A DNA stretch of 64,000 nt from Modestobacter sp. VKM Ac-2977. Its GTDB lineage: Bacteria; Actinomycetota; Actinomycetes; Mycobacteriales; Geodermatophilaceae. The stretch lies in the NCBI RefSeq assembly GCF_026968045.1, contig NZ_JAPVBQ010000001.1, positions 310,001-374,000 of the forward strand, read 5' to 3'. Below are positions 1 to 64,000 of this stretch, piece by piece. The stretch's first letter is position 1; the number at the start of each line of letters is the position of its first letter. Under the pieces are notes generated by a model. That model worked only from the letters and a program-made list of their open reading frames with translations, was not told the origin of the DNA and did not search any database. Position numbers and translations under genes: made by a program.

Positions 1-141
1 GACCCAGCGGCTGCCCAGGCTCCCGAGGGTGCAGCCGACGGCGAGCACCGGCAGCGCCGCAGCCGCGGTGGAGCCCCGCCGGCCGGTGACGGCCAGCGCG
101 ATCCCGCCACCCCACGTGCGCGGGGCGGGGGAGTCGGGCAC
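1..141 (-). CDS. N-terminal part of a leftward membrane protein (partial)
   Basis: An open frame runs leftward off the window edge from a GTG at 141 and gives 47 codons. Nearly every third position is G or C, as in the real genes here. After a short polar start (VPDSPAPRTWGGG) the product is rich in Ala, Leu, Val and Gly, as expected for a first membrane segment. It is divergent from the DUF3027 gene, with about 86 bp for promoters between them. The family cannot be named from so short a piece; a transporter is a guess. The start codon is uncertain. Confidence 0.4.
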   Translation of the reverse strand, partial: MPDSPAPRTWGGGIALAVTGRRGSTAAAALPVLAVGCTLGSLGSRWV

Positions 142-227
142 CCGCCCATGGTGCCGCAGCCGCCTGTGCGCGCTGCAGGTGGAAGGACGCCTCCCTGGCC
201 GGGACGGCCTTGCCGTCATCGGCGACA

Positions 228-1049
228 ATGGGGGACGTGTCCGACTCAACTCCTGCCGCCGCGTCCCCTGGCTCCTCTCCCGACGAGGTGCTGGCCGCTG
301 CGGTCGAGCAGGCCCGGGCCGCCGCGATCGAGGTGGCCGGTGACCCGGCGGCGGTCGGTGAGCACCTGGGGGTGACCCCGGAGGCGCTCGGTGAGCAGGC
401 CGACCCCGCGCTCGGCGTCGTCGGCACGCACTCCTTCGCCGCCACCCTGCTCGGTTACGCCGGGTGGCACTGGGCCGTGACGCTGGCCGCGGTGCCCGGC
501 GCCGACGAGGTCACCCTCGACGAGGTCGTGCTGCTCCCGGGTGACTCGGCGCTGCTCGCCCCGGCGTGGGTGCCGTGGCACGAGCGGCTGCGCCCCGGCG
601 ACCTGTCGGTGGGCGACGTGCTGCCCTCCACCGAGGACGACGCCCGGCTGGTGCCCGCGTACCTGGCCGACGACGACTCCGCCGAGGACCCGGCCGGCCG
701 CGTCGTCGCCGAGGAGCTGGGCATCGGCCGGGAGCGGGTGCTCTCACCCGAGGGGCGGATCGAGGCCGCGCAGCGCTGGCGCGACGGGGACTTCGGGCCC
801 CGCTCGTCGATGGCCCGGCACGCCCCCGGCCCCTGCTCGACCTGCGGTTTCTACCTGCCGCTGGCCGGTTCGCTCCGGCTGTCGCTGGGTGCCTGCAGCA
901 ACGCCTACGCCCCGGCCGACGGGCACGTCGTCACCGCCGACTACGGCTGCGGCGCGCACAGCCAGGCCAGCCTGGAGCGCACCGACGGCGAGCCGGCCGA
1001 GTTCACCCCCACGGCGCGCTACGACACCGCGGACTTCGACGTCATCTGA
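228..1049 (+). CDS. DUF3027 family protein
   Basis: This 273-residue soluble protein matches the actinobacterial DUF3027 family, whose function is unknown. The C-terminal third carries a Cys set that looks metal-binding: CSTC near residues 203-206, a Cys near 223, and the motif YGCGAHS near 240. The middle holds the conserved LLGYAGWHWAVTLA and the acidic LLPGDSALLAPAWVPW segment. I chose ATG 228. An ATG six codons earlier and a GTG at 237 are also in frame, and no clear ribosome binding site decides between them. The gene is convergent with the DUF2530 gene across a hairpin. Confidence 0.85.
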   Translation: MGDVSDSTPAAASPGSSPDEVLAAAVEQARAAAIEVAGDPAAVGEHLGVTPEALGEQADPALGVVGTHSFAATLLGYAGWHWAVTLAAVPGADEVTLDEVVLLPGDSALLAPAWVPWHERLRPGDLSVGDVLPSTEDDARLVPAYLADDDSAEDPAGRVVAEELGIGRERVLSPEGRIEAAQRWRDGDFGPRSSMARHAPGPCSTCGFYLPLAGSLRLSLGACSNAYAPADGHVVTADYGCGAHSQASLERTDGEPAEFTPTARYDTADFDVI

Positions 1050-1088
1050 GCGCCGCGCCCAGGCGCATCGCACGCTCTTCGCCCGCTG

Positions 1089-1130
1089 TGCACGCCCTAC
1101 AGCACGTGCAGTGTGTGCACTGGGCGTGCA
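1089..1130. terminator. Hairpin between convergent genes
   Basis: Arms TGCACGCCC (1089-1097) and GGGCGTGCA (1122-1130) pair perfectly around a 24-base loop. The loop itself contains further self-complementary stretches (GCACGTGC, and AGTG/CACT). It lies between the stop of the DUF3027 gene (1049) and the stop of the leftward DUF2530 gene (1146), so it probably ends transcription in both directions. There is no T tract, as is common in high-GC actinobacteria. Confidence 0.55.
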
Positions 1131-1145
1131 ATGGGGCAGGTCGTC

Positions 1146-1355
1146 TCAGCGCTGGCCCTGCCAGCGCATGAGCGCCAGTCCGAGGCCGGGCAGCACGACG
1201 CCGGCCACGCAGGTCCAGGTCCAGACCGGGTCGACCCGGTCGCCGAGGAAGAGCAGCACCACGAGGGCGATCGCCCACAGCGCGGTACCCGTCAGGACCA
1301 CCCGCACCGTGTCGACCTGCAGGGGCGGCGGAGAGGGCCGGGTCGGAGCGGGCAC
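1146..1355 (-). CDS. DUF2530 small membrane protein
   Basis: This 69-residue protein matches the DUF2530 family of actinobacterial two-span membrane proteins. The N-terminus is a Pro-rich cytoplasmic tail followed by the typical LQVDTVRVVLTGTALWAIAL. The first span covers roughly residues 20-40 and the second roughly 45-62, and the end is the basic MRWQGQR. Function is unknown. In other actinobacteria it is often close to DUF3027, as here. The 165 bp between its start and the permease start at 1521 should hold both divergent promoters; I recognise no motif there. Confidence 0.85.
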   Translation of the reverse strand: MPAPTRPSPPPLQVDTVRVVLTGTALWAIALVVLLFLGDRVDPVWTWTCVAGVVLPGLGLALMRWQGQR

Positions 1356-1520
1356 CCCCCGACCCTAGGCCGCTGAACCGCAGGTCGGAACGGTGGTCCG
1401 TCCGACGCGCCCGGGCGGTGTGGCACGCTGTCGCCGCTCGATGCCACCCGCACCGGGCGGCCCGCCGGGGACGTCGACCCCGCCGGAGCCGCGCCGGTCG
1501 CCGTCCCCGGGGGTCCACCC

Positions 1521-3080
1521 ATGCCCGACAAGTCCCGCAAGCGTGCCCGCAAGGTCGTCAGTGGCACGGGTGCGACCGCCGTCGGCGCCGCGCCCGCACC
1601 GGCCGACGCCGGGACCCCCGCCGAAGTCGTGACCGGCCCCCGGCGCAGCCCCGGGCCGAGGGTGCGCCCGAAGAACGGGCTGGACCGCTACTTCTCGATC
1701 ACCGAGCGGCGGTCCACGGTCGCCCGTGAGGTGCGGGGTGGCTTCACGACGTTCTTCGCGATGGCCTACATCGTCGTGCTGAACCCGATCATCCTGTCCG
1801 GCGCGGACGTCGACGGGAACACGCTGCCGTTCGCCTCGGTCGCCGCCGTCACGGCGTTCGTGGCCGGCGTGCTGACCATCGCGATGGGCATCGTGGGGCG
1901 CTACCCGTTCGCGCTGGCCACCGGCCTGGGCATCAACGCGATCGTCGCCGTCTACGCCGCCACCCAGCTCACCTGGCCCGAGGTGATGGGGCTGGTCGTG
2001 CTGGAGGGCCTGCTCATCGCCGTGCTGGTGCTCACCGGCTTCCGCCGAGCGGTGTTCGAGGCGATCCCGGCCCAGCTGAAGATCGCCATCGCGGTCGGCA
2101 TCGGCTTCTTCCTGACCATCATCGGGCTGGCCGACGCCGGGGTCATCCGGCCCGGTTCGCCGCTGATCAGCTTCGGCGTCGGGGGCCAGCTGGCGGGCTG
2201 GCCGCTGCTCACCTTCGTCGTCGGCCTGCTGGTCACCAGCGTGCTCGTCGTCCGGAAGGTCCGGGGCGGCCTGCTCCTCGGCATCGTGCTCACGACGCTG
2301 TTCGCCATCGTGGTCGAGGCGATCGCCGGCATCGGGCCGCGGGTGGGCCCCGACGGCAACGAGCTGGACCCGCGGGGCTGGGCGCTGCAGGTGCCCTCGT
2401 GGCCCGACGACTGGTTCGGCCTGCCCGACCTGTCGTTGATCGGCAACTTCTCGCTGTTCGGGGGCTTCGACCGGATCGGCGTCCTGGCCGCTCTGCTCAT
2501 CGTCTTCTCGATCATGATCGCGGACTTCTTCGACACCGTCGGCACCGTGACGGCGGTGGGCGCCGAGGGCGACCTGCTCGACGAGGACCGCAACCTGCCC
2601 CGCTCCCAGCCGGTCCTGCTGGTCGACTCGCTGGCCGCGGCGGCCGGTGGCGCGTCGAGCATCTCGTCGAACACCACCTACATCGAGAGCGCCGCCGGCG
2701 TCGGGGACGGCGCCCGCACCGGCCTGGCCAGCGTGGTCACAGGCCTGGTGTTCCTGGTGGCCGCCTTCTTCACGCCGCTGGTGCAGGTGGTGCCCTCCGA
2801 GGCCGCCGCACCGGTGCTGGTGATCGTGGGCGCCATGCTGATCAGCCAGATCCGCGACCTGTCCTGGGACGACATGTCGCTGGTCATCCCCGCCTTCCTG
2901 ACGATCGCGCTCATGCCGTTCACCTACTCGATCACCAACGGGATCGGTGCCGGGGTGGTCAGCTTCGTGCTGCTGCGGCTGGCGGTCGGCCGCGGTCGCG
3001 ACGTGCACCCGCTCATGTGGGTGGTGGCCGCCGTCTTCGTCGTCTACTTCGCACTCGAGCCGATCCAGCAGCTCTTGTGA
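1521..3080 (+). CDS. NCS2-family purine permease (AzgA-like)
   Basis: This 519-residue inner-membrane protein of the NCS2 (nucleobase:cation symporter-2) family belongs to the AzgA/GhxP branch, which imports adenine, guanine or hypoxanthine with protons. Family marks are GLDRYFSITERRST just before the first span, GGFTTFFAMAYIVVLNP, ATGLGINAIVA, ADFFDTVGT near residue 335, and SSNTTYIESAAGVGDGARTG near residue 385. About 13 hydrophobic spans are visible. The first 45 residues are a basic, Ala/Pro-rich extension that is longer than usual, so a start closer to the conserved region is possible, but no better start codon stands out. Confidence 0.9.
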   Translation: MPDKSRKRARKVVSGTGATAVGAAPAPADAGTPAEVVTGPRRSPGPRVRPKNGLDRYFSITERRSTVAREVRGGFTTFFAMAYIVVLNPIILSGADVDGNTLPFASVAAVTAFVAGVLTIAMGIVGRYPFALATGLGINAIVAVYAATQLTWPEVMGLVVLEGLLIAVLVLTGFRRAVFEAIPAQLKIAIAVGIGFFLTIIGLADAGVIRPGSPLISFGVGGQLAGWPLLTFVVGLLVTSVLVVRKVRGGLLLGIVLTTLFAIVVEAIAGIGPRVGPDGNELDPRGWALQVPSWPDDWFGLPDLSLIGNFSLFGGFDRIGVLAALLIVFSIMIADFFDTVGTVTAVGAEGDLLDEDRNLPRSQPVLLVDSLAAAAGGASSISSNTTYIESAAGVGDGARTGLASVVTGLVFLVAAFFTPLVQVVPSEAAAPVLVIVGAMLISQIRDLSWDDMSLVIPAFLTIALMPFTYSITNGIGAGVVSFVLLRLAVGRGRDVHPLMWVVAAVFVVYFALEPIQQLL

Positions 3081-3124
3081 GCGGTTGCTGGTCGCATCTC
3101 GTTAGGCAGGCTTTCTACTCCGGT

Positions 3125-3130
3125 TAAGGT
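3125..3130 (+). promoter_or_regulatory. Probable -10 element of the MarR-MFS operon
   Basis: TAAGGT fits the TANNNT pattern of actinobacterial -10 elements and ends seven bases before the GTG at 3138. The MarR message is therefore probably leaderless or nearly so. The same bases partly resemble a ribosome binding site (AGGTGG), so the two readings cannot be separated by eye. No convincing -35 is visible. Confidence 0.35.
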
Positions 3131-3137
3131 GGCAGAC

Positions 3138-3572
3138 GTGGCACGGACGACGCTGGACACCGCGGCGCTCGCCCACGACCTGCGGCTGGCCGTCATGCGG
3201 TTCTCCCGGCGGCTGCGCAACCAGCGGGTGGACACCTCGGTGACCCTCACCCACCTGGCGGCGCTGTCGACCCTCAAGCGGCACGGTGCGATGAGCCCGG
3301 GTGAGCTGGCCGCGCACGAGCGGGTGCAGCCGCCGTCGATGACCCGGGTGGTCGTCGCGCTGGAGTCCCGCGGGCTGGTCACCCGCACCCCGCACCCCAC
3401 CGACGGCCGGCAGGTGGTCATCGACCTGACCGCGGCGGCCGAGGAGCTCCTGACCGAGGAGGTCCGGGCCCGCGAGGCGTGGTTGGCCGGCCGCCTCCAG
3501 GAGCTGTCCGCCGAGGACCGCACCGTGCTGCGCGAGGCCGCGGTGATCATGGAGAAGCTCGCCAGTGGGTGA
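3138..3572 (+). CDS. MarR-family transcriptional regulator
   Basis: This 144-residue MarR-type winged-helix protein should bind DNA as a dimer. The winged helix-turn-helix runs from about residue 40 (LTHLAALSTLKRHGAMSPGELA) through the recognition helix (VQPPSMTRVVVALESRGLVTR) to the wing (TPHPTDGRQVVIDLT), followed by the C-terminal dimer helix. GTG 3138 was chosen over an in-frame GTG at 3129 because a TANNNT element sits seven bases upstream. Its stop overlaps the start of the MFS gene (GTGA), so the pair is translationally coupled. The likely job is to control the exporter in response to a small ligand. Confidence 0.9.
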   Translation: MARTTLDTAALAHDLRLAVMRFSRRLRNQRVDTSVTLTHLAALSTLKRHGAMSPGELAAHERVQPPSMTRVVVALESRGLVTRTPHPTDGRQVVIDLTAAAEELLTEEVRAREAWLAGRLQELSAEDRTVLREAAVIMEKLASG

Positions 3573-4948
3573 CCTCGACGCCTCCTGACCGCACGGAGCG
3601 CGCCGGCATGTTCCGGGCGCTGCGCGTCCGCAACTTCCGGCTCTACGTCTCGGCCAACCTGGTCAGCCAGACCGGTACCTGGATGCAGCGCATCGGCCAG
3701 GACTGGCTGGTGCTGCAGCTGTCGGGGGACAGCGGCGTCGCACTGGGCATCACCACCGCCCTGCAGTTCGGCCCGACGCTGTTCTTCAGCTTCTACGGCG
3801 GGGTGCTGGCCGACCGGTACGACAAGCGCCGGATGCTGATGCTCACCCAGGCCGTCATGGGCGTGCTCGCCCTGACGCTGGGCCTGATGGTCGCCGCCGA
3901 CGCGATCGCGCTGTGGCACGTCTACCTGCTGGCCCTGGGCCTGGGCGTGGTGTCCTCGCTCGACGTCCCGGTGCGCCAGTCGTTCGTCTCGGAGATGGTC
4001 GGCTCGGACCTGCTGGCCAACGCGGTGAGCCTGAACTCCACGGTGTTCAACAGCGCCCGGCTGGTGGGCCCCGCGGTGGCCGGGGCGCTGATCGCGGTCT
4101 CGGGCGGGGACACCGCCCCGGCGTTCCTGGTGAACGCCGCCACCTACGCGTCCACCATCGCCGCGCTGGCCGCCATGCGGGTCGGGGAGCTCAGTCGCAG
4201 CACGCCGGTCGCCCGCACGCGAGGCCAGTTGCGGGAGACGCTGGTGTACACCCGGCAGCACCCGGACCTGCAGCTGGCCATGCTGCTCGCGTTCTGCGTG
4301 GGCACCTTCGGCTTCAACACCCAGATCACCATCGCGCTGATGGCCCGAGAGGTGTTCGACCTGGGCGCCGGGGCGTTCGGGCTGCTCTCCACCGCCTACG
4401 CCGTCGGCTCGCTGTCCGGTGCGCTGCTGTCGACCCGGCGCAGCACCCGGCCGCTGCAGCGGTTCCTCATCGTGTCCGCCATCGCGTTCGGGTTGCTGCT
4501 CGTGGTGAGCGGGCTGATGGGCAACTACTACGCGTTCGCCGCCGTCCTCATCCCGACCGGCGCGGCGGCGCTGGTGTTCAGCGTGGCCTGCAACAGCTTC
4601 GTGCAGCTGGGCGTGGACCCGCACATGCGCGGCCGGGTGCTGGCGCTCTACTTCATCTGCTTCATGGGTGGGACGCCGGTCGGTGCGCCGCTGATCGGCT
4701 GGGTCTCCGAGCGCTTCGGTGCGCCCTGGGGGTTCATCGGCGGCGGCCTGGTCGTCGTGGTGACGGCGATCGCCGCGGGGGCGGTGCTCTCCCGGGGCCG
4801 GCAGGTGCGCCTGGAGCTGCACGTCCGCCCCCCCAGCATGCAGCTGCACGTCGCGGCCGCCACGTCGCCGACCCGCGCTGCCGGGCTGGCCGCGGTGGCC
4901 GACGGCGAGCCGCCCGGGGAGCAGGGGACGCGCGACCAGATGCGCTGA
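3569..4948 (+). CDS. MFS transporter (MFS_3/EntS-like exporter)
   Basis: This 459-residue, 12-span major facilitator of the MFS_3 (EntS) type probably exports drugs or siderophore-like compounds by proton antiport. It opens with the family signature MFRALRVRNFRLYVSANL, followed by SQTGTWMQRIGQDWLVL. The loop motif GGVLADRYDKRRML after span 2 is the MFS motif A. The GTG at 3569 overlaps the MarR stop and is the natural start. The product ends in a hydrophilic 45-residue tail. Substrate is unknown. A MarR partner argues for inducible efflux. Confidence 0.9.
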   Translation: MTSTPPDRTERAGMFRALRVRNFRLYVSANLVSQTGTWMQRIGQDWLVLQLSGDSGVALGITTALQFGPTLFFSFYGGVLADRYDKRRMLMLTQAVMGVLALTLGLMVAADAIALWHVYLLALGLGVVSSLDVPVRQSFVSEMVGSDLLANAVSLNSTVFNSARLVGPAVAGALIAVSGGDTAPAFLVNAATYASTIAALAAMRVGELSRSTPVARTRGQLRETLVYTRQHPDLQLAMLLAFCVGTFGFNTQITIALMAREVFDLGAGAFGLLSTAYAVGSLSGALLSTRRSTRPLQRFLIVSAIAFGLLLVVSGLMGNYYAFAAVLIPTGAAALVFSVACNSFVQLGVDPHMRGRVLALYFICFMGGTPVGAPLIGWVSERFGAPWGFIGGGLVVVVTAIAAGAVLSRGRQVRLELHVRPPSMQLHVAAATSPTRAAGLAAVADGEPPGEQGTRDQMR

Positions 4949-4962
4949 GACGCGCGCATCTG
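4937..4962 (+). terminator. Hairpin across the MFS stop codon
   Basis: CAGATGCGC (4937-4945) and GCGCATCTG (4954-4962) are perfect 9-base inverted arms with an 8-base loop that includes the TGA of the MFS gene. It probably terminates the MarR-MFS transcript. Confidence 0.5.
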
Positions 4963-5015
4963 GGTGATCGGCCGATTCCATTGCGTGACCGGCGCGGTAG
5001 CACTCAGCGTTCGCG

Positions 5016-5044
5016 TTGTCACAGGGCGGTGTCCGACGTACGTT
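5016..5044 (+). promoter_or_regulatory. Promoter for the 5051 gene, leaderless type
   Basis: TTGTCA (5016-5021) and TACGTT (5039-5044) are separated by exactly 17 bp and match housekeeping -35 and TANNNT -10 elements. The GTG start at 5051 lies six bases after the -10, so the message should begin at or next to the start codon. Confidence 0.6.
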
Positions 5045-5050
5045 CGGTAG

Positions 5051-5599
5051 GTGCCCTCAGGAGGGTCTGTCTCCGCGCAAGCCGGGGCGTCGTTGCTGCA
5101 GCTGGGTGGCACCGTCGCCCTGTTGGTCGTGGGCGTGGCCGTCCTGGTCCTGCTGCTCCGCTGGGCCACCGGCCAGCTCCAGGCCGACCGGGCGGCCCGC
5201 CGCCGCGCCCGGGCCCTCCCCGAGTCCGCCGCCCGCCCGGCCGCGCCCCTCCCCGCTGCGGCACCGCCCCGCCGCCGGGCCACCGGCTCCCATCCCGCCG
5301 GGCGTCGGGTGCCGCGGAACACGGTCGCGACCGGGCCGACCGAGCGCCCACATCGGCCGCTGGAGCGGGTCGCGGCCGACCTGCGCCGGCTCGCCCGCGA
5401 GCTCGCCATGGTGCCCGGCGGGATGCCGATGGAGCGCCGCCGCGGTCTGCTCGCCGCCTACGACGACCTGCTCGTGGAGGCCGCTGTGCTGCTCGAGGTG
5501 CCCCAGCAGCTGACCGAGGTCCCCGAGGAGGCCCGCGAGTTCGAGCGCATCCGGCTGCTCGGGGCGCTCGAGGCCGCCGGGCTGGTGGTGACCGGCTGA
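5051..5599 (+). CDS. Membrane-anchored protein of unknown function
   Basis: This 182-residue protein matches no family I recognise. One hydrophobic span at about residues 15-40 (LLQLGGTVALLVVGVAVLVLLLRW) is followed by a very basic, Pro/Ala-rich linker to about residue 100. A C-terminal helical domain of about 80 residues follows (RVAADLRRLARELAMVPGGMPMERRRGLLAAYDDLLVEAAVLLEV). The arrangement suggests a single-pass protein with a cytoplasmic helical domain. The GTG start is supported by a promoter six bases upstream. Its TGA overlaps the probable CTG start of thpR, so the two genes are translationally coupled. Confidence 0.75.
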   Translation: MPSGGSVSAQAGASLLQLGGTVALLVVGVAVLVLLLRWATGQLQADRAARRRARALPESAARPAAPLPAAAPPRRRATGSHPAGRRVPRNTVATGPTERPHRPLERVAADLRRLARELAMVPGGMPMERRRGLLAAYDDLLVEAAVLLEVPQQLTEVPEEAREFERIRLLGALEAAGLVVTG

Positions 5600-6177
5600 C
5601 CGAGTCGGCACCCCGGCTCCCCTCGGCCGGCCGGCTGTTCCTCGCCGTCGACCCGCCCGTACCGGCCGTCAGCGACCTCGAGCGGGCGCTCCAGCCACTG
5701 CGTCCGGCCCCCGGTGCGCCCCGGTGGACGCCGACGTCCCGCTGGCACCTGACCCTGGCGTTCCTCGACGAGGTGCCGCTGCCGCTGCTGACCCCCCTGC
5801 GCGCGGCGGTGGCCCCTGCGGTCGCCCGCACGCCGCCGATGTCCCTGCAGTTGGCCGGTGGTGGACGGTTCGGGTCGCGCCGTCGTCCCTCGGTCTGCTG
5901 GGTCGGGCTGGGCGGTGACGTGCCGCAGCTGACCGCGCTCGCCGGGCGGCTGGCCGACGCCGCGCGGGCGGTCGGCCTCCCGGTCGAGGACCGGCCGTTC
6001 CGGGCGCACCTGACCGTGGGGCGGTGGCGGCCCGGCCAGCCGGCGGACGGCGACCTGCCCGAACGGCTCGCCGGGTACCGCGGCCCGGCCTGGCCGGTGC
6101 ACGAGGTGGTGCTGTGGCGCAGCCACCTCGGCCCCGAGCCGCGCTACGAGCGGACGGCGGCCTGGCCGGTCGGCTGA
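5596..6177 (+). CDS. thpR: RNA 2',3'-cyclic phosphodiesterase (LigT/ThpR family)
   Basis: This 193-residue member of the 2H phosphoesterase superfamily opens 2',3'-cyclic phosphates at RNA ends. Both catalytic HxTx motifs are present: HLTLAFLDE at about residue 48 and HLTVGRWR at about residue 138. The N-terminal strand GRLFLAVDPP is also typical. No ATG, GTG or TTG lies in frame between the upstream gene and the first HxTx motif. The CTG at 5596, overlapping the previous TGA as CTGA and preceded by a GGTGGTGA stretch, is therefore the only sensible start. Length is normal for the family. Confidence 0.85.
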   Translation: MTESAPRLPSAGRLFLAVDPPVPAVSDLERALQPLRPAPGAPRWTPTSRWHLTLAFLDEVPLPLLTPLRAAVAPAVARTPPMSLQLAGGGRFGSRRRPSVCWVGLGGDVPQLTALAGRLADAARAVGLPVEDRPFRAHLTVGRWRPGQPADGDLPERLAGYRGPAWPVHEVVLWRSHLGPEPRYERTAAWPVG

Positions 6178-6220
6178 GCCCTGCACCTGCGGTGGTGGTC
6201 GGCCTGGCACGCTGTCCGCC

Positions 6221-7045
6221 GTGCCGCAGACCGATCCCCGTTCCGCCTTCGACACCGCGACCGCCGTCGCCCGCACCGAGGGCGGGGGCCTGGCCGCCGA
6301 CCTCGACCCGGGGTGGGACGTCGGCGGCGGCATCCTGAACGGCGGGTACCTGCTGTCCGTCGCCGGCCGGGCCGCCGTCCTGGAGTCGCCGCACGCCCAC
6401 CCGGTCGCGCTGTCGGCCAGCTACCTGCACGCCGCCGCGGCCGGTCCGGCGACGCTCACCGTCGCCCCGGGGCCGGCCGGCCGGACGCTCGCCCACTCGG
6501 CCGTCGTGCTGGCCGACGCCGCCGGGCCGGCGGTGACCGTCCAGGCGACGACGGCGACGCTCACGGCCGACGCCGCGTCGTACTCGTCGCCGATGCCGGC
6601 CGCGACCCCCGTGCAGGACTGCGTCTCCATCGCCGAGAACGCCCACCTGGCGCCGTCGTCGGTGTCGGTGCCGGGGCTCACCCAGCGGGTCGATGTCCGG
6701 CTGGACCCGCTGACCGCCGGCTGGGCGCTGGGACAGCCGGGGGAGGAGCCGATGATGCGGGCCTGGCTGCGGTTCGCCGACGGCCGCGACCCCGACCCGC
6801 TGGCGCTGGTCACCTTCGCCGACGCGCTGCCGCCGACGTCGTGGGCGATCGGCCTGTTCGGCTGGGCGCCCACGGTGCAGCTGCAGGTGCTGGTCCGTGC
6901 GCTGCCGGCGCCGGGGTGGTGCCTGGTCGAGGCGCGGGCGAACGAGATCGCCGGCGGCTGGCTGGACGAGGACTACCGGATCTGGGACTCCACCGGCCGG
7001 CTGGTCGCCCAGAGCCGCCAGCTCGCCCGGGCGCCGCGCACCTGA
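6221..7045 (+). CDS. TesB-like acyl-CoA thioesterase family protein
   Basis: This 274-residue protein looks like a double-hotdog TesB-like thioesterase. The first hotdog starts with DPGWDVGGGILNGGYLLSVAGRAAVL, the usual central-helix region. The second half contains LDPLTAGWALGQPG and EEPMMRAWLRFADGRDPDPLALVTFADALPPTSW, followed by PTVQLQVLVRA. C-terminal residues LVEARANEIAGGWLDEDYRIWDSTGRLVAQSRQLA are strongly conserved in this family. It probably hydrolyses acyl-CoA esters; the natural substrate is unknown. The GTG start follows only 43 bases after thpR. It ends one base from the stop of the convergent ABC permease gene. Confidence 0.85.
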   Translation: MPQTDPRSAFDTATAVARTEGGGLAADLDPGWDVGGGILNGGYLLSVAGRAAVLESPHAHPVALSASYLHAAAAGPATLTVAPGPAGRTLAHSAVVLADAAGPAVTVQATTATLTADAASYSSPMPAATPVQDCVSIAENAHLAPSSVSVPGLTQRVDVRLDPLTAGWALGQPGEEPMMRAWLRFADGRDPDPLALVTFADALPPTSWAIGLFGWAPTVQLQVLVRALPAPGWCLVEARANEIAGGWLDEDYRIWDSTGRLVAQSRQLARAPRT

Positions 7046-7046
7046 C

Positions 7047-9734
7047 TCAGGCGTCCTCGCGGAGCACGCTCGCCGGGTCGGCGCGGTCGGCGGCACGCTG
7101 GGCGTACAGCGCCGCGAGCCCTGCGACGACGACGGTGGCCACCGCGGTGCCGGCGATCGCCGGCCAGGGCACGTCCAGCAGCGGGGTGGGCGGCCGCACC
7201 AGGTCGACGTCCAGCCGCCGGTACACCAGCGCCACGGCCCCCGCGGCCAGCAGCGCGCCCAGCAGCAGCCCGGCCACGGCCACCCCGACCAGCTCGACGA
7301 GCAGCGAGCGCAGGTGCGCGCCCCGGGAGAGCCCCAGCCGGCGGGCCATCACGTACCCGGAGACGCGGCTGCGGGAGCGCGCCTCCAGGTACAGCAGCAG
7401 CCCACCGACGGCGATCACCCCGACGAAGACGGCGAGGGCGGAGAGGTAGCCGAAGGTCCAGGTGATGCCCAGGAAGTTGGCGCTCTCCTGCACCCCGCCG
7501 GGGGTGAGGACGCGGATGTTCTGCGCGCCCGCGTCGGTCAGGGCGTCGATCCCGGCGCCGAGGTCACCCTTCGTCCACAGCTCGGCGGCGGGCGCGGCCC
7601 CGGCGTTCCGGGTGATCTCCGGCAGCCGATCGGCATCGACGAGGACGACCGGGTCGTCGCTGCGGCGACCGGGGAGGACCCGGGCCGTGGCGGTCACCTC
7701 CGCCGGCACCGCCGTGCTGCCCAGTCGGAGGTCGGGGTCGCCGGCCGGGAGCCCGGCGGCGACCACCGGCAGCCGCCCGTCCACTTCCGGGCCGGTCAGC
7801 GCCGCCAGCAGCTCGGCGAGCGGGCGGTCGGCGAAGGAGTCGTCCCAGAAAGCGGTGTCGGCGAAGTCGTCGGGGTCGACGGCCAGCACCTGGACGTCCG
7901 TCCGCCCGTCGTCGCCGGCCGCGGCGCTGCCGTCGTAGCGGACGACGTAGGTGCCGGCTGCCTCCAGCGCCGGGGTCACCTCGAACCGGGTGACCGTGGC
8001 GGCCGCCGCAGCCGCGCCGATCTGCACGCCCACCTTGGCGTCCAGGGTGGTCTGCGAGCTGGCGGTCAGCGTCGCGGTGTAGCCCAGCACGGCGACCGGG
8101 AGGGTGACCGCGACCAGCAGGGTCGCGGTGGCCAGCCGGGCGGCGGTGAGCCGGTTGACGGCGAGGAAGACGGCGGGGGAGCGGCGTCCGGCCCAGCGGC
8201 GCAGCCGCGGCAGCAGCGCGGTGACCAGCCGGCCGAGCAGGACGGCGGTGCCGGCGATCGCCAGCAGCGGGAAGGCGACCAGCAGCCCGTTGACCTGGGC
8301 CACGTAGGCGACGCTGACCACCGCGTCGCGTGACTGCAGCAGCAGCCAGCACCAGGCCGCGCCGAACAGCAGGGCCAGCTCCCACGGCACCCGGGCCGGC
8401 CAGCGCCGGGCGGCGCCGAGCGGCCGCTCAGCGGTGCCCCGGGCCCGTAGCCCGGCCACGGTCGAGGCCGCACCCAGTCCGATGACGAAGGCGGCGACGC
8501 CGGCCCAGGCGGCAGCGGTGGTGGCGGAGGGGTCGAGGTCGTCTGCGGGGCCGAGCCCGGCGATCAGCACCCGGGACGCCGCCCAGCCCAGGGCCGCGCC
8601 GGCCAGCGCGGGCAGCCCCAGCTCCAGCGCCGCCTTGCCGGCCAGCGGCACCGGCCCGACCCCGCGGGCGGCGAGCAGCCGCACCTCGGTGGCCCGCCGG
8701 TCGGCCCAGAAGCTCCCGGCGGAGGCGACCAGCACCAGGGCGAGCAGCGCACCGGCCACCGCGACCGGCACGACCGGGCCACGTAGGCCTGACTCGACCA
8801 GGGCGGCGCGCTCCAGCACGTCGGGCAGCCGGTCGTTGGGGACGACGATCGCACGGGCACCCGGCGCGAACGCCAGCGGCAGGCCACTGGCCGCGACGAT
8901 CCGCTCCTGGGCGGCCTGCTGGTTGCGCACATCGCTGACCGACAGGGACGCGGCGTCCACCGGCACCTGCTGCAGCCGCCTGGCCCAACCCCAGCTGGCG
9001 GTGGCGAGCCGGTAGAAGGTGGTCTCGTCCGAGGCCAGCAACAGCGCCGGTGGGGCGGTGTTCGCGGAGGCCTCGTTGGAGAACAGCAGCCGGTAGTCAC
9101 ACCAGTAGGGGTCGTCGGCGTTGCCGACGGCGAGGTCACGGTAGATGCCGGCGACCGGTGCGGTCTGGGTGTTGAAGGTGAGCAGGTCCCCGACCGCGAG
9201 GCCCTCCTGCTCGGCGACGGACTCCGGCACCCAGACCCCGGGTCCGTCAACGCGGTCGACGACCTCGACGTGGTCCAGGGCGGTCGGGCGGTGGAAGAGG
9301 CTGACCTGGGAGGAGAGTAGAGACCCGTCGGGCCCGCCGATGACCGCCGGCCAGGCCAGAGGGGAGGACGAGCCGATGGTGGCGGTGGCCAGCACCGGCT
9401 CGGCCTCGAGCCCGGCGTCCGCCCAGGCCTGCAGCAGCGACTCGTCGAGCTCCGGTCGGGTGCTGCCGTCGCCGCCGTCCAGGGGCTGGAACTGCTCGTC
9501 GACGAGTGCTGACTGGACGCCGGTCTGTGGGCGGGCCACCTCGTCGCAGCGCTGGGAGAGCTGCTGCTGCAGGGCCGCGGAGCGGGCGGAGGAGAGGAAC
9601 AGCGGGGCGGAGGCGACCGCGCAGGCGAGGATCGCCGAGGTCACCAGCACGGCGATGACCGCGGCCGGCTGGCGCAGGCCCAGCCACGGCGCCCGGGTCC
9701 ACGGCGCCAGCCGCCACAGCGGTGGCCGGCTCAC
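7047..9734 (-). CDS. FtsX-like ABC transporter permease
   Basis: This large 895-residue permease of the MacB/FtsX type has one span near residues 22-45, then a periplasmic domain of about 270 residues. A central block of spans (about 320-540) follows, then a second extracellular domain, and three C-terminal spans from about 760. The final span block (TFGYLSALAVFVGVIAVGGLLLYLEARSRSRVSGYVMARRLGL) is the FtsX domain signature. It starts at a GTG that overlaps the upstream ATPase stop (GTGA). Such permeases move lipids, peptides or lipoproteins or act as mechanotransmitters, and the substrate here is unknown. It is the last gene of a leftward six-gene run. Confidence 0.9.
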   Translation of the reverse strand: MSRPPLWRLAPWTRAPWLGLRQPAAVIAVLVTSAILACAVASAPLFLSSARSAALQQQLSQRCDEVARPQTGVQSALVDEQFQPLDGGDGSTRPELDESLLQAWADAGLEAEPVLATATIGSSSPLAWPAVIGGPDGSLLSSQVSLFHRPTALDHVEVVDRVDGPGVWVPESVAEQEGLAVGDLLTFNTQTAPVAGIYRDLAVGNADDPYWCDYRLLFSNEASANTAPPALLLASDETTFYRLATASWGWARRLQQVPVDAASLSVSDVRNQQAAQERIVAASGLPLAFAPGARAIVVPNDRLPDVLERAALVESGLRGPVVPVAVAGALLALVLVASAGSFWADRRATEVRLLAARGVGPVPLAGKAALELGLPALAGAALGWAASRVLIAGLGPADDLDPSATTAAAWAGVAAFVIGLGAASTVAGLRARGTAERPLGAARRWPARVPWELALLFGAAWCWLLLQSRDAVVSVAYVAQVNGLLVAFPLLAIAGTAVLLGRLVTALLPRLRRWAGRRSPAVFLAVNRLTAARLATATLLVAVTLPVAVLGYTATLTASSQTTLDAKVGVQIGAAAAAATVTRFEVTPALEAAGTYVVRYDGSAAAGDDGRTDVQVLAVDPDDFADTAFWDDSFADRPLAELLAALTGPEVDGRLPVVAAGLPAGDPDLRLGSTAVPAEVTATARVLPGRRSDDPVVLVDADRLPEITRNAGAAPAAELWTKGDLGAGIDALTDAGAQNIRVLTPGGVQESANFLGITWTFGYLSALAVFVGVIAVGGLLLYLEARSRSRVSGYVMARRLGLSRGAHLRSLLVELVGVAVAGLLLGALLAAGAVALVYRRLDVDLVRPPTPLLDVPWPAIAGTAVATVVVAGLAALYAQRAADRADPASVLREDA

Positions 9735-10417
9735 GAGGGGGCGCCTTCGGTGACCACGCCGTCGCGCATGGACAGCACCCGGTCGGCGCGGCCCCAGGCG
9801 ATCTCGTCGTGCGTGGCGATGAGCACCGCGGAGCCCTCGCGGGCCGCGTCGGTGACGGCGTCGAGCAGCCGGTCGGCGTGCCCGCGGTCCTGGTGGGCGG
9901 TCGGTTCGTCGGCCAGCAGCACCGCGGGGCGCAGCAGCAGCGCCCGGGCGACGGCGACCCGCTGCTGCTCGCCGAGGGAGGCCTGGTGCGGGTAGCGGTC
10001 GGCGAGGTGGTCGACGCCGAAGGCGCTCAGGAGCGACCGGGCGCGGGGCTCCTCGGCGGCCAGGGTGCCGCTCAGTCGGGCCGGCAGCAGCACGTTGTCG
10101 GCCAGGCTGAGGTCGGCGACCAGCCCGAGGGCCTGGGGCACCAGCGCCAGGTCCCGCCAGCCGAAGCCGTCGGGACGGCGGTCGGCGAGCGGGCCCAGGT
10201 AGGCGAGCTCGCCCTCGTCGGCGGTCTCCCAGCCACAGAGCAGCGCGAGGAGGGTGCTCTTCCCGGACCCGGAGGGGCCGACGAGGGCGACGAACTCCCC
10301 GGGGTCGACCCGCAGGTCGACCCCGGCCAGCGCCGAGACCGTCTCCGCGCCGCGCCGGAACCGCTTCACCAGCCCGGTGCCGGTGAACCCGCCGGCCGGC
10401 TGCAGGCGCGGGGTCAC
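9731..10417 (-). CDS. ABC transporter ATP-binding protein (LolD/MacB type)
   Basis: This 228-residue ATPase has Walker A GPSGSGKSTLLALLCGWE near residue 46 and a Q-loop at VPQALGL. The signature motif is changed to SLGEQQR, and Walker B is AVLLADEPTA followed by HQDRGHADRLLD. Size and motifs fit the LolD/MacB family, which pairs with FtsX-like permeases. Both ends overlap neighbours by four bases (GTGA), so it is tightly coupled with the second ATPase upstream and the permease downstream. Loss of the standard LSGGE signature is notable beside the fully canonical partner. Confidence 0.9.
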   Translation of the reverse strand: MTPRLQPAGGFTGTGLVKRFRRGAETVSALAGVDLRVDPGEFVALVGPSGSGKSTLLALLCGWETADEGELAYLGPLADRRPDGFGWRDLALVPQALGLVADLSLADNVLLPARLSGTLAAEEPRARSLLSAFGVDHLADRYPHQASLGEQQRVAVARALLLRPAVLLADEPTAHQDRGHADRLLDAVTDAAREGSAVLIATHDEIAWGRADRVLSMRDGVVTEGAPS

Positions 10418-11157
10418 GCGGCCACCAGCCGGCCGTGGTCCAGCCGCACGAACCCGTCGGCGATGGCCATCACCCGGGGGTCGTGCGAGGAGATGACGAA
10501 CCCGACCCCGGCCGCGGCGAGGTCCTCCATCGCAACGAGCACCCGCTCGGCGGCGGCGGTGTCCAGCTCGGCCGTGGGCTCGTCGGCGACGACCAGCGCC
10601 GGGTCACCGACGACGCCGCAGGCCACCGCCAGGCGCTGCTGCTCCCCGCCGGAGAGCTGTGCGGGGTGGTGGTCGGCGCGCCCGGCCAGCCCCAGCCGGT
10701 CGAGCAGGGCGAGCGCCTCGGCCGCGGTGACCGGGACGCCGCGCAGCGACGCGGCCAGCCGGACCTGCGCGACCGCGTCCAGGTAGGGAAGCAGGTTCTC
10801 GCCCGGGCGCTGGAAGAGGTAGGCCACCTGCCGCTGCCGCAGCGCCCGGCGGGCCCGGGCGCCCAGCTGGTCGACCCGTTGACCGGCGATCAGCACCTCC
10901 CCGGTGTCGGGGGAGTCGATGCAGGCCAGCAGCCGCAGCAGCGAGGACTTCCCCGACCCGGACGGGCCGACGACCACGGTCACCTGGGCGCGGGGGATCG
11001 CCACGCTGACGTCGTCCAGCGCGGTCACCGACTCCGTCGCCGTCCGGTAGGTCTTCCGCACCCCCCGGCAGACGGCGGCCGGCGGCGTCTCCGGAGCGGC
11101 GAACACCGGGGTGGCCAGTGGGTCGGCCGCGAAGGAGAAGGCCTCGTCGCTGGTCAT
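10414..11157 (-). CDS. ABC transporter ATP-binding protein (LolD/MacB type)
   Basis: This 247-residue ATPase has canonical motifs: Walker A GPSGSGKSSLLRLLACID near residue 66, the signature LSGGEQQRLAVACGVVG, Walker B ALVVADEPTAELD and the switch His in SSHDPRV. A 28-residue N-terminal extension precedes the domain. The ATG lies 12 bp after the TetR stop, so the ATPase-ATPase-permease block probably continues the same transcript. Two different ATPases with one permease suggests a heterodimeric motor, in which one site has the altered signature noted for the downstream gene. Confidence 0.9.
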   Translation of the reverse strand: MTSDEAFSFAADPLATPVFAAPETPPAAVCRGVRKTYRTATESVTALDDVSVAIPRAQVTVVVGPSGSGKSSLLRLLACIDSPDTGEVLIAGQRVDQLGARARRALRQRQVAYLFQRPGENLLPYLDAVAQVRLAASLRGVPVTAAEALALLDRLGLAGRADHHPAQLSGGEQQRLAVACGVVGDPALVVADEPTAELDTAAAERVLVAMEDLAAAGVGFVISSHDPRVMAIADGFVRLDHGRLVAA

Positions 11158-11169
11158 CGAGGCGAGAGC

Positions 11170-11817
11170 CTAGGTGCTGGGCGCAACGACACCAGGGAGG
11201 TCGACGTCCCCGGTCAGGTACCGCTGGACCGTGGGGCCGATCGCGGCGACCAGCTCGTCGGCCGACGCCGACGCCAGGGGCTCCACCCGCAGCACGTAGC
11301 GGGCCATCACCACCCCGATCAGCTGGGAGGCGACCAGGGAGCCCCGCGCCTCGCCCTCGGCGCGGGGCAGTCCGAGCGTGCCGACCACCCGGCGCAGCAC
11401 GTGGGAGACCAGGAACTCCCGGAGCAGTCGCGCGGTCCACTCGTTGGTCACGGCCGACCGGACCAGGGCGAGCCCCGCCGCCCGGCCGGGGCCGTCCCAC
11501 ACCTGCAGCAGCAGCCGGACGACGCTGGCGCCGAGGTCCGCCGTCCCGCCGGCGAGCAGCTCGGGCAGCAGCTCCTCGGGGTCGGCCGGGGCCTCGATGG
11601 CGGCGAGGAAGAGCTTGTCCTTGCTGCCGAAGTAGTGGTGCACCAGCGCCGGGTCGACCCCTGCCGCGGTCGCGATGACCCGGATCGAGGCGCCGTCGAA
11701 CCCACGCTCGGCGAAGGTGGCCCGGGCCGCGGCGAGCACCGCCTCCCGGGTGTCGGGGTTGCCCGGACGTCGTCCGGTCGGGCGGGTGCGCCGTGGTCGT
11801 GCCGCCGGGTCGCTCAG
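11170..11817 (-). CDS. TetR-family transcriptional regulator
   Basis: This 215-residue repressor has an N-terminal TetR helix-turn-helix at about residues 22-70 (TREAVLAAARATFAERGFDGASIRVIATAAGVDPALVHHYFGSKDKLF). The C-terminal ligand domain resembles TetR_C_17 types (EWTARLLREFLVSHVLRRVVGTLGLPRAE). No ATG or GTG occurs before the first helix. The likely start is CTG at 11817, which overlaps the upstream permease stop as CTGA and follows a GGAGGAGGA ribosome binding site. A GTG inside helix 1 is the only alternative and would clip the domain. It probably represses its own operon through the operators at 13303-13338. Confidence 0.85.
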   Translation of the reverse strand: MSDPAARPRRTRPTGRRPGNPDTREAVLAAARATFAERGFDGASIRVIATAAGVDPALVHHYFGSKDKLFLAAIEAPADPEELLPELLAGGTADLGASVVRLLLQVWDGPGRAAGLALVRSAVTNEWTARLLREFLVSHVLRRVVGTLGLPRAEGEARGSLVASQLIGVVMARYVLRVEPLASASADELVAAIGPTVQRYLTGDVDLPGVVAPST

Positions 11818-12581
11818 CTGGTCCTCCTCCGCAGGGTGGCCGCCGCGAGCCCGAGGGCCAGCAGCGTCGCGCCGGCCACCACGCCGACGTCGACCCACAT
11901 GGTGCCCGTCGCCTCCGCCGAGGCGCCCACCTCCTGCAGTGCCGCCACCGCGTAGCTCAGCGGCAGGACGTCGCTGACCGCCTGGAGCCAGCCGGCCAGC
12001 TGGTCCCGCGGCACCAGCAGCCCGCAGAGGAAGAACTGGGGCAGCACGACCACAGGCATGAGCTGCACCGCCTGGAACTCGCTGCGGGCGAAAGCACTGG
12101 CCAGCAGCCCCAGCGCCACACCCAGGGCGGCGTCGACGACGGCGATGAGCACGACCAGGGACAGCGAACCGGTGACGTCCAGGTCGTAGACCGTGGTCGC
12201 GATCGCCACGGTGACCACCGCCTGCGCCGCCGCGGCCAGGCCGAAGGCGAGGCCGTAGCCGAGCAGCAGGTCCAGCCGGGACAGCGGGGTGGTGAGCAGT
12301 CGTTCCAACGTGCCGGAGGTGCGCTCCCGCAGCATGGCGATGCTGGTCACCAGGAACATGACCACGAACGGGAAGACGCCGAGCATGGTCAGCCCGACCC
12401 GGTCGAAGGTGTCCGGCTGCCCGGGCGGGGTGGGCACGTCGGCCCACAGCAGGTAGAGCAGCCCGAGCAGGGCGCTGGGCAGCACCAGCAGCATCGCGAC
12501 CGTGCGGTGGTCGTGCCGCAGCTGGCGGAGCACCCGGCCCGCGGTGGCGGAGGTCAACCGGGGGGAGAGCGCGGTGGTCAT
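11814..12581 (-). CDS. ABC-2 type transporter permease
   Basis: This 255-residue ABC-2 membrane protein has six predicted spans. An N-terminal cytoplasmic segment (LRHDHRTVAMLLVLPSALLGLLYLLW) precedes span 1. The family loop MLRERTSGTLERLLTTPLSRLDLLLGY follows span 2. Spans 3-5 include the conserved FFLCGLLVPRDQLAGWLQAVSDVLPLSYAVAAL. It pairs with the ATPase whose stop overlaps its ATG (ATGA) to form an exporter, probably for a drug, lipid or polyketide. The TetR gene next to it suggests ligand-induced efflux. Confidence 0.9.
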   Translation of the reverse strand: MTTALSPRLTSATAGRVLRQLRHDHRTVAMLLVLPSALLGLLYLLWADVPTPPGQPDTFDRVGLTMLGVFPFVVMFLVTSIAMLRERTSGTLERLLTTPLSRLDLLLGYGLAFGLAAAAQAVVTVAIATTVYDLDVTGSLSLVVLIAVVDAALGVALGLLASAFARSEFQAVQLMPVVVLPQFFLCGLLVPRDQLAGWLQAVSDVLPLSYAVAALQEVGASAEATGTMWVDVGVVAGATLLALGLAAATLRRRTS

Positions 12582-13288
12582 GCCGCCACCTCCTGCACCA
12601 GGGAGAGGAACGCCTGCTCCAGGTCGTCGGTGCCGGTCCGAGCGCGGAGTTCGGCCGGGGTGGAGTCGCTGAGCAGCCGGCCGTCGCGGAGCAGGAGCAG
12701 CCGGTCACAGCGCCCGGCCTCGTCCATCACGTGGCTGGAGACGATCAACGTCGTGCCGGCCGCGGCGAGGGCGTGGAAGCGGCTCCACAGCTCCACCCGG
12801 AGCACCGGGTCCAGCCCGACGGTGGGCTCGTCCAGCACGAGCAGCTCCGGTTCGCCGACCAGGGCACAGGCCAGGGAGGCCCGGCCCCGCTGCCCGCCGG
12901 AGAGGTCGCCGACCAGCTGGCCGGCGGCGTCGGCCAGCCCGACATCGGCGATCGCCGCGTCGGCGGCTGCCGCGCCCCGCCCGTACAGGGCGGCGAAGTG
13001 GCGGGCGTTCTCCCGCACCGTGAGGTCGGCGTAGACGCTGGGCGCCTGGGTGACGTAGCCGACCCGGGACCGCAGCGCGGCCGAACCGGCGGGCCGGCCG
13101 AGCACGGTCACGGTGCCCGACCGGACCTGCTGGGCACCGACGACGGCGCGCAGCAGCGTGCTCTTCCCGCTCCCACTGGGCCCCAGCAGGCCGGTGACCT
13201 GCCCGGACGGGACCGAGCACCCCACCTCGTGCAGGACCTGGCGGGCACCGCGGTGCACGACGAGATCGGTGACGGTGACGGCGTCCAT
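12578..13288 (-). CDS. ABC transporter ATP-binding protein (drug exporter type)
   Basis: This 236-residue ATPase of the DrrA/CcmA type has Walker A GPSGSGKSTLLRAVVGAQ near residue 33, signature LSGGQRGRASLACALVG, Walker B ELLVLDEPTVGLDP and the switch His in VSSHVMDEAGRCDRL. I start it at the ATG at 13288 because GGAGG sits seven bases upstream. An ATG seven codons earlier lacks such a site and would lie inside the operator. It heads the six-gene leftward run and forms an exporter with the ABC-2 permease. Confidence 0.9.
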   Translation of the reverse strand: MDAVTVTDLVVHRGARQVLHEVGCSVPSGQVTGLLGPSGSGKSTLLRAVVGAQQVRSGTVTVLGRPAGSAALRSRVGYVTQAPSVYADLTVRENARHFAALYGRGAAAADAAIADVGLADAAGQLVGDLSGGQRGRASLACALVGEPELLVLDEPTVGLDPVLRVELWSRFHALAAAGTTLIVSSHVMDEAGRCDRLLLLRDGRLLSDSTPAELRARTGTDDLEQAFLSLVQEVAA

Positions 13289-13302
13289 GACGGCCTCCGA
13301 AC

Positions 13303-13354
13303 AACTCAACGGCTGATGAACTCAACGGTAGGTGAGTTCTGCGTCGAGCGTCAA
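13303..13354 (-). promoter_or_regulatory. Promoter and TetR-type operator of the ABC-TetR operon
   Basis: Read on the minus strand, TTGACG (13349-13354) and TACCGT (13325-13330) form a -35/-10 pair with an 18-bp spacer. Half-sites AACTCA (read on the plus strand, 13319-13324) and TGAGTT (13333-13338) make a 20-bp inverted repeat that covers the -10. A direct repeat of AACTCAACGG (13303-13312 and 13319-13328, 16-bp period) adds a second half-site pair downstream. This is the standard layout of a TetR-repressed promoter, and the operon encodes a TetR protein. Autoregulation is an inference. Confidence 0.65.
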
Positions 13355-13375
13355 GGCCCGCTCGTGCGGGACGGC

Positions 13376-15460
13376 TCAGGAGCGGGCGGCGGGGGAGCGG
13401 GCGGCGCTGCGCAGCCAGTCGGTGACGTCGACGGCCGTCCGTGGCACGGAGAACAGGTGGCCCTGGACGACGTCGCACCGCAGGGAGGCCAGCGCCTCGG
13501 CGGTGAGCGTGTCCTCCACGCCCTCGGCCACGACCGTCATCCCCAGTTCGTGGCCCAGGTCGATGACCGAGCGGACCACGGCGGCGTCCTCGGTCGAGGA
13601 GGTCATCTCGGCCACGTAGCTGCGGTCGACCTTGATCTCGCTGACGGGGAGGTGCTTGAGGTGGCTCATCGCGGAGAAGCCGGTGCCGAAGTCGTCGATC
13701 GAGATCGCCACCCCGGCGGCGTGCAGCCGCCCCAGCACCTCCCGCGCCCGCTCCGGCTCGGTCAGCAGCGCGCTCTCGGTCACCTCCAGCCGCAGCATCG
13801 CCGCGGGGACGCCGTGCGTGCGCAGCCGGCTCAGCACCCGGTCGGGCAGGTCCGCGCGGATCAGCGAACGCGCCGACAGGTTCACCGACACCGGCACGGC
13901 GATCCCCTCCGCGCACCACTCCCGCAGCTGCGCCAGGACGGCGTCCAGCACCGCGTCGGTGAGCGGCTCGATCAGCGCGGTCCGCTCGACGGCCGGGAGG
14001 AACTCCACGGGGCCCAGCAGGCCGCGGACCGGGTGCTGCCAGCGGACCAGTGCCTCCACGCCGGTGACCCGGCCGGAGTCCAGCGACAGCTGCGGCTGGT
14101 AGTGCACCACCAGCTGGCTCTGGGCCAGCCCGAGTCGCAGCTCGGAGAGCAGCAGCAGCCGGCTCCGGTCGTGGTCGTCGGCGCTGGGGTCGTAGAGCTG
14201 CACCCCGCTCTGCCGCTCCTTGGCCGTGTACATGGCGATGTCGGCCTGGCGCAGCAGCGCACCGATCTCCAGCGACTCGGCACCGGCCACGGCCACGGCC
14301 ACCCCGATGCTGACGTCCACGTCGAGGGCGAGGCCGTCGACCAGGAACGGCGTCCCGAGGGCGGCCTGCAGGCGGGCGGCCGCGGCGCAGGCCTCCGCCG
14401 CGGTGACGCCGGGGAGCAGCACCGCGAACTCGTCGCCACCGAGCCGGGCGACCAGGTCGACGTCGCGCACCAGCGGCCGCAGCCGCGGGCCGACCTGGGC
14501 GAGCAGCCGGTCGCCGTAGCTGTGCCCGAGGGTGTCGTTGACCTCCTTGAAGCGGTCGAGGTCCATCAACAGCACGGCGAGCCGGGCCGGCCCGGTGAGC
14601 AGCTCGGCGCCCCGGGCGAGCAGGGCCGCGCGGTTGGGCAGCCCGGTGAGCGCATCATGTGTGGCCTGGACGGCGAGTCGCTGCTGCAGTTCCAGCCGGT
14701 CGGTCACGTCCCGGGCGGTGATGAGCAGCCCCCCGATGACCGGGTCGCCGCGACGGTCGGAGGAGCTGACCTCCAGGTGCCGCCAGCTGCCGTCGCGGTG
14801 CCGGGCCCGGACCACGAACACTCGGGACAGGGGCTGACCGTCCGGGGCGATCGGTGCACCCGAGGCGGTGAACAGGTCGGCGTCCTCGGCGTGCAGCAGC
14901 CCGCCGACGTGCCGGCCCAGCAGCTCCTCGCGGGTCCAGCCGAGCACGTCGGCGACCGAGTCGGAGAGGAAGGAGATCTCCCCGGTCGGCGTCAGCAGGG
15001 CCATCACGTCGTTGGTGGCGTGCACGACCGACCGGAAGCGGCGCTCGTGGTCGAGGGCGGCCAGCAGGGCGTTGAACGCGGCTGCCGTGATGCCCAGGTC
15101 GTCGCGCGAGCCGACCGGGAGGGCCAGCTCGGCGGCCGGTCGAGACGGGCCCTGCGCCGAGGCGACCGGGTTGCCGACGGTGGTCGCGATGTCGGACAGC
15201 CGGCCGGCCAGCACCCGGAGCCGGGAGCCGATGATCCGCCGGACCAGCAGCCAGTTGGCGCAGCCCAGCACGAGGCCGGCGGCCAGGCAGGCCGCCCGGA
15301 ACGTGGGGGCGCCGGTGTACCGGGCGGGCACGCCGAGGAGTTCGGCGAAGGACGGGAAGACCGCGCCGACGGCGAGTCCCAGCACCGCCATGCCCACGGC
15401 CAGGAGGGTGAACGCCGACCAGCGCAGCGGGATGTCCCCGTCGTCGGTCATCCGCTCCAT
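13376..15460 (-). CDS. PAS-GGDEF-EAL cyclic-di-GMP protein with membrane anchor
   Basis: This 694-residue protein combines two N-terminal spans (about 15-35 and 48-68), a HAMP-like linker, and a PAS domain (about 135-245). A diguanylate cyclase domain with intact GGDEF (VARLGGDEFAVLLPG) follows, then a phosphodiesterase domain with intact EALVRW and DDFGTGFS. An RxxD motif (RDVD) five residues before GGDEF fits the inhibitory c-di-GMP site. Both catalytic domains look active, so net activity cannot be predicted. The ATG at 15460 is used; ATG 15451 is equally possible and neither has a good ribosome binding site. It is transcribed away from the TetR-operon promoter region. Confidence 0.9.
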   Translation of the reverse strand: MERMTDDGDIPLRWSAFTLLAVGMAVLGLAVGAVFPSFAELLGVPARYTGAPTFRAACLAAGLVLGCANWLLVRRIIGSRLRVLAGRLSDIATTVGNPVASAQGPSRPAAELALPVGSRDDLGITAAAFNALLAALDHERRFRSVVHATNDVMALLTPTGEISFLSDSVADVLGWTREELLGRHVGGLLHAEDADLFTASGAPIAPDGQPLSRVFVVRARHRDGSWRHLEVSSSDRRGDPVIGGLLITARDVTDRLELQQRLAVQATHDALTGLPNRAALLARGAELLTGPARLAVLLMDLDRFKEVNDTLGHSYGDRLLAQVGPRLRPLVRDVDLVARLGGDEFAVLLPGVTAAEACAAAARLQAALGTPFLVDGLALDVDVSIGVAVAVAGAESLEIGALLRQADIAMYTAKERQSGVQLYDPSADDHDRSRLLLLSELRLGLAQSQLVVHYQPQLSLDSGRVTGVEALVRWQHPVRGLLGPVEFLPAVERTALIEPLTDAVLDAVLAQLREWCAEGIAVPVSVNLSARSLIRADLPDRVLSRLRTHGVPAAMLRLEVTESALLTEPERAREVLGRLHAAGVAISIDDFGTGFSAMSHLKHLPVSEIKVDRSYVAEMTSSTEDAAVVRSVIDLGHELGMTVVAEGVEDTLTAEALASLRCDVVQGHLFSVPRTAVDVTDWLRSAARSPAARS

Positions 15461-15620
15461 GCGGACGGATCGGCGCCCTGACCTGCGCACTTCAGTGCGG
15501 CGGTGCGTGTCTCCCCCAGGAGGGTGGGTCACCGTGACCGGTGGCGCACGACGCTCTGCGGCGAGGGCACGGTGCTCCCCTCCGGGGTGGTCCGGTCCGG
15601 CGGGCGAGCCGGTGCTGAGG

Positions 15621-16595
15621 TCAGGTGGACGGTGGGCCGGACAGTGCCCGGCCCAGCGCGTCGCCAGACTGCCATGCACCGGCGACCTTGGACGGCGCGG
15701 ACCAGCCGTCACCGCACAGACCCACCCCGTCGGTGAGGACGAACGGCTCGTCCCGGGGGGTCGTCGGCTTCGCCCAGCTCCACCGGTGGACGTGGGTCCA
15801 CACCGGGTCCTCGTCGATCCCGAGCACGGCGCGCACGGCGGCGACCACGGCCGGGACCGCGCCCTCGGGCGCGTCCAGGTGGGCGGCGGCGGTCTCGGGC
15901 GTCGTGTGGGCGACGAGCACGGGGGCGCCGTCCCCGCGCCGGTCGCCGTCGTCGGCCAGCCAGTCCAGCACCGGGGAGTCGTGCACGAAGACGCCGTGCA
16001 GGTCGGCGGGCCAGCGGCGGTCGGGCCAGCCGAGCGCCACCGCGAGCGTCGGCTGCCAGCCGCCGGTGCCCAGCGCGCCGGCGATGGCCGAGCCGGTGGG
16101 CAGCAGTCGGGCCGCCTGCGGGTCGGGCATGGCCAGGACGACGGCGGCCGCCGGGTCGCCGTCGACGGCCGGGTGCCCGCCGGCCCCGGGGGTCACGGCC
16201 TGCACCGTGCGCTCCAGCTGCACGTCCAGCCCGGTGGCGAGGTCGACGACCAGGCCGCGGAGGCCGCCGGCGGTGCCGTACCGCAGCGGCCCGGACGTCG
16301 TCCGCTCGATGCCGGCCGGGCCGGCGACCGCGAAGGTGTCGGTCCACGGCCGGACCAGTCCGCGGTCCACCCACCCGGCGACGACCCGGGCGAACCCGTC
16401 GTCCTCGCCCACGGTGAAGTAGGAGGCGCCCAGGTCGACGGTGCGGCCGTGCAGGGTCCGGCCGCCCATCCGGCCGCCGAGCCGGCGGCCCCGGTCCAGG
16501 ACCTGCACCGGCAGCCCCCGGTCGGCCAGGGCCCGGGCGCAGGCGATGCCGGCGATGCCGCCGCCGACGACGGTCGTGGTCTCCGCGTTGCTCAC
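15621..16595 (-). CDS. FAD-dependent amine oxidase-like protein (renalase-like)
   Basis: This 324-residue flavoprotein has the dinucleotide-binding motif VVGGGIAGIACARALADRG at the N-terminus and RRLGGRMGGRT next to it, as in renalase and protoporphyrinogen-oxidase-like enzymes. The C-terminal FAD motif is GVGLCGDGWSAPSKVAGAWQSGDALGRAL. Middle residues TVDLGASYFTV are typical of the renalase-like group, which oxidises small nicotinamide-type or amine substrates; the true substrate is unknown. The GTG at 16595 was preferred to an ATG eight codons earlier because it starts right at the conserved strand. It is divergent from the methyltransferase gene. Confidence 0.85.
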   Translation of the reverse strand: MSNAETTTVVGGGIAGIACARALADRGLPVQVLDRGRRLGGRMGGRTLHGRTVDLGASYFTVGEDDGFARVVAGWVDRGLVRPWTDTFAVAGPAGIERTTSGPLRYGTAGGLRGLVVDLATGLDVQLERTVQAVTPGAGGHPAVDGDPAAAVVLAMPDPQAARLLPTGSAIAGALGTGGWQPTLAVALGWPDRRWPADLHGVFVHDSPVLDWLADDGDRRGDGAPVLVAHTTPETAAAHLDAPEGAVPAVVAAVRAVLGIDEDPVWTHVHRWSWAKPTTPRDEPFVLTDGVGLCGDGWSAPSKVAGAWQSGDALGRALSGPPST

Positions 16596-16645
16596 CCGGT
16601 CGATCCTGCTGGCGGCCACCGGATCGTGCGCGTCGGGGGCCGGGG

Positions 16646-17467
16646 ATGATCGTCGGCGTGCCCGTCCCCCCTGTGCTGATCACCGACCCGGCCGACGAGC
16701 GGGTCGCCGACTTCCGCGACCTGTTCGCCGGCGACCGCAAGCCCGGGACCGAACGCGGCACCGGACCGGTGATCGTGGAGGGGGTGCCGGCGGTCCAGCG
16801 GCTGCTCGCCTCGCCCTACCCGGTGCGCAGCGTCTTCGGCATCCCCGGGCGGGTGGCCGACCTGCAGCTGCCCGACGACGTGCCGGCCTACGAGGCCGAC
16901 CGGTGGGTGCTCTCCGACGTCATCGGGTTCCGGCTGACCCGGGGCGTGCTCGCCTCCGCCGACCGGCTGCCGCCGGCGGACCTGGACGAGCTGCTGGCCG
17001 GCCCCGACCCGGCCGCGCCGCGCCGGCTGGCGGTGCTCGAGGGGCTCAACGACCACGAGAACATCGGGTCGATCGCCCGGTCGGCGATGGCCCTCGGGGT
17101 CGACGGCCTGCTGCTGGACCCCACCTGCGCGGACCCGCTGTACCGGCGGTGCGTGCGGGTGTCGATGGGGCACGTGCTGTCCCTGCCGATCGCGGTGCTG
17201 GGCACCTGGCCGACGGACCTGGACCGGCTGCACGACGCGGGCTACCTCACGGTGGCGCTGACCCCGGCGGCCGACGCCGTGGACCTGGGGGACGTCGACC
17301 TCGCCGCCCACCCGCGCACCGCCGTCCTGCTCGGCGCCGAGGGCCCCGGGCTCACCGACGCGGCGAAGGCGGCCGCCCGGGTACGTGCCCGGATCCCGAT
17401 GCGCAGCGGGGTCGACTCGCTCGGGGTCGCCGCCGCGGCGGCGGTCGCCTTCGCCACGCTGCGCTGA
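16646..17467 (+). CDS. TrmH/SpoU-family RNA 2'-O-methyltransferase
   Basis: This 273-residue SPOUT methyltransferase probably uses SAM to 2'-O-methylate rRNA or tRNA. A substrate-binding N-terminal region (GPVIVEGVPAVQRLLASPYPVRSVF) precedes the knotted domain from about residue 125. SpoU motifs 1-3 are NDHENIGSIARSAMALGVDGLLLD, LGAEGPGL and IPMRSGVDSLGVAAAAAVAF. The target cannot be told by eye. ATG 16646 is used; GTG 16658, four codons later, is also plausible. Confidence 0.85.
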   Translation: MIVGVPVPPVLITDPADERVADFRDLFAGDRKPGTERGTGPVIVEGVPAVQRLLASPYPVRSVFGIPGRVADLQLPDDVPAYEADRWVLSDVIGFRLTRGVLASADRLPPADLDELLAGPDPAAPRRLAVLEGLNDHENIGSIARSAMALGVDGLLLDPTCADPLYRRCVRVSMGHVLSLPIAVLGTWPTDLDRLHDAGYLTVALTPAADAVDLGDVDLAAHPRTAVLLGAEGPGLTDAAKAAARVRARIPMRSGVDSLGVAAAAAVAFATLR

Positions 17468-17508
17468 CGTCGCGCGGCCAGGCGCTCGCGTCACGGCGTT
17501 CCGGCCCC

Positions 17509-17514
17509 TACCGT
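17509..17514 (+). promoter_or_regulatory. Probable -10 of the 17521 gene
   Basis: TACCGT fits TANNNT and lies six bases before the ATG at 17521, suggesting a leaderless message. No clear -35 is visible. Confidence 0.35.
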
Positions 17515-17520
17515 TCCGCC

Positions 17521-17733
17521 ATGACGTTCTGGATCGTGACCGGGGCCCTGCTGGTGGCGCTGCTCGCTGCGATGGCCCTGATGGACCGCCGGGCGAAGGC
17601 CCGCGGTGCCCGGTTGTCCGGCGACATCGCAGGCGGTCTGCGCGGCGCCTCCGTCCACGGGAACGTCGACGCCCACCGCGGCGCGGACGGCCAGGGGCAG
17701 CGCACGGGGCTGGGGGGCGTCAGCGGGATGTGA
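17521..17733 (+). CDS. Small single-span membrane protein, unknown function
   Basis: This 70-residue protein has one N-terminal membrane span (FWIVTGALLVALLAAMALM, residues 3-21), a basic stretch RRAKARGARLSG, and a Gly-rich hydrophilic tail. I do not recognise a family. Codon use matches its neighbours, and a -10-like TACCGT sits six bases before the ATG. The span with an N-out, C-in charge bias suggests a cytoplasmic tail. It is convergent with the general stress protein gene. Confidence 0.65.
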   Translation: MTFWIVTGALLVALLAAMALMDRRAKARGARLSGDIAGGLRGASVHGNVDAHRGADGQGQRTGLGGVSGM

Positions 17734-17756
17734 GGGGCGGCGGTGTGCCCGCTGCG

Positions 17757-18230
17757 TCAGCCGCGCAGGGAGAGCTTGGCGAGCTCGGCGCGGGCCTGCT
17801 CGGCGTGCTGCGGCGCGCACATCACGTCGTAGCGGCTGGCCACCACCTTGCTGGTGCTGGTGAAGTCGCGCTGCCCACGGCTGGTCGAGTAGCCGACCGC
17901 CCCGAAGACCGCACCGAAGACCAGCCCGATCAGCAGGCCGGTGAGCACCGAGCCGATCCAGCCGCCGCCGTCCGCGGCGAAGATGCCCAGCAGCAGGCCG
18001 ACGAAGAGCCCGAACCAGGCGCCGCTGGCCGCACCGGCGGCGATCGCCCGGCCCCAGCTGAGCCGGCCGGTGACCCGCTCGACCATCCGCAGGTCGGTGC
18101 CGATGATCGTCACGTTCTCGACCGGGAACTTCTCGTCGGAGAGGAAGTCCACCGCCCGCTGGGCCTGCTCGTAGTCCTCGTAGGACCCGACCTGTACGCC
18201 GCCGAGCGGCATGGACACCGAAGCTGACAT
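17757..18230 (-). CDS. General stress protein (GSP17M-like) with membrane domain
   Basis: This 157-residue protein has an N-terminal general-stress fold (VGSYEDYEQAQRAVDFLSDEKFPVENVTIIGTDLRMVERVTG). A Gly-rich paired hydrophobic region follows (about 65-115, AAGAASGAWFGLFVGLLLGIF and TGLLIGLVFGAVFGAVGYS), then a soluble end. It matches the YflT/GSP17M-type family that is abundant in actinobacteria under stress. Biochemical function is unknown. A GGAG ribosome binding site precedes the ATG. In the 150-bp upstream gap, GGGTAG on the minus strand (18316-18321) loosely resembles a SigB/SigF -10, but no good -35 supports it. Confidence 0.85.
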   Translation of the reverse strand: MSASVSMPLGGVQVGSYEDYEQAQRAVDFLSDEKFPVENVTIIGTDLRMVERVTGRLSWGRAIAAGAASGAWFGLFVGLLLGIFAADGGGWIGSVLTGLLIGLVFGAVFGAVGYSTSRGQRDFTSTSKVVASRYDVMCAPQHAEQARAELAKLSLRG

Positions 18231-18380
18231 GTCTGTCTCCGTTCCGCGCCGGCCTGCTGGCGGAGGCCGGACGTTCCGGCCACCCCTCGCATCCCGCAGG
18301 ACGACGACCGGCGTACTACCCGGAACGACCTCCGCGGACCCCCTGTTCCTCCGACCCCCTCCCGGGTCCTTCCCCCTTCA

Positions 18381-20249
18381 TCACACCAGGCTGTCGGCCC
18401 AGGCGCGGTGCAGGTCGGCGAACCGGCCGGCACCACCGACCAGCTCGGCGGGGGAGCCGTCCTCGACGACCCGGCCGGCCTCCATCACCAGCACCCGGTC
18501 GGCGATCTCCACCGTGGAGAGCCGGTGGGCGATGATCAGCGCCGTCCGGTCGGCCAGCAGCGTCTGCAGCGCCCGCTGCACCAGCACCTCGCTGGGCACG
18601 TCGAGGGAGCTGGTGGCCTCGTCGAGCACCAGCACCGCGGGGTCGGCCAGGAACGCCCGGGCGAAGCTGACCAGCTGGCGCTGACCGGCGGACAGCCGCC
18701 CGCCCCGCTTGGCGACCTCGGTGTCGTAGCCCTCCGGCAGCGCCCGGATGAACGCGTCAGCCCCGATCGCCCGGGCCGCCGCCTCGATCTCGGCCCGGCT
18801 GGCGTCGGGCTTGCCGAAGGAGATGTTGTCGGCGATCGACCCGGAGAACAGGAAGCTCTCCTGGGTCACCATCACCACCGCCCGACGCAGGTCGGCGTCG
18901 GCGAGCCGGTCCAGCGGGACGCCGTCCAGCCGCACCTGCCCGGCTCCCGGGTCGTAGAACCGGGCGGCCAGCCGGGCCAGGGTCGACTTGCCCGCGCCGG
19001 TCGCGCCCACGAGCGCGACGGTCTGCCCGGCAGGGATCGTCAGGTCCAGCTGCGGCAGCACGGTCGCGCCGCCGTAGCCGAAGCGGACGCCGTCGAAGAC
19101 GACTTCCCCGGCGGTCGGCGAGGGCAGCGGCAGCGGATCGGCGGGCTCCGGCACGCTGGAGCGCTCCTCCAGGACGCCGGACAGCTTCTCCAGCGCCGCA
19201 CTCGCCGACTGGTAGCTGTTGTAGAACATCGCGATGTCCTGCAGCGGGTCGAAGAAGCGACGCAGGTAGACCAGGAACGACAGCAGGAAGCCGACCTCCA
19301 GGTCGCCGTCCATCACCCGCAGCGCGCCGTAGCCGAGCACCGCGACGGTGACCAGGTTGCCGATCATGGTCACCGTCGGCACGAAGACGGCGATCAGCCA
19401 GAAGGCGCGGTGGTGGGCCTTCCGGTTGGCCTCGTTGAGCTCGGCGTGCAGGCCGTCGTTGCGCGGCTCCCGACGGAACGCCTGCACCGCCCGGATGCCG
19501 CCGAAGGTCTCGGTGAACTGCACGATCAGCGCGGCGATGGTCTGCCGGGTGCGCCGGTAGGCCACCGTGGAGCTGCGCTGGAACCAGCGGCCGACGAGGT
19601 AGAGCGCCGGGAGGCCGAGCAGCGCGACCAGGCCCAGGGGCAGGTCGAGCACCAGCATCAGGACGCCGATGGACACCACGCTGAACAGGGCGGTGAGCAG
19701 CCCGTCGAGCCCCTCGTCCAGCAGCTCGGCGAGCGCCTCGACGTCGCTGGTGAGCCGGCTGATCGTCTTGCCCGACGTGTACCGCTCGTGGAAGGACAGG
19801 GGCAGCCCCTGGACATGGGTGAACACCCGCCGCCGCAGGGTGAGCAGCACTGCCTGGCCGACCCGCCCGGAGCCGAGGAGGAACCGGTAGCGCAGCGCCG
19901 CGTCCAGCACGGCCGCGGCGACCATGGCCGCCGTCGTCCAGACCAGCGGCCAGGGATCGCCGTCCAGCAGCGCCGGGACGGCGACGTCGATGCCGATCCC
20001 GATCAGCAGCGGGCCGGCCAGCCAGGCCAGGTTCTGCACGACGATCACGGCCAGCAGCTGCCACAGCACCCGCCGGTGCGGACGCAGCAGCTCGCCGAGC
20101 AGCCGCCGGGAGCGGCCGCGGAGGAAGGAGCTGGCGGAGGTGTCGAGGTCGTCGGCGTCCTCGCCGGCCACGCCTCGCCAGTCGGCGTGTGCGTCCGCCG
20201 GTGCGCCGGTGGTGGTGGTCACGGCTGCGCCGGTGCCCGGGGTGGTCAT
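18381..20249 (-). CDS. ABC exporter subunit, permease-ATPase fusion (canonical half)
   Basis: This 622-residue half-transporter has six spans in residues 65-350 and a nucleotide-binding domain. Walker A is GATGAGKSTLARLAARFYD, signature LSAGQRQ, Walker B VLVLDEATSSLD with the catalytic Glu, and the switch His is in IIAHRLSTVEIADRV. Its ATG overlaps the stop of the upstream half-transporter (ATGA). Together they form a heterodimeric multidrug or lipid exporter of the TM287/288 or BmrCD kind, and this subunit supplies the intact catalytic Glu. Substrate is unknown. The 40-residue N-terminal tail is Thr/Ala-rich and acidic. Confidence 0.9.
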   Translation of the reverse strand: MTTPGTGAAVTTTTGAPADAHADWRGVAGEDADDLDTSASSFLRGRSRRLLGELLRPHRRVLWQLLAVIVVQNLAWLAGPLLIGIGIDVAVPALLDGDPWPLVWTTAAMVAAAVLDAALRYRFLLGSGRVGQAVLLTLRRRVFTHVQGLPLSFHERYTSGKTISRLTSDVEALAELLDEGLDGLLTALFSVVSIGVLMLVLDLPLGLVALLGLPALYLVGRWFQRSSTVAYRRTRQTIAALIVQFTETFGGIRAVQAFRREPRNDGLHAELNEANRKAHHRAFWLIAVFVPTVTMIGNLVTVAVLGYGALRVMDGDLEVGFLLSFLVYLRRFFDPLQDIAMFYNSYQSASAALEKLSGVLEERSSVPEPADPLPLPSPTAGEVVFDGVRFGYGGATVLPQLDLTIPAGQTVALVGATGAGKSTLARLAARFYDPGAGQVRLDGVPLDRLADADLRRAVVMVTQESFLFSGSIADNISFGKPDASRAEIEAAARAIGADAFIRALPEGYDTEVAKRGGRLSAGQRQLVSFARAFLADPAVLVLDEATSSLDVPSEVLVQRALQTLLADRTALIIAHRLSTVEIADRVLVMEAGRVVEDGSPAELVGGAGRFADLHRAWADSLV

Positions 20250-22069
20250 GGACAGCCCACCCCGCTCAGGTCGGTGCGGCTCCGGTCGGCGTCGATCGAC
20301 CCCGCCAGCTCCGATTCCGAGGAGAGCAGCGCCCGGTAGGCGGGCACCTGCGCGAGCAGGTCGGTGTGCCGCCCGACGGCGGTGATCCGGCCGTCCTCCA
20401 GCAGGGCCACCCGGTCGGCGAGCAGCACCGTGGAGGCCCGATGGGCGACCACCAGCGCCGTCGTCTCGGCGAGCACCTCGCGCAGCGCACGCTCGACGAG
20501 GGCCTCGGTGTGCACGTCCAGGGCGGACAGCGGGTCGTCGAGCACCAGCACCGACGGTCGGCCGAGCACCGCCCGGGCCAGCGCCAGCCGCTGCCGCTGC
20601 CCGCCGGACAGCGACAGGCCCTGCTCGCCGATCCGGGTGTCCAGCCCCCACGGCAGCTCGTGCACGAAGTCGGCCTGGGCCACCCGCAGCGCCTCGGCCA
20701 CCTCGGCGTCCCCGGCGTCCGGCCGGCCCAGCGTGACGTTCTCCCGGACGCTCATGGAGAACAGCGTCGCCTCCTCGAACGCCGTGGCCACCACGGTGCG
20801 CAGCTGGGCCAGCGGGAGGTCGCGGACGTCGTGCCCGTCGAGGGTGATCCGCCCGCCGGTGACGTCGTAGAGCCGGGCGACCAGCGCGGTCATCGTCGTC
20901 TTGCCCGACCCGGTGGCGCCGACCAGCGCGATCGTCTCGCCGGGCTCGACCTCGAGGTCGACGTCGGTGAGCACCGGGTCGCCGGCGCCGGGGAAGCGGA
21001 ACCCGACGTGCTCGAAGCGCAACCGGGCCGGCGTGCCCACGGCGGCGGGCCGGGCGCCGGGGGAGTCGGTGACGGTCAGCGGGGCGTCGAGCAGCTCGCC
21101 GATCCGGTCACAGGCGCTGGCCGTCTCCTGGGCCTGGGCGAGCAGGAAGCCCAGGGAGAGGATCGGCCACAGCAGCACGGTGAACAACGCGACGAAGCCG
21201 ATCAGCCCGCCGACGGTCAGGGCACCGCTGCCGACCGCCAGCGAGCCGCCCACCAGGATCACCGCCAGGGTGATCTGCGGCTGGAACTCGAACAGGCACC
21301 AGATCAGCGCGAGCGTGCGGACCTTGCCCAGTTCCATGTCGCGCAGCCGCAGGGCCTTGCGGTCGTAGCGGCCGAAGACCATCCCGCTGCGGCCGAGGGA
21401 CTTGACCACCCGGATGCCCTGGACGGCCTCCTCCACGTCGGTGGCCAGCTCGCCCTGCTCGTCCTGCACCAGCCGGGACTCGGCGTTGTACCGCTTCTCC
21501 AGCCGCAGTCCGAAGAAGACCAGCGGCAGGGTCGTGGCCAGCACCGCGACGCCCAGCGGCCAGTAGGTGACCACCAGCAGCACGCCGACGACGACGCAGG
21601 TGAGCAGGTTGACGATCAGGAAGACGGCGCCGAAGCCGACGAAGCGCCGGATGGTGGAGACGTCGGAGGTGGCCCGGGACAGCAGCTGACCGGAGGACCA
21701 GTGGTCGTGGAAGGCGACCGGCAGCCGCTGCAGCCGCTGGTACAGGGTGTCGCGGAGGTCGCGCTCGATCTGCAGGCTGCTGATGTTCATCGCCCAGCGG
21801 CGCAGGAAGAACAAGGCCGCCTCGGCGACGCCGAAGAGCAGCGCCAGGGCGAGCAGCGGGATCAGTGCGGAACGGTCGCCGCGGGCGATCGGCCCCTCGA
21901 CGATGGCCGGCGTGAGCAGCGGGACGGCCAGCTGGGCGAGGGTGGCGAGCAGTGCGCCGGTGAAGGTCAGCGCGATGAGCCCGCGGTAGGGACGGGCGAA
22001 GGGCAGCAGCCGGGTGAGCGCCGACAGCCGGCCCCGGGTGTCGTCGGCGGGGGCGGCGGTCTCGGTCAT
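20246..22069 (-). CDS. ABC exporter subunit, permease-ATPase fusion (degenerate half)
   Basis: This 607-residue half-transporter has six spans in residues 25-310 and a nucleotide-binding domain with Walker A GATGSGKTTMTALVARLYD and a perfect signature LSGGQRQRLALARAVLG. Walker B reads VLVLDDPLSALD, with Asp where the catalytic Glu should be. That is the hallmark of the degenerate site in heterodimeric ABC exporters, so it should work only with the downstream partner, whose Glu is intact. The EEA motif (TAFEEATLFS) near the Q-loop is in order. Transcription is leftward, and its start is 69 bp from the SepH stop. Confidence 0.9.
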   Translation of the reverse strand: MTETAAPADDTRGRLSALTRLLPFARPYRGLIALTFTGALLATLAQLAVPLLTPAIVEGPIARGDRSALIPLLALALLFGVAEAALFFLRRWAMNISSLQIERDLRDTLYQRLQRLPVAFHDHWSSGQLLSRATSDVSTIRRFVGFGAVFLIVNLLTCVVVGVLLVVTYWPLGVAVLATTLPLVFFGLRLEKRYNAESRLVQDEQGELATDVEEAVQGIRVVKSLGRSGMVFGRYDRKALRLRDMELGKVRTLALIWCLFEFQPQITLAVILVGGSLAVGSGALTVGGLIGFVALFTVLLWPILSLGFLLAQAQETASACDRIGELLDAPLTVTDSPGARPAAVGTPARLRFEHVGFRFPGAGDPVLTDVDLEVEPGETIALVGATGSGKTTMTALVARLYDVTGGRITLDGHDVRDLPLAQLRTVVATAFEEATLFSMSVRENVTLGRPDAGDAEVAEALRVAQADFVHELPWGLDTRIGEQGLSLSGGQRQRLALARAVLGRPSVLVLDDPLSALDVHTEALVERALREVLAETTALVVAHRASTVLLADRVALLEDGRITAVGRHTDLLAQVPAYRALLSSESELAGSIDADRSRTDLSGVGCP

Positions 22070-22138
22070 GGCCGGGTCAGGCTATGCCGGGGGACCGACG
22101 GGGACGAACGGATTACGAGCCGGGCCGAGCCGCTGGGT

Positions 22139-23176
22139 TCAGCGGTTCCGGCGGACCCCGAAGACGATGTCCTCCCAGGCGGGGATGCGGGCGCGCGGGT
22201 CCTCGTCCTCGCCGTCGAGCAGCGAGCCCAGCACCGCGGTGTCCTGGCTGTCGGGGTCGACCTCGTCGTAGGCGCTCCGGCGGGGGAGCCCGTCGTCCGG
22301 GCCGTCGCCGGCGGGGATCCCGCCGTCAGTGGCGGGTGCGGCGACCGGATCGCCGTCGGCCGGGACGTCGGCCCGGGCTTCGTCGTCCCGGGCTTCGTCG
22401 TCCCGGGCTTCCTCGTCCCGGGCTTCGTCGGTCGCCCCCTGGTCGTCCGCGTCGCCGTGGTCGTCGTCGGCCGGCTCGGCGTCGGACTGCGCCTCGTCCT
22501 CGCGGTGCTCGTCGCTGCGGACCACGGAGATCCCCCGGCGGGAGACCGGCGCGGCGGGCAGGCCGGCCGGGACGTCCGGGACGACCCGGACCAGCCGGGT
22601 GCCCTCGGCGAAGTCCATCGTCGTCGCGTCGACCGGGGTCACCGTCCGGGCCGGGATGTCGTAGCTCCAGCGGGTGCTGCCGGACTTGTGCCCGGCCTGC
22701 CAGTCCGCGCGCACCTGCCAGGTGCCGTCCTCGGCGCGGTGCGCGTCCCAGCCGACGGTCTCCAGGTCGGCGCCGAGCAGCCGCAGCCGCTCGGACATGA
22801 ACTGCTCCAGGGGCACGCTGGGCGTGCCCTCGGACAGCCGCACCCGCGCGCCGCGGGCCTGCTCGGCGACCCGGGCGCGCTCCTGCAGCACCGGGTGGGC
22901 GAAGCGCATGATCCGCTCGACCCGGGTGCCGGAGGCGTGCGCCACCTGTTCGGGGGTCTCGCCGGCCCGGATCCGGGCCTGGATGACCCGAGGGGGCAGG
23001 TCGTCGGCCACCTCGACCGGGGCCTGGCGCGGGGCCTCGATGCGGAGGGCCGCCCGCAGTCGGTCGTCCACGGGCAGCTCGAAGCGCTCGCCGTCGTCCG
23101 TCGAGTCGGGCGCGTCCGCGGCGAGCACCAGGCGCTCGCCGTCCTCGGAGAGCGCCAACAGGCGCAGGGAGCGCAT
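22139..23176 (-). CDS. sepH: Septation protein SepH
   Basis: This 345-residue actinobacterial cell division protein stimulates FtsZ assembly. It opens with MRSLRLLALSEDGERLVLA and has the SepH N-terminal domain (DUF3071) with its helix-turn-helix-like part (LPPRVIQARIRAGETPEQVAHASGTRVERIMRFAHPVLQER). The conserved YDIPARTVTPVDATTMDFAEGTRLVRV block follows. The remainder is acidic and disordered, with a short tandem repeat (RDDEA type), and it closes with the conserved basic C-terminal motif IPAWEDIVFGVRRNR. Length is typical. A divergent 299-bp gap separates it from the amidotransferase gene. Confidence 0.95.
   Translation of the reverse strand: MRSLRLLALSEDGERLVLAADAPDSTDDGERFELPVDDRLRAALRIEAPRQAPVEVADDLPPRVIQARIRAGETPEQVAHASGTRVERIMRFAHPVLQERARVAEQARGARVRLSEGTPSVPLEQFMSERLRLLGADLETVGWDAHRAEDGTWQVRADWQAGHKSGSTRWSYDIPARTVTPVDATTMDFAEGTRLVRVVPDVPAGLPAAPVSRRGISVVRSDEHREDEAQSDAEPADDDHGDADDQGATDEARDEEARDDEARDDEARADVPADGDPVAAPATDGGIPAGDGPDDGLPRRSAYDEVDPDSQDTAVLGSLLDGEDEDPRARIPAWEDIVFGVRRNR
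22372..22431. repeat. Four tandem 15-bp repeats inside sepH
   Basis: The unit CCCGGGCTTCGTCGT is repeated four times end to end, with single-base changes in copies 3 and 4. It encodes an (A-R-D-D/E-E)-type acidic repeat in the disordered linker of SepH. Such in-frame minisatellites vary in copy number between strains. Confidence 0.85.
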
Positions 23177-23351
23177 GGGGGCGGCCTCCAGGAGGGGCTC
23201 GGTGCGATCGCGGACCAGACCAGCGTCACGCTAACGGCGCACCGTCGGGCCCGCGCCGTCGACACGCCCGGTACGGCGCGTCGGCTCGACAAGGGCCCTC
23301 GCGGCGTCCTCGTGCCGGCCGGGAGGCCCGGTCGCCGCCCGCCGGGGCAAC

Positions 23352-23364
23352 GACCAGAATGGTC
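23352..23364. promoter_or_regulatory. Short inverted repeat in the sepH-amidotransferase divergent region
   Basis: GACCA-gaa-TGGTC is a perfect 5-base inverted repeat with a 3-base centre, 112 bp before the amidotransferase start. It could be a regulator site for the osmolyte-type cluster. I see no other distinct motif in the 23177-23475 gap. It is short enough to be chance. Confidence 0.25.
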
Positions 23365-23475
23365 ACCTCGGCAGCCCCGGACCCGCCCGGCCACGTGCCG
23401 ACGACGACGGCGGGGGACGGTGGGACATCAGGCCGGCGCAGTGCGGCGCCGTTCCAGGACAGGGGAGGGGCGCAC

Positions 23476-25260
23476 GTGTGCGGCATCTCGGGTGAGGTCC
23501 GGTTCGACGGTGGCGTCGCCGACATGGCGGCGGTCAGCGCCATGTGCGACCAGCTGCAGCGACGGGGGCCCGACGGCTCGGGCGGCTGGCAGGCCGGGCC
23601 GGTGGCGCTCGGGCACCGGCGGCTGAAGATCATCGACCTGACCGACGCGGGCGCGCAGCCGATGGTGGACGCGGAGCTCGGGCTGACGATGGTCTTCAAC
23701 GGGATCATCTACAACTACAAGGAGCTGCGCGCCGAGCTGGAGGGCGTCGGCTACCGCTTCTTCTCCACCTCCGACACCGAGGTCGTGCTGAAGGCCTACC
23801 ACCGGTGGGGCGCGGCCTGCGTCGAGCGGTTCCTGGGGATGTTCGCGTTCGCCGTCGTCGAGCGGGACTCCGGCCGGGTGGTGCTGGCCCGCGACCGCTT
23901 CGGGATCAAGCCGCTCTACCTCAGCCGCGGGCCGGGGCGGGTCCGGTTCGCCTCCTCGTTGCCCGCGCTCGTCCGCGCCGGGGGCGTGGACACCAGCATC
24001 GACCCGGTCGCGCTGCACCACTACATGTCCTTCCACGCCGTCGTCCCGGCGCCGCGCACGATCCTGGCGGGGGTGGGCAAGCTGCCGCCGGCCACGGTGC
24101 GCACCTACGAGGCCGACGGCCGGGAGTCCGACTGGGAGTACTGGCGCCCGGTGCACGAGCGGCGGGCCGAGTTCGCCGGCCTGGACGCCGGGGAGTGGCA
24201 GGAGCGGGTGCTGGAGTCGCTGCGCGTGGCGGTGCGCCGGCGGATGGTCGCCGACGTCCCGGTGGGCGTGCTGCTGTCCGGCGGGGTCGACTCCAGCCTC
24301 GTCGTCGGCCTGCTGGCCGAGGAGGGGCAGCGTGGGCTGGCCACGTTCTCCATCGGCTTCGAGGCCGTGGGCGAGCGGTCCGGTGACGAGTTCGCGTACT
24401 CCGACGTGATCGCCGAGACCTTCGGGACCGACCACCACCGGCTGATGGTGCCCAGCGCCGACGTGCACGCCGGTCTCGACGGGGCGGTCGCGGCGATGAG
24501 CGAGCCGCAGGTCAGCCACGACGCGGTCGCCTTCTACCTGCTCTCCCAGCAGGTCAGCCAGCACGTCAAGGTGGTGCAGAGCGGTCAGGGCGCCGACGAG
24601 GTGATGGCCGGCTACGACTGGTACCCGCCGCTGGACGGCGTCCCGGCCGAGCAGGCCGTCGACGTCTATGCGCGGCACTTCGTCGACCGGCCGCACGGCG
24701 AGCTGGCCACCCAGCTCGCCGACCGCTGGATGGTGACCGACGACGTCAGCCGGGCGCTGATCGCCGAGCACTTCGCCCGGCCCGGCGCGGAGACGGCGTT
24801 GGACAAGGCGCTGCGGCTGGACTCGACGATCATGCTGGTCGACGACCCGGTCAAGCGCGTGGACAACATGACGATGGCCTGGGGCCTGGAGGCCCGGGTG
24901 CCGTTCCTGGACCACGAGTTCGTGGAGCTGGCCGCCGCCGTCCCGCCGGAGCTCAAGCTCGCCCACGGCGGCAAGGGCGTGCTCAAGGACGCCGCCCGCA
25001 AGGTCATCCCCGCCGACGTGATCGACCGGCCGAAGGGCTACTTCCCGGTGCCGGCGATCACCGACCTGCACGGCGACTACCTGGAGACGGTGCGCGCGGC
25101 GCTGCACGCACCGGAAGCCCGGGAACGCGGCCTGTTCCGCACCGACTACGTGGAACGACTGCTCGCCGACCCGAACAGCCACCGCACGACCCTGGGCGCC
25201 AACCAGCTGTGGCAGGTCGGGCTGCTCGAGCTGTGGCTGCAGCGACACGGCATCCGCTGA
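23476..25260 (+). CDS. N-acetylglutaminylglutamine amidotransferase-like (AsnB family)
   Basis: This 594-residue asparagine-synthetase-like amidotransferase starts at GTG 23476 behind a strong GGAGGGG site, so that Cys2 becomes the catalytic nucleophile (MCGISGEVRFDGG). The N-terminal class II glutaminase has RRGPDGSGGW and GHRRLKIIDLTDAGAQPM. The C-terminal synthetase has the PP-loop SGGVDSSLVVGLL near residue 276, and conserved blocks SGQGADEVMAGYDWYPP and DDPVKRVDNMTMAWGLEARV. The sequence tracks the NAGGN amidotransferase family (TIGR03104), which amidates N-acetylglutaminylglutamine, a compatible solute, better than ordinary AsnB. It leads a possible three-gene cluster with an S9 peptidase and an ATP-grasp protein. 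Confidence 0.9.
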   Translation: MCGISGEVRFDGGVADMAAVSAMCDQLQRRGPDGSGGWQAGPVALGHRRLKIIDLTDAGAQPMVDAELGLTMVFNGIIYNYKELRAELEGVGYRFFSTSDTEVVLKAYHRWGAACVERFLGMFAFAVVERDSGRVVLARDRFGIKPLYLSRGPGRVRFASSLPALVRAGGVDTSIDPVALHHYMSFHAVVPAPRTILAGVGKLPPATVRTYEADGRESDWEYWRPVHERRAEFAGLDAGEWQERVLESLRVAVRRRMVADVPVGVLLSGGVDSSLVVGLLAEEGQRGLATFSIGFEAVGERSGDEFAYSDVIAETFGTDHHRLMVPSADVHAGLDGAVAAMSEPQVSHDAVAFYLLSQQVSQHVKVVQSGQGADEVMAGYDWYPPLDGVPAEQAVDVYARHFVDRPHGELATQLADRWMVTDDVSRALIAEHFARPGAETALDKALRLDSTIMLVDDPVKRVDNMTMAWGLEARVPFLDHEFVELAAAVPPELKLAHGGKGVLKDAARKVIPADVIDRPKGYFPVPAITDLHGDYLETVRAALHAPEARERGLFRTDYVERLLADPNSHRTTLGANQLWQVGLLELWLQRHGIR

Positions 25261-25297
25261 CCTGACGTGGCCGCGCTCACGGCGCGGCGAGGAACAC

Positions 25298-25345
25298 CAC
25301 CACGCCGTCCGTCTGCTCCACTCGGGGCCGGCGGACGGCGTGGTG
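25298..25345 (+). terminator. Long hairpin between amidotransferase and peptidase genes
   Basis: CACCACGCCGTCCG (25298-25311) and CGGACGGCGTGGTG (25332-25345) are perfect 14-base arms around a 20-base loop, starting 38 bp after the amidotransferase stop. It may terminate or partly attenuate transcription, or stabilise the upstream message. If it is a full terminator, the downstream two genes need their own promoter in 25346-25385. Confidence 0.5.
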
Positions 25346-25398
25346 CGGTCCAGCACCCGTCGCGCCGTCCGACCGATCCCCGACCGAGGAGGTGTGCC

Positions 25399-27255
25399 GT
25401 GACCGACGTCCTGCGCAAGACCGGACTGTCCACCGAGGTGCGCCTCGCCGTCGCCGAGATCGCCGGCGCCCCGGGCGCCTGGTGCCCCAGCCTGGCGCCG
25501 ACGGGGGACCGGGTGGCCTACGTGAGCGACCGCTCCGGCGTCCCCCGGCTGGAGGTCGCCGCGCTGGACCAGCAGACCCCGCCGGCGGTGCTGTCCGGTG
25601 CCGAGGAGGAGGTCGTCTCGGTCGCGTGGTCGCCGGACGGCGCCTGGCTCGCCTACCTGGTGAGCCCCGGCGGCTCCATCTGCGCGCAGCTGTGGGCGGT
25701 CCGGCCCGACGGCACCGAGCGGCACCTGGTCGCCGGGCAGGACCCACGCGCCACCGTCTTCGCCGGCGGGTGGACCGCGGGTGGCCACTACGTCTGCTCG
25801 ATCGCCCCCGGGGACGGCCCGGGCGCCGACGTCGTCCTGGTCGACGTGGTCAGTGGTGCCCACCGCACCCTGGCCACCGGCGGCTTCCTCGCCGTCACCG
25901 CCGTCTCCGCCGACGAGCGGACGGTGCTGGCCCGGCGGGGCCCGCGCGGGCACCGGCACATCGTGCTGGTCGACGTCGCCACCGGCGCCCAGCAGCGGGT
26001 CATCCCGCTCGACGCCCCGGGTGGTGACTCCTCCGAGGACGGCCGGTTCGCCCCGGACGGCTCGGCGGTCTTCCTCCGCGCTGCGCTCCCGGCCCGGCCC
26101 GGGCTGCCGCGCAGCGACCGCACCGCGCTGGTCCGGGTCCCACTGGACGCCGGTCGGCAGCCGGGCCCGGCCCAGGTGCTCATCGCCCGGCCCGACGCCG
26201 ACCTGGACTCCTACGCCGTCCGCGCCGACGGCACGGTGCTGTGCGTCTGGAACGCCGACGGGGTCACCGAGCTGGAGCTGCGGGACCTGGCCGAGGGCGG
26301 CCTGCTGCGCACCGTGTCGCTGCCGCACCCGGTCATGCCCGGCTGGTCGCTGTCGGCCGACGGCGGCACGCTGCTGGCCGAGCTGACCGGCCCCACGTCC
26401 CCCCGCTCGCTGTGGTCGGTCCCGCTGGACGTCGACGGGGAGCCGGTGCCGCTGCCCAGCACGCCCCGCCACCCCGACCCGCACCTCCTGGTGACGCCGG
26501 TCCGGCTGCGCTACCCGGCCGCCGACGGCACCGAGCTGGACGGCTGGTTGTACACGCCGCAGGGGGTGGCCGGCCCCAACCGCACGGTGGTGAGCTTCCA
26601 CGGCGGCCCGGAGGGGCAGGAGCGGCCGGACTACCACCCGGTGGCCCAGTCGCTGGTCGCCGCCGGGCTGACCGTGTTCGCGCCGAACGTGCGGGGCTCG
26701 GGCGGACAGGGCCGGGCGTTCATGGCCGCCGACGACCTCGCTGCCCGGGAGGCGTCGTTCACCGACGTCGTCGCCACCGTCGAGCACCTGGTGGGCGAGG
26801 GGATCGCGGTGCCGGGCCGGGTCGGTTCGCACGGCTGGTCCTACGGCGGCTACCTGACGCTGGTGGCGCTCACCCGTTGGCCGGACCTGTTCGCCGCCGG
26901 TGCCACGCTGGCCGGGATGAGCGACCTGCGCACCTTCTTCGCGGGCACCGAGCCGTGGATGGCGGCGGCCTCGGTCACCGAGTACGGCGACCCGGTCACC
27001 GACCGGGACATGCTGGCCGCGATCTCCCCGATGACCGCGCTGGACCGGCTGCGGTCGCCGGTGCTGCTCACCCACGGCGACCGGGACACCAACGTGCCGG
27101 TGCTGGAGTCGATCCAGGCGCACCAGGAGCTGACCGCGCTCGGCGCGCCGGCCGAGCTGCTCCTCCTACGGGGTGAGGGTCACACGATCGTGGGACGGGA
27201 GAACGTGCTGCACCTGTCGGAGCGGGTCGCGGAGTGGTTCGATCGCTGGCTGTGA
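25399..27255 (+). CDS. S9 family (prolyl oligopeptidase-type) serine peptidase
   Basis: This 618-residue peptidase has an N-terminal beta-propeller of WD/PD40-like repeats (AYVSDRSGVPRLEVAAL, VAWSPDGAWLAYL) to about residue 360, then an alpha/beta hydrolase domain. Catalytic residues are visible: Ser in GWSYGGYLT (near 480), Asp in THGDRDTNVP (near 556) and His in GEGHTI (near 595). FHGGPEGQ forms the oxyanion-hole region. The start GTG has GGAGG five to six bases upstream. The protein lacks a signal peptide, so it acts in the cytoplasm, probably on short or acylated peptides. It sits seven bases from the ATP-grasp gene, and its role in making or degrading a peptide solute is an inference. 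Confidence 0.9.
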   Translation: MTDVLRKTGLSTEVRLAVAEIAGAPGAWCPSLAPTGDRVAYVSDRSGVPRLEVAALDQQTPPAVLSGAEEEVVSVAWSPDGAWLAYLVSPGGSICAQLWAVRPDGTERHLVAGQDPRATVFAGGWTAGGHYVCSIAPGDGPGADVVLVDVVSGAHRTLATGGFLAVTAVSADERTVLARRGPRGHRHIVLVDVATGAQQRVIPLDAPGGDSSEDGRFAPDGSAVFLRAALPARPGLPRSDRTALVRVPLDAGRQPGPAQVLIARPDADLDSYAVRADGTVLCVWNADGVTELELRDLAEGGLLRTVSLPHPVMPGWSLSADGGTLLAELTGPTSPRSLWSVPLDVDGEPVPLPSTPRHPDPHLLVTPVRLRYPAADGTELDGWLYTPQGVAGPNRTVVSFHGGPEGQERPDYHPVAQSLVAAGLTVFAPNVRGSGGQGRAFMAADDLAAREASFTDVVATVEHLVGEGIAVPGRVGSHGWSYGGYLTLVALTRWPDLFAAGATLAGMSDLRTFFAGTEPWMAAASVTEYGDPVTDRDMLAAISPMTALDRLRSPVLLTHGDRDTNVPVLESIQAHQELTALGAPAELLLLRGEGHTIVGRENVLHLSERVAEWFDRWL

Positions 27256-27262
27256 ACCCGCG

Positions 27263-28723
27263 ATGACCGACGCCTCCGGCGTCTTCGCGCGCTATACCGG
27301 CTCGGCGGACGACGAGGCGACGGGTGTGCGGCGGTCGGCCTACCGCCCCGTGCTGCAGGCGCTGGACGACCTCGGTGCCGACGGGATCGGCGCGGTCGTC
27401 GACGCGATCGACCGGGAACGCCGGTCGCGCGGGGTGGTGGCCGGCAGCTACGTCGACGGCCGGGTGCAGGAGCGGCCGCTCCCGCTCTGCCCGGTGCCCC
27501 GCGTCGTCCCGGCCGCCGACTGGGCGCACGTCGCCCGCGGCGCCGAACAGCGGCACCGGGCGCTGAACGCCTTCCTCGCCGACGTCTACCGCCCGGCCGG
27601 GCGGCGCCGCACCGACCCCGACCGGCACCCGGAGGTGGTCCGCGCCGGCGTCGTGCCGGCATGGGTCGTCGCCGCCAGCCCGGGGCTGCGCGCGTCGGCG
27701 GCCGGCCTGGCCGTGCCCGGTCAGCAGCGGGCCACCGTCGCGGGTCTGGACCTGCGGCACGGTCCGGCGGGCTGGGTGGCGGTCGCGGACGACCTGCGGA
27801 CGCCGACGGGCATCGGGTACGCCCTCAGCGACCGGGCCAGCAGCCGGGCCGCGCTGCCGGAGCTCCACGCCGCGGCCGAGGCCGCCGGGCTCGCCGACCC
27901 GGCCGAGGCGGTGCCCCTGCTGCGGGCGGCGCTGGCCGAGGCCGCACCGTCGGCGTGCACCGGAACGCCGCAGCTGGCCCTGCTGTCGGAGGGGCCGCGC
28001 AGCACCAGCTGGTTCGAGCACCGGCAGCTGGCCGAGGCGATGGACGTCCCGATCGCCACGCCGGACACGCTCTGGCCGACCCGCGGTGGGGGAGTCGCGG
28101 TGCAGGTGGACGGGCAGCGGCTGCGGGTCGACGTCCTCCACCTGCGGCTGGACGAGGCCGGGCTGGCCGCACACCTGACGCCGAGCGGGGCGGCGCTGGA
28201 CGTGCTGCTCGGTGCCGCGGTGCGGGCCGGGGAGCTGGCGCTGGCCAACGTGCCGGGCAACGGCGTGGCCGACGGCGAGGCCACCTACCGGTACGTGCCG
28301 GAGCTGATCCGGTTCTACCTCGGTGAGGAGCCGGTGCTGGAGACCATGCGCACCTGGCTGCTGGCCGACGACGCCGAGCTCGCCGAAGTGCGCGACCGGC
28401 TGCACGAGCTGGTCGTGACGCCGGTCGACGGGTACGGCGGTCGCGGGATGGTGGTCGGTCCGCGCTGCTCGGCGGCCGAGCTGGCCGAGCTGCACGCCGA
28501 GGTCGCGGCCGCCCCGCACCGCTTCATCGCCCAGGAGCCGCTCGACGTCTCCACGGTGCCCGCCGTCGTCGACGGCTCGCTGGCGCCCCGCGTCGCCGGC
28601 CTGCGGGTGTTCACCGTCGCCGGCGCCACCACCCGGGCACTGCCCGCGCCGTGGACCCAGGTGACGCTGGCCGAGGGCTCAACCGTGCTGGACGGCAGCA
28701 AGGACACCTGGCTGCTGCCCTGA
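27263..28723 (+). CDS. Circularly permuted ATP-grasp family protein
   Basis: This 486-residue protein of the circularly permuted ATP-grasp group (COG2308-like) should ligate a carboxylate to an amine with ATP. Recognisable blocks are STSWFEHRQLAEAMDV near residue 250, ALANVPGNGVADGEATYRYVPELIRFYLGEEP near 330, and the ATP-grasp core ELVVTPVDGYGGRGMVVGPRCS near 385. Then come RFIAQEPLDVSTVP and a closing GSKDTWLLP. Usual partners (alpha-E protein, transglutaminase) are absent; instead it follows an NAGGN-type amidotransferase and an S9 peptidase. No acetyltransferase domain is present, unlike classical NAGGN synthetase. Substrate is unknown. Confidence 0.85.
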   Translation: MTDASGVFARYTGSADDEATGVRRSAYRPVLQALDDLGADGIGAVVDAIDRERRSRGVVAGSYVDGRVQERPLPLCPVPRVVPAADWAHVARGAEQRHRALNAFLADVYRPAGRRRTDPDRHPEVVRAGVVPAWVVAASPGLRASAAGLAVPGQQRATVAGLDLRHGPAGWVAVADDLRTPTGIGYALSDRASSRAALPELHAAAEAAGLADPAEAVPLLRAALAEAAPSACTGTPQLALLSEGPRSTSWFEHRQLAEAMDVPIATPDTLWPTRGGGVAVQVDGQRLRVDVLHLRLDEAGLAAHLTPSGAALDVLLGAAVRAGELALANVPGNGVADGEATYRYVPELIRFYLGEEPVLETMRTWLLADDAELAEVRDRLHELVVTPVDGYGGRGMVVGPRCSAAELAELHAEVAAAPHRFIAQEPLDVSTVPAVVDGSLAPRVAGLRVFTVAGATTRALPAPWTQVTLAEGSTVLDGSKDTWLLP

Positions 28724-28729
28724 CGGCCC

Positions 28730-28750
28730 CCGTCCCGGAGCTCGGGACGG
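28730..28750. terminator. Hairpin between convergent genes
   Basis: CCGTCCCG (28730-28737) and CGGGACGG (28743-28750) form a perfect 8-base stem with a 5-base loop, seven bases after the ATP-grasp stop and six bases from the serC stop on the other strand. It probably terminates both transcripts. Confidence 0.6.
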
Positions 28751-28755
28751 CGTCC

Positions 28756-31077
<2,322 letters not shown>

Positions 31078-31182
31078 TCAGCGCACGACGAGCCCCAACT
31101 TAGGGGCTGGCCGGCCCCGTGGTGCACCCGGGAGGCCCCGGCCAGCGGGCGGTGCGCGCTGCAACGGTGGCAGCATGAGCCG

Positions 31183-31830
31183 GTGGCCGACCTGATCCGC
31201 ATGCGCAGGGACTACGACGACAGTGGCTTCGGCGAGGAGGGCCTCGCGGCCACCTGGGTGGAGCAGTTCGACCGCTGGTTCGCCGACGCCGTCGCCGCCG
31301 AGCTGCCCGAGCCCAACGCCATGGTGGTGGCCACCGCCGACGCCGACGGCGCACCCGATGCCCGCGTCGTGCTGATGAAGGGCTACGACGCCGACGGGTT
31401 CCTCTTCGGCACCAACTACGCCTCGACCAAGGGCACCCAGCTCGCCGTCAATCCCCGGGCCACCCTGGTCTTCCCCTGGCACGCCCAGCAGCGGCAGGTC
31501 CGGGTCTCCGGTGCCGTCGAGCGGATCGGGCCGACCGCGTCGGACCTGCTCTGGGACCCGCGGCCCCGCGGCTCGCAGCTGGCCGCGGCCGCCTCGATCC
31601 AGTCGACGGTGGTCGAGTCGCGGGAGCTGCTGCGCACCCGGGTGACCGAGCTGGACGCCCAGACCCCGCCCGGGCAGCTGCCGCGCCCGGAGAACTGGGG
31701 CGGCTACCGGGTGCTGCCCGAGCGGGTGGAGTTCTGGCAGGGCGGCCATGACCGCCTGCACGACCGGCTGGTGTTCGTGCGCGATGACGAGGAAGGCGGC
31801 GGCTGGGTGGTGCAGCGCCTGGCCCCGTGA
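31183..31830 (+). CDS. pdxH: Pyridoxamine 5'-phosphate oxidase
   Basis: This 215-residue FMN enzyme oxidises pyridoxine or pyridoxamine 5'-phosphate to PLP, the cofactor of SerC next door. Family marks are MRRDYDDSGFGEEGL at the start, ARVVLMKGYDADGFLFGTNYASTKGTQL (FMN site), FPWHAQQRQVRVSGAVERI, and the C-terminal substrate motif RPENWGGYRVLPERVEFWQGGHDRLHDRL. The GTG at 31183 gives the normal length. It is followed 15 bases after its stop by a copy of the dispersed palindrome. Confidence 0.95.
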   Translation: MADLIRMRRDYDDSGFGEEGLAATWVEQFDRWFADAVAAELPEPNAMVVATADADGAPDARVVLMKGYDADGFLFGTNYASTKGTQLAVNPRATLVFPWHAQQRQVRVSGAVERIGPTASDLLWDPRPRGSQLAAAASIQSTVVESRELLRTRVTELDAQTPPGQLPRPENWGGYRVLPERVEFWQGGHDRLHDRLVFVRDDEEGGGWVVQRLAP

Positions 31831-31845
31831 GGCCCGGCAACAAGA

Positions 31846-31871
31846 GGGGCCAAAATCGCGACTTTGGCCCC
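31846..31871. repeat. Dispersed palindrome, copy A (terminator-like)
   Basis: Arms GGGGCCAAA (31846-31854) and TTTGGCCCC (31863-31871) surround a centre ATCGCGAC. One base breaks the 26-bp perfect symmetry seen in copy C. It begins 15 bases after the pdxH stop and lies before the MFS gene. The same element occurs at 34454, 45244 and 61718. A strong hairpin without T tract suggests a terminator or mRNA 3' end element. Confidence 0.75.
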
Positions 31872-31925
31872 AACACCCCGGTGGATCCGGTCGAGGGTGG
31901 GCATCCGGTCGAGCAGCCGCAGCCG

Positions 31926-33236
31926 GTGACCCGCCGGCGCGGCTGGGCGCTGGACACCACGCCGCTGCGCAACCGCGCCTATCGCCGGGTGTTCGGCGGT
32001 GTCGCGGTGACGATGCTCGGCCAGCAGATGACGCTGGTCGCCGTCCCGTACCAGGTCTACGAGCTGACCGGCTCCTCGCTGATGGTCGGGCTGACCTCGG
32101 TCGTCGCGCTGGTGCCGCTGGTCGTCTTCGGCCTGCTCGGCGGGGCGATCGCCGACGCCATGGACCGCCGCCTGCTGATGCTGATCAGCTCGACGGGTGC
32201 GGCGGTCACCAGTGCGCTGCTGGCCGTGCAGGCGCTGCTGCCCGGGGACGGGCACGTCAGCGTGCTGTGGGTGCTGGCCGCCGCCGTCTCCGGGTTCGCC
32301 GCGGTCAACCAGCCCGCCCGCAGCGCGGTGATCCCGGCGCTGGTGGGGCGGGACCAGGTCGCGGCGGCCAACGCGCTGGCGATGACGGTGCGCCAGGCGG
32401 GCGTGATCGTCGGGCCGCTGCTGGCCGGCCTGCTCATCGGCCTGGGCGACCTCTCGATCGTCTACACGATCGACGCCCTCGGCTTCGTCGCCGCCGTCCT
32501 GCTGCTGCGCGGGCTGCCGCCACTGCCGCCGGAGGGCGTCTCCGGTCCGCTGCGGCTCGGCGCGGCCGTGCGTGGGGTCGGGGAGGGGTTCGCCTTCCTG
32601 CGCACCCAGCCGGTGCTGCTGATGACCTTCGTCGTCGACGTCATCGCGATGCTCTTCGCCTGGCCGCAGGCGGTCTTCCCCGAGCTGTCCCAGACCGTGT
32701 ACCGGGGTGACGCCAACAGCCTGGGCTGGTTGTTCGCCGGGGTGTCGATCGGCTCGCTGCTGATGGGCCTGACGTCGGGCTGGGTCAGCCGGGTCGACCG
32801 GCAGGGCGCCGTCGTGCTGGCCGCCATCGCGGTGTGGGGCGTGGCGATCATCGGCTTCGGGCTGGCCTCGACGCTGTGGCTGGCGGTGCTCTGCCTCGCC
32901 GTCGCAGGCGCCGGCGACATGGTCAGCGCGGTGCTCCGTTCGGCGATGCTGCAGACGGCGGCGCCGGATGAGATGCGCGGCCGGATGCAGGGCGTGTTCA
33001 TCGTGGTCGTCGCCGGCGGGCCACGGCTGGGCGACCTGCGCGCCGGTCTGATGGCCAGCAGCGTCGGCGTCACCGCGGCGATGGTCTCCGGTGGCGTGGT
33101 GATCGTGGTGGCGATGGCCGTGGTCGCCGTCGCGGTGCCGTCGTTCTGGCTGTTCCGGGCGTCCCGGGCCGACGAGGTGGCCCGCGACGCCCACCGCCGG
33201 CTGGCCGACGAGCACGCCGCGCCGCCCGAGGGGTGA
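31926..33236 (+). CDS. MFS transporter (MFS_3-like)
   Basis: This 436-residue major facilitator with 12 spans resembles the MFS_3 exporters. It has TTPLRNRAYRRVFGGVAVTMLGQQMTLVAVPYQVYELTG at the start, and motif A as GGAIADAMDRRLLMLI. The end is a basic cytoplasmic tail (SRADEVARDAHRRLADEHAA). An open frame continues back to a GTG touching the pdxH stop, but that frame would translate the dispersed palindrome. I therefore place the start at GTG 31926; GTG 31881 is another option. Substrate is unknown. Confidence 0.85.
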   Translation: MTRRRGWALDTTPLRNRAYRRVFGGVAVTMLGQQMTLVAVPYQVYELTGSSLMVGLTSVVALVPLVVFGLLGGAIADAMDRRLLMLISSTGAAVTSALLAVQALLPGDGHVSVLWVLAAAVSGFAAVNQPARSAVIPALVGRDQVAAANALAMTVRQAGVIVGPLLAGLLIGLGDLSIVYTIDALGFVAAVLLLRGLPPLPPEGVSGPLRLGAAVRGVGEGFAFLRTQPVLLMTFVVDVIAMLFAWPQAVFPELSQTVYRGDANSLGWLFAGVSIGSLLMGLTSGWVSRVDRQGAVVLAAIAVWGVAIIGFGLASTLWLAVLCLAVAGAGDMVSAVLRSAMLQTAAPDEMRGRMQGVFIVVVAGGPRLGDLRAGLMASSVGVTAAMVSGGVVIVVAMAVVAVAVPSFWLFRASRADEVARDAHRRLADEHAAPPEG

Positions 33237-33265
33237 GCCCTCCGCGCCCGGGTACGGGGGCGGCC

Positions 33266-34447
33266 ATGGCACTCCCGCGGGTCCTCGTCCTCGTCCTCGC
33301 CGGTGGCAAGGGCAGCCGCCTCGAACTGCTCACCGAGACCCGGGCCAAGCCCGCCGTCCCGTTCGCCGGGGTCTACCGGCTCATCGACTTCCCGCTGTCC
33401 AACTGCGAGCACTCGCAGATCCCCGACGTCTGGGTGTCCGAGCAGTACCAGCCGCAGTCGGTGAACGAGCACCTGGCCAACGGCCGCCCGTGGGACCTGG
33501 ACCGCACCACCGGCGGGCTGATGATGCTGCCGCCGTTCCAGGGCAGTGAGCGGGGCGGCTTCACCATGGGCACCGCCGACGGGCTCTGGCGGCAGTCCCA
33601 GCTCATCCGGGACTTCGGTGCCGACGCGCTCGTGGTGGTCAGCTCCGATGCGGTCTACAAGCTCGACTACCGCGACGTCGTCGAGGCCCACCTGGGCTCC
33701 GGGGCCGAGGTCACCATGGTCACCACCGAGGTCGAGAAGGCCGACGCCAGCCGCTACGGCATCATCCAGGCCGCGGGCGACGGCACGGTCACCGACTACG
33801 CCTACAAGCCCGACGATCCGGCGACGACGACCGCCACCAACGAGGTCTTCGTCTTCTCCCCGGACGAGACACTGGACCGGCTCGAGGCGATCAGCGACCA
33901 GATCGGCGAGGACGGCCTGGAGGACCTGGGCACCCACCTGCTGCCGGCGCAGACGAAGGACGGGCTGGCCCGGGCGTACCCGCTGAACGGCTACTGGCGG
34001 GACGTGGGCACCGTCGAGTCCTACTGGGAGGCCCACCGCGAGTTCCGCTGCGAGGAGCCGCCGATCGACCTGGACGAGCCGAGCTGGCCGATCCACACCC
34101 GCGGCGGCCGGCACAGCGCCGCACGTCTGCTGAGCGGTGCGGTGGTCGAGGACAGCCTGGTGTCCGGGGGCACCCGGGTGGCCGGGGAGGTCCGCGGCTC
34201 GGTGCTGTCGCCGGGGGTGGTCGTCGAGTCGGGGGCGAGCGTCATCGACTCGGTCCTGCTGCCCGGCTCCCGGGTGCGCGCCGGGGCCACCGTCACCCGC
34301 ACCGTCCTGGACGACGGGGTGACGGTGGGGGAGCGGGCCACGGTCGGTGGGGACGGCGCGATCACCCTGGTCGGCCGGCGGGCGACGGTCGAAGCCGGGA
34401 CCGAGCTCTCCGCCGGGGCCCGCCATCCCGAACCCGAGGACGACTGA
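33266..34447 (+). CDS. glgC: Glucose-1-phosphate adenylyltransferase
   Basis: This 393-residue sugar nucleotidyltransferase makes ADP-glucose for glycogen or alpha-glucan synthesis. It has VLVLVLAGGKGSRLELLTETRAKPAVPFAGVYRLIDF (nucleotide site, residues 7-43), PPFQGSERGGFTMGTADGLWRQ, and the YPLNGYWRDVGTVESYWEAHRE sugar site near 245. The C-terminus from about residue 285 is a left-handed beta-helix of hexapeptides (VVEDSLVSGGTRVAGEVRGSVLSPG). The GTE...RL of the usual motif is LELLTETRAK, slightly changed from the LxPLTxxRAK consensus. A palindrome copy lies seven bases after its stop. Confidence 0.9.
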   Translation: MALPRVLVLVLAGGKGSRLELLTETRAKPAVPFAGVYRLIDFPLSNCEHSQIPDVWVSEQYQPQSVNEHLANGRPWDLDRTTGGLMMLPPFQGSERGGFTMGTADGLWRQSQLIRDFGADALVVVSSDAVYKLDYRDVVEAHLGSGAEVTMVTTEVEKADASRYGIIQAAGDGTVTDYAYKPDDPATTTATNEVFVFSPDETLDRLEAISDQIGEDGLEDLGTHLLPAQTKDGLARAYPLNGYWRDVGTVESYWEAHREFRCEEPPIDLDEPSWPIHTRGGRHSAARLLSGAVVEDSLVSGGTRVAGEVRGSVLSPGVVVESGASVIDSVLLPGSRVRAGATVTRTVLDDGVTVGERATVGGDGAITLVGRRATVEAGTELSAGARHPEPEDD

Positions 34448-34453
34448 CCCCCC

Positions 34454-34479
34454 GGGGCCAGAAGCGCGATCTTGGCCCC
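34454..34479. repeat. Dispersed palindrome, copy B (terminator-like)
   Basis: Arms GGGGCCA (34454-34460) and TGGCCCC (34473-34479) flank a GC-rich centre with GCGCG. It is a diverged copy of the element at 45244, six bases after the glgC stop and nine bases before the convergent udgX stop. Confidence 0.65.
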
Positions 34480-34488
34480 TCGCGGGTG

Positions 34489-35172
34489 TCAGGCGAGGGC
34501 GTGGGCGACGACCCGGAGGTCGGCCACGAGGGCGTCGTAGGCGGCGGCCCGGGCGTCGTCCGGCGTCCGGAGCACGGCGGAGGGGTGCGCCGTGGCGAGC
34601 ACCCAGGTCTGGTGCGGGGCGTCCTCGTCCTGGTCGGCGTCGGGCAGCGACGCCTCCGCCGCACGGACGCCCGGCGGCGTCCACGGCAGCAGCTGCCCCC
34701 GCTCGCGGGTGATCCGGAACGACGGCGAGATCAGCGCCTTGGCGGCCACCGCGCCCAGGCAGACCACCACCTCCGGCTGGAGGACGGCGAACTCCGCCTC
34801 CAGCCACGGGCGGCAGGCCATCAGGTGCTCCGCACCCGGGGACTGGTGGATCCGCCGCTTCGGGGTGGGCGTGAACCGGAAGTGCTTCACCGAGTTCGTC
34901 ACGTAGGCGTCGCGCCGGTCGATGGCGGCGTCGGTCAGCGCGCGGTCCAGCAGCTTCCCGGCGGGGCCGACGAACGGCTCGCCCGCGCGGTCCTCCTGGT
35001 CGCCGGGCTGCTCGCCGACGAAGACGATCCGCGCGGTCTCCGGGCCCTCGCCGAAGACGGTCTGGGTGGCCGGCTCCCACAGCTCGCAGGCCCGGCAGTC
35101 GGCCGCCGCCTCGCGCAGCCCGGCCAGGCCCACGCCGCTGGGCACCTGCGCTGGGTGGTCGCCCGTGGTCAT
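34489..35172 (-). CDS. UdgX-type uracil-DNA glycosylase
   Basis: This 227-residue family 4-like enzyme is of the UdgX type, which excises uracil and remains covalently bound to the DNA. The hallmark is the KRRIHQSP insert, and its His falls at residue 109, the number of the crosslinking His in the mycobacterial enzyme. Motif A is GEQPGDQEDRAGEPFVGPAG (near 53). Iron-sulfur cysteines are Cys26, Cys29, Cys120 and Cys138. HPSAVLR is the second active-site motif. ATG 35172 was chosen over an ATG 17 codons earlier because it gives the family length. Confidence 0.92.
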   Translation of the reverse strand: MTTGDHPAQVPSGVGLAGLREAAADCRACELWEPATQTVFGEGPETARIVFVGEQPGDQEDRAGEPFVGPAGKLLDRALTDAAIDRRDAYVTNSVKHFRFTPTPKRRIHQSPGAEHLMACRPWLEAEFAVLQPEVVVCLGAVAAKALISPSFRITRERGQLLPWTPPGVRAAEASLPDADQDEDAPHQTWVLATAHPSAVLRTPDDARAAAYDALVADLRVVAHALA

Positions 35173-35317
35173 GTCCCGATCCCACCCGACCTGGGGCGCC
35201 ACCGCAGCGCGAGAGAGGGACACGCCGGACTGTTCACTTGACGATTCGGAAAGTCATCAGACAGTCTCGCCGTGGAAGATCACGATCCAGCGCAGACACC
35301 GAACCCCCGGAGGGGCA

Positions 35318-36226
35318 GTGCTCGAGTTCGACGGCCTGGTCAAGGCCTACGGCGACAACCAGGTGCTCAAGGGGGTGAGCTTCTCCGTCGCCCCCGGGCA
35401 GATGTTCGGCTTCTGCGGCTCCAACGGTGCGGGGAAGACCACCACCATGCGGATCGCGATGGGCCTGGCGCGGGCCGATGCGGGGCAGGTGCGCTGGTCG
35501 GGCCGGCCGGTCGACGAGGCGGTCCGCCGCCGGATCGGCTACATGCCCGAGGAGCGTGGCCTCTACCCGAAGATGAAGGTCGGCGAGCAGCTGGCCTACT
35601 TCGCCCGGCTGCACGGCATGGACGCCGGACCCGCGAACCGCGCCGCCGAGACCTGGGCCGAACGGATGGGGCTGGGCGAGCGCCGCGGCGACCGGGTGGA
35701 GAAGCTGTCGCTGGGCAACCAGCAGCGCGTGCAGCTCGCCGCCGCGCTGGTCAGCGAGCCCGACGTGCTGATCCTGGACGAGCCGTTCTCCGGTCTCGAC
35801 CCGGTCGGCGTCGACTCCCTGGCCGAGGCGCTGCTCGAGCAGTGCCGCCGCGGCGTCCCCGTCGTCTTCTCCAGCCACCAGCTGGACCTGGTCGAGCGGC
35901 TCTGCGATGCCGTGGGCATCCTCGCCCGCGGCTCGATCGTGGCCAGCGGCACCGTCGCCGAGCTGCGGTCCACGACCGCCGGCCGGCAGCTGCGGGTGGT
36001 CGTCCCCGACGCGTCGCCCGGCTGGGCCGCCGGGGTGCCCGGTGTGCGGGTGGTCTCCGAGCAGCGAGGTGACACCGTGCTCGAACTCGCCCCCGACGGC
36101 GACGACCAGCAGGTGCTCGCCGCAGCCCTGGCCACCGGCCGGGTCACCCACTTCGCCTGGCGGGAGCCGACCCTGGTCGAGCTGTTCCGCGACGCCGTCA
36201 CGACCCCTCAGGAGGTGGCGGCATGA
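35318..36226 (+). CDS. ABC transporter ATP-binding protein (NatA type)
   Basis: This 302-residue ATPase has Walker A GSNGAGKTTTMRIAMGL near residue 34, a changed signature LSLGNQQRVQLAAALVS, Walker B VLILDEPFSGLDP and switch His SSHQLDLVE. It has a C-terminal extension of about 80 residues, common in NatA-like ATPases. The GTG start has GGAGGGG four bases upstream. It ends by overlapping the permease ATG (ATGA). In the 145-bp divergent gap, TTGACG at 35238-35243 could be a -35, followed by a weak -10; the region also has an imperfect CTGT...ACAG symmetry. Confidence 0.9.
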   Translation: MLEFDGLVKAYGDNQVLKGVSFSVAPGQMFGFCGSNGAGKTTTMRIAMGLARADAGQVRWSGRPVDEAVRRRIGYMPEERGLYPKMKVGEQLAYFARLHGMDAGPANRAAETWAERMGLGERRGDRVEKLSLGNQQRVQLAAALVSEPDVLILDEPFSGLDPVGVDSLAEALLEQCRRGVPVVFSSHQLDLVERLCDAVGILARGSIVASGTVAELRSTTAGRQLRVVVPDASPGWAAGVPGVRVVSEQRGDTVLELAPDGDDQQVLAAALATGRVTHFAWREPTLVELFRDAVTTPQEVAA

Positions 36227-37455
36227 CCGCGACCGCACACCGCGACGTGAGCGCCCCGGCACCGGCGCACTCCGACGTGAAGCCGCACAGCCCGGCACAG
36301 CTGGTCCGTCTGGTGGCCGGCCGGGAGATCTCCACCCGGATCCGGGACAAGGGCTTCCTGATCGGCTCGGCCGTCATCATCCTGCTGATCCTCGGGATGC
36401 TCGTCTTCCAGGTCGTGATCAACAGCGGGGCCGACGACACCCGGGTGGGGGTCGTCGGCGGTGACTCCGCCATCAGCGGGGCGCTGGAGAGCCAGGGCGA
36501 GGCACTGGGCACGAACGTCGACGTCGTCGCGTTCGAGGACGAGGCGGCGGCCCGGACGGCGGTCGAGGACGGCGACGTCGAGGGCGCGCTGCTCGGGCCG
36601 TCGGAGGCCCAGCCGCAGCTGCTGGTGGAGAGCGGCGGCGGGCAGATCGACACCCTCGTGCAGGGTGCGCTGCAGAACCTGTCCATCACCACCCAGCTGG
36701 ACGACGCCGGGGTGCAGCTCGACCCGCCGCCCACGGTGGAGGTCGTCGCGCTGGAGGCCGACGCGGACGCCGACCTGGAGGCGGCGATCGTGGCCCTGGT
36801 CGGGGTGGTCGTCCTCTACAGCCTGCTGATCCTCTTCGGCCAGTTCGTCGCCCAGGGCGTCGTGGAGGAGAAGTCGAGCCGGGTGGTCGAGCTGCTGCTG
36901 GCGACGATGCGCCCCTGGCAGCTGCTGGCCGGCAAGATCCTCGGCCTCGGCCTGCTCGGGCTGATGCAGATGATGGTCATCGCGGTGGTCGGTGTGGTCG
37001 GGGCACTGGCCTTCGACGTCGTCGACCTGCCCGGCCGGCTGATCGGCACGGTGGTCACGGTGATCGCCTGGTTCGTGCTCGGGTACGCCTTCTACGCCTC
37101 GGTGTTCGCTGCGGCGGCGTCGCTGGTGAGCCGGCAGGAGGACCTGGGCAGCGTGATCACCCCGGCCTCGCTGCTGCTGGTGGTCGGGTTCGTCGTCTCC
37201 ATCCAGGCGGCCCAGGAGCCGACCGGGACGCTGTCGACGGTCACCTCCTTCATCCCGGGGCTCTCGCCGCTGGTCATGCCGGTGCGGCAGGCCGCCGGCG
37301 GGGCCGAGTGGTGGGAGGTGGGCGTGTCCGCCCTCCTGATGGTGATCGCCATCGCCGTCATCGTCCGGATCGGCGGGCGGATCTACGCCGGCGCGCTGCT
37401 GCGCACCGGCGGCCGGATCAAGCTGCGCGAGGCCCTGGCCGCCGAGAAGGCCTGA
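36223..37455 (+). CDS. ABC-2 family permease (NatB type)
   Basis: This 410-residue permease has one span near residues 42-65, an extracellular domain of about 120 residues, and a C-terminal membrane half with five to six spans. The family loop VVEEKSSRVVELLLATMRPWQLLAGKILGLGLLGLMQM is near residue 215. TSFIPGLSPLVMPVRQAAGGAEWWEV near 340 is also typical. With the overlapping ATPase it forms a NatAB-like exporter (sodium or other small cations or drugs); substrate is not decidable. Ends before two strong hairpins. Confidence 0.9.
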   Translation: MTATAHRDVSAPAPAHSDVKPHSPAQLVRLVAGREISTRIRDKGFLIGSAVIILLILGMLVFQVVINSGADDTRVGVVGGDSAISGALESQGEALGTNVDVVAFEDEAAARTAVEDGDVEGALLGPSEAQPQLLVESGGGQIDTLVQGALQNLSITTQLDDAGVQLDPPPTVEVVALEADADADLEAAIVALVGVVVLYSLLILFGQFVAQGVVEEKSSRVVELLLATMRPWQLLAGKILGLGLLGLMQMMVIAVVGVVGALAFDVVDLPGRLIGTVVTVIAWFVLGYAFYASVFAAAASLVSRQEDLGSVITPASLLLVVGFVVSIQAAQEPTGTLSTVTSFIPGLSPLVMPVRQAAGGAEWWEVGVSALLMVIAIAVIVRIGGRIYAGALLRTGGRIKLREALAAEKA

Positions 37456-37495
37456 CCCCGGTCCGCCCGGGATCAGGTCACCTGGTCGTGTGGGT

Positions 37496-37560
37496 ACCTA
37501 CCTGGTGGTCTGCCACCGGGTAGGTCCCCCTGGGATCAGGTCACCTGATCCCAGGGGGAC
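37496..37560. terminator. Two adjacent strong hairpins between convergent genes
   Basis: Hairpin 1 has arms of 13 bases (37496-37508 and 37513-37525, one wobble) around TCTG. Hairpin 2 has perfect 18-base arms (37524-37541 and 37543-37560) around a single C. Part of hairpin 2, GGGATCAGGTCACCTG, also occurs at 37469-37484, so the module is partly duplicated. It separates the stops of the permease (37455) and the SMP-30 gene (37569). Confidence 0.7.
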
Positions 37561-37568
37561 AGCGGCGG

Positions 37569-38486
37569 TCAGGCTTGGCGGAGGGCGGTGAGGGGGCCGC
37601 GGTAGGGGTTCGCCGGCGGGCCGCTGACCCCGGGCCGCACGGTGAACAGCCGGCCGGCGTCCGGCTGCGCGGCCCGGGCGGCGTCGTCCATGCCGTGCAC
37701 CGACGTGCTGATCACCAGCAGGTCGCCGACGAACGCGCAGCTGGTGGTGTTCTGCGCGGCGACCTCGACGACCGCGAGCAGCTCGCCGTCGGGGGACCAC
37801 CGTCGCACCTGGGCGCCGCCCCACAGCGCCGTCCAGAGGCAGCCCTCGCCGTCGACGGTGAGGCCGTCGGCGACGCCGTCGGGGTCGTCGCTGAAGTCCA
37901 GCAGCACCCGGCGCTCGCCGAAGGTGCCGGTGTCCAGGTCGTACTCGAACGCCCACACCGTCTTCGCGCCGGAGTCGGAGAGGTACACGGTGCGGTCGTC
38001 GGGTGACCAGCCGAGCCCGTTGGAGATCGTGAGTCCGTCGAGCACGGTGCTGACCGTGCCGTCGAGGTCGAGCCGGTAGAGGCTGCCGGCGCCGGGTCGC
38101 TCGTCGAAGGCCATCGTCCCGGCGAAGAACCGGCCGGCCCGGTCGCAGGCGCCGTCGTTCATCCGGGTGCCGCCCGCGGACTCCGAGCCGCCCTCCCCGG
38201 CGAGCTCGATCAGCACCTGCGCGTCCCCCTCGGCGGTCAGCCGGGTGATGCCGGCCCCGGCACCCAGCAGCCAGCCGCCGGCGGCCGCCGGGGCGACGAA
38301 CCCCACCGTGTCCCCGCCGCGGTGCGAGGCCACCGGGACGACGTCGTCCCCGGCGATCGTGCCGCGCCGGACCAGCCCCGCGGTGATGTCCACCCAGAGC
38401 AGTTCCTGCGTGGCGGCGTCGAAGACGGGGCCCTCTCCGTGCTCGGCCGGGACGGGGCTGGTCGGTGTCGCCTGCAGTCGGATCAC
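37569..38486 (-). CDS. SMP-30/gluconolactonase family protein
   Basis: This 305-residue six-bladed beta-propeller of the SMP-30/gluconolactonase/LRE family hydrolyses sugar lactones with a bound divalent metal. Family residues include [20 protein letters not shown] (metal Glu), [49 protein letters not shown] (Asn and Asp metal ligands) and [28 protein letters not shown]. It has no signal peptide. The GTG at 38486 is followed by [11 protein letters not shown]. It is divergent from ppc with 55 bp between starts. True substrate is unknown. Confidence 0.9.
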
Positions 38487-38541
38487 CCGCCCATCCTCCC
38501 CGGGACACCCGACCGTCACACCGGTTGCGGATACTGCCCCC

Positions 38542-41361
<2,820 letters not shown>

Positions 41362-41409
41362 TGTGCGCTGACGGCGGGTTCCACCTCCGGAACCCGCCGT
41401 CAGCGCACA
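41362..41409. terminator. Very long perfect hairpin after ppc
   Basis: Perfect 21-base arms (41362-41382 and 41389-41409) surround the loop ACCTCC. It fills the whole gap between the ppc stop (41361) and the stop of the convergent aminotransferase (41414). It is a strong bidirectional terminator candidate with no T tract. Confidence 0.75.
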
Positions 41410-41413
41410 GTGC

Positions 41414-42544
41414 TCAGGGGCGGGCGGCCTCGATGGCGGCGGCCAGCCGGCGGACGCCCTCGTCGACGTCGCCGGGCTGCACGGCCGAGTAGGCCAGCCG
41501 GAAGCTGTTGTGCCCGCCCTCGAGCAGGAAGTCGGTCCCCGGCACGATCGCCACCCCACGGGAGGCGGCCTCGGTGGTGATCCGGGCGACGTCGTGGCCC
41601 TCGCCCTCGGGCAGCGACACCCACAGGAAGTACCCGCCCTCGGGACGGCGGAAGGTCGCCTGCGGCAGGTGCTCGCGCAGCGCGTCGTCCAGCAGCCCGA
41701 CCCGCTCGGCCAGCGCCGACTTCACCCGCTCCAGCGCGGCCGGGAACCGCTCGCCCTGCAGGTAGGCGTACACCGTGCCCTGGGCGACCATGTTCGGCGC
41801 GATGTAGGTGTTGGTGGCGCGGACCTGGATCTTCTTGATCAGCGCCGGCGGCCCGACCAGGTAGCCGACCCGGATCCCCGGGCAGACCGTCTTGGAGAAC
41901 GACGAGGCGTAGACGACGTGCTCGCTGGCCGCGCCGCCGTCCAGCTCCAGCATCCGCGGCAACGGCTCCCCGCTGAACCGGATGTCGACGTACGGGTCGT
42001 CCTCGAACAGCACGAAGTCGTGCTCGCGGGCCAGCTCCAGCAGCCGCTCGCGCTTGGCCAGCGAGAGCGTGTAGCCGGCCGGGTTCTGGAAGTTGGGGAT
42101 GACGTGCGCCAGCGTCGGCCGCAGCCCACCCTCGAGCAGGGCGGCGAGCTCGTCGACGGAGATGCCGTCCTCCTCCAGCGTCACCAGGTGCACGTCGGCG
42201 CCGCGGTTGCGCAGCCCGAGCAGGGTGCGGTCGTAGGTGGGCCGCTCGGTCACCACCGCGGCGCCCGGCGTGGCCAGCTCGTCGAAGAGGAAGGCGTCGG
42301 CCTGCATCGAGCCGTTGGTCACCAGCACGTGCTCGACCGGGACGCCGTGCTTCTCGGCGATCCACGTGCGCAGCGGCACGTAGCCGACCGCCGTCCCGTA
42401 GCCGGTCATCCCGGCCGGGTCGGAGTCGAACGCGGCGACGGCGGCCTGCTTGAGGCCCTCGACGTCGACGATGTCGGTCGACGGGGCGCCGCGGGCGAAG
42501 GAGATCAGCGTGGTGGCGGGCGAGGTCTGTGCTGAGCCGGTCAC
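41414..42544 (-). CDS. PLP-dependent class I/II aminotransferase
   Basis: This 376-residue fold-type I aminotransferase resembles the LysN/MocR-like 2-aminoadipate group. The PLP lysine lies in YASSFSKTVCPGIRVGYLVGP near residue 225, the PLP-anchoring Asp in FEDDPYVDIRF, and the Asn in HVIPNFQNPAGYTLS. The substrate Arg is in NSFRLAYSA near the C-terminus. It has no N-terminal DNA-binding domain, so it is an enzyme and not a MocR regulator. The GTG at 42544 gives a normal length. Substrate is unknown; an aromatic or 2-aminoadipate-type amino acid is likely. Confidence 0.9.
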   Translation of the reverse strand: MTGSAQTSPATTLISFARGAPSTDIVDVEGLKQAAVAAFDSDPAGMTGYGTAVGYVPLRTWIAEKHGVPVEHVLVTNGSMQADAFLFDELATPGAAVVTERPTYDRTLLGLRNRGADVHLVTLEEDGISVDELAALLEGGLRPTLAHVIPNFQNPAGYTLSLAKRERLLELAREHDFVLFEDDPYVDIRFSGEPLPRMLELDGGAASEHVVYASSFSKTVCPGIRVGYLVGPPALIKKIQVRATNTYIAPNMVAQGTVYAYLQGERFPAALERVKSALAERVGLLDDALREHLPQATFRRPEGGYFLWVSLPEGEGHDVARITTEAASRGVAIVPGTDFLLEGGHNSFRLAYSAVQPGDVDEGVRRLAAAIEAARP

Positions 42545-42578
42545 GAGACCGAGTCTGCCGTACCGCGCCACCCCGGGC

Positions 42579-43976
42579 TCAGCCCTCCTGCGCTGCCGCG
42601 GCGGCCCGGACGGCGTCCAGCAACTGCTGTCGGTCGTGGAGCGTGGTGCGGGCCCGGCCGTGGACGGCGCCGAGGGCGATCTCGGCGGCGTCGATGGCCC
42701 GCCAGTCGGACAGCAGCACGGGGTGCCCACCGCGGGCGAGCAGGGTGTCGACCCAGTCGTCGTCCCCGCCGGGCGCCAGCACCCCGGCGGCGACGTCGGC
42801 CAGCAGCGAGGCGACGGTCTCCCGGGCGTCGTGCTTGTTGGTGCCGACGACGCCGGTCGGCCCCCGCTTGATCCACCCGGCCACGTACTCGCCGCGGCTG
42901 ACCTCGCCGTCGCGGACCACCCGGCCGGCGTCGTGCGGCACGGTGCCCCCGTCCAGCGGCAGCCCGGGCAGCGCGTGCCCGCGGTAGCCGACCGAGCGCA
43001 CCACCAGGTCGGCCGGGACGACCTCGAGCTCCCCGGTGCCCACCGCCCGGCCGTCGGCGTCGACCCGGGTGCGCTCCACCTCCACCCCGATGACCCGGTC
43101 CGTGCCGAGCAGGCGGACCGGGCGGGCGTGGAAGCGCAGCCGCACGCTCACCGTGCCGAGGGCGGCCTCGTGGCCGGCGTAGTCGGCGAGTGCGGCGAGG
43201 TTGCGGGCGACGTGCCGGTCCTCGGCGGCCAGCGCCGCGTCCCCGGCGTCGGTGAGGTCGGCCGGGTCGACCAACACCGTCGCGGCGGCCAGGTGGCCCA
43301 GCTCGCGCAGCTCCTGGGTGGTGAAGCTGGCCTGCGCCGGGCCGCGGCGGCCGAGCACGGTGATCCGCTCGACCGGTGCGGCGGCCAGGGTGTCGAGCAC
43401 GTGGTGCGGCATGTCGGTGGGGTGCAGCTCGGCGGCGGAGCGGGCCAGCACCCGGGCCACGTCGAGGGCCACGTTGCCCACGCCGACCACCACGACGTCC
43501 CGGGCCCGGGACACCAGCTCCTCGACCCGCCCCCGGTCGGCGTCGGGGTGCCCGCAGTACCAGGCGACGACGTCGGTGGCGGCCAGGCTGCCGGGCAGCT
43601 CCTCGCCGGGGATGCCCAGCGTGCGGTCACCGGCCGCGCCGTAGGTGTAGACGACGGCGTCGACGTGCCGGCGCAGCTCGTCCAGGGTCAGGTCGGTGCC
43701 GATCTCCACGTTGCCGACGAAGCGCACCCGCTCGTGGTCCAGGGTGTGGTGCAGCGTCTCGCGCAGCGCTCGCATCTTCAGGTGGTCCGGGGCGATGCCG
43801 TGCCGCACCAGGCCGAACGGGGTGGGCAACCGGTCGATCAGGTCGACGGCGACCGGGACGTCGTCCTGCCCGGCGAGCGCGTCGGCGGCGTAGATGCCCG
43901 CCGGTCCGGCACCGACGACGGCGACGCGCAGGGGGCGTCCGGGCAGCGATCGGTCGGGCACAGTGGGTTCGGCCAC
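42579..43976 (-). CDS. Ferredoxin-NADP reductase (FprA type)
   Basis: This 465-residue flavoprotein of the adrenodoxin-reductase-like FprA group moves electrons between NADPH and ferredoxin. It has the FAD motif VAVVGAGPAGIYAADAL near residue 18, DLIDRLPTPFGLVRHGIAPDHLKMR, and the NADP motif VVVVGVGNVALDVARVLAR near residue 157. The conserved C-terminal block GWIKRGPTGVVGTNKHDARETV also contacts FAD. GTG 43976 is used. It likely serves ferredoxins of P450s or iron-sulfur enzymes elsewhere. It lies 34 bp upstream (in transcription sense) of the aminotransferase start and may share its transcript. Confidence 0.93.
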   Translation of the reverse strand: MAEPTVPDRSLPGRPLRVAVVGAGPAGIYAADALAGQDDVPVAVDLIDRLPTPFGLVRHGIAPDHLKMRALRETLHHTLDHERVRFVGNVEIGTDLTLDELRRHVDAVVYTYGAAGDRTLGIPGEELPGSLAATDVVAWYCGHPDADRGRVEELVSRARDVVVVGVGNVALDVARVLARSAAELHPTDMPHHVLDTLAAAPVERITVLGRRGPAQASFTTQELRELGHLAAATVLVDPADLTDAGDAALAAEDRHVARNLAALADYAGHEAALGTVSVRLRFHARPVRLLGTDRVIGVEVERTRVDADGRAVGTGELEVVPADLVVRSVGYRGHALPGLPLDGGTVPHDAGRVVRDGEVSRGEYVAGWIKRGPTGVVGTNKHDARETVASLLADVAAGVLAPGGDDDWVDTLLARGGHPVLLSDWRAIDAAEIALGAVHGRARTTLHDRQQLLDAVRAAAAAQEG

Positions 43977-44057
43977 GCCCGCATCGTCGTCCCGATGACG
44001 GGTAGGCGCCAGGGTGAACCCGGGCAGCCGTGCCCGACCACCGCTGAGGAGTCCTGC

Positions 44058-44375
44058 GTGTCCATCACGATCGTCGCCACCATCTCGCCCAAGCCCGGCC
44101 GGGCCGACGCCGTCCGGGAGGCGTTCACCGCCGCGATCCCGAAGGTGCACGAGGAGCCCGGCTGCGAGCTCTACGCGCTGCACGAGGACGGCTACGGCTT
44201 CGTGATGATCGAGCGCTGGGCCACCCAGGACGACGTCAAGGCCCACGGGGCGGGGGAGACGTTCAACCAGCTCACCGAGAGCGTCAAGGACGACCTGACC
44301 GAGCCGATCGGCGTCCGGCTGCTGCACGCCGTGCCCGCCGGCGACGACGCCAAGGGCGCCCTTCAGACCGCCTGA
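44058..44375 (+). CDS. Antibiotic biosynthesis monooxygenase-domain protein
   Basis: This 105-residue ABM-fold protein (dimeric alpha+beta barrel) is related to YgiN-type quinol monooxygenases. It has ITIVATISPKPGRADAVREAF at the start, then VHEEPGCELYALHEDGYGFVMIERWATQDDVKAHGAGE. It may oxidise quinols or other aromatics without cofactor, or may only bind them. The GTG start has GAGGAG seven bases upstream. Its last 13 bases overlap the end of the convergent nei2 gene. Confidence 0.85.
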   Translation: MSITIVATISPKPGRADAVREAFTAAIPKVHEEPGCELYALHEDGYGFVMIERWATQDDVKAHGAGETFNQLTESVKDDLTEPIGVRLLHAVPAGDDAKGALQTA

Positions 44376-45172
44376 CAGGTGGGGCACCAGAAGAGGTTGC
44401 GGCCGGCCATCAGCTCGGTGCGCACCTCGGTGCCGCAGACCCGGCAGGGCAGCCCGGCGCGCCGGTAGACGTAGTGGGCGTCCTCCCGGAGCGCCGGGCC
44501 GCGGCGGCGCTCCCGGTCGGCCCGTTCGGTGGTGACGATCCGACCGGCCTTGACCCCGGCCCTCATCAGCGTCACCAGGTCGGCCCACAGCCGGTCCCAG
44601 AGCTCGGCGTCGACGTCCCGGCCCAGCCGGAAGGGGCTCAGCCGCTGCCGGAACAGGACCTCCGCCCGGTAGACGTTCCCGACGCCGGCGAGCACGGCCT
44701 GGTCCATGAGCAGTTGGCCGATGGTGGTCCGGCTGCGGGAGATGCGGGCGAACGCCTTGGCCGGTTCCGACCGCCGGCGCAGCGGGTCCGGGCCCAGCCG
44801 GTCGAGGATCAGCTGCACCTCGCCGTCGGTGATCAGGTCGCAGGCGGTGGCGCCGCGCAGGTCGGTCCACACACCCGCGCCGTCCTCACCCGGCCCCTCC
44901 CAGCGCATCCGCAGGGCGCCGCGGGGAACCGGTGGCAGTCCGGTGCCGGAGGTGAACTTCCCGTAGAGGCCCAGGTGCACGTGCACGACGTCCGGCCCGA
45001 AGAAGGCGAACAGGTGCTTGCCGTAGGAGGTGACCTCGTCGAGCACCCGGCCGTCGAGCAGCTCGGCCTGCCCGGCGAAGCGACCCTGCGGGCTGGTCAC
45101 GTGCACCTCGCGGCCGGCGAACGCGGCCTGCTGCTCGCGGGCCAACCGGAACAGGGTGTGGCCCTCAGGCAC
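44363..45172 (-). CDS. Fpg/Nei family DNA glycosylase (Nei2 type)
   Basis: This 269-residue bifunctional base-excision glycosylase/AP lyase removes oxidised pyrimidines. The N-terminal MPEGHTLFRLAREQ supplies the catalytic Pro2 and Glu3. The helix-two-turn-helix lies at IGQLLMDQAVLAGVGNVYRAEVLFRQRLSPFRLG. The zinc finger has CRVCGTEV...FWCPTCQ near the end. MPEGHT instead of MPELPE marks the actinobacterial Nei2 group and not MutM. It overlaps the monooxygenase end by 13 bases. It is on the same strand as phrB upstream, separated by a palindrome. Confidence 0.92.
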   Translation of the reverse strand: MPEGHTLFRLAREQQAAFAGREVHVTSPQGRFAGQAELLDGRVLDEVTSYGKHLFAFFGPDVVHVHLGLYGKFTSGTGLPPVPRGALRMRWEGPGEDGAGVWTDLRGATACDLITDGEVQLILDRLGPDPLRRRSEPAKAFARISRSRTTIGQLLMDQAVLAGVGNVYRAEVLFRQRLSPFRLGRDVDAELWDRLWADLVTLMRAGVKAGRIVTTERADRERRRGPALREDAHYVYRRAGLPCRVCGTEVRTELMAGRNLFWCPTCQAV

Positions 45173-45243
45173 CGACGATCACGCCGTCCAGCTTCACCCG
45201 CGCGGGCCTCGTCCGCCACGACGGCCCGGGTGACCCCGCCGAC

Positions 45244-45279
45244 ACCCTGGGGCCAAAGTCGCGACTTTGGCCCCAGGGT
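45244..45279. repeat. Dispersed palindrome, copy C (perfect, extended)
   Basis: This is a perfect 36-bp palindrome whose inner 26 bp (half-site GGGGCCAAAGTCG) is the consensus of the family, extended here by ACCCT on each side. It abuts the phrB stop codon (45280) on the 3' side of that gene and precedes nei2. It probably ends the phrB transcript. Confidence 0.8.
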
Positions 45280-46647
45280 CTAGCGGGCGCGGACGGCGGC
45301 GTAGCGGTCCAGGGACACCTGGCGTTCGTGGGCGTGGTCGACGACCGGCTCCGGGTAGCCGGCCGGGACGCCGCCGGGCGCCGTCCACGGTTCGTGCACG
45401 TGCTTCGGGTCGAGGTCGCGCAGCTCGGGCACCCAGCGCTTCACGTAGCTGCCGTCCGGGTCGAACTTCTTGCCCTGGGTGATCGGGTTGAACACCCGGT
45501 AGTACGGCGAGGCGTCGGTGCCGGTGCCGGCCACCCACTGCCAGCCGTGGTTGTTGCTGGCCAGGTCGCCGTCGACCAGGTGCTGCATGAAGTACCGCGC
45601 GCCGCGGGTCCACTCCTGGTGCAGGTCCTTGACCAGGAACGAGGCGACGATCATCCGCACCCGGTTGTGCACGTAGGCCTCACCGAGCAGCTGCCGCATC
45701 CCGGCGTCGACGATCGGGAAGCCGGTGCGGCCGGTCTCCCAGGCGCGCACCAGCTCCTCGGCGTCCGGCCCGGAGTCGTAGCCCATGCCCTGCAGTTCGG
45801 GCTTGAGGTACTCGCGGGCCGAGTCGGGCCGGTGCCACAGGACGTCTGCGTAGAAGTCGCGCCAGGCGAGCTCGTCGGTGTAGCGGCGCACCGACTCCGA
45901 GCCCTCCTCGGCGGCCAGGTCGGCGAGCAGCGTGCGCGGGTGGATGCAGCCGTACTTCAGGTAGGCCGACAACCGGCTCGTCCCGTTGGTCGCCGGGCGG
46001 TCGCGACCCTCGTCGTAGCCGAGCAGCCGTTCGTCGCGGAACCGGTGCCAGGCCTCCAGGGCCGCGGCCTCGCCGGCGGCAGGCAGCTGGACGTCGTCCA
46101 GGGCCGGGCGCGGCGGGCGGTCGTCGGAGCGGACGCCGCGCTGCCACGGGACCTGGTCCGGTCGGACGGCGGGGGAGTGCCAGCCGTGTTCCCGCCAGGC
46201 GCGGGCGAACGGGGTGAAGACCTGGAACGGCGTGCCGTCCCGCTTGACCACCCGTCCGGGGGCGACCGCGTACGGCGAGCCGGTGCGCACCAGTGGGACG
46301 TCGCCCAGCGCCCGCTCGACCGCCTGGTCCCGGCGCCGTCCGTACGGGCCGGCGTCGGCGGTGACGTGCACGCTCACCGCGCCCAGCTCTGCCGCCAGCC
46401 GGGGGAGGACGGCGGCCGGGTCGCCGGTGCGCGTGACGAGAGCGCCGTCGGTGGCGCTGTCGAGTTCGGTGAGGCAGTCGAGCAGGAACCGCCGGCGCGG
46501 CTCGCCGGAGGGGCCGTAGAGCCGGTCGTCGAAGACGAAGACGGGGACGACGGTGCCCCCGGGCCCGGCGGCGTCGACGGCGGCGAGCAGGGCCGGGTGG
46601 TCGCTGAGACGCAGGTCGCGGCGGAACCAGAGCAGCGCGGTGGGCAC
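45280..46647 (-). CDS. phrB: Deoxyribodipyrimidine photolyase (CPD photolyase, class I)
   Basis: This 455-residue light-driven enzyme splits cyclobutane pyrimidine dimers with FAD and an antenna pigment. The antenna domain starts with ALLWFRRDLRLSDHPAL. The FAD domain has SRLSAYLKYGCIHPRTLL, ELAWRDFYADVLWHRP and WETGRTGFPIVDAGMRQL. It also has VHNRVRMIVASFLVKDLH (catalytic region) and LASNNHGWQWVAGTGTDASPYYRVFNP. The N-H-W-Q-W segment is the usual Trp region for dimer binding and electron transfer. Length is standard. The palindrome copy C starts at its stop codon. Confidence 0.95.
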   Translation of the reverse strand: MPTALLWFRRDLRLSDHPALLAAVDAAGPGGTVVPVFVFDDRLYGPSGEPRRRFLLDCLTELDSATDGALVTRTGDPAAVLPRLAAELGAVSVHVTADAGPYGRRRDQAVERALGDVPLVRTGSPYAVAPGRVVKRDGTPFQVFTPFARAWREHGWHSPAVRPDQVPWQRGVRSDDRPPRPALDDVQLPAAGEAAALEAWHRFRDERLLGYDEGRDRPATNGTSRLSAYLKYGCIHPRTLLADLAAEEGSESVRRYTDELAWRDFYADVLWHRPDSAREYLKPELQGMGYDSGPDAEELVRAWETGRTGFPIVDAGMRQLLGEAYVHNRVRMIVASFLVKDLHQEWTRGARYFMQHLVDGDLASNNHGWQWVAGTGTDASPYYRVFNPITQGKKFDPDGSYVKRWVPELRDLDPKHVHEPWTAPGGVPAGYPEPVVDHAHERQVSLDRYAAVRAR

Positions 46648-46704
46648 CCGACCGAGCCTAGGAAGCCCCGGGCGGCGCCGCTGGGTGATCAGCTGCCGGG
46701 CGGC

Positions 46705-47025
46705 TCAGCTGTGGGCGGGCGCCAGACCGAAGGTGGGCCGGTCGGCCTCGGCGACGAGGTCCAGCTGCTCGGGGTGGTCGACCAGGTACTTGCGGATGAA
46801 CGAGCAGTAGGGGAGCACGTGCAGGCCCCGCTCGCGCGCGGCGGTGAGGACGGTGGCCACCAGCTGGGTGCCCAGACCCCGGCCGCCCATCGTCGGGTCG
46901 ATCTCGGTGTGCGGCAGGGTCATCACGTCCTGGTCGACGTGGTAGCTGGCCAGGCCGACGACTCGCTCGCCGTCCCGGATCTCGAAGCGGCCCCGCTCGG
47001 GGACGTCGACGACCGTGATCTCCAT
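46705..47025 (-). CDS. Small GNAT-like N-acetyltransferase (YjdJ/CG type)
   Basis: This 106-residue mini-GNAT of the Acetyltransf_CG type has DVPERGRFEIRDGERVVGLASYHVDQDVMTLPHTEIDPTMGGRGLGTQLVATVLTAARERGLHVLPYCSFIRKYLVDHPEQLDLV. The acetyl-CoA loop is GGRGLG, and the conserved Cys is in LPYCSF. Substrate is unknown. The ATG at 47025 has GGTGGAG upstream. It ends 57 bp from phrB on the same strand. Its upstream region is the long proVWX leader. Confidence 0.88.
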   Translation of the reverse strand: MEITVVDVPERGRFEIRDGERVVGLASYHVDQDVMTLPHTEIDPTMGGRGLGTQLVATVLTAARERGLHVLPYCSFIRKYLVDHPEQLDLVAEADRPTFGLAPAHS

Positions 47026-47716
47026 CTGTGCTCTCCACCTCCCGCGCCTCCGGCGCCGTTGCCGGGGCTCGTGTGCTGAGACAAGGTAACGGTTGCGACA
47101 CCGTGCCGCCCGCATCTCTCCCGACGAGTCGGGGGGCCAGGTCGTTCCCTGGTGCGGCTCCGCCTCGGTCGCCGTCCTGGTGACGGGCCGTGGCCAACCG
47201 CTTCCGAATTGGCGCAATCAGACTGCTGCATGGAGATCTCATGACGATCTCATGACATTGCTGTGCTGCGCTGGGAGGCGGACTCTGCATGCCCGGTCAG
47301 ACGGCCATACCCCCAGCTCAGTGCGGCGACACGTCCATCAGGACACGGATCTCCGTCGGTTCGACGGAATTGTCTTTGTGCTCTGCGACACCCCGGGTGC
47401 GTCACGACCCCATAACGGAATTGCACGATCGACTGAACGTGCCATTTGGCCGCCCAATTCACTGTTAGCGTCCTGTTCCGAGATGGGAGCGGGTCCGCCT
47501 GCCCCACCCCGGCTCGCCACCCGGCGCACTGCAGAGTGCGCGCCGACGCCCCCTGGCGTCGTGGACGGCGAGCCGCACCCGCGCCTCGTGGCGCCCGCCC
47601 CAGGGGCGGTGCGCCCGGTGGGACGACACGGCCGGTGAGGCTGCTCCTCGGAGTGGCGTGCCCGCGCTCGTCGTCCCGCCCGGCCCGGGGCCGTGTCCGC
47701 CGACGAGAGGTTGCCC
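47026..47716. other. 691-bp gene-free region upstream of proVWX
   Basis: No convincing gene lies here. Base composition from about 47200 to 47480 is visibly less GC-rich than the rest of the window. Visible structure: a tandem 11-bp repeat at 47235-47256, and CGGAATTG at 47365-47372 and again at 47416-47423 with CAATTC at 47455-47460. Closer to proV, GGGACGAC and GTCGTCCC (about 47620-47627 and 47669-47676) could close a long stem just before the proV start. It probably contains promoters for the acetyltransferase and proVWX genes and an osmotic control region or structured leader. I could not match it to the c-di-AMP (ydaO) riboswitch consensus. Confidence 0.6.
47235..47256. repeat. Tandem 11-bp repeat in the proVWX upstream region
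   Basis: GATCTCATGAC occurs twice without a gap (47235-47245 and 47246-47256). An 11-bp period places both copies on the same face of the helix, as expected for cooperative regulator binding. Confidence 0.7.
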
Positions 47717-48976
47717 GTGCCCGCAGTACACGCCGAGGGGTTGTTCAAGGTCTTCGGCCGGCGCACCGCCGAGGCGGTCGACCGGCTCCGGGACGGCGCC
47801 TCGGTCGCAGAGGTGCGGGACCGAGGCGCCACGCCGGCCGTCATCGACGTCAGCTTCACCGTCGAGCCGGGCGAGATCTTCGTGGTCATGGGGCTGTCGG
47901 GCTCGGGCAAGTCGACGCTGCTGCGGATGCTCAACGGGCTGCTGGAGGTCACTGCCGGCACCGTGCACGTGGGTGAGGCCGAGCTGACCGCGCTGGACGA
48001 CAAGGCGCTGCGCCGGCTCCGGCAGGAGCAGATGAGCATGGTGTTCCAGCACTTCGCGCTCTTCCCGCATCGCAGCGTGCTGGACAACGCCGCCTACGCC
48101 CTCGAGGTGCGCGGCGTCGACCGCGCCACCCGTCGGGCCAAGGCGCAGGAGGCCCTCGCGCTCGTCGGGCTCGACCAGTGGGCCGACCAGAAGCCCGGGC
48201 AGCTCTCCGGCGGCATGAAGCAGCGGGTCGGCCTGGCCCGCGCCCTCGCCGCCGACACCGACCTGCTGCTGATGGACGAGGCGTTCAGCGCACTGGACCC
48301 GCTGATCCGCCGCGAGATGCAGGACCAGCTGCTGGAGCTTCAGGCCTCGCTGGGCAAGACGATCGTCTTCATCACCCACGACCTGAACGAGGCCATGCGC
48401 CTCGGCGACCGGATCGCGATCATGCGCGACGGCCGGGTCGTGCAGATCGGCACGCCCGACCAGATCCTCGAGGCCCCGGCCGACGACTACGTCCGCCAGT
48501 TCCTCGCCGACGTCGACCGTGGGCGGGTGTTCACCGCCCGGCACGTCATGGTCGAGGCACCCACCCTGGTCTCCCCGACGGCTGCGCCCGCGCAGGTGCT
48601 CCAGGCGATGCAGGACCACCGCTCCGGTTCCGTGCTCGTCGGGGACGGCGACGGCCGGGTGGCCGGCGTGGCCACCGAGGACGCCGTCCGGGCCGCCGTC
48701 GCGGCGGGGGCGCCGTCGCTGGCCGGCCTCACCCTGCTGCCCTCGGTCGACGTCCGGGCGACGACCACGCTGAGCGACCTGCTCGCCCCCGCCGCCCAGG
48801 ACGAGGTGCCGGTGACCGTCGTGGACGACGCCGGCCGGCTGCTCGGGGTGGTGCCCCGGGGCGCGGTCCTGGCCGCACTGGGGGGCGTGCCGCGCCCCGC
48901 ACCGTCCATCTCGCGGGCACCGGCCGACCCGGTGGGCGCGACCGCCGTGACGACGAAGGAGGCCGTCAGTGGCTGA
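47717..48976 (+). CDS. proV: Glycine betaine/proline ABC transporter ATP-binding protein
   Basis: This 419-residue ATPase belongs to an OpuA/ProU-type importer of compatible solutes. It has the ProV-type N-terminus (LFKVFGRRTAEAVDRLRDG), Walker A GLSGSGKSTLLRMLNGL near 58, and signature LSGGMKQRVGLARALA. Walker B is LLLMDEAFSALDP and the switch His FITHDLNEAMRLGDRI. A CBS-pair region from about residue 280 (ARHVMVEAPTLVSPT...) would sense ionic strength or nucleotides. GTG 47717 is chosen because GAGAGG lies six bases upstream; a GTG eight codons earlier has no such site. It overlaps proW by eight bases. Confidence 0.93.
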   Translation: MPAVHAEGLFKVFGRRTAEAVDRLRDGASVAEVRDRGATPAVIDVSFTVEPGEIFVVMGLSGSGKSTLLRMLNGLLEVTAGTVHVGEAELTALDDKALRRLRQEQMSMVFQHFALFPHRSVLDNAAYALEVRGVDRATRRAKAQEALALVGLDQWADQKPGQLSGGMKQRVGLARALAADTDLLLMDEAFSALDPLIRREMQDQLLELQASLGKTIVFITHDLNEAMRLGDRIAIMRDGRVVQIGTPDQILEAPADDYVRQFLADVDRGRVFTARHVMVEAPTLVSPTAAPAQVLQAMQDHRSGSVLVGDGDGRVAGVATEDAVRAAVAAGAPSLAGLTLLPSVDVRATTTLSDLLAPAAQDEVPVTVVDDAGRLLGVVPRGAVLAALGGVPRPAPSISRAPADPVGATAVTTKEAVSG

Positions 48977-49967
48977 GACCGTGCTCCGGGCCGCCGAGGA
49001 CGGCGCCCTGCCGCAGATCCCGGTGGGCGACTGGATCGACACCGGCTTCGACTGGGTCACCGAGAACTTCTCCCCGGTCTTCGACGTGATCAGCGCCGGC
49101 ACCGAGGCCGGGGTGGAGGGGCTGCGCGACGCGCTGCTGTTCCCCCCGCCGGTCCTGTTCGCCGTGCTGCTGGCCGTGCTCGGCGGCGTGGTGCGGTCGG
49201 TGCGCTTCGCCGTCGTCTCCCTGCTGGGGCTGCTGCTGCTGATCAGCATGCGGATGTGGGAGCCGGCCATGGCCACCCTGGCCCTGGTCCTGGTGTCCGC
49301 GGTCATCGCGGTCGCGATCGGGATCCCGATCGGGATCGCGGCTGCGAAGAGCGACCGGGTCAGCGCCGCGCTGCGGCCGGTGCTCGACTTCATGCAGACG
49401 ATGCCGGCCTTCGTCTACCTCGTGCCCGCGGTGACGTTCTTCGGCATCGGCCTCGTCCCGGGCGTCGTCACCACGATCATCTTCGCCATGCCGCCGGGGG
49501 TCCGGCTGACCGAGCTGGGCATCCGGCAGGTCGACCCGGAGCTGGTGGAGGCCGGGCACGCCTTCGGCAGCCCACCCGGCCGGATCCTCCGCGGCATCCA
49601 GTTGCCGCTCGCCCTGCCGACGATCATGGCCGGGGTCAACCAGGTGATCATGCTGGCGCTGTCCATGGCGGTCATCGCCGGGCTGATCGGCGCGGCCGGG
49701 CTGGGTGGCGTAGTCGTCACCAGCATCTCCCGGCTGGACGTCGGGCTGGGCTTCGAGGGCGGCCTGTCGGTCGTCATCCTCGCCATCTACCTCGACCGGT
49801 TGACCAGCGCGTTCGGCCAGCGACGGGGAAGGCTGTCCGGCTTCCCGTCCTTCCTGAGCCGCGGTGGCTCGGTCGGCAAGGGCGGCCTCGCCGCCAGCAG
49901 CCGGTCCGCCGATGCCGTCACCCCAGTCGGGACCGACCAGAACGCACCCACCGAATCTGCCCGGTAG
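48969..49967 (+). CDS. proW: Glycine betaine/proline ABC transporter permease
   Basis: This 332-residue ProW-type permease has an N-terminal amphipathic part containing the FDWVTENFSPVFDVISAG segment. Seven to eight spans follow, with the ABC importer loop around residues 195-215 (GIRQVDPELVEAGHAFGSPPGRILRGIQLPLALPTIMAGVNQ, EAA motif). The C-terminus is hydrophilic. The GTG start lies inside the end of proV. It forms the membrane channel of the osmoprotectant importer with ProV and ProX. Confidence 0.93.
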   Translation: MAETVLRAAEDGALPQIPVGDWIDTGFDWVTENFSPVFDVISAGTEAGVEGLRDALLFPPPVLFAVLLAVLGGVVRSVRFAVVSLLGLLLLISMRMWEPAMATLALVLVSAVIAVAIGIPIGIAAAKSDRVSAALRPVLDFMQTMPAFVYLVPAVTFFGIGLVPGVVTTIIFAMPPGVRLTELGIRQVDPELVEAGHAFGSPPGRILRGIQLPLALPTIMAGVNQVIMLALSMAVIAGLIGAAGLGGVVVTSISRLDVGLGFEGGLSVVILAIYLDRLTSAFGQRRGRLSGFPSFLSRGGSVGKGGLAASSRSADAVTPVGTDQNAPTESAR

Positions 49968-50066
49968 CCGATCGGCGCGGCCCTCCCGGGCCGTCGCCGC
50001 GGAGCCGGAGCACCAACGGTGCGCGGGGCAGTCGACCGCCACCAGAAGTAGGAGAGGAACCACCGC

Positions 50067-50993
50067 ATGAACAAGCACCTGACCACCCGAGGCGCGCGCC
50101 TCGCCGCCGGCCTCGCCGCCGTGGCCCTCACCGCCACCGCCTGTGGTGGGGACGCCGAGGAGGACACCACCGCCGCCGGTGGGACGTCGTCCGGCAGTGA
50201 CTGCGAGACCGTCAACCTGGGCTTCATCCCGTCCTGGACCGACGGCCTGAGCATGGCCCACCTGTGGGACGGCGTCCTCGCCGAGCAGGGCATCGAGGTC
50301 GAGATGACCGAGATCTCCGAGGCGGCTCCGCTGTACGCCGGCCTGGCCGGGGGCGACGTCGACGTCTACCCGTCCGCCTGGTCCGAGGTCACCCACGCGG
50401 CCTACATGGAGGAGTACGGCGACCAGCTCGAGGACCTCGGTGCCTGGTACGAGGGCGCGAAGCTGACCTTCGCCGTCCCGGAGTACACCGACATCGAGTC
50501 GATCGCCGACCTGGCCGGCAACGCCGAGATGTTCGACGGCCGGATCGTCGGCATCGAGCCCGGTGCCGGCCTCACCGCCACCACCAAGGACAGCGTCATG
50601 CCGACCTACGGGCTGGAGGAGGACTACACGCTGGTCGAGTCCTCCACCACCGCGATGTTGGCCGAGCTGCAGGCGGCGACCGACGCCAACGAGGACATCG
50701 TCGTCACCCTGTGGCGCCCGTTCTGGGCCAACAGCGAGTTCCCGGTCAAGGACCTCGCCGACCCGGAAGGCGCCCTGGGCGACGCCGAGGGCCTGCACAC
50801 GCTGGCCCGTGAGGGCTTCTCCGCCGACTGCGCCGACGTGGCGTCGATGATGGAGAACGCGACCCTCACCGACGAGCAGTACGGCTCGCTGGAGAACATG
50901 GTCGTCAACGAGTACGGCGAGGGCCGGTACGACGAGGCCGTCGACGCCTGGCTCGAGGAGAACCCGGACTTCATGGAGTCCCTGCAGGCCTGA
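50067..50993 (+). CDS. proX: Glycine betaine/proline-binding lipoprotein
   Basis: This 308-residue OpuAC-type substrate-binding lipoprotein has a signal peptide with lipobox TATAC at Cys26, then a Thr/Gly-rich linker. The binding domain opens with CETVNLGFIPSWTDGLSMAHLWDGVLAEQGIEVEMTEIS. Aromatic residues that cage quaternary ammonium groups are plausible at GDVDVYPSAWSEV and TLWRPFWANSEFPVK. A ribosome binding site (AGGAGAGGA) precedes the ATG. It ends the proVWX operon before two hairpins. Confidence 0.93.
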   Translation: MNKHLTTRGARLAAGLAAVALTATACGGDAEEDTTAAGGTSSGSDCETVNLGFIPSWTDGLSMAHLWDGVLAEQGIEVEMTEISEAAPLYAGLAGGDVDVYPSAWSEVTHAAYMEEYGDQLEDLGAWYEGAKLTFAVPEYTDIESIADLAGNAEMFDGRIVGIEPGAGLTATTKDSVMPTYGLEEDYTLVESSTTAMLAELQAATDANEDIVVTLWRPFWANSEFPVKDLADPEGALGDAEGLHTLAREGFSADCADVASMMENATLTDEQYGSLENMVVNEYGEGRYDEAVDAWLEENPDFMESLQA

Positions 50994-51000
50994 TCTCCTC

Positions 51001-51062
51001 CGCCGCTCGCTGAGTGAGCGGCGCACACCCCAGGGGCCCGACGGCGCGAGCCGTCGGGCCCC
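51001..51062 (+). terminator. Tandem hairpins after proX
   Basis: First hairpin: CGCCGCTC (51001-51008) with GAGCGGCG (51016-51023). Second, stronger: perfect 13-base arms GGGGCCCGACGGC (51033-51045) and its complement (51050-51062) around GCGA. These end the proVWX transcript before the tRNA gene. Confidence 0.75.
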
Positions 51063-51139
51063 TCGGTCGTCGGATACCCTCTCGTCGGCAACCGGGCCCG
51101 CGCGCAGCGGCCCGGTGGTGGTGCAGCCGCACCGCCGCA

Positions 51140-51215
51140 GCCCCCGTAGCTCAGGGGATAGAGCATCGGTTTCCTAAACCGTGTGCCGCAGGTTCGAATC
51201 CTGCCGGGGGCACCA
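51140..51215 (+). tRNA. tRNA-Arg (anticodon CCT)
   Basis: This is a complete 76-base cloverleaf with encoded CCA end. The acceptor stem is GCCCCCG with CGGGGGC. The D arm has stem GCTC/GAGC around AGGGGATA. The anticodon loop is TTCCTAA, giving anticodon CCT (reads AGG). The T arm has stem GCAGG/CCTGC with TTCGAAT. The first anticodon-stem pair is T-T, a small oddity. AGG is a rare codon in such GC-rich genomes. Confidence 0.95.
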
Positions 51216-51220
51216 GCTGG

Positions 51221-51883
51221 TCACTGCAGTTCGACGAAGCGCTCCACGTCGGCCGGCCGGCCGGCGATGACGATCTCCGCGCCGTAGGTCAGCACGGTGT
51301 CGTAGTCGGCGTGGGTGTAGCTCGCCGTGTTCTCCGGCTTCACCGACACCACGGTGACGTGGTGCTTCTTCCGCAGGCCGGTCTGGCCGAGCGGGACGCC
51401 GACGATCTCCCTCGGCGGCTTGGTCTTGGCGAACACCCACTGCGGGTCCAGTTCCACCCAGTCCAGCAGCCGGCCGGCGACCAGGTGCGCGATGCGCTCG
51501 CCCATCTCCTGCTCGGGGAAGACGACGTGGTGGGCGCCGATGCGGCTCAGGATGGTCGCCTGCTGCCGGGTCACGGCCTTGGCCCAGATGGTGGGGATCT
51601 CCAGCTCGGACAGCAGCGCGGTGGTGAGGATGCTGGCCTCGAGGTGGCCGCCGATGGCCACGACGACGCGGCTGAAGTCGGCGATGCCGATCTCGCTCAG
51701 CGCCTCCGCGTCGGTGGTGTCGGCGATGACGACCTGGCCCAGCTGCCCGGACAGCCGCTGCACGATGTCGGGCCGGTTGTCCACGGCGAGCACCTCCGTG
51801 CCGCCGCGGGCCAGTTCGAGGGCGAGTGCGGTGCCGAACCGACCCAGGCCGAGCACGGCGACGGGGTCCTTGTGGCTAGCCAA
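51221..51883 (-). CDS. Potassium uptake regulatory protein (TrkA/KtrA)
   Basis: This 220-residue RCK protein gates the KtrB/TrkH-type channel next door. The N-terminal Rossmann domain has VAVLGLGRFGTALALELARGGTEVLAVDNRP, including the nucleotide motif. The RCK_C domain occupies the last 80 residues (PREIVGVPLGQTGLRKKHHVTVVSVKPE). The TTG start at 51883 overlaps the TrkH stop by eight bases and follows a GAGGAGAGG site. ATP, ADP or c-di-AMP control is known for the family but not visible here. Confidence 0.92.
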   Translation of the reverse strand: MASHKDPVAVLGLGRFGTALALELARGGTEVLAVDNRPDIVQRLSGQLGQVVIADTTDAEALSEIGIADFSRVVVAIGGHLEASILTTALLSELEIPTIWAKAVTRQQATILSRIGAHHVVFPEQEMGERIAHLVAGRLLDWVELDPQWVFAKTKPPREIVGVPLGQTGLRKKHHVTVVSVKPENTASYTHADYDTVLTYGAEIVIAGRPADVERFVELQ

Positions 51884-53246
51884 CGATGGTCCTCTCCTCG
51901 GGGAGCTGGTGCCGGCGGGCGCGGTCGCGGAGCGCGAGCCCCGACGCCAGGGTGAGCGGCCCGATCCGGCCGATGTACATGAGCAGCACGAGCAGCACCT
52001 GTCCGGCCGGCGGGAGGTCGGCGGTGATGCCGGTGGACAGGCCGACGGTGGAGAAGGCGGAGACGACCTCGAAGAGCACCACGTCGAAGCTGAAGTCGGT
52101 GAGGGCCTCCATGAGGAACGTGGACACGGCGACCACGCCGATGCCGAGCAGTGCGATCGCCAGCGCCTGGCGCTGGTTGGTGCTCGGCACCCGGCGACGG
52201 CCGACCTCGACGTCGGGGTCACCGCGCATCTCCGCCCACAGGACGTAGGCCAGCAGGCCGAAGGTGGTCACCTTGATCCCGCCGGCGGTCCCGGCGCTGC
52301 CGCCGCCGATGAACATCAGCGCGTCGGTGAGCAGCAGCGTCTCGGGCTGGTAGGCGGCGATGTCGAGGTTGTTGAACCCGGCAGTGCGCGGCATCACCGC
52401 CGCGGTGAAGGCGGCCAGCAACGTCGCCCCGGCGCCCAGTGGGCCGAGGGTCCCGGGGTTGCCGCCCTCGGCGATCAGGAACAGCAGGGTCCCGCCGACG
52501 AGCAGGACGACGGTGACGATGACGGTGATCCGGGTGAGCACCGACCAGCTCTTCGGCGACCGCCACTCGCGGACCAGCTCGAAGACCACCGGGAAGCCCA
52601 GGCCGCCGATGATGATCGCGACGCAGATGGTCAGGCTGATCCACGGGTCGGCCACGTACTGCACGAGGCTGTCGGCGTTGAGCCCGAAGCCGGCGTTGTT
52701 GAACGCCGAGACGGCGTGGAACACACCCGAGTAGGCCGCCGACGACAGCGGCTGGTCGTAGCCGGTGGCGAACCGGATCCCGAGCACGACGGCCACCACG
52801 GCCTCGACGCCGAGGCTGAAGAGCACCACTCTGCGGATGACCCGGCGGACGTCCGCGGCGGACAGCGCCTTGGTCTCCGCCTGGGCGATCAGCCGGGCCC
52901 GGAGCCCCAGTCGGCGGGACAGCACCACCGCGAGCAGGGTGGCAAGCGTCATGATCCCGAGGCCGCCGGCCTGGATGAGCAGCAGGATCACCGCCTGGCC
53001 GAAGCCCGACCAGTAGGTGCCGGTGTCGACGGTGACCAGTCCGGTGACGCACACCGCGGACGTGGCGTGGAACAGCGCGGTGAGGAGGTCGGCGCGACCG
53101 GGGCCGGCGACGGCGATGGGCAGCGACAGCAGAGCGGTGCCGACGGCGACGGCCACGGCGAAGGCGCCGGCGATGACCCGGCCCGGGTGGTGGAAGCCGC
53201 GCGCGGGGGTCGGGCGGCCGGCCGGGTTGCGGATGCCCTGCGTCAC
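51876..53246 (-). CDS. Potassium uptake channel subunit (TrkH/KtrB)
   Basis: This 456-residue potassium transporter subunit is built of four M1-P-M2 repeats. Pore-loop segments with the essential Gly are visible: FHATSAVCVTGLVT, FHAVSAFNNAGFGLN, TAAVMPRTAGFNNLD and FEVVSAFSTVGLSTG. Size and tight coupling with the KtrA-type gene fit a KtrAB system that takes up potassium during osmotic shock, so it complements ProVWX. The GTG at 53246 begins MTQGIRNPAGRPTPARGFHHPGRV. Divergent from the 53389 gene with 142 bp between. Confidence 0.93.
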   Translation of the reverse strand: MTQGIRNPAGRPTPARGFHHPGRVIAGAFAVAVAVGTALLSLPIAVAGPGRADLLTALFHATSAVCVTGLVTVDTGTYWSGFGQAVILLLIQAGGLGIMTLATLLAVVLSRRLGLRARLIAQAETKALSAADVRRVIRRVVLFSLGVEAVVAVVLGIRFATGYDQPLSSAAYSGVFHAVSAFNNAGFGLNADSLVQYVADPWISLTICVAIIIGGLGFPVVFELVREWRSPKSWSVLTRITVIVTVVLLVGGTLLFLIAEGGNPGTLGPLGAGATLLAAFTAAVMPRTAGFNNLDIAAYQPETLLLTDALMFIGGGSAGTAGGIKVTTFGLLAYVLWAEMRGDPDVEVGRRRVPSTNQRQALAIALLGIGVVAVSTFLMEALTDFSFDVVLFEVVSAFSTVGLSTGITADLPPAGQVLLVLLMYIGRIGPLTLASGLALRDRARRHQLPEERTIVG

Positions 53247-53388
53247 CGCAGGCCCGTCGGGCGGGCACAGCGGCGGGCGAGCACGGCGACACGGTGCCAC
53301 ACCTGCCCGGCCGATCCGGCTGTGGAAGGCCGAGCCACGCCACCTGCCGGTCGTGTCGCTCGCCGGGGCGCGGGCGACACTGGGGGAC

Positions 53389-53832
53389 ATGACCGCTGCT
53401 GATGCCGGGCCGCGGGCCGACCAGAGCCCTCGCCCCCTGACCGACGAGGCGCGCGAGCTGCTCGACGCCCTCCTCGCCCACGAGTTCCTCGGCGTCGCCG
53501 AGCTGCGGGCCCAGGTCGGCCGGGCGACCTCGACGTCGGGCTGCCGCTGCGGGTGCGGGACCCTCGACCTCCAGGTGCCCGACGACGTGCCGGCCGCGCC
53601 GGCCAGCGGTCCGGCGCCGGTCGAGGGCACCGTCGTCGGTGCCGACGGGTCGCCGGTGGGCGGGGTCCTGCTGTTCGTCGAGGACGGCCGGCTGAGCCGG
53701 CTGGACGTCACCTCCCACGGCGACCCGCTCCCGCTGCCCTCCCCGGACCAGGTCACCTGGGGCCCCACCCGGTGGGCGCGCGAGGACACGGTGCGACGGC
53801 CCGCCCGGTTCCGCCGGGGGCAGTCCGGCTGA
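53389..53832 (+). CDS. Small Cys-motif protein of unknown function
   Basis: This 147-residue soluble protein belongs to a type seen often in actinobacteria but without known function. The N-terminal helix pair is LTDEARELLDALLAHEFLGVAELRAQVGRAT, followed by the Cys motif SGCRCGCGTLDLQV (residues 47-60). The C-terminal half has GGVLLFVEDGRLSRLDVTSHGDPLPLPSPDQV. The three close cysteines could bind metal. The ATG at 53389 follows GGGGGA. It lies 102 bp upstream of the ArsR gene. Confidence 0.7.
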   Translation: MTAADAGPRADQSPRPLTDEARELLDALLAHEFLGVAELRAQVGRATSTSGCRCGCGTLDLQVPDDVPAAPASGPAPVEGTVVGADGSPVGGVLLFVEDGRLSRLDVTSHGDPLPLPSPDQVTWGPTRWAREDTVRRPARFRRGQSG

Positions 53833-53899
53833 GGGCGCCTCGAGCGGGTACCGGGGCGCCCATGGCACGCCGTGCCGCAGTCGCAGCCGCCGACCGGCC

Positions 53900-53931
53900 T
53901 TGACCCAGTGCTCCGTAAGCCATAGCTTACG
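53900..53931 (+). promoter_or_regulatory. Promoter and operator of the ArsR-SRPBCC operon
   Basis: TTGACC (53900-53905) and TAGCTT (53923-53928) are -35/-10 elements with a 17-bp spacer. An inverted repeat CGTAAGC-cata-GCTTACG (53914-53931) spans the -10. The GTG start follows six bases after the -10, so the message is leaderless. The operator position predicts repression by the ArsR protein encoded directly downstream. Confidence 0.7.
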
Positions 53932-53934
53932 TTC

Positions 53935-54273
53935 GTGCCTGCTTACCAAGCGCGTGACGGCTGGGAGGCGTTGGGTGACCCCACCCGGCGCGCGATCGTG
54001 GCCTCGCTCGCCGAGCGGCCGCAGGCCGTCGGCGAGCTCGCCGACGAACTGCCGATCAGCCGGCCGGCCGTGTCCCAGCACCTCAGGGTGCTGAAGGACG
54101 CCGGGCTCGTCACCGACCGCGCAGTCGGCACCCGCCGGGTCTACCGGCTCAGCCCCGAGGGCCTCGGTGCCCTCCGGGACCAGCTCGACACGTTCTGGCA
54201 GCGGGCCCTCGACGGCTACCAGGACATCGCCGAGCCGGACGTCACCGCACGACCGACACAGGAGCAGCCATGA
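53935..54273 (+). CDS. ArsR-family transcriptional regulator
   Basis: This 112-residue ArsR/SmtB-type winged helix has WEALGDPTRRAIVASLAERPQAVGELADELPISRPAVSQHLRVLKDAGLVTDRAVGTRRVYRL. It lacks the CxC metal motif of arsenic or cadmium sensors, so it is of the metal-independent group that pairs with SRPBCC (AHSA1) genes. The GTG start follows a leaderless promoter with an overlapping operator. Its stop overlaps the next ATG (ATGA). Confidence 0.92.
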   Translation: MPAYQARDGWEALGDPTRRAIVASLAERPQAVGELADELPISRPAVSQHLRVLKDAGLVTDRAVGTRRVYRLSPEGLGALRDQLDTFWQRALDGYQDIAEPDVTARPTQEQP

Positions 54274-54752
54274 CCGAGACAGTCGCACTCGTGGTCCGCC
54301 GGCAGATCGTCGTCCACGCACCGATCGACCGGGCCTTCGCGACGTTCACCGAGCGGTTCGGCGACTTCAAGCCACCGGAGCACAACCTGCTCGGGGTGCC
54401 GATCGCCGAGACCGTCTTCGACCCGGAGGTCGGCGGCCACATCACCGACCGGGGCGTCGACGGCAGCGAGTGCCGCTGGGCGCGCGTGCTGGCCTTCGAC
54501 CCGCCGGACCGCGTCGTCTTCAGCTGGGACATCAGCCCGCAGTGGCAGGTTGAGACGGACCCCGAGCGCACCAGTGAGGTCGAGGTCCGGTTCGTCGCCG
54601 AAGGTCCTCAGCTGACCCGGTTGGAGCTGGAGCACCGCCACCTCGACCGGCACGGCGATGGCTGGCAGGCCGTCAGGGACGGGGTGGCCGACGACGCCGG
54701 CTGGCCGCTCTACCTGTCCGGGTACGCCGACCTGGTCCGCGGGAGCAGCTGA
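54270..54752 (+). CDS. SRPBCC/AHSA1-domain protein
   Basis: This 160-residue helix-grip protein of the AHSA1 (activator of Hsp90 ATPase homology) type is the usual partner of ArsR regulators. It has VVRRQIVVHAPIDRAFATFTERFGDFKPPEHNL at the start and the family end DGVADDAGWPLYLSGYADL. It probably binds a hydrophobic ligand; no catalytic role is evident. Coupled to the regulator by ATGA overlap. Confidence 0.88.
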   Translation: MTETVALVVRRQIVVHAPIDRAFATFTERFGDFKPPEHNLLGVPIAETVFDPEVGGHITDRGVDGSECRWARVLAFDPPDRVVFSWDISPQWQVETDPERTSEVEVRFVAEGPQLTRLELEHRHLDRHGDGWQAVRDGVADDAGWPLYLSGYADLVRGSS

Positions 54753-54783
54753 GAGCCGGTTCCCTGTCACCGGGCGGCCGCAG

Positions 54784-54802
54784 GTAGCTTAGGCAAGCCT
54801 CA
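54784..54802 (+). promoter_or_regulatory. DtxR/IdeR-type iron box
   Basis: The 19-bp site GTAGCTTAGGCAAGCCTCA matches the DtxR/IdeR consensus (TTAGG TTAGG CTAACCTAA) at 14 of 19 positions by my count and keeps the core AGGC-AA-GCCT palindrome. It overlaps a TANNNT -10 candidate (TAGCTT, 54785-54790) and lies 79 bp before the binding-protein gene. Iron-dependent repression of the importer is the expected outcome. Confidence 0.6.
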
Positions 54803-54880
54803 GCACGCCTCCGGTGTACGTGCGTCCTCCTGACAGCAGGTCAGGCCGCGCACCCGGACCATCGACAGGGACCCACGATC

Positions 54881-55921
54881 ATGCGCACGTCCTCCAGCCG
54901 GGCGGGCCTCGCCATCGCCGCCGTTCTCGCGCTCACTGCCTGTGGCGCCTCCGAGGTGGTCCCGGAGGCCGAGGTCGCGACCGAGGGCGAGAACGCCACC
55001 GAGTACCCGCTCGTGGTCGACAACTGCGGCGAGTCGATGACCTTCGAGGCCGCCCCGCAGCGGGTCGTCTCCCTCGACCAGGGCTCGACGGAGATCCTCC
55101 TCGCGTTGGGTCTCGAGGACCGGTTGGTCGGCACCGCGTCCTGGACCGACCCGGTCCTGCCCGAGCTCGCCGAGGCCAACGCGTCGGTGTCGCGGCTCGC
55201 CGACAACGCCCCCAGCTACGAGGCCGTGCTCGGCGCCGACCCCGACTTCGTCACGGCCTCCTTCGGCCGGCACTTCCGGCAGGGCGGGGTCGTCGAGCGC
55301 CCCCGGCTGGCCGAGACCGGGATCGACTCCTACCTGTCGACGACGGACTGCGAGGGCGACGTGGTCATCAACGGCGGCGGCACCCGGACCACGCCGCTGG
55401 AGATCGACTCCCTGTACCGGGAGATCCGGGAGCTGGCCGAGATCTTCGACGTCTCCTCCCGCGGGGAGGAGCTCGTCACGGAGCTGCAGGAGCGGGCCGA
55501 CGCCGCGACCGACCGGATCGAGGCCAGCGACCTCACGATGGCCTTCTGGTTCGCCGACACGAAGACCCCCTACGTGGCCGGCGGCCTCGGCTCGGCGAAC
55601 CTGCTGGCCACCACCGTGGGTGCGGAGAACGTCTTCGCCGACCTGGACGACGACTGGCCCGCCGTCGGCTGGGAGACGGTGGTGGAGCGGGACCCGGACG
55701 TGCTGGTCCTCGGCGACCTGCAGCGCGACCGGTTCCCCGGTGACCGGCTGGCCGACAAGGAGGCGTTCCTGGCCTCCGATCCGCTGACCAGCACGATGAC
55801 CGCCGTCCAGCAGGAGGACTACGTCGCGCTGCACGGTGCGGAGATGAACCCCTCGATCCGCTTCGTCGACGCGCTGGAGAAGCTGGCCGACGGCCTGGAC
55901 GAGATCGGGCAGGCACCCTGA
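54881..55921 (+). CDS. ABC transporter substrate-binding lipoprotein (iron-complex type)
   Basis: This 346-residue lipoprotein has lipobox LTAC at Cys21 and a periplasmic-binding protein fold of the FecB/BtuF type. It has VDNCGESMTFEAAPQRVVSLDQGSTEILLALGLEDRLVGTASW, then GADPDFVTASFGRHFRQGG, and VGWETVVERDPDVLVLGD near the end. It captures an iron-siderophore, haem or similar ligand for the permease and ATPase downstream. The upstream iron box favours iron. The related F420-0-type transporter family is an alternative. Confidence 0.88.
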   Translation: MRTSSSRAGLAIAAVLALTACGASEVVPEAEVATEGENATEYPLVVDNCGESMTFEAAPQRVVSLDQGSTEILLALGLEDRLVGTASWTDPVLPELAEANASVSRLADNAPSYEAVLGADPDFVTASFGRHFRQGGVVERPRLAETGIDSYLSTTDCEGDVVINGGGTRTTPLEIDSLYREIRELAEIFDVSSRGEELVTELQERADAATDRIEASDLTMAFWFADTKTPYVAGGLGSANLLATTVGAENVFADLDDDWPAVGWETVVERDPDVLVLGDLQRDRFPGDRLADKEAFLASDPLTSTMTAVQQEDYVALHGAEMNPSIRFVDALEKLADGLDEIGQAP

Positions 55922-56994
55922 CCACCGCGACGACACCCGTCCGGGACGGGACCGGGAGCGGGGCCGGGACGTCCTCGCGCGGCACGCTGCGGGTGGTGCT
56001 GCTCCTCACCGGCGGGATCGTCGCGGTGGCCCTGTCGGTGGGCGCCGCGATCACGCTCGGGCCGGCAGACGTCTCGCTGGTGAACGTGCGGGACGTGCTG
56101 CTCAACCACCTCGGGCTCGCCGACATCCCGGTCCGGGCGGTGAAGAACGCGATCGTCTGGGAGGAGCGGCTGCCACGCGCGCTCACCGCGGCGGCGGCCG
56201 GCGCCGGCCTGGGGATCTGCGGTGCGGTGATGCAGTCCCTGCTGCGCAACCCGCTGGCCGACCCGTTCCTGCTGGGCATCTCCTCCGGCGCCTCCACCGG
56301 CGCGGTGGTGATCGGTGTCCTGGGCGTCGGCGGGTCCGTGCTCGGCCTGTCCGGCGGGGCCTTCATCGGGGCGCTGCTGGCATTCGCCCTGGTCATGCTG
56401 CTGGCCCGGCTGGCCGGCGGGGGCACCGACCGGGTGATCCTGGCGGGCGTGGCCAGCACCCAGCTGTTCTCCGCGCTGACCTCCTTCGTCATCTTCGCCT
56501 TCGCCGACGCCGACGAGACCCGCGGCGTGATGTTCTGGCTGCTGGGCTCGCTGGAGGGCGTCCGGTGGGACGACGTGGCGCTGTGCGCCGTCGTCGTCCT
56601 GGTCGGGATCGCGCTGTGCCTGGCCTACGCGCACGCGCTGGACGCCTTCTCCTTCGGCGACGAGATCGCGGCCTCGCTGGGCATCGCGGTGGCCCGCGTG
56701 CGACTCGGCCTGCTGGTGCTCACCGCACTGATCACCGCGACGCTGGTGAGCGTCACCGGCGCCATCGGCTTCGTCGGCCTGGTGCTGCCGCACGCCGCGC
56801 GGTTCCTGTTCGGGCCCCGGCACGCCGGGTTGATCCCGGCCACCGCGCTGATCGGCGCCGTCTTCATGGTGTGGGTCGACGCCGTCTCCCGGGTGGCGTT
56901 CCAGCCCACGCCGCTGCCGGTCGGGGTCGGGACGGCGCTGGTGGGCGTGCCGGCCTTCGTGCTGATCCTGGTGCGGAAGCGGCGGGGCCAGTGA
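55918..56994 (+). CDS. FecCD-type ABC transporter permease
   Basis: This 358-residue permease of the BtuC/FecCD family has about ten spans. It has WEERLPRALTAAAAGAGLGICGAVMQSLLRNPLADPFLLGISSGAS, a sequence highly typical of the family. Later come GVASTQLFSALTSFVIFAFADADETRGVMFWLLGSL and TGAIGFVGLVLPHAARFLFGPRH. The CTG at 55918 overlaps the upstream TGA and adds a 25-residue cytoplasmic lead (TTATTPVRDGTGSGAGT) that ends in the basic SSRGTLRVV before span 1. GTG 55993 is the only conventional alternative and would start at the first span. Confidence 0.88.
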   Translation: MTTATTPVRDGTGSGAGTSSRGTLRVVLLLTGGIVAVALSVGAAITLGPADVSLVNVRDVLLNHLGLADIPVRAVKNAIVWEERLPRALTAAAAGAGLGICGAVMQSLLRNPLADPFLLGISSGASTGAVVIGVLGVGGSVLGLSGGAFIGALLAFALVMLLARLAGGGTDRVILAGVASTQLFSALTSFVIFAFADADETRGVMFWLLGSLEGVRWDDVALCAVVVLVGIALCLAYAHALDAFSFGDEIAASLGIAVARVRLGLLVLTALITATLVSVTGAIGFVGLVLPHAARFLFGPRHAGLIPATALIGAVFMVWVDAVSRVAFQPTPLPVGVGTALVGVPAFVLILVRKRRGQ

Positions 56995-57806
56995 CCCTCC
57001 AGGCGGACCGGGTCGTGTGGCACCGCGGCGGCAGGCTCGTCGTCGACGAGGTCACCCTGCGCCCGGCTCCCGGGACGACGATCGGGCTGCTGGGGCCGAA
57101 CGGCTCGGGCAAGTCCTCCCTGCTGCGGCTGCTCAACGGCACCGCCAGGCCCGAGTCCGGGGTCGTCACCCTCGACGGCGCCGAGCTCAGCTCCCTCGCC
57201 CGGCGCGACATCGCCCGGGCCGTGGCCGTGGTGAGCCAGCACGCCGACACGGACGTCGACATCCGCGTCCGGGACGTCGTGCGGCTCGGCCGGATCCCGC
57301 ACCGCGGCTCCTTCGGCACCGCCTCGGCGACCCGCGACGAGGAGGCCGTCGCCGATGCGCTGCGGCACACCGGGCTGACCGACAAGGCCGACCAGCGCTG
57401 GCACACCCTCTCCGGCGGAGAGCGTCAGCGCGCCCACATCGCCCGCGCGCTGGCCCAGGAGCCGCGGGAGCTGCTGCTGGACGAGCCGACCAACCACCTG
57501 GACATCCGCCACCAGCTGGAGCTGCTGTCGCTGGTCTCGCGGCTGCCGGTCACCAGCGTCATCGCCCTGCACGACCTCAACCTCGCGGCGACCTTCTGCG
57601 ACGAGGTGATCATCCTGGAGCGCGGCCGGGCGGTGGCCGCTGGGCCGCCGCGGGAGGTGCTCACCGCGGAGCTCATCGCCCGGGTCTACGGCGTGCGGGC
57701 CCGGGTGGGCGTGGACGAGCGGGGACGGCTCACCGTGCTGTTCGAGCCCGGCCCGCTCGAGTCCTCGGACGAGCTGACCCCGGAGGACGCACCACCCGCC
57801 TGGTGA
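56991..57806 (+). CDS. FecE-type ABC transporter ATP-binding protein
   Basis: This 271-residue ATPase of the BtuD/FecE family has Walker A GPNGSGKSSLLRLLNG near residue 36, Q-loop VSQHADTDVDIRVRDVV, signature LSGGERQRAHIARALAQ, Walker B LLLDEPTNHLD and the switch His in IALHDLNLAATFCDEV. The GTG overlaps the permease stop (GTGA). With the preceding two genes it forms a complete iron-complex importer. Confidence 0.93.
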   Translation: MTLQADRVVWHRGGRLVVDEVTLRPAPGTTIGLLGPNGSGKSSLLRLLNGTARPESGVVTLDGAELSSLARRDIARAVAVVSQHADTDVDIRVRDVVRLGRIPHRGSFGTASATRDEEAVADALRHTGLTDKADQRWHTLSGGERQRAHIARALAQEPRELLLDEPTNHLDIRHQLELLSLVSRLPVTSVIALHDLNLAATFCDEVIILERGRAVAAGPPREVLTAELIARVYGVRARVGVDERGRLTVLFEPGPLESSDELTPEDAPPAW

Positions 57807-57916
57807 CCCGGCGTCACCGGCCGGGAGATCGTCCACCCGAAAGTGCTCAAGCAGTCCGTTCACCCGGTCGATCTACTGGTTGTCAGTCGATGACCCACAG
57901 TGAGCGGAGTCCGAAC

Positions 57917-58627
57917 GTGTCCACCCCCATGGCCAGCACCCCCCGCGGCGTCACCCGCGTCCTGATCCTCGCCGACGCCCCGGTCCTGCGCCGTGGGCTG
58001 GTCGGCATGATCAACGAGACCGCCGGCATGCAGGCGGTGGGCACCCCGGGGGAGCCGCGCCGCGCGCTGACCCTGGCCGAGTCCGCTCGGCCGGACGCGG
58101 TGGTGGTGGAGCTGGGCACCGGCCGGGCCGCGACCCTGAACGCCGTCCGGGACCTGCGTCGCCGGTTCCCGCAGCTGGCCGTCGTGGCGCTGGCGACGTC
58201 GGAGGACCCGGGTGTGGTGAACGAGGCGCTGGCCGCCGGCGTCCGCAGCTACCTGCTGATGAACACCTCCCCGACCCTGCTGGGCTGGGCCGTGCTCGCC
58301 GCGCGGGCCGGGCGCACCGTGGTCGACCCGCAGATCCGTCGCGGGGAGGGCTCGGCGGAGCCGGTGTCGCGGGAGCTGACCCCGGAGGTGCCGCTGACCC
58401 GCCGGGAGTCCGACGTGCTCGACGAGCTGCTCCAGGGCCAGTCGAACCGGGCGATCGGGAAGAACCTGTTCATCTCCGAGGACACCGTGAAGTCCCACGT
58501 CAAGGCCATCCTGCGCAAGCTCGGCGCCCGCGACCGGGCCCACGCCGTCTCCCTGGTGCTCTCGGCACGCAACCCCGGCTGCAGCTGCGGCGCCCACCGG
58601 CTCACCGAGGCCCCGGCCGACGTCTGA
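57917..58627 (+). CDS. LuxR-family regulator with atypical receiver domain
   Basis: This 236-residue protein has the NarL/FixJ architecture: a receiver-like domain (residues 15-130) and a LuxR helix-turn-helix (VPLTRRESDVLDELLQGQSNRAIGKNLFISEDTVKSHVKAILRKLGARDRAHAV, about 162-215). The receiver lacks the usual phosphorylation set: the acidic pair is LADAP, the phospho-acceptor Asp is replaced by Glu in AVVVELGTG, and the conserved Lys is Met in SYLLMNTSP. It is therefore probably phosphorylation-independent. The tail carries GCSCGAH. GTG 57917 is chosen for its GGAG seven bases upstream; ATG 57890 is possible. No partner kinase is nearby. Confidence 0.88.
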   Translation: MSTPMASTPRGVTRVLILADAPVLRRGLVGMINETAGMQAVGTPGEPRRALTLAESARPDAVVVELGTGRAATLNAVRDLRRRFPQLAVVALATSEDPGVVNEALAAGVRSYLLMNTSPTLLGWAVLAARAGRTVVDPQIRRGEGSAEPVSRELTPEVPLTRRESDVLDELLQGQSNRAIGKNLFISEDTVKSHVKAILRKLGARDRAHAVSLVLSARNPGCSCGAHRLTEAPADV

Positions 58628-58665
58628 CCGGAGCCGACGCCACGGCCGGCGGGCAGATCCGGGAC

Positions 58666-58671
58666 TACCGT
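58666..58671 (+). promoter_or_regulatory. Probable -10 of the 58679 gene
   Basis: TACCGT fits TANNNT and lies seven bases before the ATG at 58679, again a leaderless arrangement. No clear -35 is seen. Confidence 0.35.
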
Positions 58672-58678
58672 TCCGGGC

Positions 58679-59059
58679 ATGGTCGGCATCCTGGCGGCTG
58701 CGCTGCTCATCCTCGTGCTGGCCGGACTCGTGGCCTGGGCGATGTCGGTGCCGCAGGCCTCGGTGACCGGCCCGGCGGGCTGGCGGCTGCCCCCGCGCGA
58801 GCGGGCGCGCCAGCAGTCGGCTCTCGCCGCGGCCCGTTGGACGGTCGGCCACGACGAGGTCGACGGCGTCACCCGCGTGCTCCTGCAGCGCACCTGCATC
58901 GGCCTGGACGGGCGGCCCGACGTGCTGGAGGAGCGGGTCTTCGACAGCTTCCCGGCGCACGACCCGTTGTGGGAGGCCCGCTTCACCGAGGCGATGGCCA
59001 ACGCCCGGTTCCGCGCCCGCTACCTCAACACCGAGGAGGGGCACCCGGAGCAGCCGTAG
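58679..59059 (+). CDS. Small membrane-anchored protein, unknown function
   Basis: This 126-residue protein has one N-terminal span (GILAAALLILVLAGLVAWAMSV, residues 3-24) and a soluble rest. I recognise no family. Visible blocks are a basic helix LPPRERARQQSALAAARWTVGHDEVDGVTRVLLQRTC, then DVLEERVFDSFPAHDPLWEARFTEAMANARFRARYLN. Probably anchored with a cytoplasmic or extracellular domain of about 100 residues. A TANNNT element sits seven bases before the start. Confidence 0.7.
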   Translation: MVGILAAALLILVLAGLVAWAMSVPQASVTGPAGWRLPPRERARQQSALAAARWTVGHDEVDGVTRVLLQRTCIGLDGRPDVLEERVFDSFPAHDPLWEARFTEAMANARFRARYLNTEEGHPEQP

Positions 59060-59083
59060 CGCCCGAGGCGGAGGATGGGGGCC

Positions 59084-59530
59084 ATGGGTCAGGTCGTCGC
59101 CACCGCAGAACAGCTCGTCCACGCACCGGCGGACGTCGTCCGTGCGGCGCTCGCCGACTACGAGGTCACCCGCCCGAAGGTGCTGCCCGAGCAGTACAGC
59201 GAGTACCGGGTCGACGCCGGTGGCCAGGGCGCGGGCACGAAGGTGCACTGGCGCCTGCAGGCCACCTCCAAGCGGGTGCGTGAGCAGGACGTCGTCGTCA
59301 CCGCAGGCGCCGACGGTGCCCTGGTGGAGCGCGACGCGAATTCCAGCATGGTCACCACCTGGACCGTGCACCCGGCCGACGCCGGGTCGAGCACCGTGCG
59401 CGCCCGCACCACCTGGACCGGCGCGAGCGGCATCGGCGGCTTCTTCGAGCGCACCTTCGCGCCCAAGGGCCTCGCCCGCATCCAGGGCGCGATGCTGACG
59501 CGACTGGACCAGGAGCTCGCCACCCGCTGA
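59084..59530 (+). CDS. SRPBCC family protein
   Basis: This 148-residue helix-grip fold protein of the polyketide-cyclase/SRPBCC type has VVATAEQLVHAPADVVRAALADYEVTRPKVLPEQYSEYRVDAGGQGAGTKVHWRL at the start and the long final helix GLARIQGAMLTRLDQELA. It should bind a hydrophobic ligand; no catalytic role is visible. ATG 59084 has GGAGG eight bases upstream; an ATG three codons earlier overlaps that site. Confidence 0.85.
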   Translation: MGQVVATAEQLVHAPADVVRAALADYEVTRPKVLPEQYSEYRVDAGGQGAGTKVHWRLQATSKRVREQDVVVTAGADGALVERDANSSMVTTWTVHPADAGSSTVRARTTWTGASGIGGFFERTFAPKGLARIQGAMLTRLDQELATR

Positions 59531-59543
59531 CACGCAGCAGCGG

Positions 59544-60548
59544 TCAGGTCGAGGTGCCGGGCCAGTCGTAACTGGCCGCCGTGATCCGCCGGGACAGCTC
59601 GTCGCGCAGCTCGGCGCAGTCCGCGGTCTGCTCGGCGAGCCGGGCCGGGTCCACCGCCAGGCCCAGTCGACCGGCCTCCGCGGCGTCCAGTGCCGGCGCC
59701 GGGGTTGCCTGCTCACCACCGGCCGTGGGGGCGTGGGTGACGTACTGCTGCACGGCGGACAGCACCGACCGGCGGACGCCGGGCGGCGGTCGGTCGGCCG
59801 GGTCGGTCGCAGCGGACAGCACCAGCACCGCGTCGAGCAGCACCGCGACCGCCGGTGCGGTGCCCAGCTCCGGCGACCGCGGGCGGTAGGCGTGCAGCAG
59901 GGGATAGGCCCGGTGCTGCTGCCCCACCGTCGTGAGCGTCGAGGACAGCGACGACAGGGACACCACGGCCGGGAACGACGTCCCGGACGAGGTCAGGCCG
60001 GACGCCACCTCGGGGCCGGTGCTGCCGAACCCGGTGACCTGGGAGGCGAAGCTGCGCTTGCCGACGACCGCGGAGATCACCGAGGTCAGGTACGAGACCC
60101 CCAGCGTGATCAGCAGCATGCCGCTGAGCGCGGAGGCCATGGTGGCCAGCTGGAAGCCCGCCCCGGCCGGTTGGTAGCCGCCGTTGCCGAGGGTGGCGAC
60201 GTTGTAGCCGGCGAAGTAGAACCGCTCCCACACCGAGGCCGGCGCGCCGCTCGAGGAGCCGACCACCGCCTCGTCGTCGCCGAGGAAGACCAGGGACCAG
60301 CCCACCCAGAGCAGGGTGAACCAGGACCCGAGGGTCGCCCCGATCAGGACCACGCCGGGGCCGCCCACGAACCGCACCGGGGCCGAGTCCGCCACCGCGG
60401 GCCGCCGGGTCAGCCGCCACGCGACGCGGGTGAGCACCTGGGTCAGTGGCCCGGGGCCGCTGGCCACCGCCAGCGTGGTCCGCACCTCGTCGACCACGGC
60501 GAACGCCACGATGGCCAGGCCGATGACGTCCCACCACCACCCGGTCAT
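59544..60548 (-). CDS. Potassium-channel-like membrane protein
   Basis: This 334-residue protein has a first span at residues 5-22 (DVIGLAIVAFAVVDEVRTTL) and a second span at about 60-85 (VLIGATLGSWFTLLWVGWSLVFLGD). A pore-like helix and filter follow (WERFYFAGYNVATLGNGGYQPAG, near 120), then a third span (LSGMLLITLGVSYLTSVISAVV). The order fits an ion-channel (Ion_trans_2-like) pore with the unusual filter TLGNG in place of T-V/L-G-Y/F-G. The C-terminal 170 residues form an Ala-rich cytoplasmic helical domain. Ion selectivity cannot be assumed. Confidence 0.75.
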   Translation of the reverse strand: MTGWWWDVIGLAIVAFAVVDEVRTTLAVASGPGPLTQVLTRVAWRLTRRPAVADSAPVRFVGGPGVVLIGATLGSWFTLLWVGWSLVFLGDDEAVVGSSSGAPASVWERFYFAGYNVATLGNGGYQPAGAGFQLATMASALSGMLLITLGVSYLTSVISAVVGKRSFASQVTGFGSTGPEVASGLTSSGTSFPAVVSLSSLSSTLTTVGQQHRAYPLLHAYRPRSPELGTAPAVAVLLDAVLVLSAATDPADRPPPGVRRSVLSAVQQYVTHAPTAGGEQATPAPALDAAEAGRLGLAVDPARLAEQTADCAELRDELSRRITAASYDWPGTST

Positions 60549-60727
60549 CGGGCACCCGGCCGGTGGTCGGTGGTGCGGTCGAGCAGGGGTGCGAAGACGG
60601 CGGGCCTCCTCGGTCGGGCCCACGGAGGCCTGGCGGACGGGAACTCTGGGACAAGGGTGACCGGGCAGGCGGTCGGCTACACACGCCGATCGCGGCGCAT
60701 CCCCCGTCGGGCAGGGACGATGGGGGA

Positions 60728-61573
60728 GTGACCGCAGCGACCCCCACCGTCGAGGGCCTCTCCGAGCTCGCCGACCTGCTCGCCGACGGTGGCGCCGTCG
60801 TCCTCTCCGGTGCCGGGCTGTCCACCGACTCCGGCATCCCCGACTACCGCGGTGCCACCGGCTCGCTGCGCCGGCACACGCCGATGACCTACCAGACCTT
60901 CACCCGTGACCCCCACGGCCGGCACCGCTACTGGGCGCGCAGCTACGTCGGCTGGCGGCAGATCGAGCGGGCCCGCCCCAACGTCGGGCACCGCGCGGTC
61001 GCGGCGCTGCAGCAGGCCGGTGCGGTCGGCGAGGTCATCACCCAGAACGTCGACGGGCTGCACCAGGCCGGGGGAGCCCGCGACGTCCTCGAGCTGCACG
61101 GCGGGCTGGACCGCACCGTCTGCCTGGCCTGCGGTGACATGGCCTCCCGTGCCGACCTCGACGTCCGGCTGCGGGCGGTCAACCCCGGGTTCCGGCCCGA
61201 GCCGACCGACGAGGTCAACCCCGACGGCGACGTCGAGCTGCCCGAGGAGGCGCTCGACGGGTTCGTGATGGTCGACTGCCTGGCCTGCGGCGGAGGGCCG
61301 CTCAAGCCCGACGTGGTCTTCTTCGGCGAGACCGTGCCCCGCGACCGCGTCGACGCCTGCTTCGCCCTGGTCGACGACGCCCGGTCACTGCTGGTCCTCG
61401 GCTCGTCGTTGACCGTGATGAGCGGCTACCGGTTCGTCATCGCCGCCGCCAAGCGTGGCATCCCGGTCGCCATCGTCAACTCCGGGTCCACCCGCGGGGA
61501 CGCGAAGGCCACGCTCAAGGTCGACGCGCCGCTGGGTGCGGTGCTGCCCGAGCTGGCCCGCCGGCTGGCATGA
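60728..61573 (+). CDS. NAD-dependent protein deacetylase (sirtuin)
   Basis: This 281-residue Sir2-family enzyme removes acyl groups from lysines using NAD. Motifs: [15 protein letters not shown] near residue 30, [12 protein letters not shown] near 105, catalytic His in LELHGGL near 122, zinc cysteines CLACGD and CLACGGG, and [21 protein letters not shown] near the end. The insertion between Cys pairs is longer than in minimal bacterial forms. GTG 60728 directly follows a GGGGGA stretch. Its stop overlaps the start of a 49-residue protein (ATGA). Confidence 0.93.
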
Positions 61574-61719
61574 CCCGCGAGGTCGAGCACACCGAGGACG
61601 GCCGCTGGGTGCAGCTGGCCAAGACCGGGCTGGGGGAGCGCGGCACTGCCTGGTGGGAGCAGGACGACGCCGAGCGCCGGACCCGCTGGGAGACTGCACT
61701 CCGCGCGCTCGACACCTGA
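61570..61719 (+). CDS. Small 49-residue protein coupled to the sirtuin
   Basis: The ATG at 61570 overlaps the sirtuin TGA (ATGA) and opens a 49-codon frame with GC-rich third positions. The product is very charged and Trp-rich ([20 protein letters not shown], then AWWEQDDAERRTRWETALRAL). Four-base coupling and normal codon bias argue that it is real. I recognise no family. A palindrome copy overlaps its stop codon. It may assist or modulate the sirtuin, but that is inference from position only. Confidence 0.65.
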   Translation: MTREVEHTEDGRWVQLAKTGLGERGTAWWEQDDAERRTRWETALRALDT

Positions 61720-61747
61720 GGGGCCGAAGTCGCGACTTTGGCCCCTC
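61718..61747. repeat. Dispersed palindrome, copy D (terminator-like)
   Basis: Nearly symmetrical over 30 bp: GAGGGGCCGAAGTCG (61718-61732) with CGACTTTGGCCCCTC (61733-61747), one mismatched pair. It overlaps the stop codon of the 49-residue protein and matches copy C in its inner 26 bp with one change. Confidence 0.75.
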
Positions 61748-61796
61748 GATCGGCCGGGAGGTTGGCCATCGGCCGGCCCGGGCAGGAAGGGCGGCG

Positions 61797-62711
61797 ATGC
61801 AGACGTTCCTGCCGGTCGCCGACTTCACCGAGTCCGCCCGGCTCCTGGACAACCCCCGGCTGGGCAAGCAGCGGGTCGAGTGCCTGCAGGTGCTGCGCGC
61901 CCTCGAGCTCCCCGACTACGGCTGGGCCAACCACCCGGTGGTCACCATGTGGCGCGGGCACACCGCCGGCCTGGTCGTCTACTCGCTGGCGATGGTGCGG
62001 GTCTGGCGCGAGCGCGGCTTCGCCGACAGCACCGAGACGCTGATCGCCGAGTTCGCCCCGGACGCCGCGCGGATGTCCCAGGCGGAGGCGGACGCCGCGG
62101 GCCTGCTGCCCAGCTGGGTCGGCGACGAGGAGCTGCACCTGTCGCACCGGTCCAACCTGCTGGCCAAGGACCCGGGGTTCTACCGGTCCCGGTTCCCCGG
62201 CGACCCCGACGACCTGCCCTACCTGTGGCCCGGCGCCGACGACGTGCCGCCCACAGCTGCGCCCGAGGGGGTCCCGGTCTGGGTGATGCGGCCCCGGGCG
62301 CACCCCGAGCTCGGCGTGGCGCTGGCCACCGGCGTGGTCGGCCTCGGCACACAGTCGGGCATCGACGTCGACGCGACCGGTCAGTCGGCGGCCGAGCTGC
62401 GGGCGCTGTCGAAGGAGCTCTCCGGCCGTCGCCCGGCCAAGGACCTGCGTCAGCTGTCGGCGTTCCTGGACGAGGTGGCGCCCGGGGACCTGGTCGGGCT
62501 GCCGGTCGAGCACGGCGCCGGCCTGCTGCTCGGTGAGGTCGTGGGGGACTACGCCTTCGCCGGCCGGGAGCTGCTGCCGCACCGCCGTCCGGCGCGGTTC
62601 GCGGCCGTGGTGCCGCGGTCGGCGGCGCGGCCGCCGGCCACCCTGCAGGACCCGCGGGCGCTGTTCCGGGTCGTCCTCGACCCCGACGCCGTCCCGGCCG
62701 GTCTCCGCTGA
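61797..62711 (+). CDS. Pyrimidine dimer glycosylase-like (MSMEG_6728) protein with EVE-like domain
   Basis: In this 304-residue protein, residues 1-140 match the MSMEG_6728 family related to pyrimidine-dimer DNA glycosylase (Pyr_excise): MQTFLPVADFTESARLLDNPRLGKQRVECLQVLRALE, then NHPVVTMWRGH. Residues 165-304 look like an EVE/PUA-type domain: WVMRPRAHPELGVALATGVVGLGTQ, then LSAFLDEVAPGDLVGLPVEHGAGLLLGEVVGDYAFAG and HRRPARFAAVVPRSA. A reader of modified bases fused to a glycosylase-like domain is suggested. ATG 61797 has AGGAAGGG upstream. Catalytic activity is not established for the family. Confidence 0.8.
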   Translation: MQTFLPVADFTESARLLDNPRLGKQRVECLQVLRALELPDYGWANHPVVTMWRGHTAGLVVYSLAMVRVWRERGFADSTETLIAEFAPDAARMSQAEADAAGLLPSWVGDEELHLSHRSNLLAKDPGFYRSRFPGDPDDLPYLWPGADDVPPTAAPEGVPVWVMRPRAHPELGVALATGVVGLGTQSGIDVDATGQSAAELRALSKELSGRRPAKDLRQLSAFLDEVAPGDLVGLPVEHGAGLLLGEVVGDYAFAGRELLPHRRPARFAAVVPRSAARPPATLQDPRALFRVVLDPDAVPAGLR

Positions 62712-62740
62712 CCTCCCGACCGCCGGGGCGGCAGGAGGTC
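62710..62740. terminator. Hairpin between convergent genes
   Basis: GACCTCC (62710-62716) pairs with GGAGGTC (62734-62740), and inner CCGCC (62720-62724) pairs with GGCGG (62727-62731). It lies exactly between the stops at 62711 and 62743 and should end both transcripts. Confidence 0.6.
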
Positions 62741-62742
62741 GC

Positions 62743-63615
62743 TCACCCCAGGCCGGCGCTGACCTCCTCGACCGCGTCCCGCAGCCGCTCGCGCGCCTCG
62801 GGCAGGTGGGTCGGTTCCCGGGCGGCGTGCACGAACCACCAGGCGCCGGCGTAGAGGCGCCGGAGCCAGACGAACGGCGCGAGCTCTGCGTCGCTCACCG
62901 GATCGGGCATCGCGTCCAGCGCCGCCCGGCCGTCGAGGCGGGCCGAGCAGCGCAGGCTGGCCAGGTCCCAGGCGCGCGGGCCGCGCGAGGTGTCCTCCAG
63001 GTCGGTCCAGCGCAGCCCCTCACCGGTGACCAGCAAGTTCCCCGGGTGCGTGTCGCCGTGCAGCGTCATCTCCGCGCCGACCAACCGAGGCCGAAGGGCG
63101 GTCACCAGCTCGCCGACCTCGCGGAGCACGGTCCGGTCGGCTCCCAGTTCGGTGCCGGAGCCGACGAAGACCGCCAGGTCCTCCAGCGACCGGTCCAGCG
63201 GCGAGCCGGTCCACAGCGGGGGCAGCGTGCCGAGCACCTCGTGCAGCTCGGCCAGTGACCGGCCGGCCTGCTCCGCGGTCGGTCGATCCGGCGACACGTC
63301 GACATGTCGCCAGAACGACACCGTGAGCCCGTCGTGCTCGTGCGGTCCCGGCGGCAGCAGGTCCGACGGCGGCACGACCGCCGCCCCGGCCACGGTCAGC
63401 GCTGCGGCCAGCGCCACCTCCCGGGTGAACGGCCGGCGGATCTCCGGACGGAGCAGCGGCGTGTAGACGGCCACCCGGGCCACCACCGGCGCCGGGCGCA
63501 GGTGCACCACCGCGTTGACGCCCCAGGACAGCAGCGCCGGGTCCTCGACGGGCAGGCCGTGCTGCCGGGCGACGGCGACAGCCGCGGCGACGGCCTGCTC
63601 GACCGACGCCGTCAC
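62743..63615 (-). CDS. Phosphotransferase (aminoglycoside phosphotransferase-like kinase)
   Basis: This 290-residue APH-type kinase-like protein has the catalytic loop LHGDTHPGNLL near residue 190 and the metal Asp in RWTDLEDTSRGPRAWDLASL near 210. The N-lobe is short, with LSWGVNAVVHLRPAPVVARVAV (residues 27-48, includes the phosphate-binding region). Substrate is unknown; the family includes drug, choline and fructosamine kinases. Resistance should not be assumed. The GTG at 63615 overlaps the stop of the hotdog gene upstream (GTGA). Confidence 0.85.
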   Translation of the reverse strand: MTASVEQAVAAAVAVARQHGLPVEDPALLSWGVNAVVHLRPAPVVARVAVYTPLLRPEIRRPFTREVALAAALTVAGAAVVPPSDLLPPGPHEHDGLTVSFWRHVDVSPDRPTAEQAGRSLAELHEVLGTLPPLWTGSPLDRSLEDLAVFVGSGTELGADRTVLREVGELVTALRPRLVGAEMTLHGDTHPGNLLVTGEGLRWTDLEDTSRGPRAWDLASLRCSARLDGRAALDAMPDPVSDAELAPFVWLRRLYAGAWWFVHAAREPTHLPEARERLRDAVEEVSAGLG

Positions 63616-64000
63616 GACCCGGGCAGCGGCACGTTCTGCAGTCGCACCTGCCCTCGGGCGGCGATCTTGCCGTCCTCGCGGGTGAGGGTGACCAGCCACA
63701 GCTGCAGCGTCTTCCCCTGCTGCACCGGCTCGGCGACGACGTCGAGCCGGCCGGCGGTCATCGGGCGCAGGAAGTCGGTGCTGTTGTTCACGCCCACCGC
63801 GAACTGGCCGCGCTCGGCGACCGCCGCGCTCGCGCCCACGCTGGCGGCGCCCTCCACGATCGTGCAGTAGACGCCGCCGTGCACGACTCCCCAGGGCGTG
63901 TGGTGCTCCGGCCCGACCTCGACGTGCCCGGTGACCCGGGTGCCGGTGACCTCGGCCAGCTCGAACCCGGTGGCCGCGACGAACGCGCTGGTGGCCGTCA
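63612..64000 (-). CDS. PaaI-like hotdog thioesterase (cut at its start codon by the window end)
   Basis: This is a PaaI-type acyl-CoA thioesterase of about 129 residues. The active-site block is HTPWGVVHGGVYCTIVEGAASVGA, followed by GVNNSTDFLRPMTAGRLDVVAEPVQQGKTLQLWLVTLTREDGKIAARGQVRLQN. The frame runs to the window edge, and its last two visible bases complement TG. The start is therefore probably an ATG or GTG whose first base is just outside (64001), giving MTATSAFVAATGFELAEVTG. Its stop overlaps the phosphotransferase start. Substrate is unknown. Confidence 0.88.
   Translation of the reverse strand, partial: TATSAFVAATGFELAEVTGTRVTGHVEVGPEHHTPWGVVHGGVYCTIVEGAASVGASAAVAERGQFAVGVNNSTDFLRPMTAGRLDVVAEPVQQGKTLQLWLVTLTREDGKIAARGQVRLQNVPLPGS

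Follow-up and report, generated by a model that had tools for sequence, protein, structure and literature searches.

The locus described here lies in a window of 64 kb (that is, the whole stretch of 64,000 nucleotides that was analysed) from the genome of a soil actinobacterium, and it consists of a NAGGN-type amidotransferase (AT), an S9 peptidase (S9) and a circularly permuted (CP) ATP-grasp protein. The features are arranged as follows.

22139-23176, minus strand: sepH, divergent upstream neighbour of the AT-S9-CP unit
23476..25260, plus strand: AT, a NAGGN-type glutamine amidotransferase, AsnO-like, matching the profile TIGR03104; GTG start
25298..25345, plus strand: perfect 14-bp inverted repeat in the AT-S9 gap, a possible transcript-ending or attenuating hairpin without a T tract
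25399..27255, plus strand: S9 family peptidase, acylaminoacyl-peptidase-like, matching PF00326; GTG start
27263..28723, plus strand: CP ATP-grasp with a glutathione-synthetase-like fold and degraded active-site motifs, matching PF14403/PF04174; ATG start
minus strand: serC, convergent downstream neighbour of the unit
47693-50993: ProVWX-like genes, within the window
51221-52222, minus strand: TrkA-domain protein, within the window

The gene order AT-S9-CP, which the first-pass annotation had read from the letters, was borne out by the profile matches, and the gap between S9 and CP is exactly 7 bp, as it had stated; ProVWX-like genes, as it had placed in the same window, were also recovered. 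The AT-S9 gap is 138 bp, and the 14-bp stem within it was found in the window only among the 24 rows examined (L211 and L214 being the same strains as other rows), with a stem of 8 bp in five others. A scan of 23100-28900 for promoter and terminator consensus gave 0 of each, a result that is uninformative at the local GC content, and a Shine-Dalgarno-like gaggagg is located just 5′ of the S9 GTG at 25399.

In the profile search, AT matched TIGR03104 with 981 bits (cut-off 570.1), being the only match over the cut-off in its own genome, and it carries Cys at position 2 and the SGGVDS loop. S9 matched PF00326 with E 4.7e-45 when the search was run from 25396, and its catalytic residues S481, D563 and H595 (Ser/Asp/His) are invariant across an alignment of 23 sequences of the family. 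The model of S9, with a beta-propeller and an alpha/beta-hydrolase fold, is similar to the acylaminoacyl peptidases (nearest solved structure 5l8s, TM 0.88). By fold and Ser-Asp-His triad, S9 resembles the acylaminoacyl-peptidase type, for which activity on N-acylated peptides would be expected.

CP is a full-length open frame, matching PF14403 with E 3.1e-96 and PF04174 with E 6.9e-69 in a search from the longer ORF start at 27173. Its structure model (pLDDT 91.8) gave 3n6x as the first Foldseek match, followed by eukaryotic-type glutathione synthetases and the pseudodipeptide-forming Cp1B. Compared with relatives, CP of the window carries the replacements K386T, D338G, K339E, D446G and R466Q, and its C-terminal GGG loop before KDTW is shortened. 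A CP was counted as intact when it had Lys386, ADDK at 336-339 and the N-S-x-x-GGG loop, a motif set chosen after inspection of the first 34-row alignment; CP of the window has T at Lys386, ADGE at 336-339 and the shortened loop, so that its active site looks lost. Moreover, the constraint on CP is relaxed: in the NGG-bearing clade of the host (NGG being the NAGGN synthetase), the median dN/dS is 0.47 for CP, 0.23 for S9 and 0.15 for AT, and in NGG-less Modestobacter it is 0.30, 0.24 and 0.22, respectively. The replacements at Lys386 vary between strains of the own clade (T, V, R). In genus g2, Glu occupies this position in most rows, and the altered CP of genera g2 and g3 is still constrained (dN/dS 0.28), an observation more in keeping with a new role than with decay.

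The idea of the first-pass annotation that this genome uses a non-standard synthetase was not upheld, since a genome-wide search found a normal NGG at C10:298145-299788 (TIGR03103, 803.4 bits, cut-off 569). AT is on contig C1 and NGG on C10, that is, the synthetase is not adjacent to AT, and trehalose genes (named by eye) adjoin NGG. The distribution of NGG among relatives is opposed to that of an intact CP. Across 71 CP orthologs, the motifs are intact in 22 of the 23 NGG-less genomes, as against 2 of the 48 that have NGG (G061 and G099), Lys386 alone being still present in 8 of the 48; the 71 were scored out of 72 CP rows among the matches listed, the row of G082, cut by a contig end, being unscored, and G016, G030 and G038 have CP matches outside the 72. 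The exception of the other kind is G010 (91% complete), in which NGG is absent and CP is not intact, and G104 (99% complete) has an intact CP without S9, AT or NGG. For the loci added after the pattern was noticed, CP was intact in three of the four evaluable without NGG and not intact in 38 of the 39 with NGG. In the phylogenetic control, NGG changed state 5 times and CP 3 times, and among the independent pairs 3 agree, 0 oppose and 2 tie (p 0.25), which is the same direction in an underpowered comparison.

Within the family, the arrangement AT-S9-CP (type A) is present in 27 of 112 genomes, S9 lying between AT and CP in all 27 loci and the AT-CP spacing being 2161-2394 bp (for G099, the AT in this row is a fragment under the cut-off at a contig edge). 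The linkage of the three genes exceeds chance, because the same three families adjoin in 27/27 type A loci and recur reordered in other families. Of the two findings that the first-pass annotation had jointly held to be damaging to it, a synthetase elsewhere was thus encountered, and a lack of conserved linkage was not. NGG over the cut-off is missing in 18 of the 27 type A genomes; therefore, another supplier must feed AT there, and CP is the obvious candidate. In 8 of these 18, a GCS2 ligase over the NF010041 cut-off is missing as well, so that of the three kinds of ligase CP alone is left as a candidate. In 37 of the 38 NGG-bearing genomes outside genus g1, this position is occupied by S9 and CP without AT, and therefore AT is not required beside the pair.

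Beyond the family, AT is not linked to NGG in 42 of the 86 AT-bearing genomes of the class sample (own genome not counted). In the 40 of these loci that were examined (G362 and G403 being left out), CP was found in 26 (one a fragment), a GCS2/YbdK ligase in 35 and S9 in 32, and all four genes occur in 18, in the order GCS2-CP-AT-S9. Among 80 named loci, the best out of at least 596 relatives, 12 outside the own family carry GCS2-CP-AT, 10 of them with S9. The window locus shares with this cluster the adjacency of AT, S9 and CP; GCS2 matched neither in the window nor in those type A loci that were searched for it, and the GCS2/YbdK ligase of the own genome is elsewhere (C9:121507-122664). The possibility that GCS2 had simply replaced CP, which the CP-less AT-S9 loci had first suggested, was rejected, as the GCS2 profile matched beside CP in most CP-bearing loci, and GCS2 is for the same reason usually a companion of CP. 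A conserved GNAT in the cluster was likewise rejected, because wide recurrence in the neighbour clustering was confined to AT, S9 and the cluster of the upstream ligase (single-linkage on heuristic ORFs, in which this last cluster also absorbed some CP-less loci).

The reading that we consider rather probable is that CP is an alternative ligase feeding AT, and that in this genome NGG probably took over in trans while CP was losing its active site. According to this reading, the locus would be a small amidated-peptide module, in which an ATP-grasp ligase would link two carboxylate/amine units to form a short peptide, AT would transfer the glutamine amide nitrogen to the C-terminal carboxylate of the peptide, and S9, of the acylaminoacyl-peptidase type, would break the product down once it is not needed; the module may act in the response to osmotic stress. 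CP would substitute for NGG as the ligase, and most NGG-less relatives keep an intact CP beside AT and S9; in the own genome and in those sister strains that have NGG, an NGG encoded elsewhere would most likely supply AT in trans. The decay of CP in the own genome is probably due to this NGG elsewhere, AT and S9 staying constrained. Against this reading count the weak phylogenetic control, the choice of the motif set after inspection, the exceptional genomes, Lys386 retained in 8 NGG-bearing genomes, the S9-CP pairs standing without AT and the constrained CP of g2 and g3. The hairpin between AT and S9 may uncouple the two genes. In addition, Arg570 is retained in the own-clade AT, as in ATs unlinked to NGG, with Leu in all 57 NGG-linked rows, so that AT may not be adapted to the product of NGG. 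The AT tree comprised 96 rows, with every second NGG-linked row used and a quick search.

Other explanations were weighed against the same evidence. The proposal of the first-pass annotation, that CP itself makes the peptide amidated by AT and so yields a variant compatible solute, fits the relatives (18 of the 27 AT-S9-CP genomes lack NGG) more than the own genome, and is in that sense partly supported. For the own genome it is improbable: the full-length frame 7 bp after S9, the peptide-ligase fold and the conserved linkage speak for it, but the five replaced residues, the shortened loop, a CP dN/dS double that of S9 in the own clade and the normal NGG speak against it. A plain NAGGN pathway, with AT serving an NGG encoded elsewhere and with S9 and CP as unrelated neighbours, agrees with the presence of NGG, with the S9-CP pairs standing without AT and with the hairpin, yet it is unlikely, for it leaves aside both the recurrence of AT, CP and S9, reordered, in further families (CP beside AT in 26 of 40 loci) and the type A genomes without NGG. 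It is also quite improbable that CP in NGG-bearing genomes is not decaying and has become a non-catalytic partner, for example one that regulates or scaffolds S9 or AT: the open frames are kept and CP of g2 is constrained despite Glu for Lys386, but the own-clade replacements differ by strain at a dN/dS of 0.47.

Extending the alternative-ligase reading, we tentatively propose, at somewhat less than even probability for the whole, that a counterpart to the NAGGN pathway, widespread and as yet undescribed, exists in actinobacteria, with constant AT and S9 and an exchangeable ligase (NGG, CP alone, GCS2 alone, or GCS2 with CP); that the GCS2 and CP version would work like glutathione synthesis, with GCS2 supplying a gamma-glutamyl unit that CP would extend by a further residue before AT caps the end; that its product would be a new C-terminally amidated gamma-glutamyl peptide; and that in Modestobacter-like bacteria NGG and CP would mutually replace each other, one decaying where the other is present. 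In the open literature searched, no paper was found that joins acetylglutaminylglutamine with ATP-grasp or carboxylate-amine ligase, CP_ATPgrasp with asparagine synth, or carboxylate-amine ligase, ATP-grasp and asparagine synth together. Part of the linkage described here may already be mentioned in the amidoligase survey that Iyer and colleagues published in 2009. If the proposal is true, an amidotransferase family annotated for NAGGN would, in about half of the AT-bearing genomes of the class sample (42/86), serve a product other than NAGGN or another route, and a new amidated peptide that can be tested for directly, perhaps an osmolyte or a redox-type metabolite, would be expected in Streptomyces-like, Actinoplanes, Micromonospora, Streptosporangium and Pseudonocardia genomes. 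The contrast of NGG and CP would then be a rare natural experiment, in which structurally different peptide ligases are interchangeable before one tailoring enzyme.

As for the known systems, the NAGGN osmolyte pathway is encoded by asnO-ngg in Sinorhizobium meliloti and by PA3459-PA3461 in Pseudomonas aeruginosa. AT of the window belongs to the same TIGR03104 family and a normal TIGR03103 synthetase is present, but the two are far apart (the AT-synthetase distance in 69 family AT rows is 99-191 bp), and AT is instead accompanied by S9 and CP; for the M42 peptidase that belongs to the NAGGN trio (TIGR03106), the own genome gave no match. PMC8070244 assigns the Pseudomonas NAGGN operon a role in high osmolarity, and PMC8146288 reports the isolation of NAGGN from a Micromonospora that carries asnO and ngg. 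Glutathione synthesis by a GshA-type GCS2 and a eukaryotic-type glutathione synthetase is similar in that the widespread sister cluster pairs GCS2/YbdK with CP, whose model resembles such synthetases; however, the sister cluster adds AT and S9, and the window locus is without GCS2. The E-64 ligase Cp1B, an ATP-grasp of glutathione-synthetase architecture, makes pseudodipeptides according to PMC12568646; its structure 9cjn matches the CP model, but it is a fungal enzyme with 15% identity to this model (Foldseek). Finally, CP shares PF14403 and PF04174 with the CP ATP-grasp/alpha-E/transglutaminase system, but neither companion gene stands beside it, its neighbours being S9 and serC. Membership of CP in that system was rejected on account of these neighbours and of a separate such copy in the own genome. 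This second CP, at C1:89249-90379, is followed by a transglutaminase-like gene, and an alpha-E gene, named by eye, lies beside it; CP of the window is no more than a distant relative of this copy (37% identity in the tblastn segment).

The amidated-peptide locus of the window consists of three genes, all confirmed by coordinates at the positions that the first-pass annotation had given them, and two genes elsewhere in the same genome (G000) are listed with them:

23476-25260, + strand: NAGGN-type amidotransferase (AT), GTG start; TIGR03104, 981 bits (cut-off 570.1)
25399-27255, + strand: S9 family peptidase (S9), GTG start
27263-28723, + strand: circularly permuted ATP-grasp (CP), starting 7 bp past the end of S9
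contig C10, 298145-299788: normal NAGGN synthetase (NGG, GNAT/ATP-grasp); TIGR03103, 803.4 bits (cut-off 569)
contig C1, 89249-90379: second CP ATP-grasp, with a transglutaminase-like gene downstream

The divergent SepH gene lies upstream of AT, and the convergent SerC gene downstream of CP. S9 and CP lie close together: of 24 rows, some of which represent one strain, 14 have an S9-CP gap of 7 bp. The AT-S9 gap ranges from 40 to 138 bp across the rows examined; that of the window contains a perfect stem of 14 bp, and a stem that large is absent from the remaining rows compared. This gap and stem suggest that AT may have a transcript separate from that of S9-CP. The ProVWX system placed alongside was found as ProV/W/X-like glycine betaine transport genes at 47693-50993, and a TrkA-domain protein is encoded at 51221-52222 on the minus strand.

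A normal NAGGN synthetase, which the first-pass annotation had proposed to look for, is thus present in the genome; the two ORFs that follow it look, on visual inspection, like genes for making trehalose. The window AT alone exceeds the TIGR03104 cut-off there, and a second asparagine-synthase-like protein (locus L002, C1:1234514-1236379) scores 351 bits, under the cut-off. The known NAGGN trio has an M42 peptidase, whereas a search of this genome for that peptidase gave zero matches. The second CP copy shows the usual context of its family, that is, a transglutaminase-like neighbour.

AT, CP and NGG were searched in 112 genomes of the family and their positions joined, which gave 105 AT rows, including a single fragment. 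NGG lies 99-191 bp from AT in 69 rows, CP lies 2161-2394 bp after AT in 27 rows (type A, the order of the window) and about 90-107 bp before AT in 8 rows (type B), and one row has neither linkage. The AT-CP interval holds S9 in 27/27 type A loci, that is, the three-gene order is conserved among relatives. NGG over cut-off is missing from 18 of the 27 type A genomes, and in 8 of these 18 GCS2/YbdK ligase (GCS2) over the NF010041 cut-off is also missing, with weaker GCS2-like matches there. S9-CP stands without AT at the locus in 37/38 NGG-bearing genomes outside the own genus. Loci L107, L108 and L109 carry a CP ATP-grasp of a third class within the family, scoring about 285 bits against PF14403; none of AT, S9, NGG and GCS2 was found in their fetched stretches.

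Compared with 33 relatives, the window CP carries Lys386 to Thr in the glycine-rich loop, Asp338 to Gly, Lys339 to Glu, Asp446 to Gly and Arg466 to Gln, and the loop before KDTW is shortened. Lys386 is presumably an ATP-binding residue, by analogy with other ATP-grasp enzymes, and the window CP is, on this alignment, apparently damaged. CP orthologs stood at 72 loci among the matches listed, 71 of them long enough to score, and a copy was called intact when it had Lys386, ADDK and the GGG loop, a criterion set after the first alignment. Intact CP was found in 22/23 genomes without NGG and in 2/48 with it (Fisher's p 5e-15, but related rows are non-independent); the exceptions are genomes G061, G099 and G010. 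Among the 44 loci fetched after the criterion, CP was intact in 3/4 scorable NGG-less genomes and non-intact in 38/39 NGG-bearing ones. On the tree, NGG state changes 5 times and CP state 3 times; five independent pairs can be drawn, of which 3 fit the association, 2 are ties and none runs against it (p 0.25). The motifs are intact in 8/8 type B copies and in the transglutaminase-linked copy, and genome G104 retains intact CP without AT, S9 or NGG.

Median dN/dS of within-group pairs (Nei-Gojobori) in the own clade, i.e., this strain and its NGG-bearing sister strains, is 0.47 for CP, 0.23 for S9 and 0.15 for AT, and in NGG-less Modestobacter 0.30, 0.24 and 0.22, respectively; for CP it is 0.28 in the NGG-less genus g9 and likewise in the NGG-bearing genera g2 and g3. 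Since CP reaches 0.47 in the own clade versus 0.28 in g2 and g3, its constraint is relaxed in the own clade only, and the altered CP of g2 and g3 is still held. Most g2 orthologs (e.g., loci L324, L318 and L322) have Lys386 to Glu at a dN/dS of just 0.28, and the g2 CP may be a form that is conserved without being catalytic.

The data are most simply explained if CP and NGG serve one amidotransferase as alternative ligases. In NGG-less genomes CP, alone or with GCS2, would build a peptide, AT would cap it, and S9 could break down the capped product; in this genome NGG most likely supplies AT in trans, and CP would be in the course of being lost. The earlier proposal that CP makes the peptide for AT is partly supported, more for the NGG-less relatives, with their mostly intact CP, than for this genome, where CP is damaged and NGG present. 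The chemistry, product and osmotic role of the module are what we infer. The NAGGN pathway itself is already described in PMC8070244 and PMC8146288; no description of AT combined with an alternative ligase was found in the open-access full text searched.

The structure model of the window CP (pLDDT 91.8) matched 3n6x, annotated as a putative glutathionylspermidine synthase, followed by eukaryotic-type glutathione synthetases (E about 1e-16 to 1e-13, TM about 0.5-0.6) and further by Cp1B, GspS and YgiC; Cp1B is reported to form pseudodipeptides (PMC12568646). For the S9 model (pLDDT 91.3) the best matches were acylaminoacyl peptidases (5l8s, TM 0.88), and the catalytic columns are invariant across 23 sequences.

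A maximum-likelihood tree of 96 AT rows, built with a quick search, puts the NGG-linked ATs into one supported group (28 rows, starred support 97) and the type A ATs into a separate one (21 rows, starred support 100), joined at a node with an unstarred support of 94; CP- and GCS2-linked lineages are placed around them. NGG-linked ATs are separated from the rest by Leu257 versus Met and Leu570 versus Arg, and Arg570 is kept in the own clade. This Arg570 pattern hints, speculatively, that the substrate of NGG-unlinked ATs may carry an extra negative charge, like a gamma-glutamyl peptide.

In the class, AT exceeds the cut-off in 86/296 genomes (87 genes) and NGG occurs in 46/296. NGG lies within 5 kb of 44/87 AT genes and not of the other 43, the window AT included; it is absent from 41/42 other genomes with an unlinked AT (own genome excluded). 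Of these 42 loci, 40 were fetched and scanned with profiles made from loci already collected.

Arrangements at the 40 fetched NGG-unlinked AT loci
GCS2-CP-AT-S9: 18/40
GCS2-AT-S9: 11/40
GCS2-CP-AT: 6/40
AT-S9: 2/40
CP-AT: 1/40
CP-AT-S9 (CP a fragment): 1/40
no GCS2, CP or S9: 1/40

NCBIfam confirmed GCS2 for 7/8 submitted proteins, the eighth being in the wrong frame, and a PF14403 protein is wholly missing in the genomes of 9/11 GCS2-AT-S9 loci. Among the best 80 of at least 596 named CP loci, AT, S9 and NGG are all missing at 60, and 12 outside Geodermatophilaceae have GCS2-CP-AT, with S9 in 10/12; these belong to Micromonosporaceae, Thermomonosporaceae, Frankiaceae, Streptosporangiaceae, Pseudonocardiaceae and one Pseudonocardiales MAG. 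At two Pseudonocardia loci, L243 (7340-8975) and L253 (7360-9800), opposite-strand genes lie between CP and AT, one of which in L253 reads by eye like type III glutamine synthetase. At loci L186 and L201 none of CP, NGG and GCS2 stands directly upstream of AT, and L201 lacks S9 as well; other substrates or trans-acting ligases are suggested for these two ATs. At locus L197 (8885-11219), tandem GCS2-like ligase genes (665 and 320 bits, own profile) stand upstream of AT-S9.
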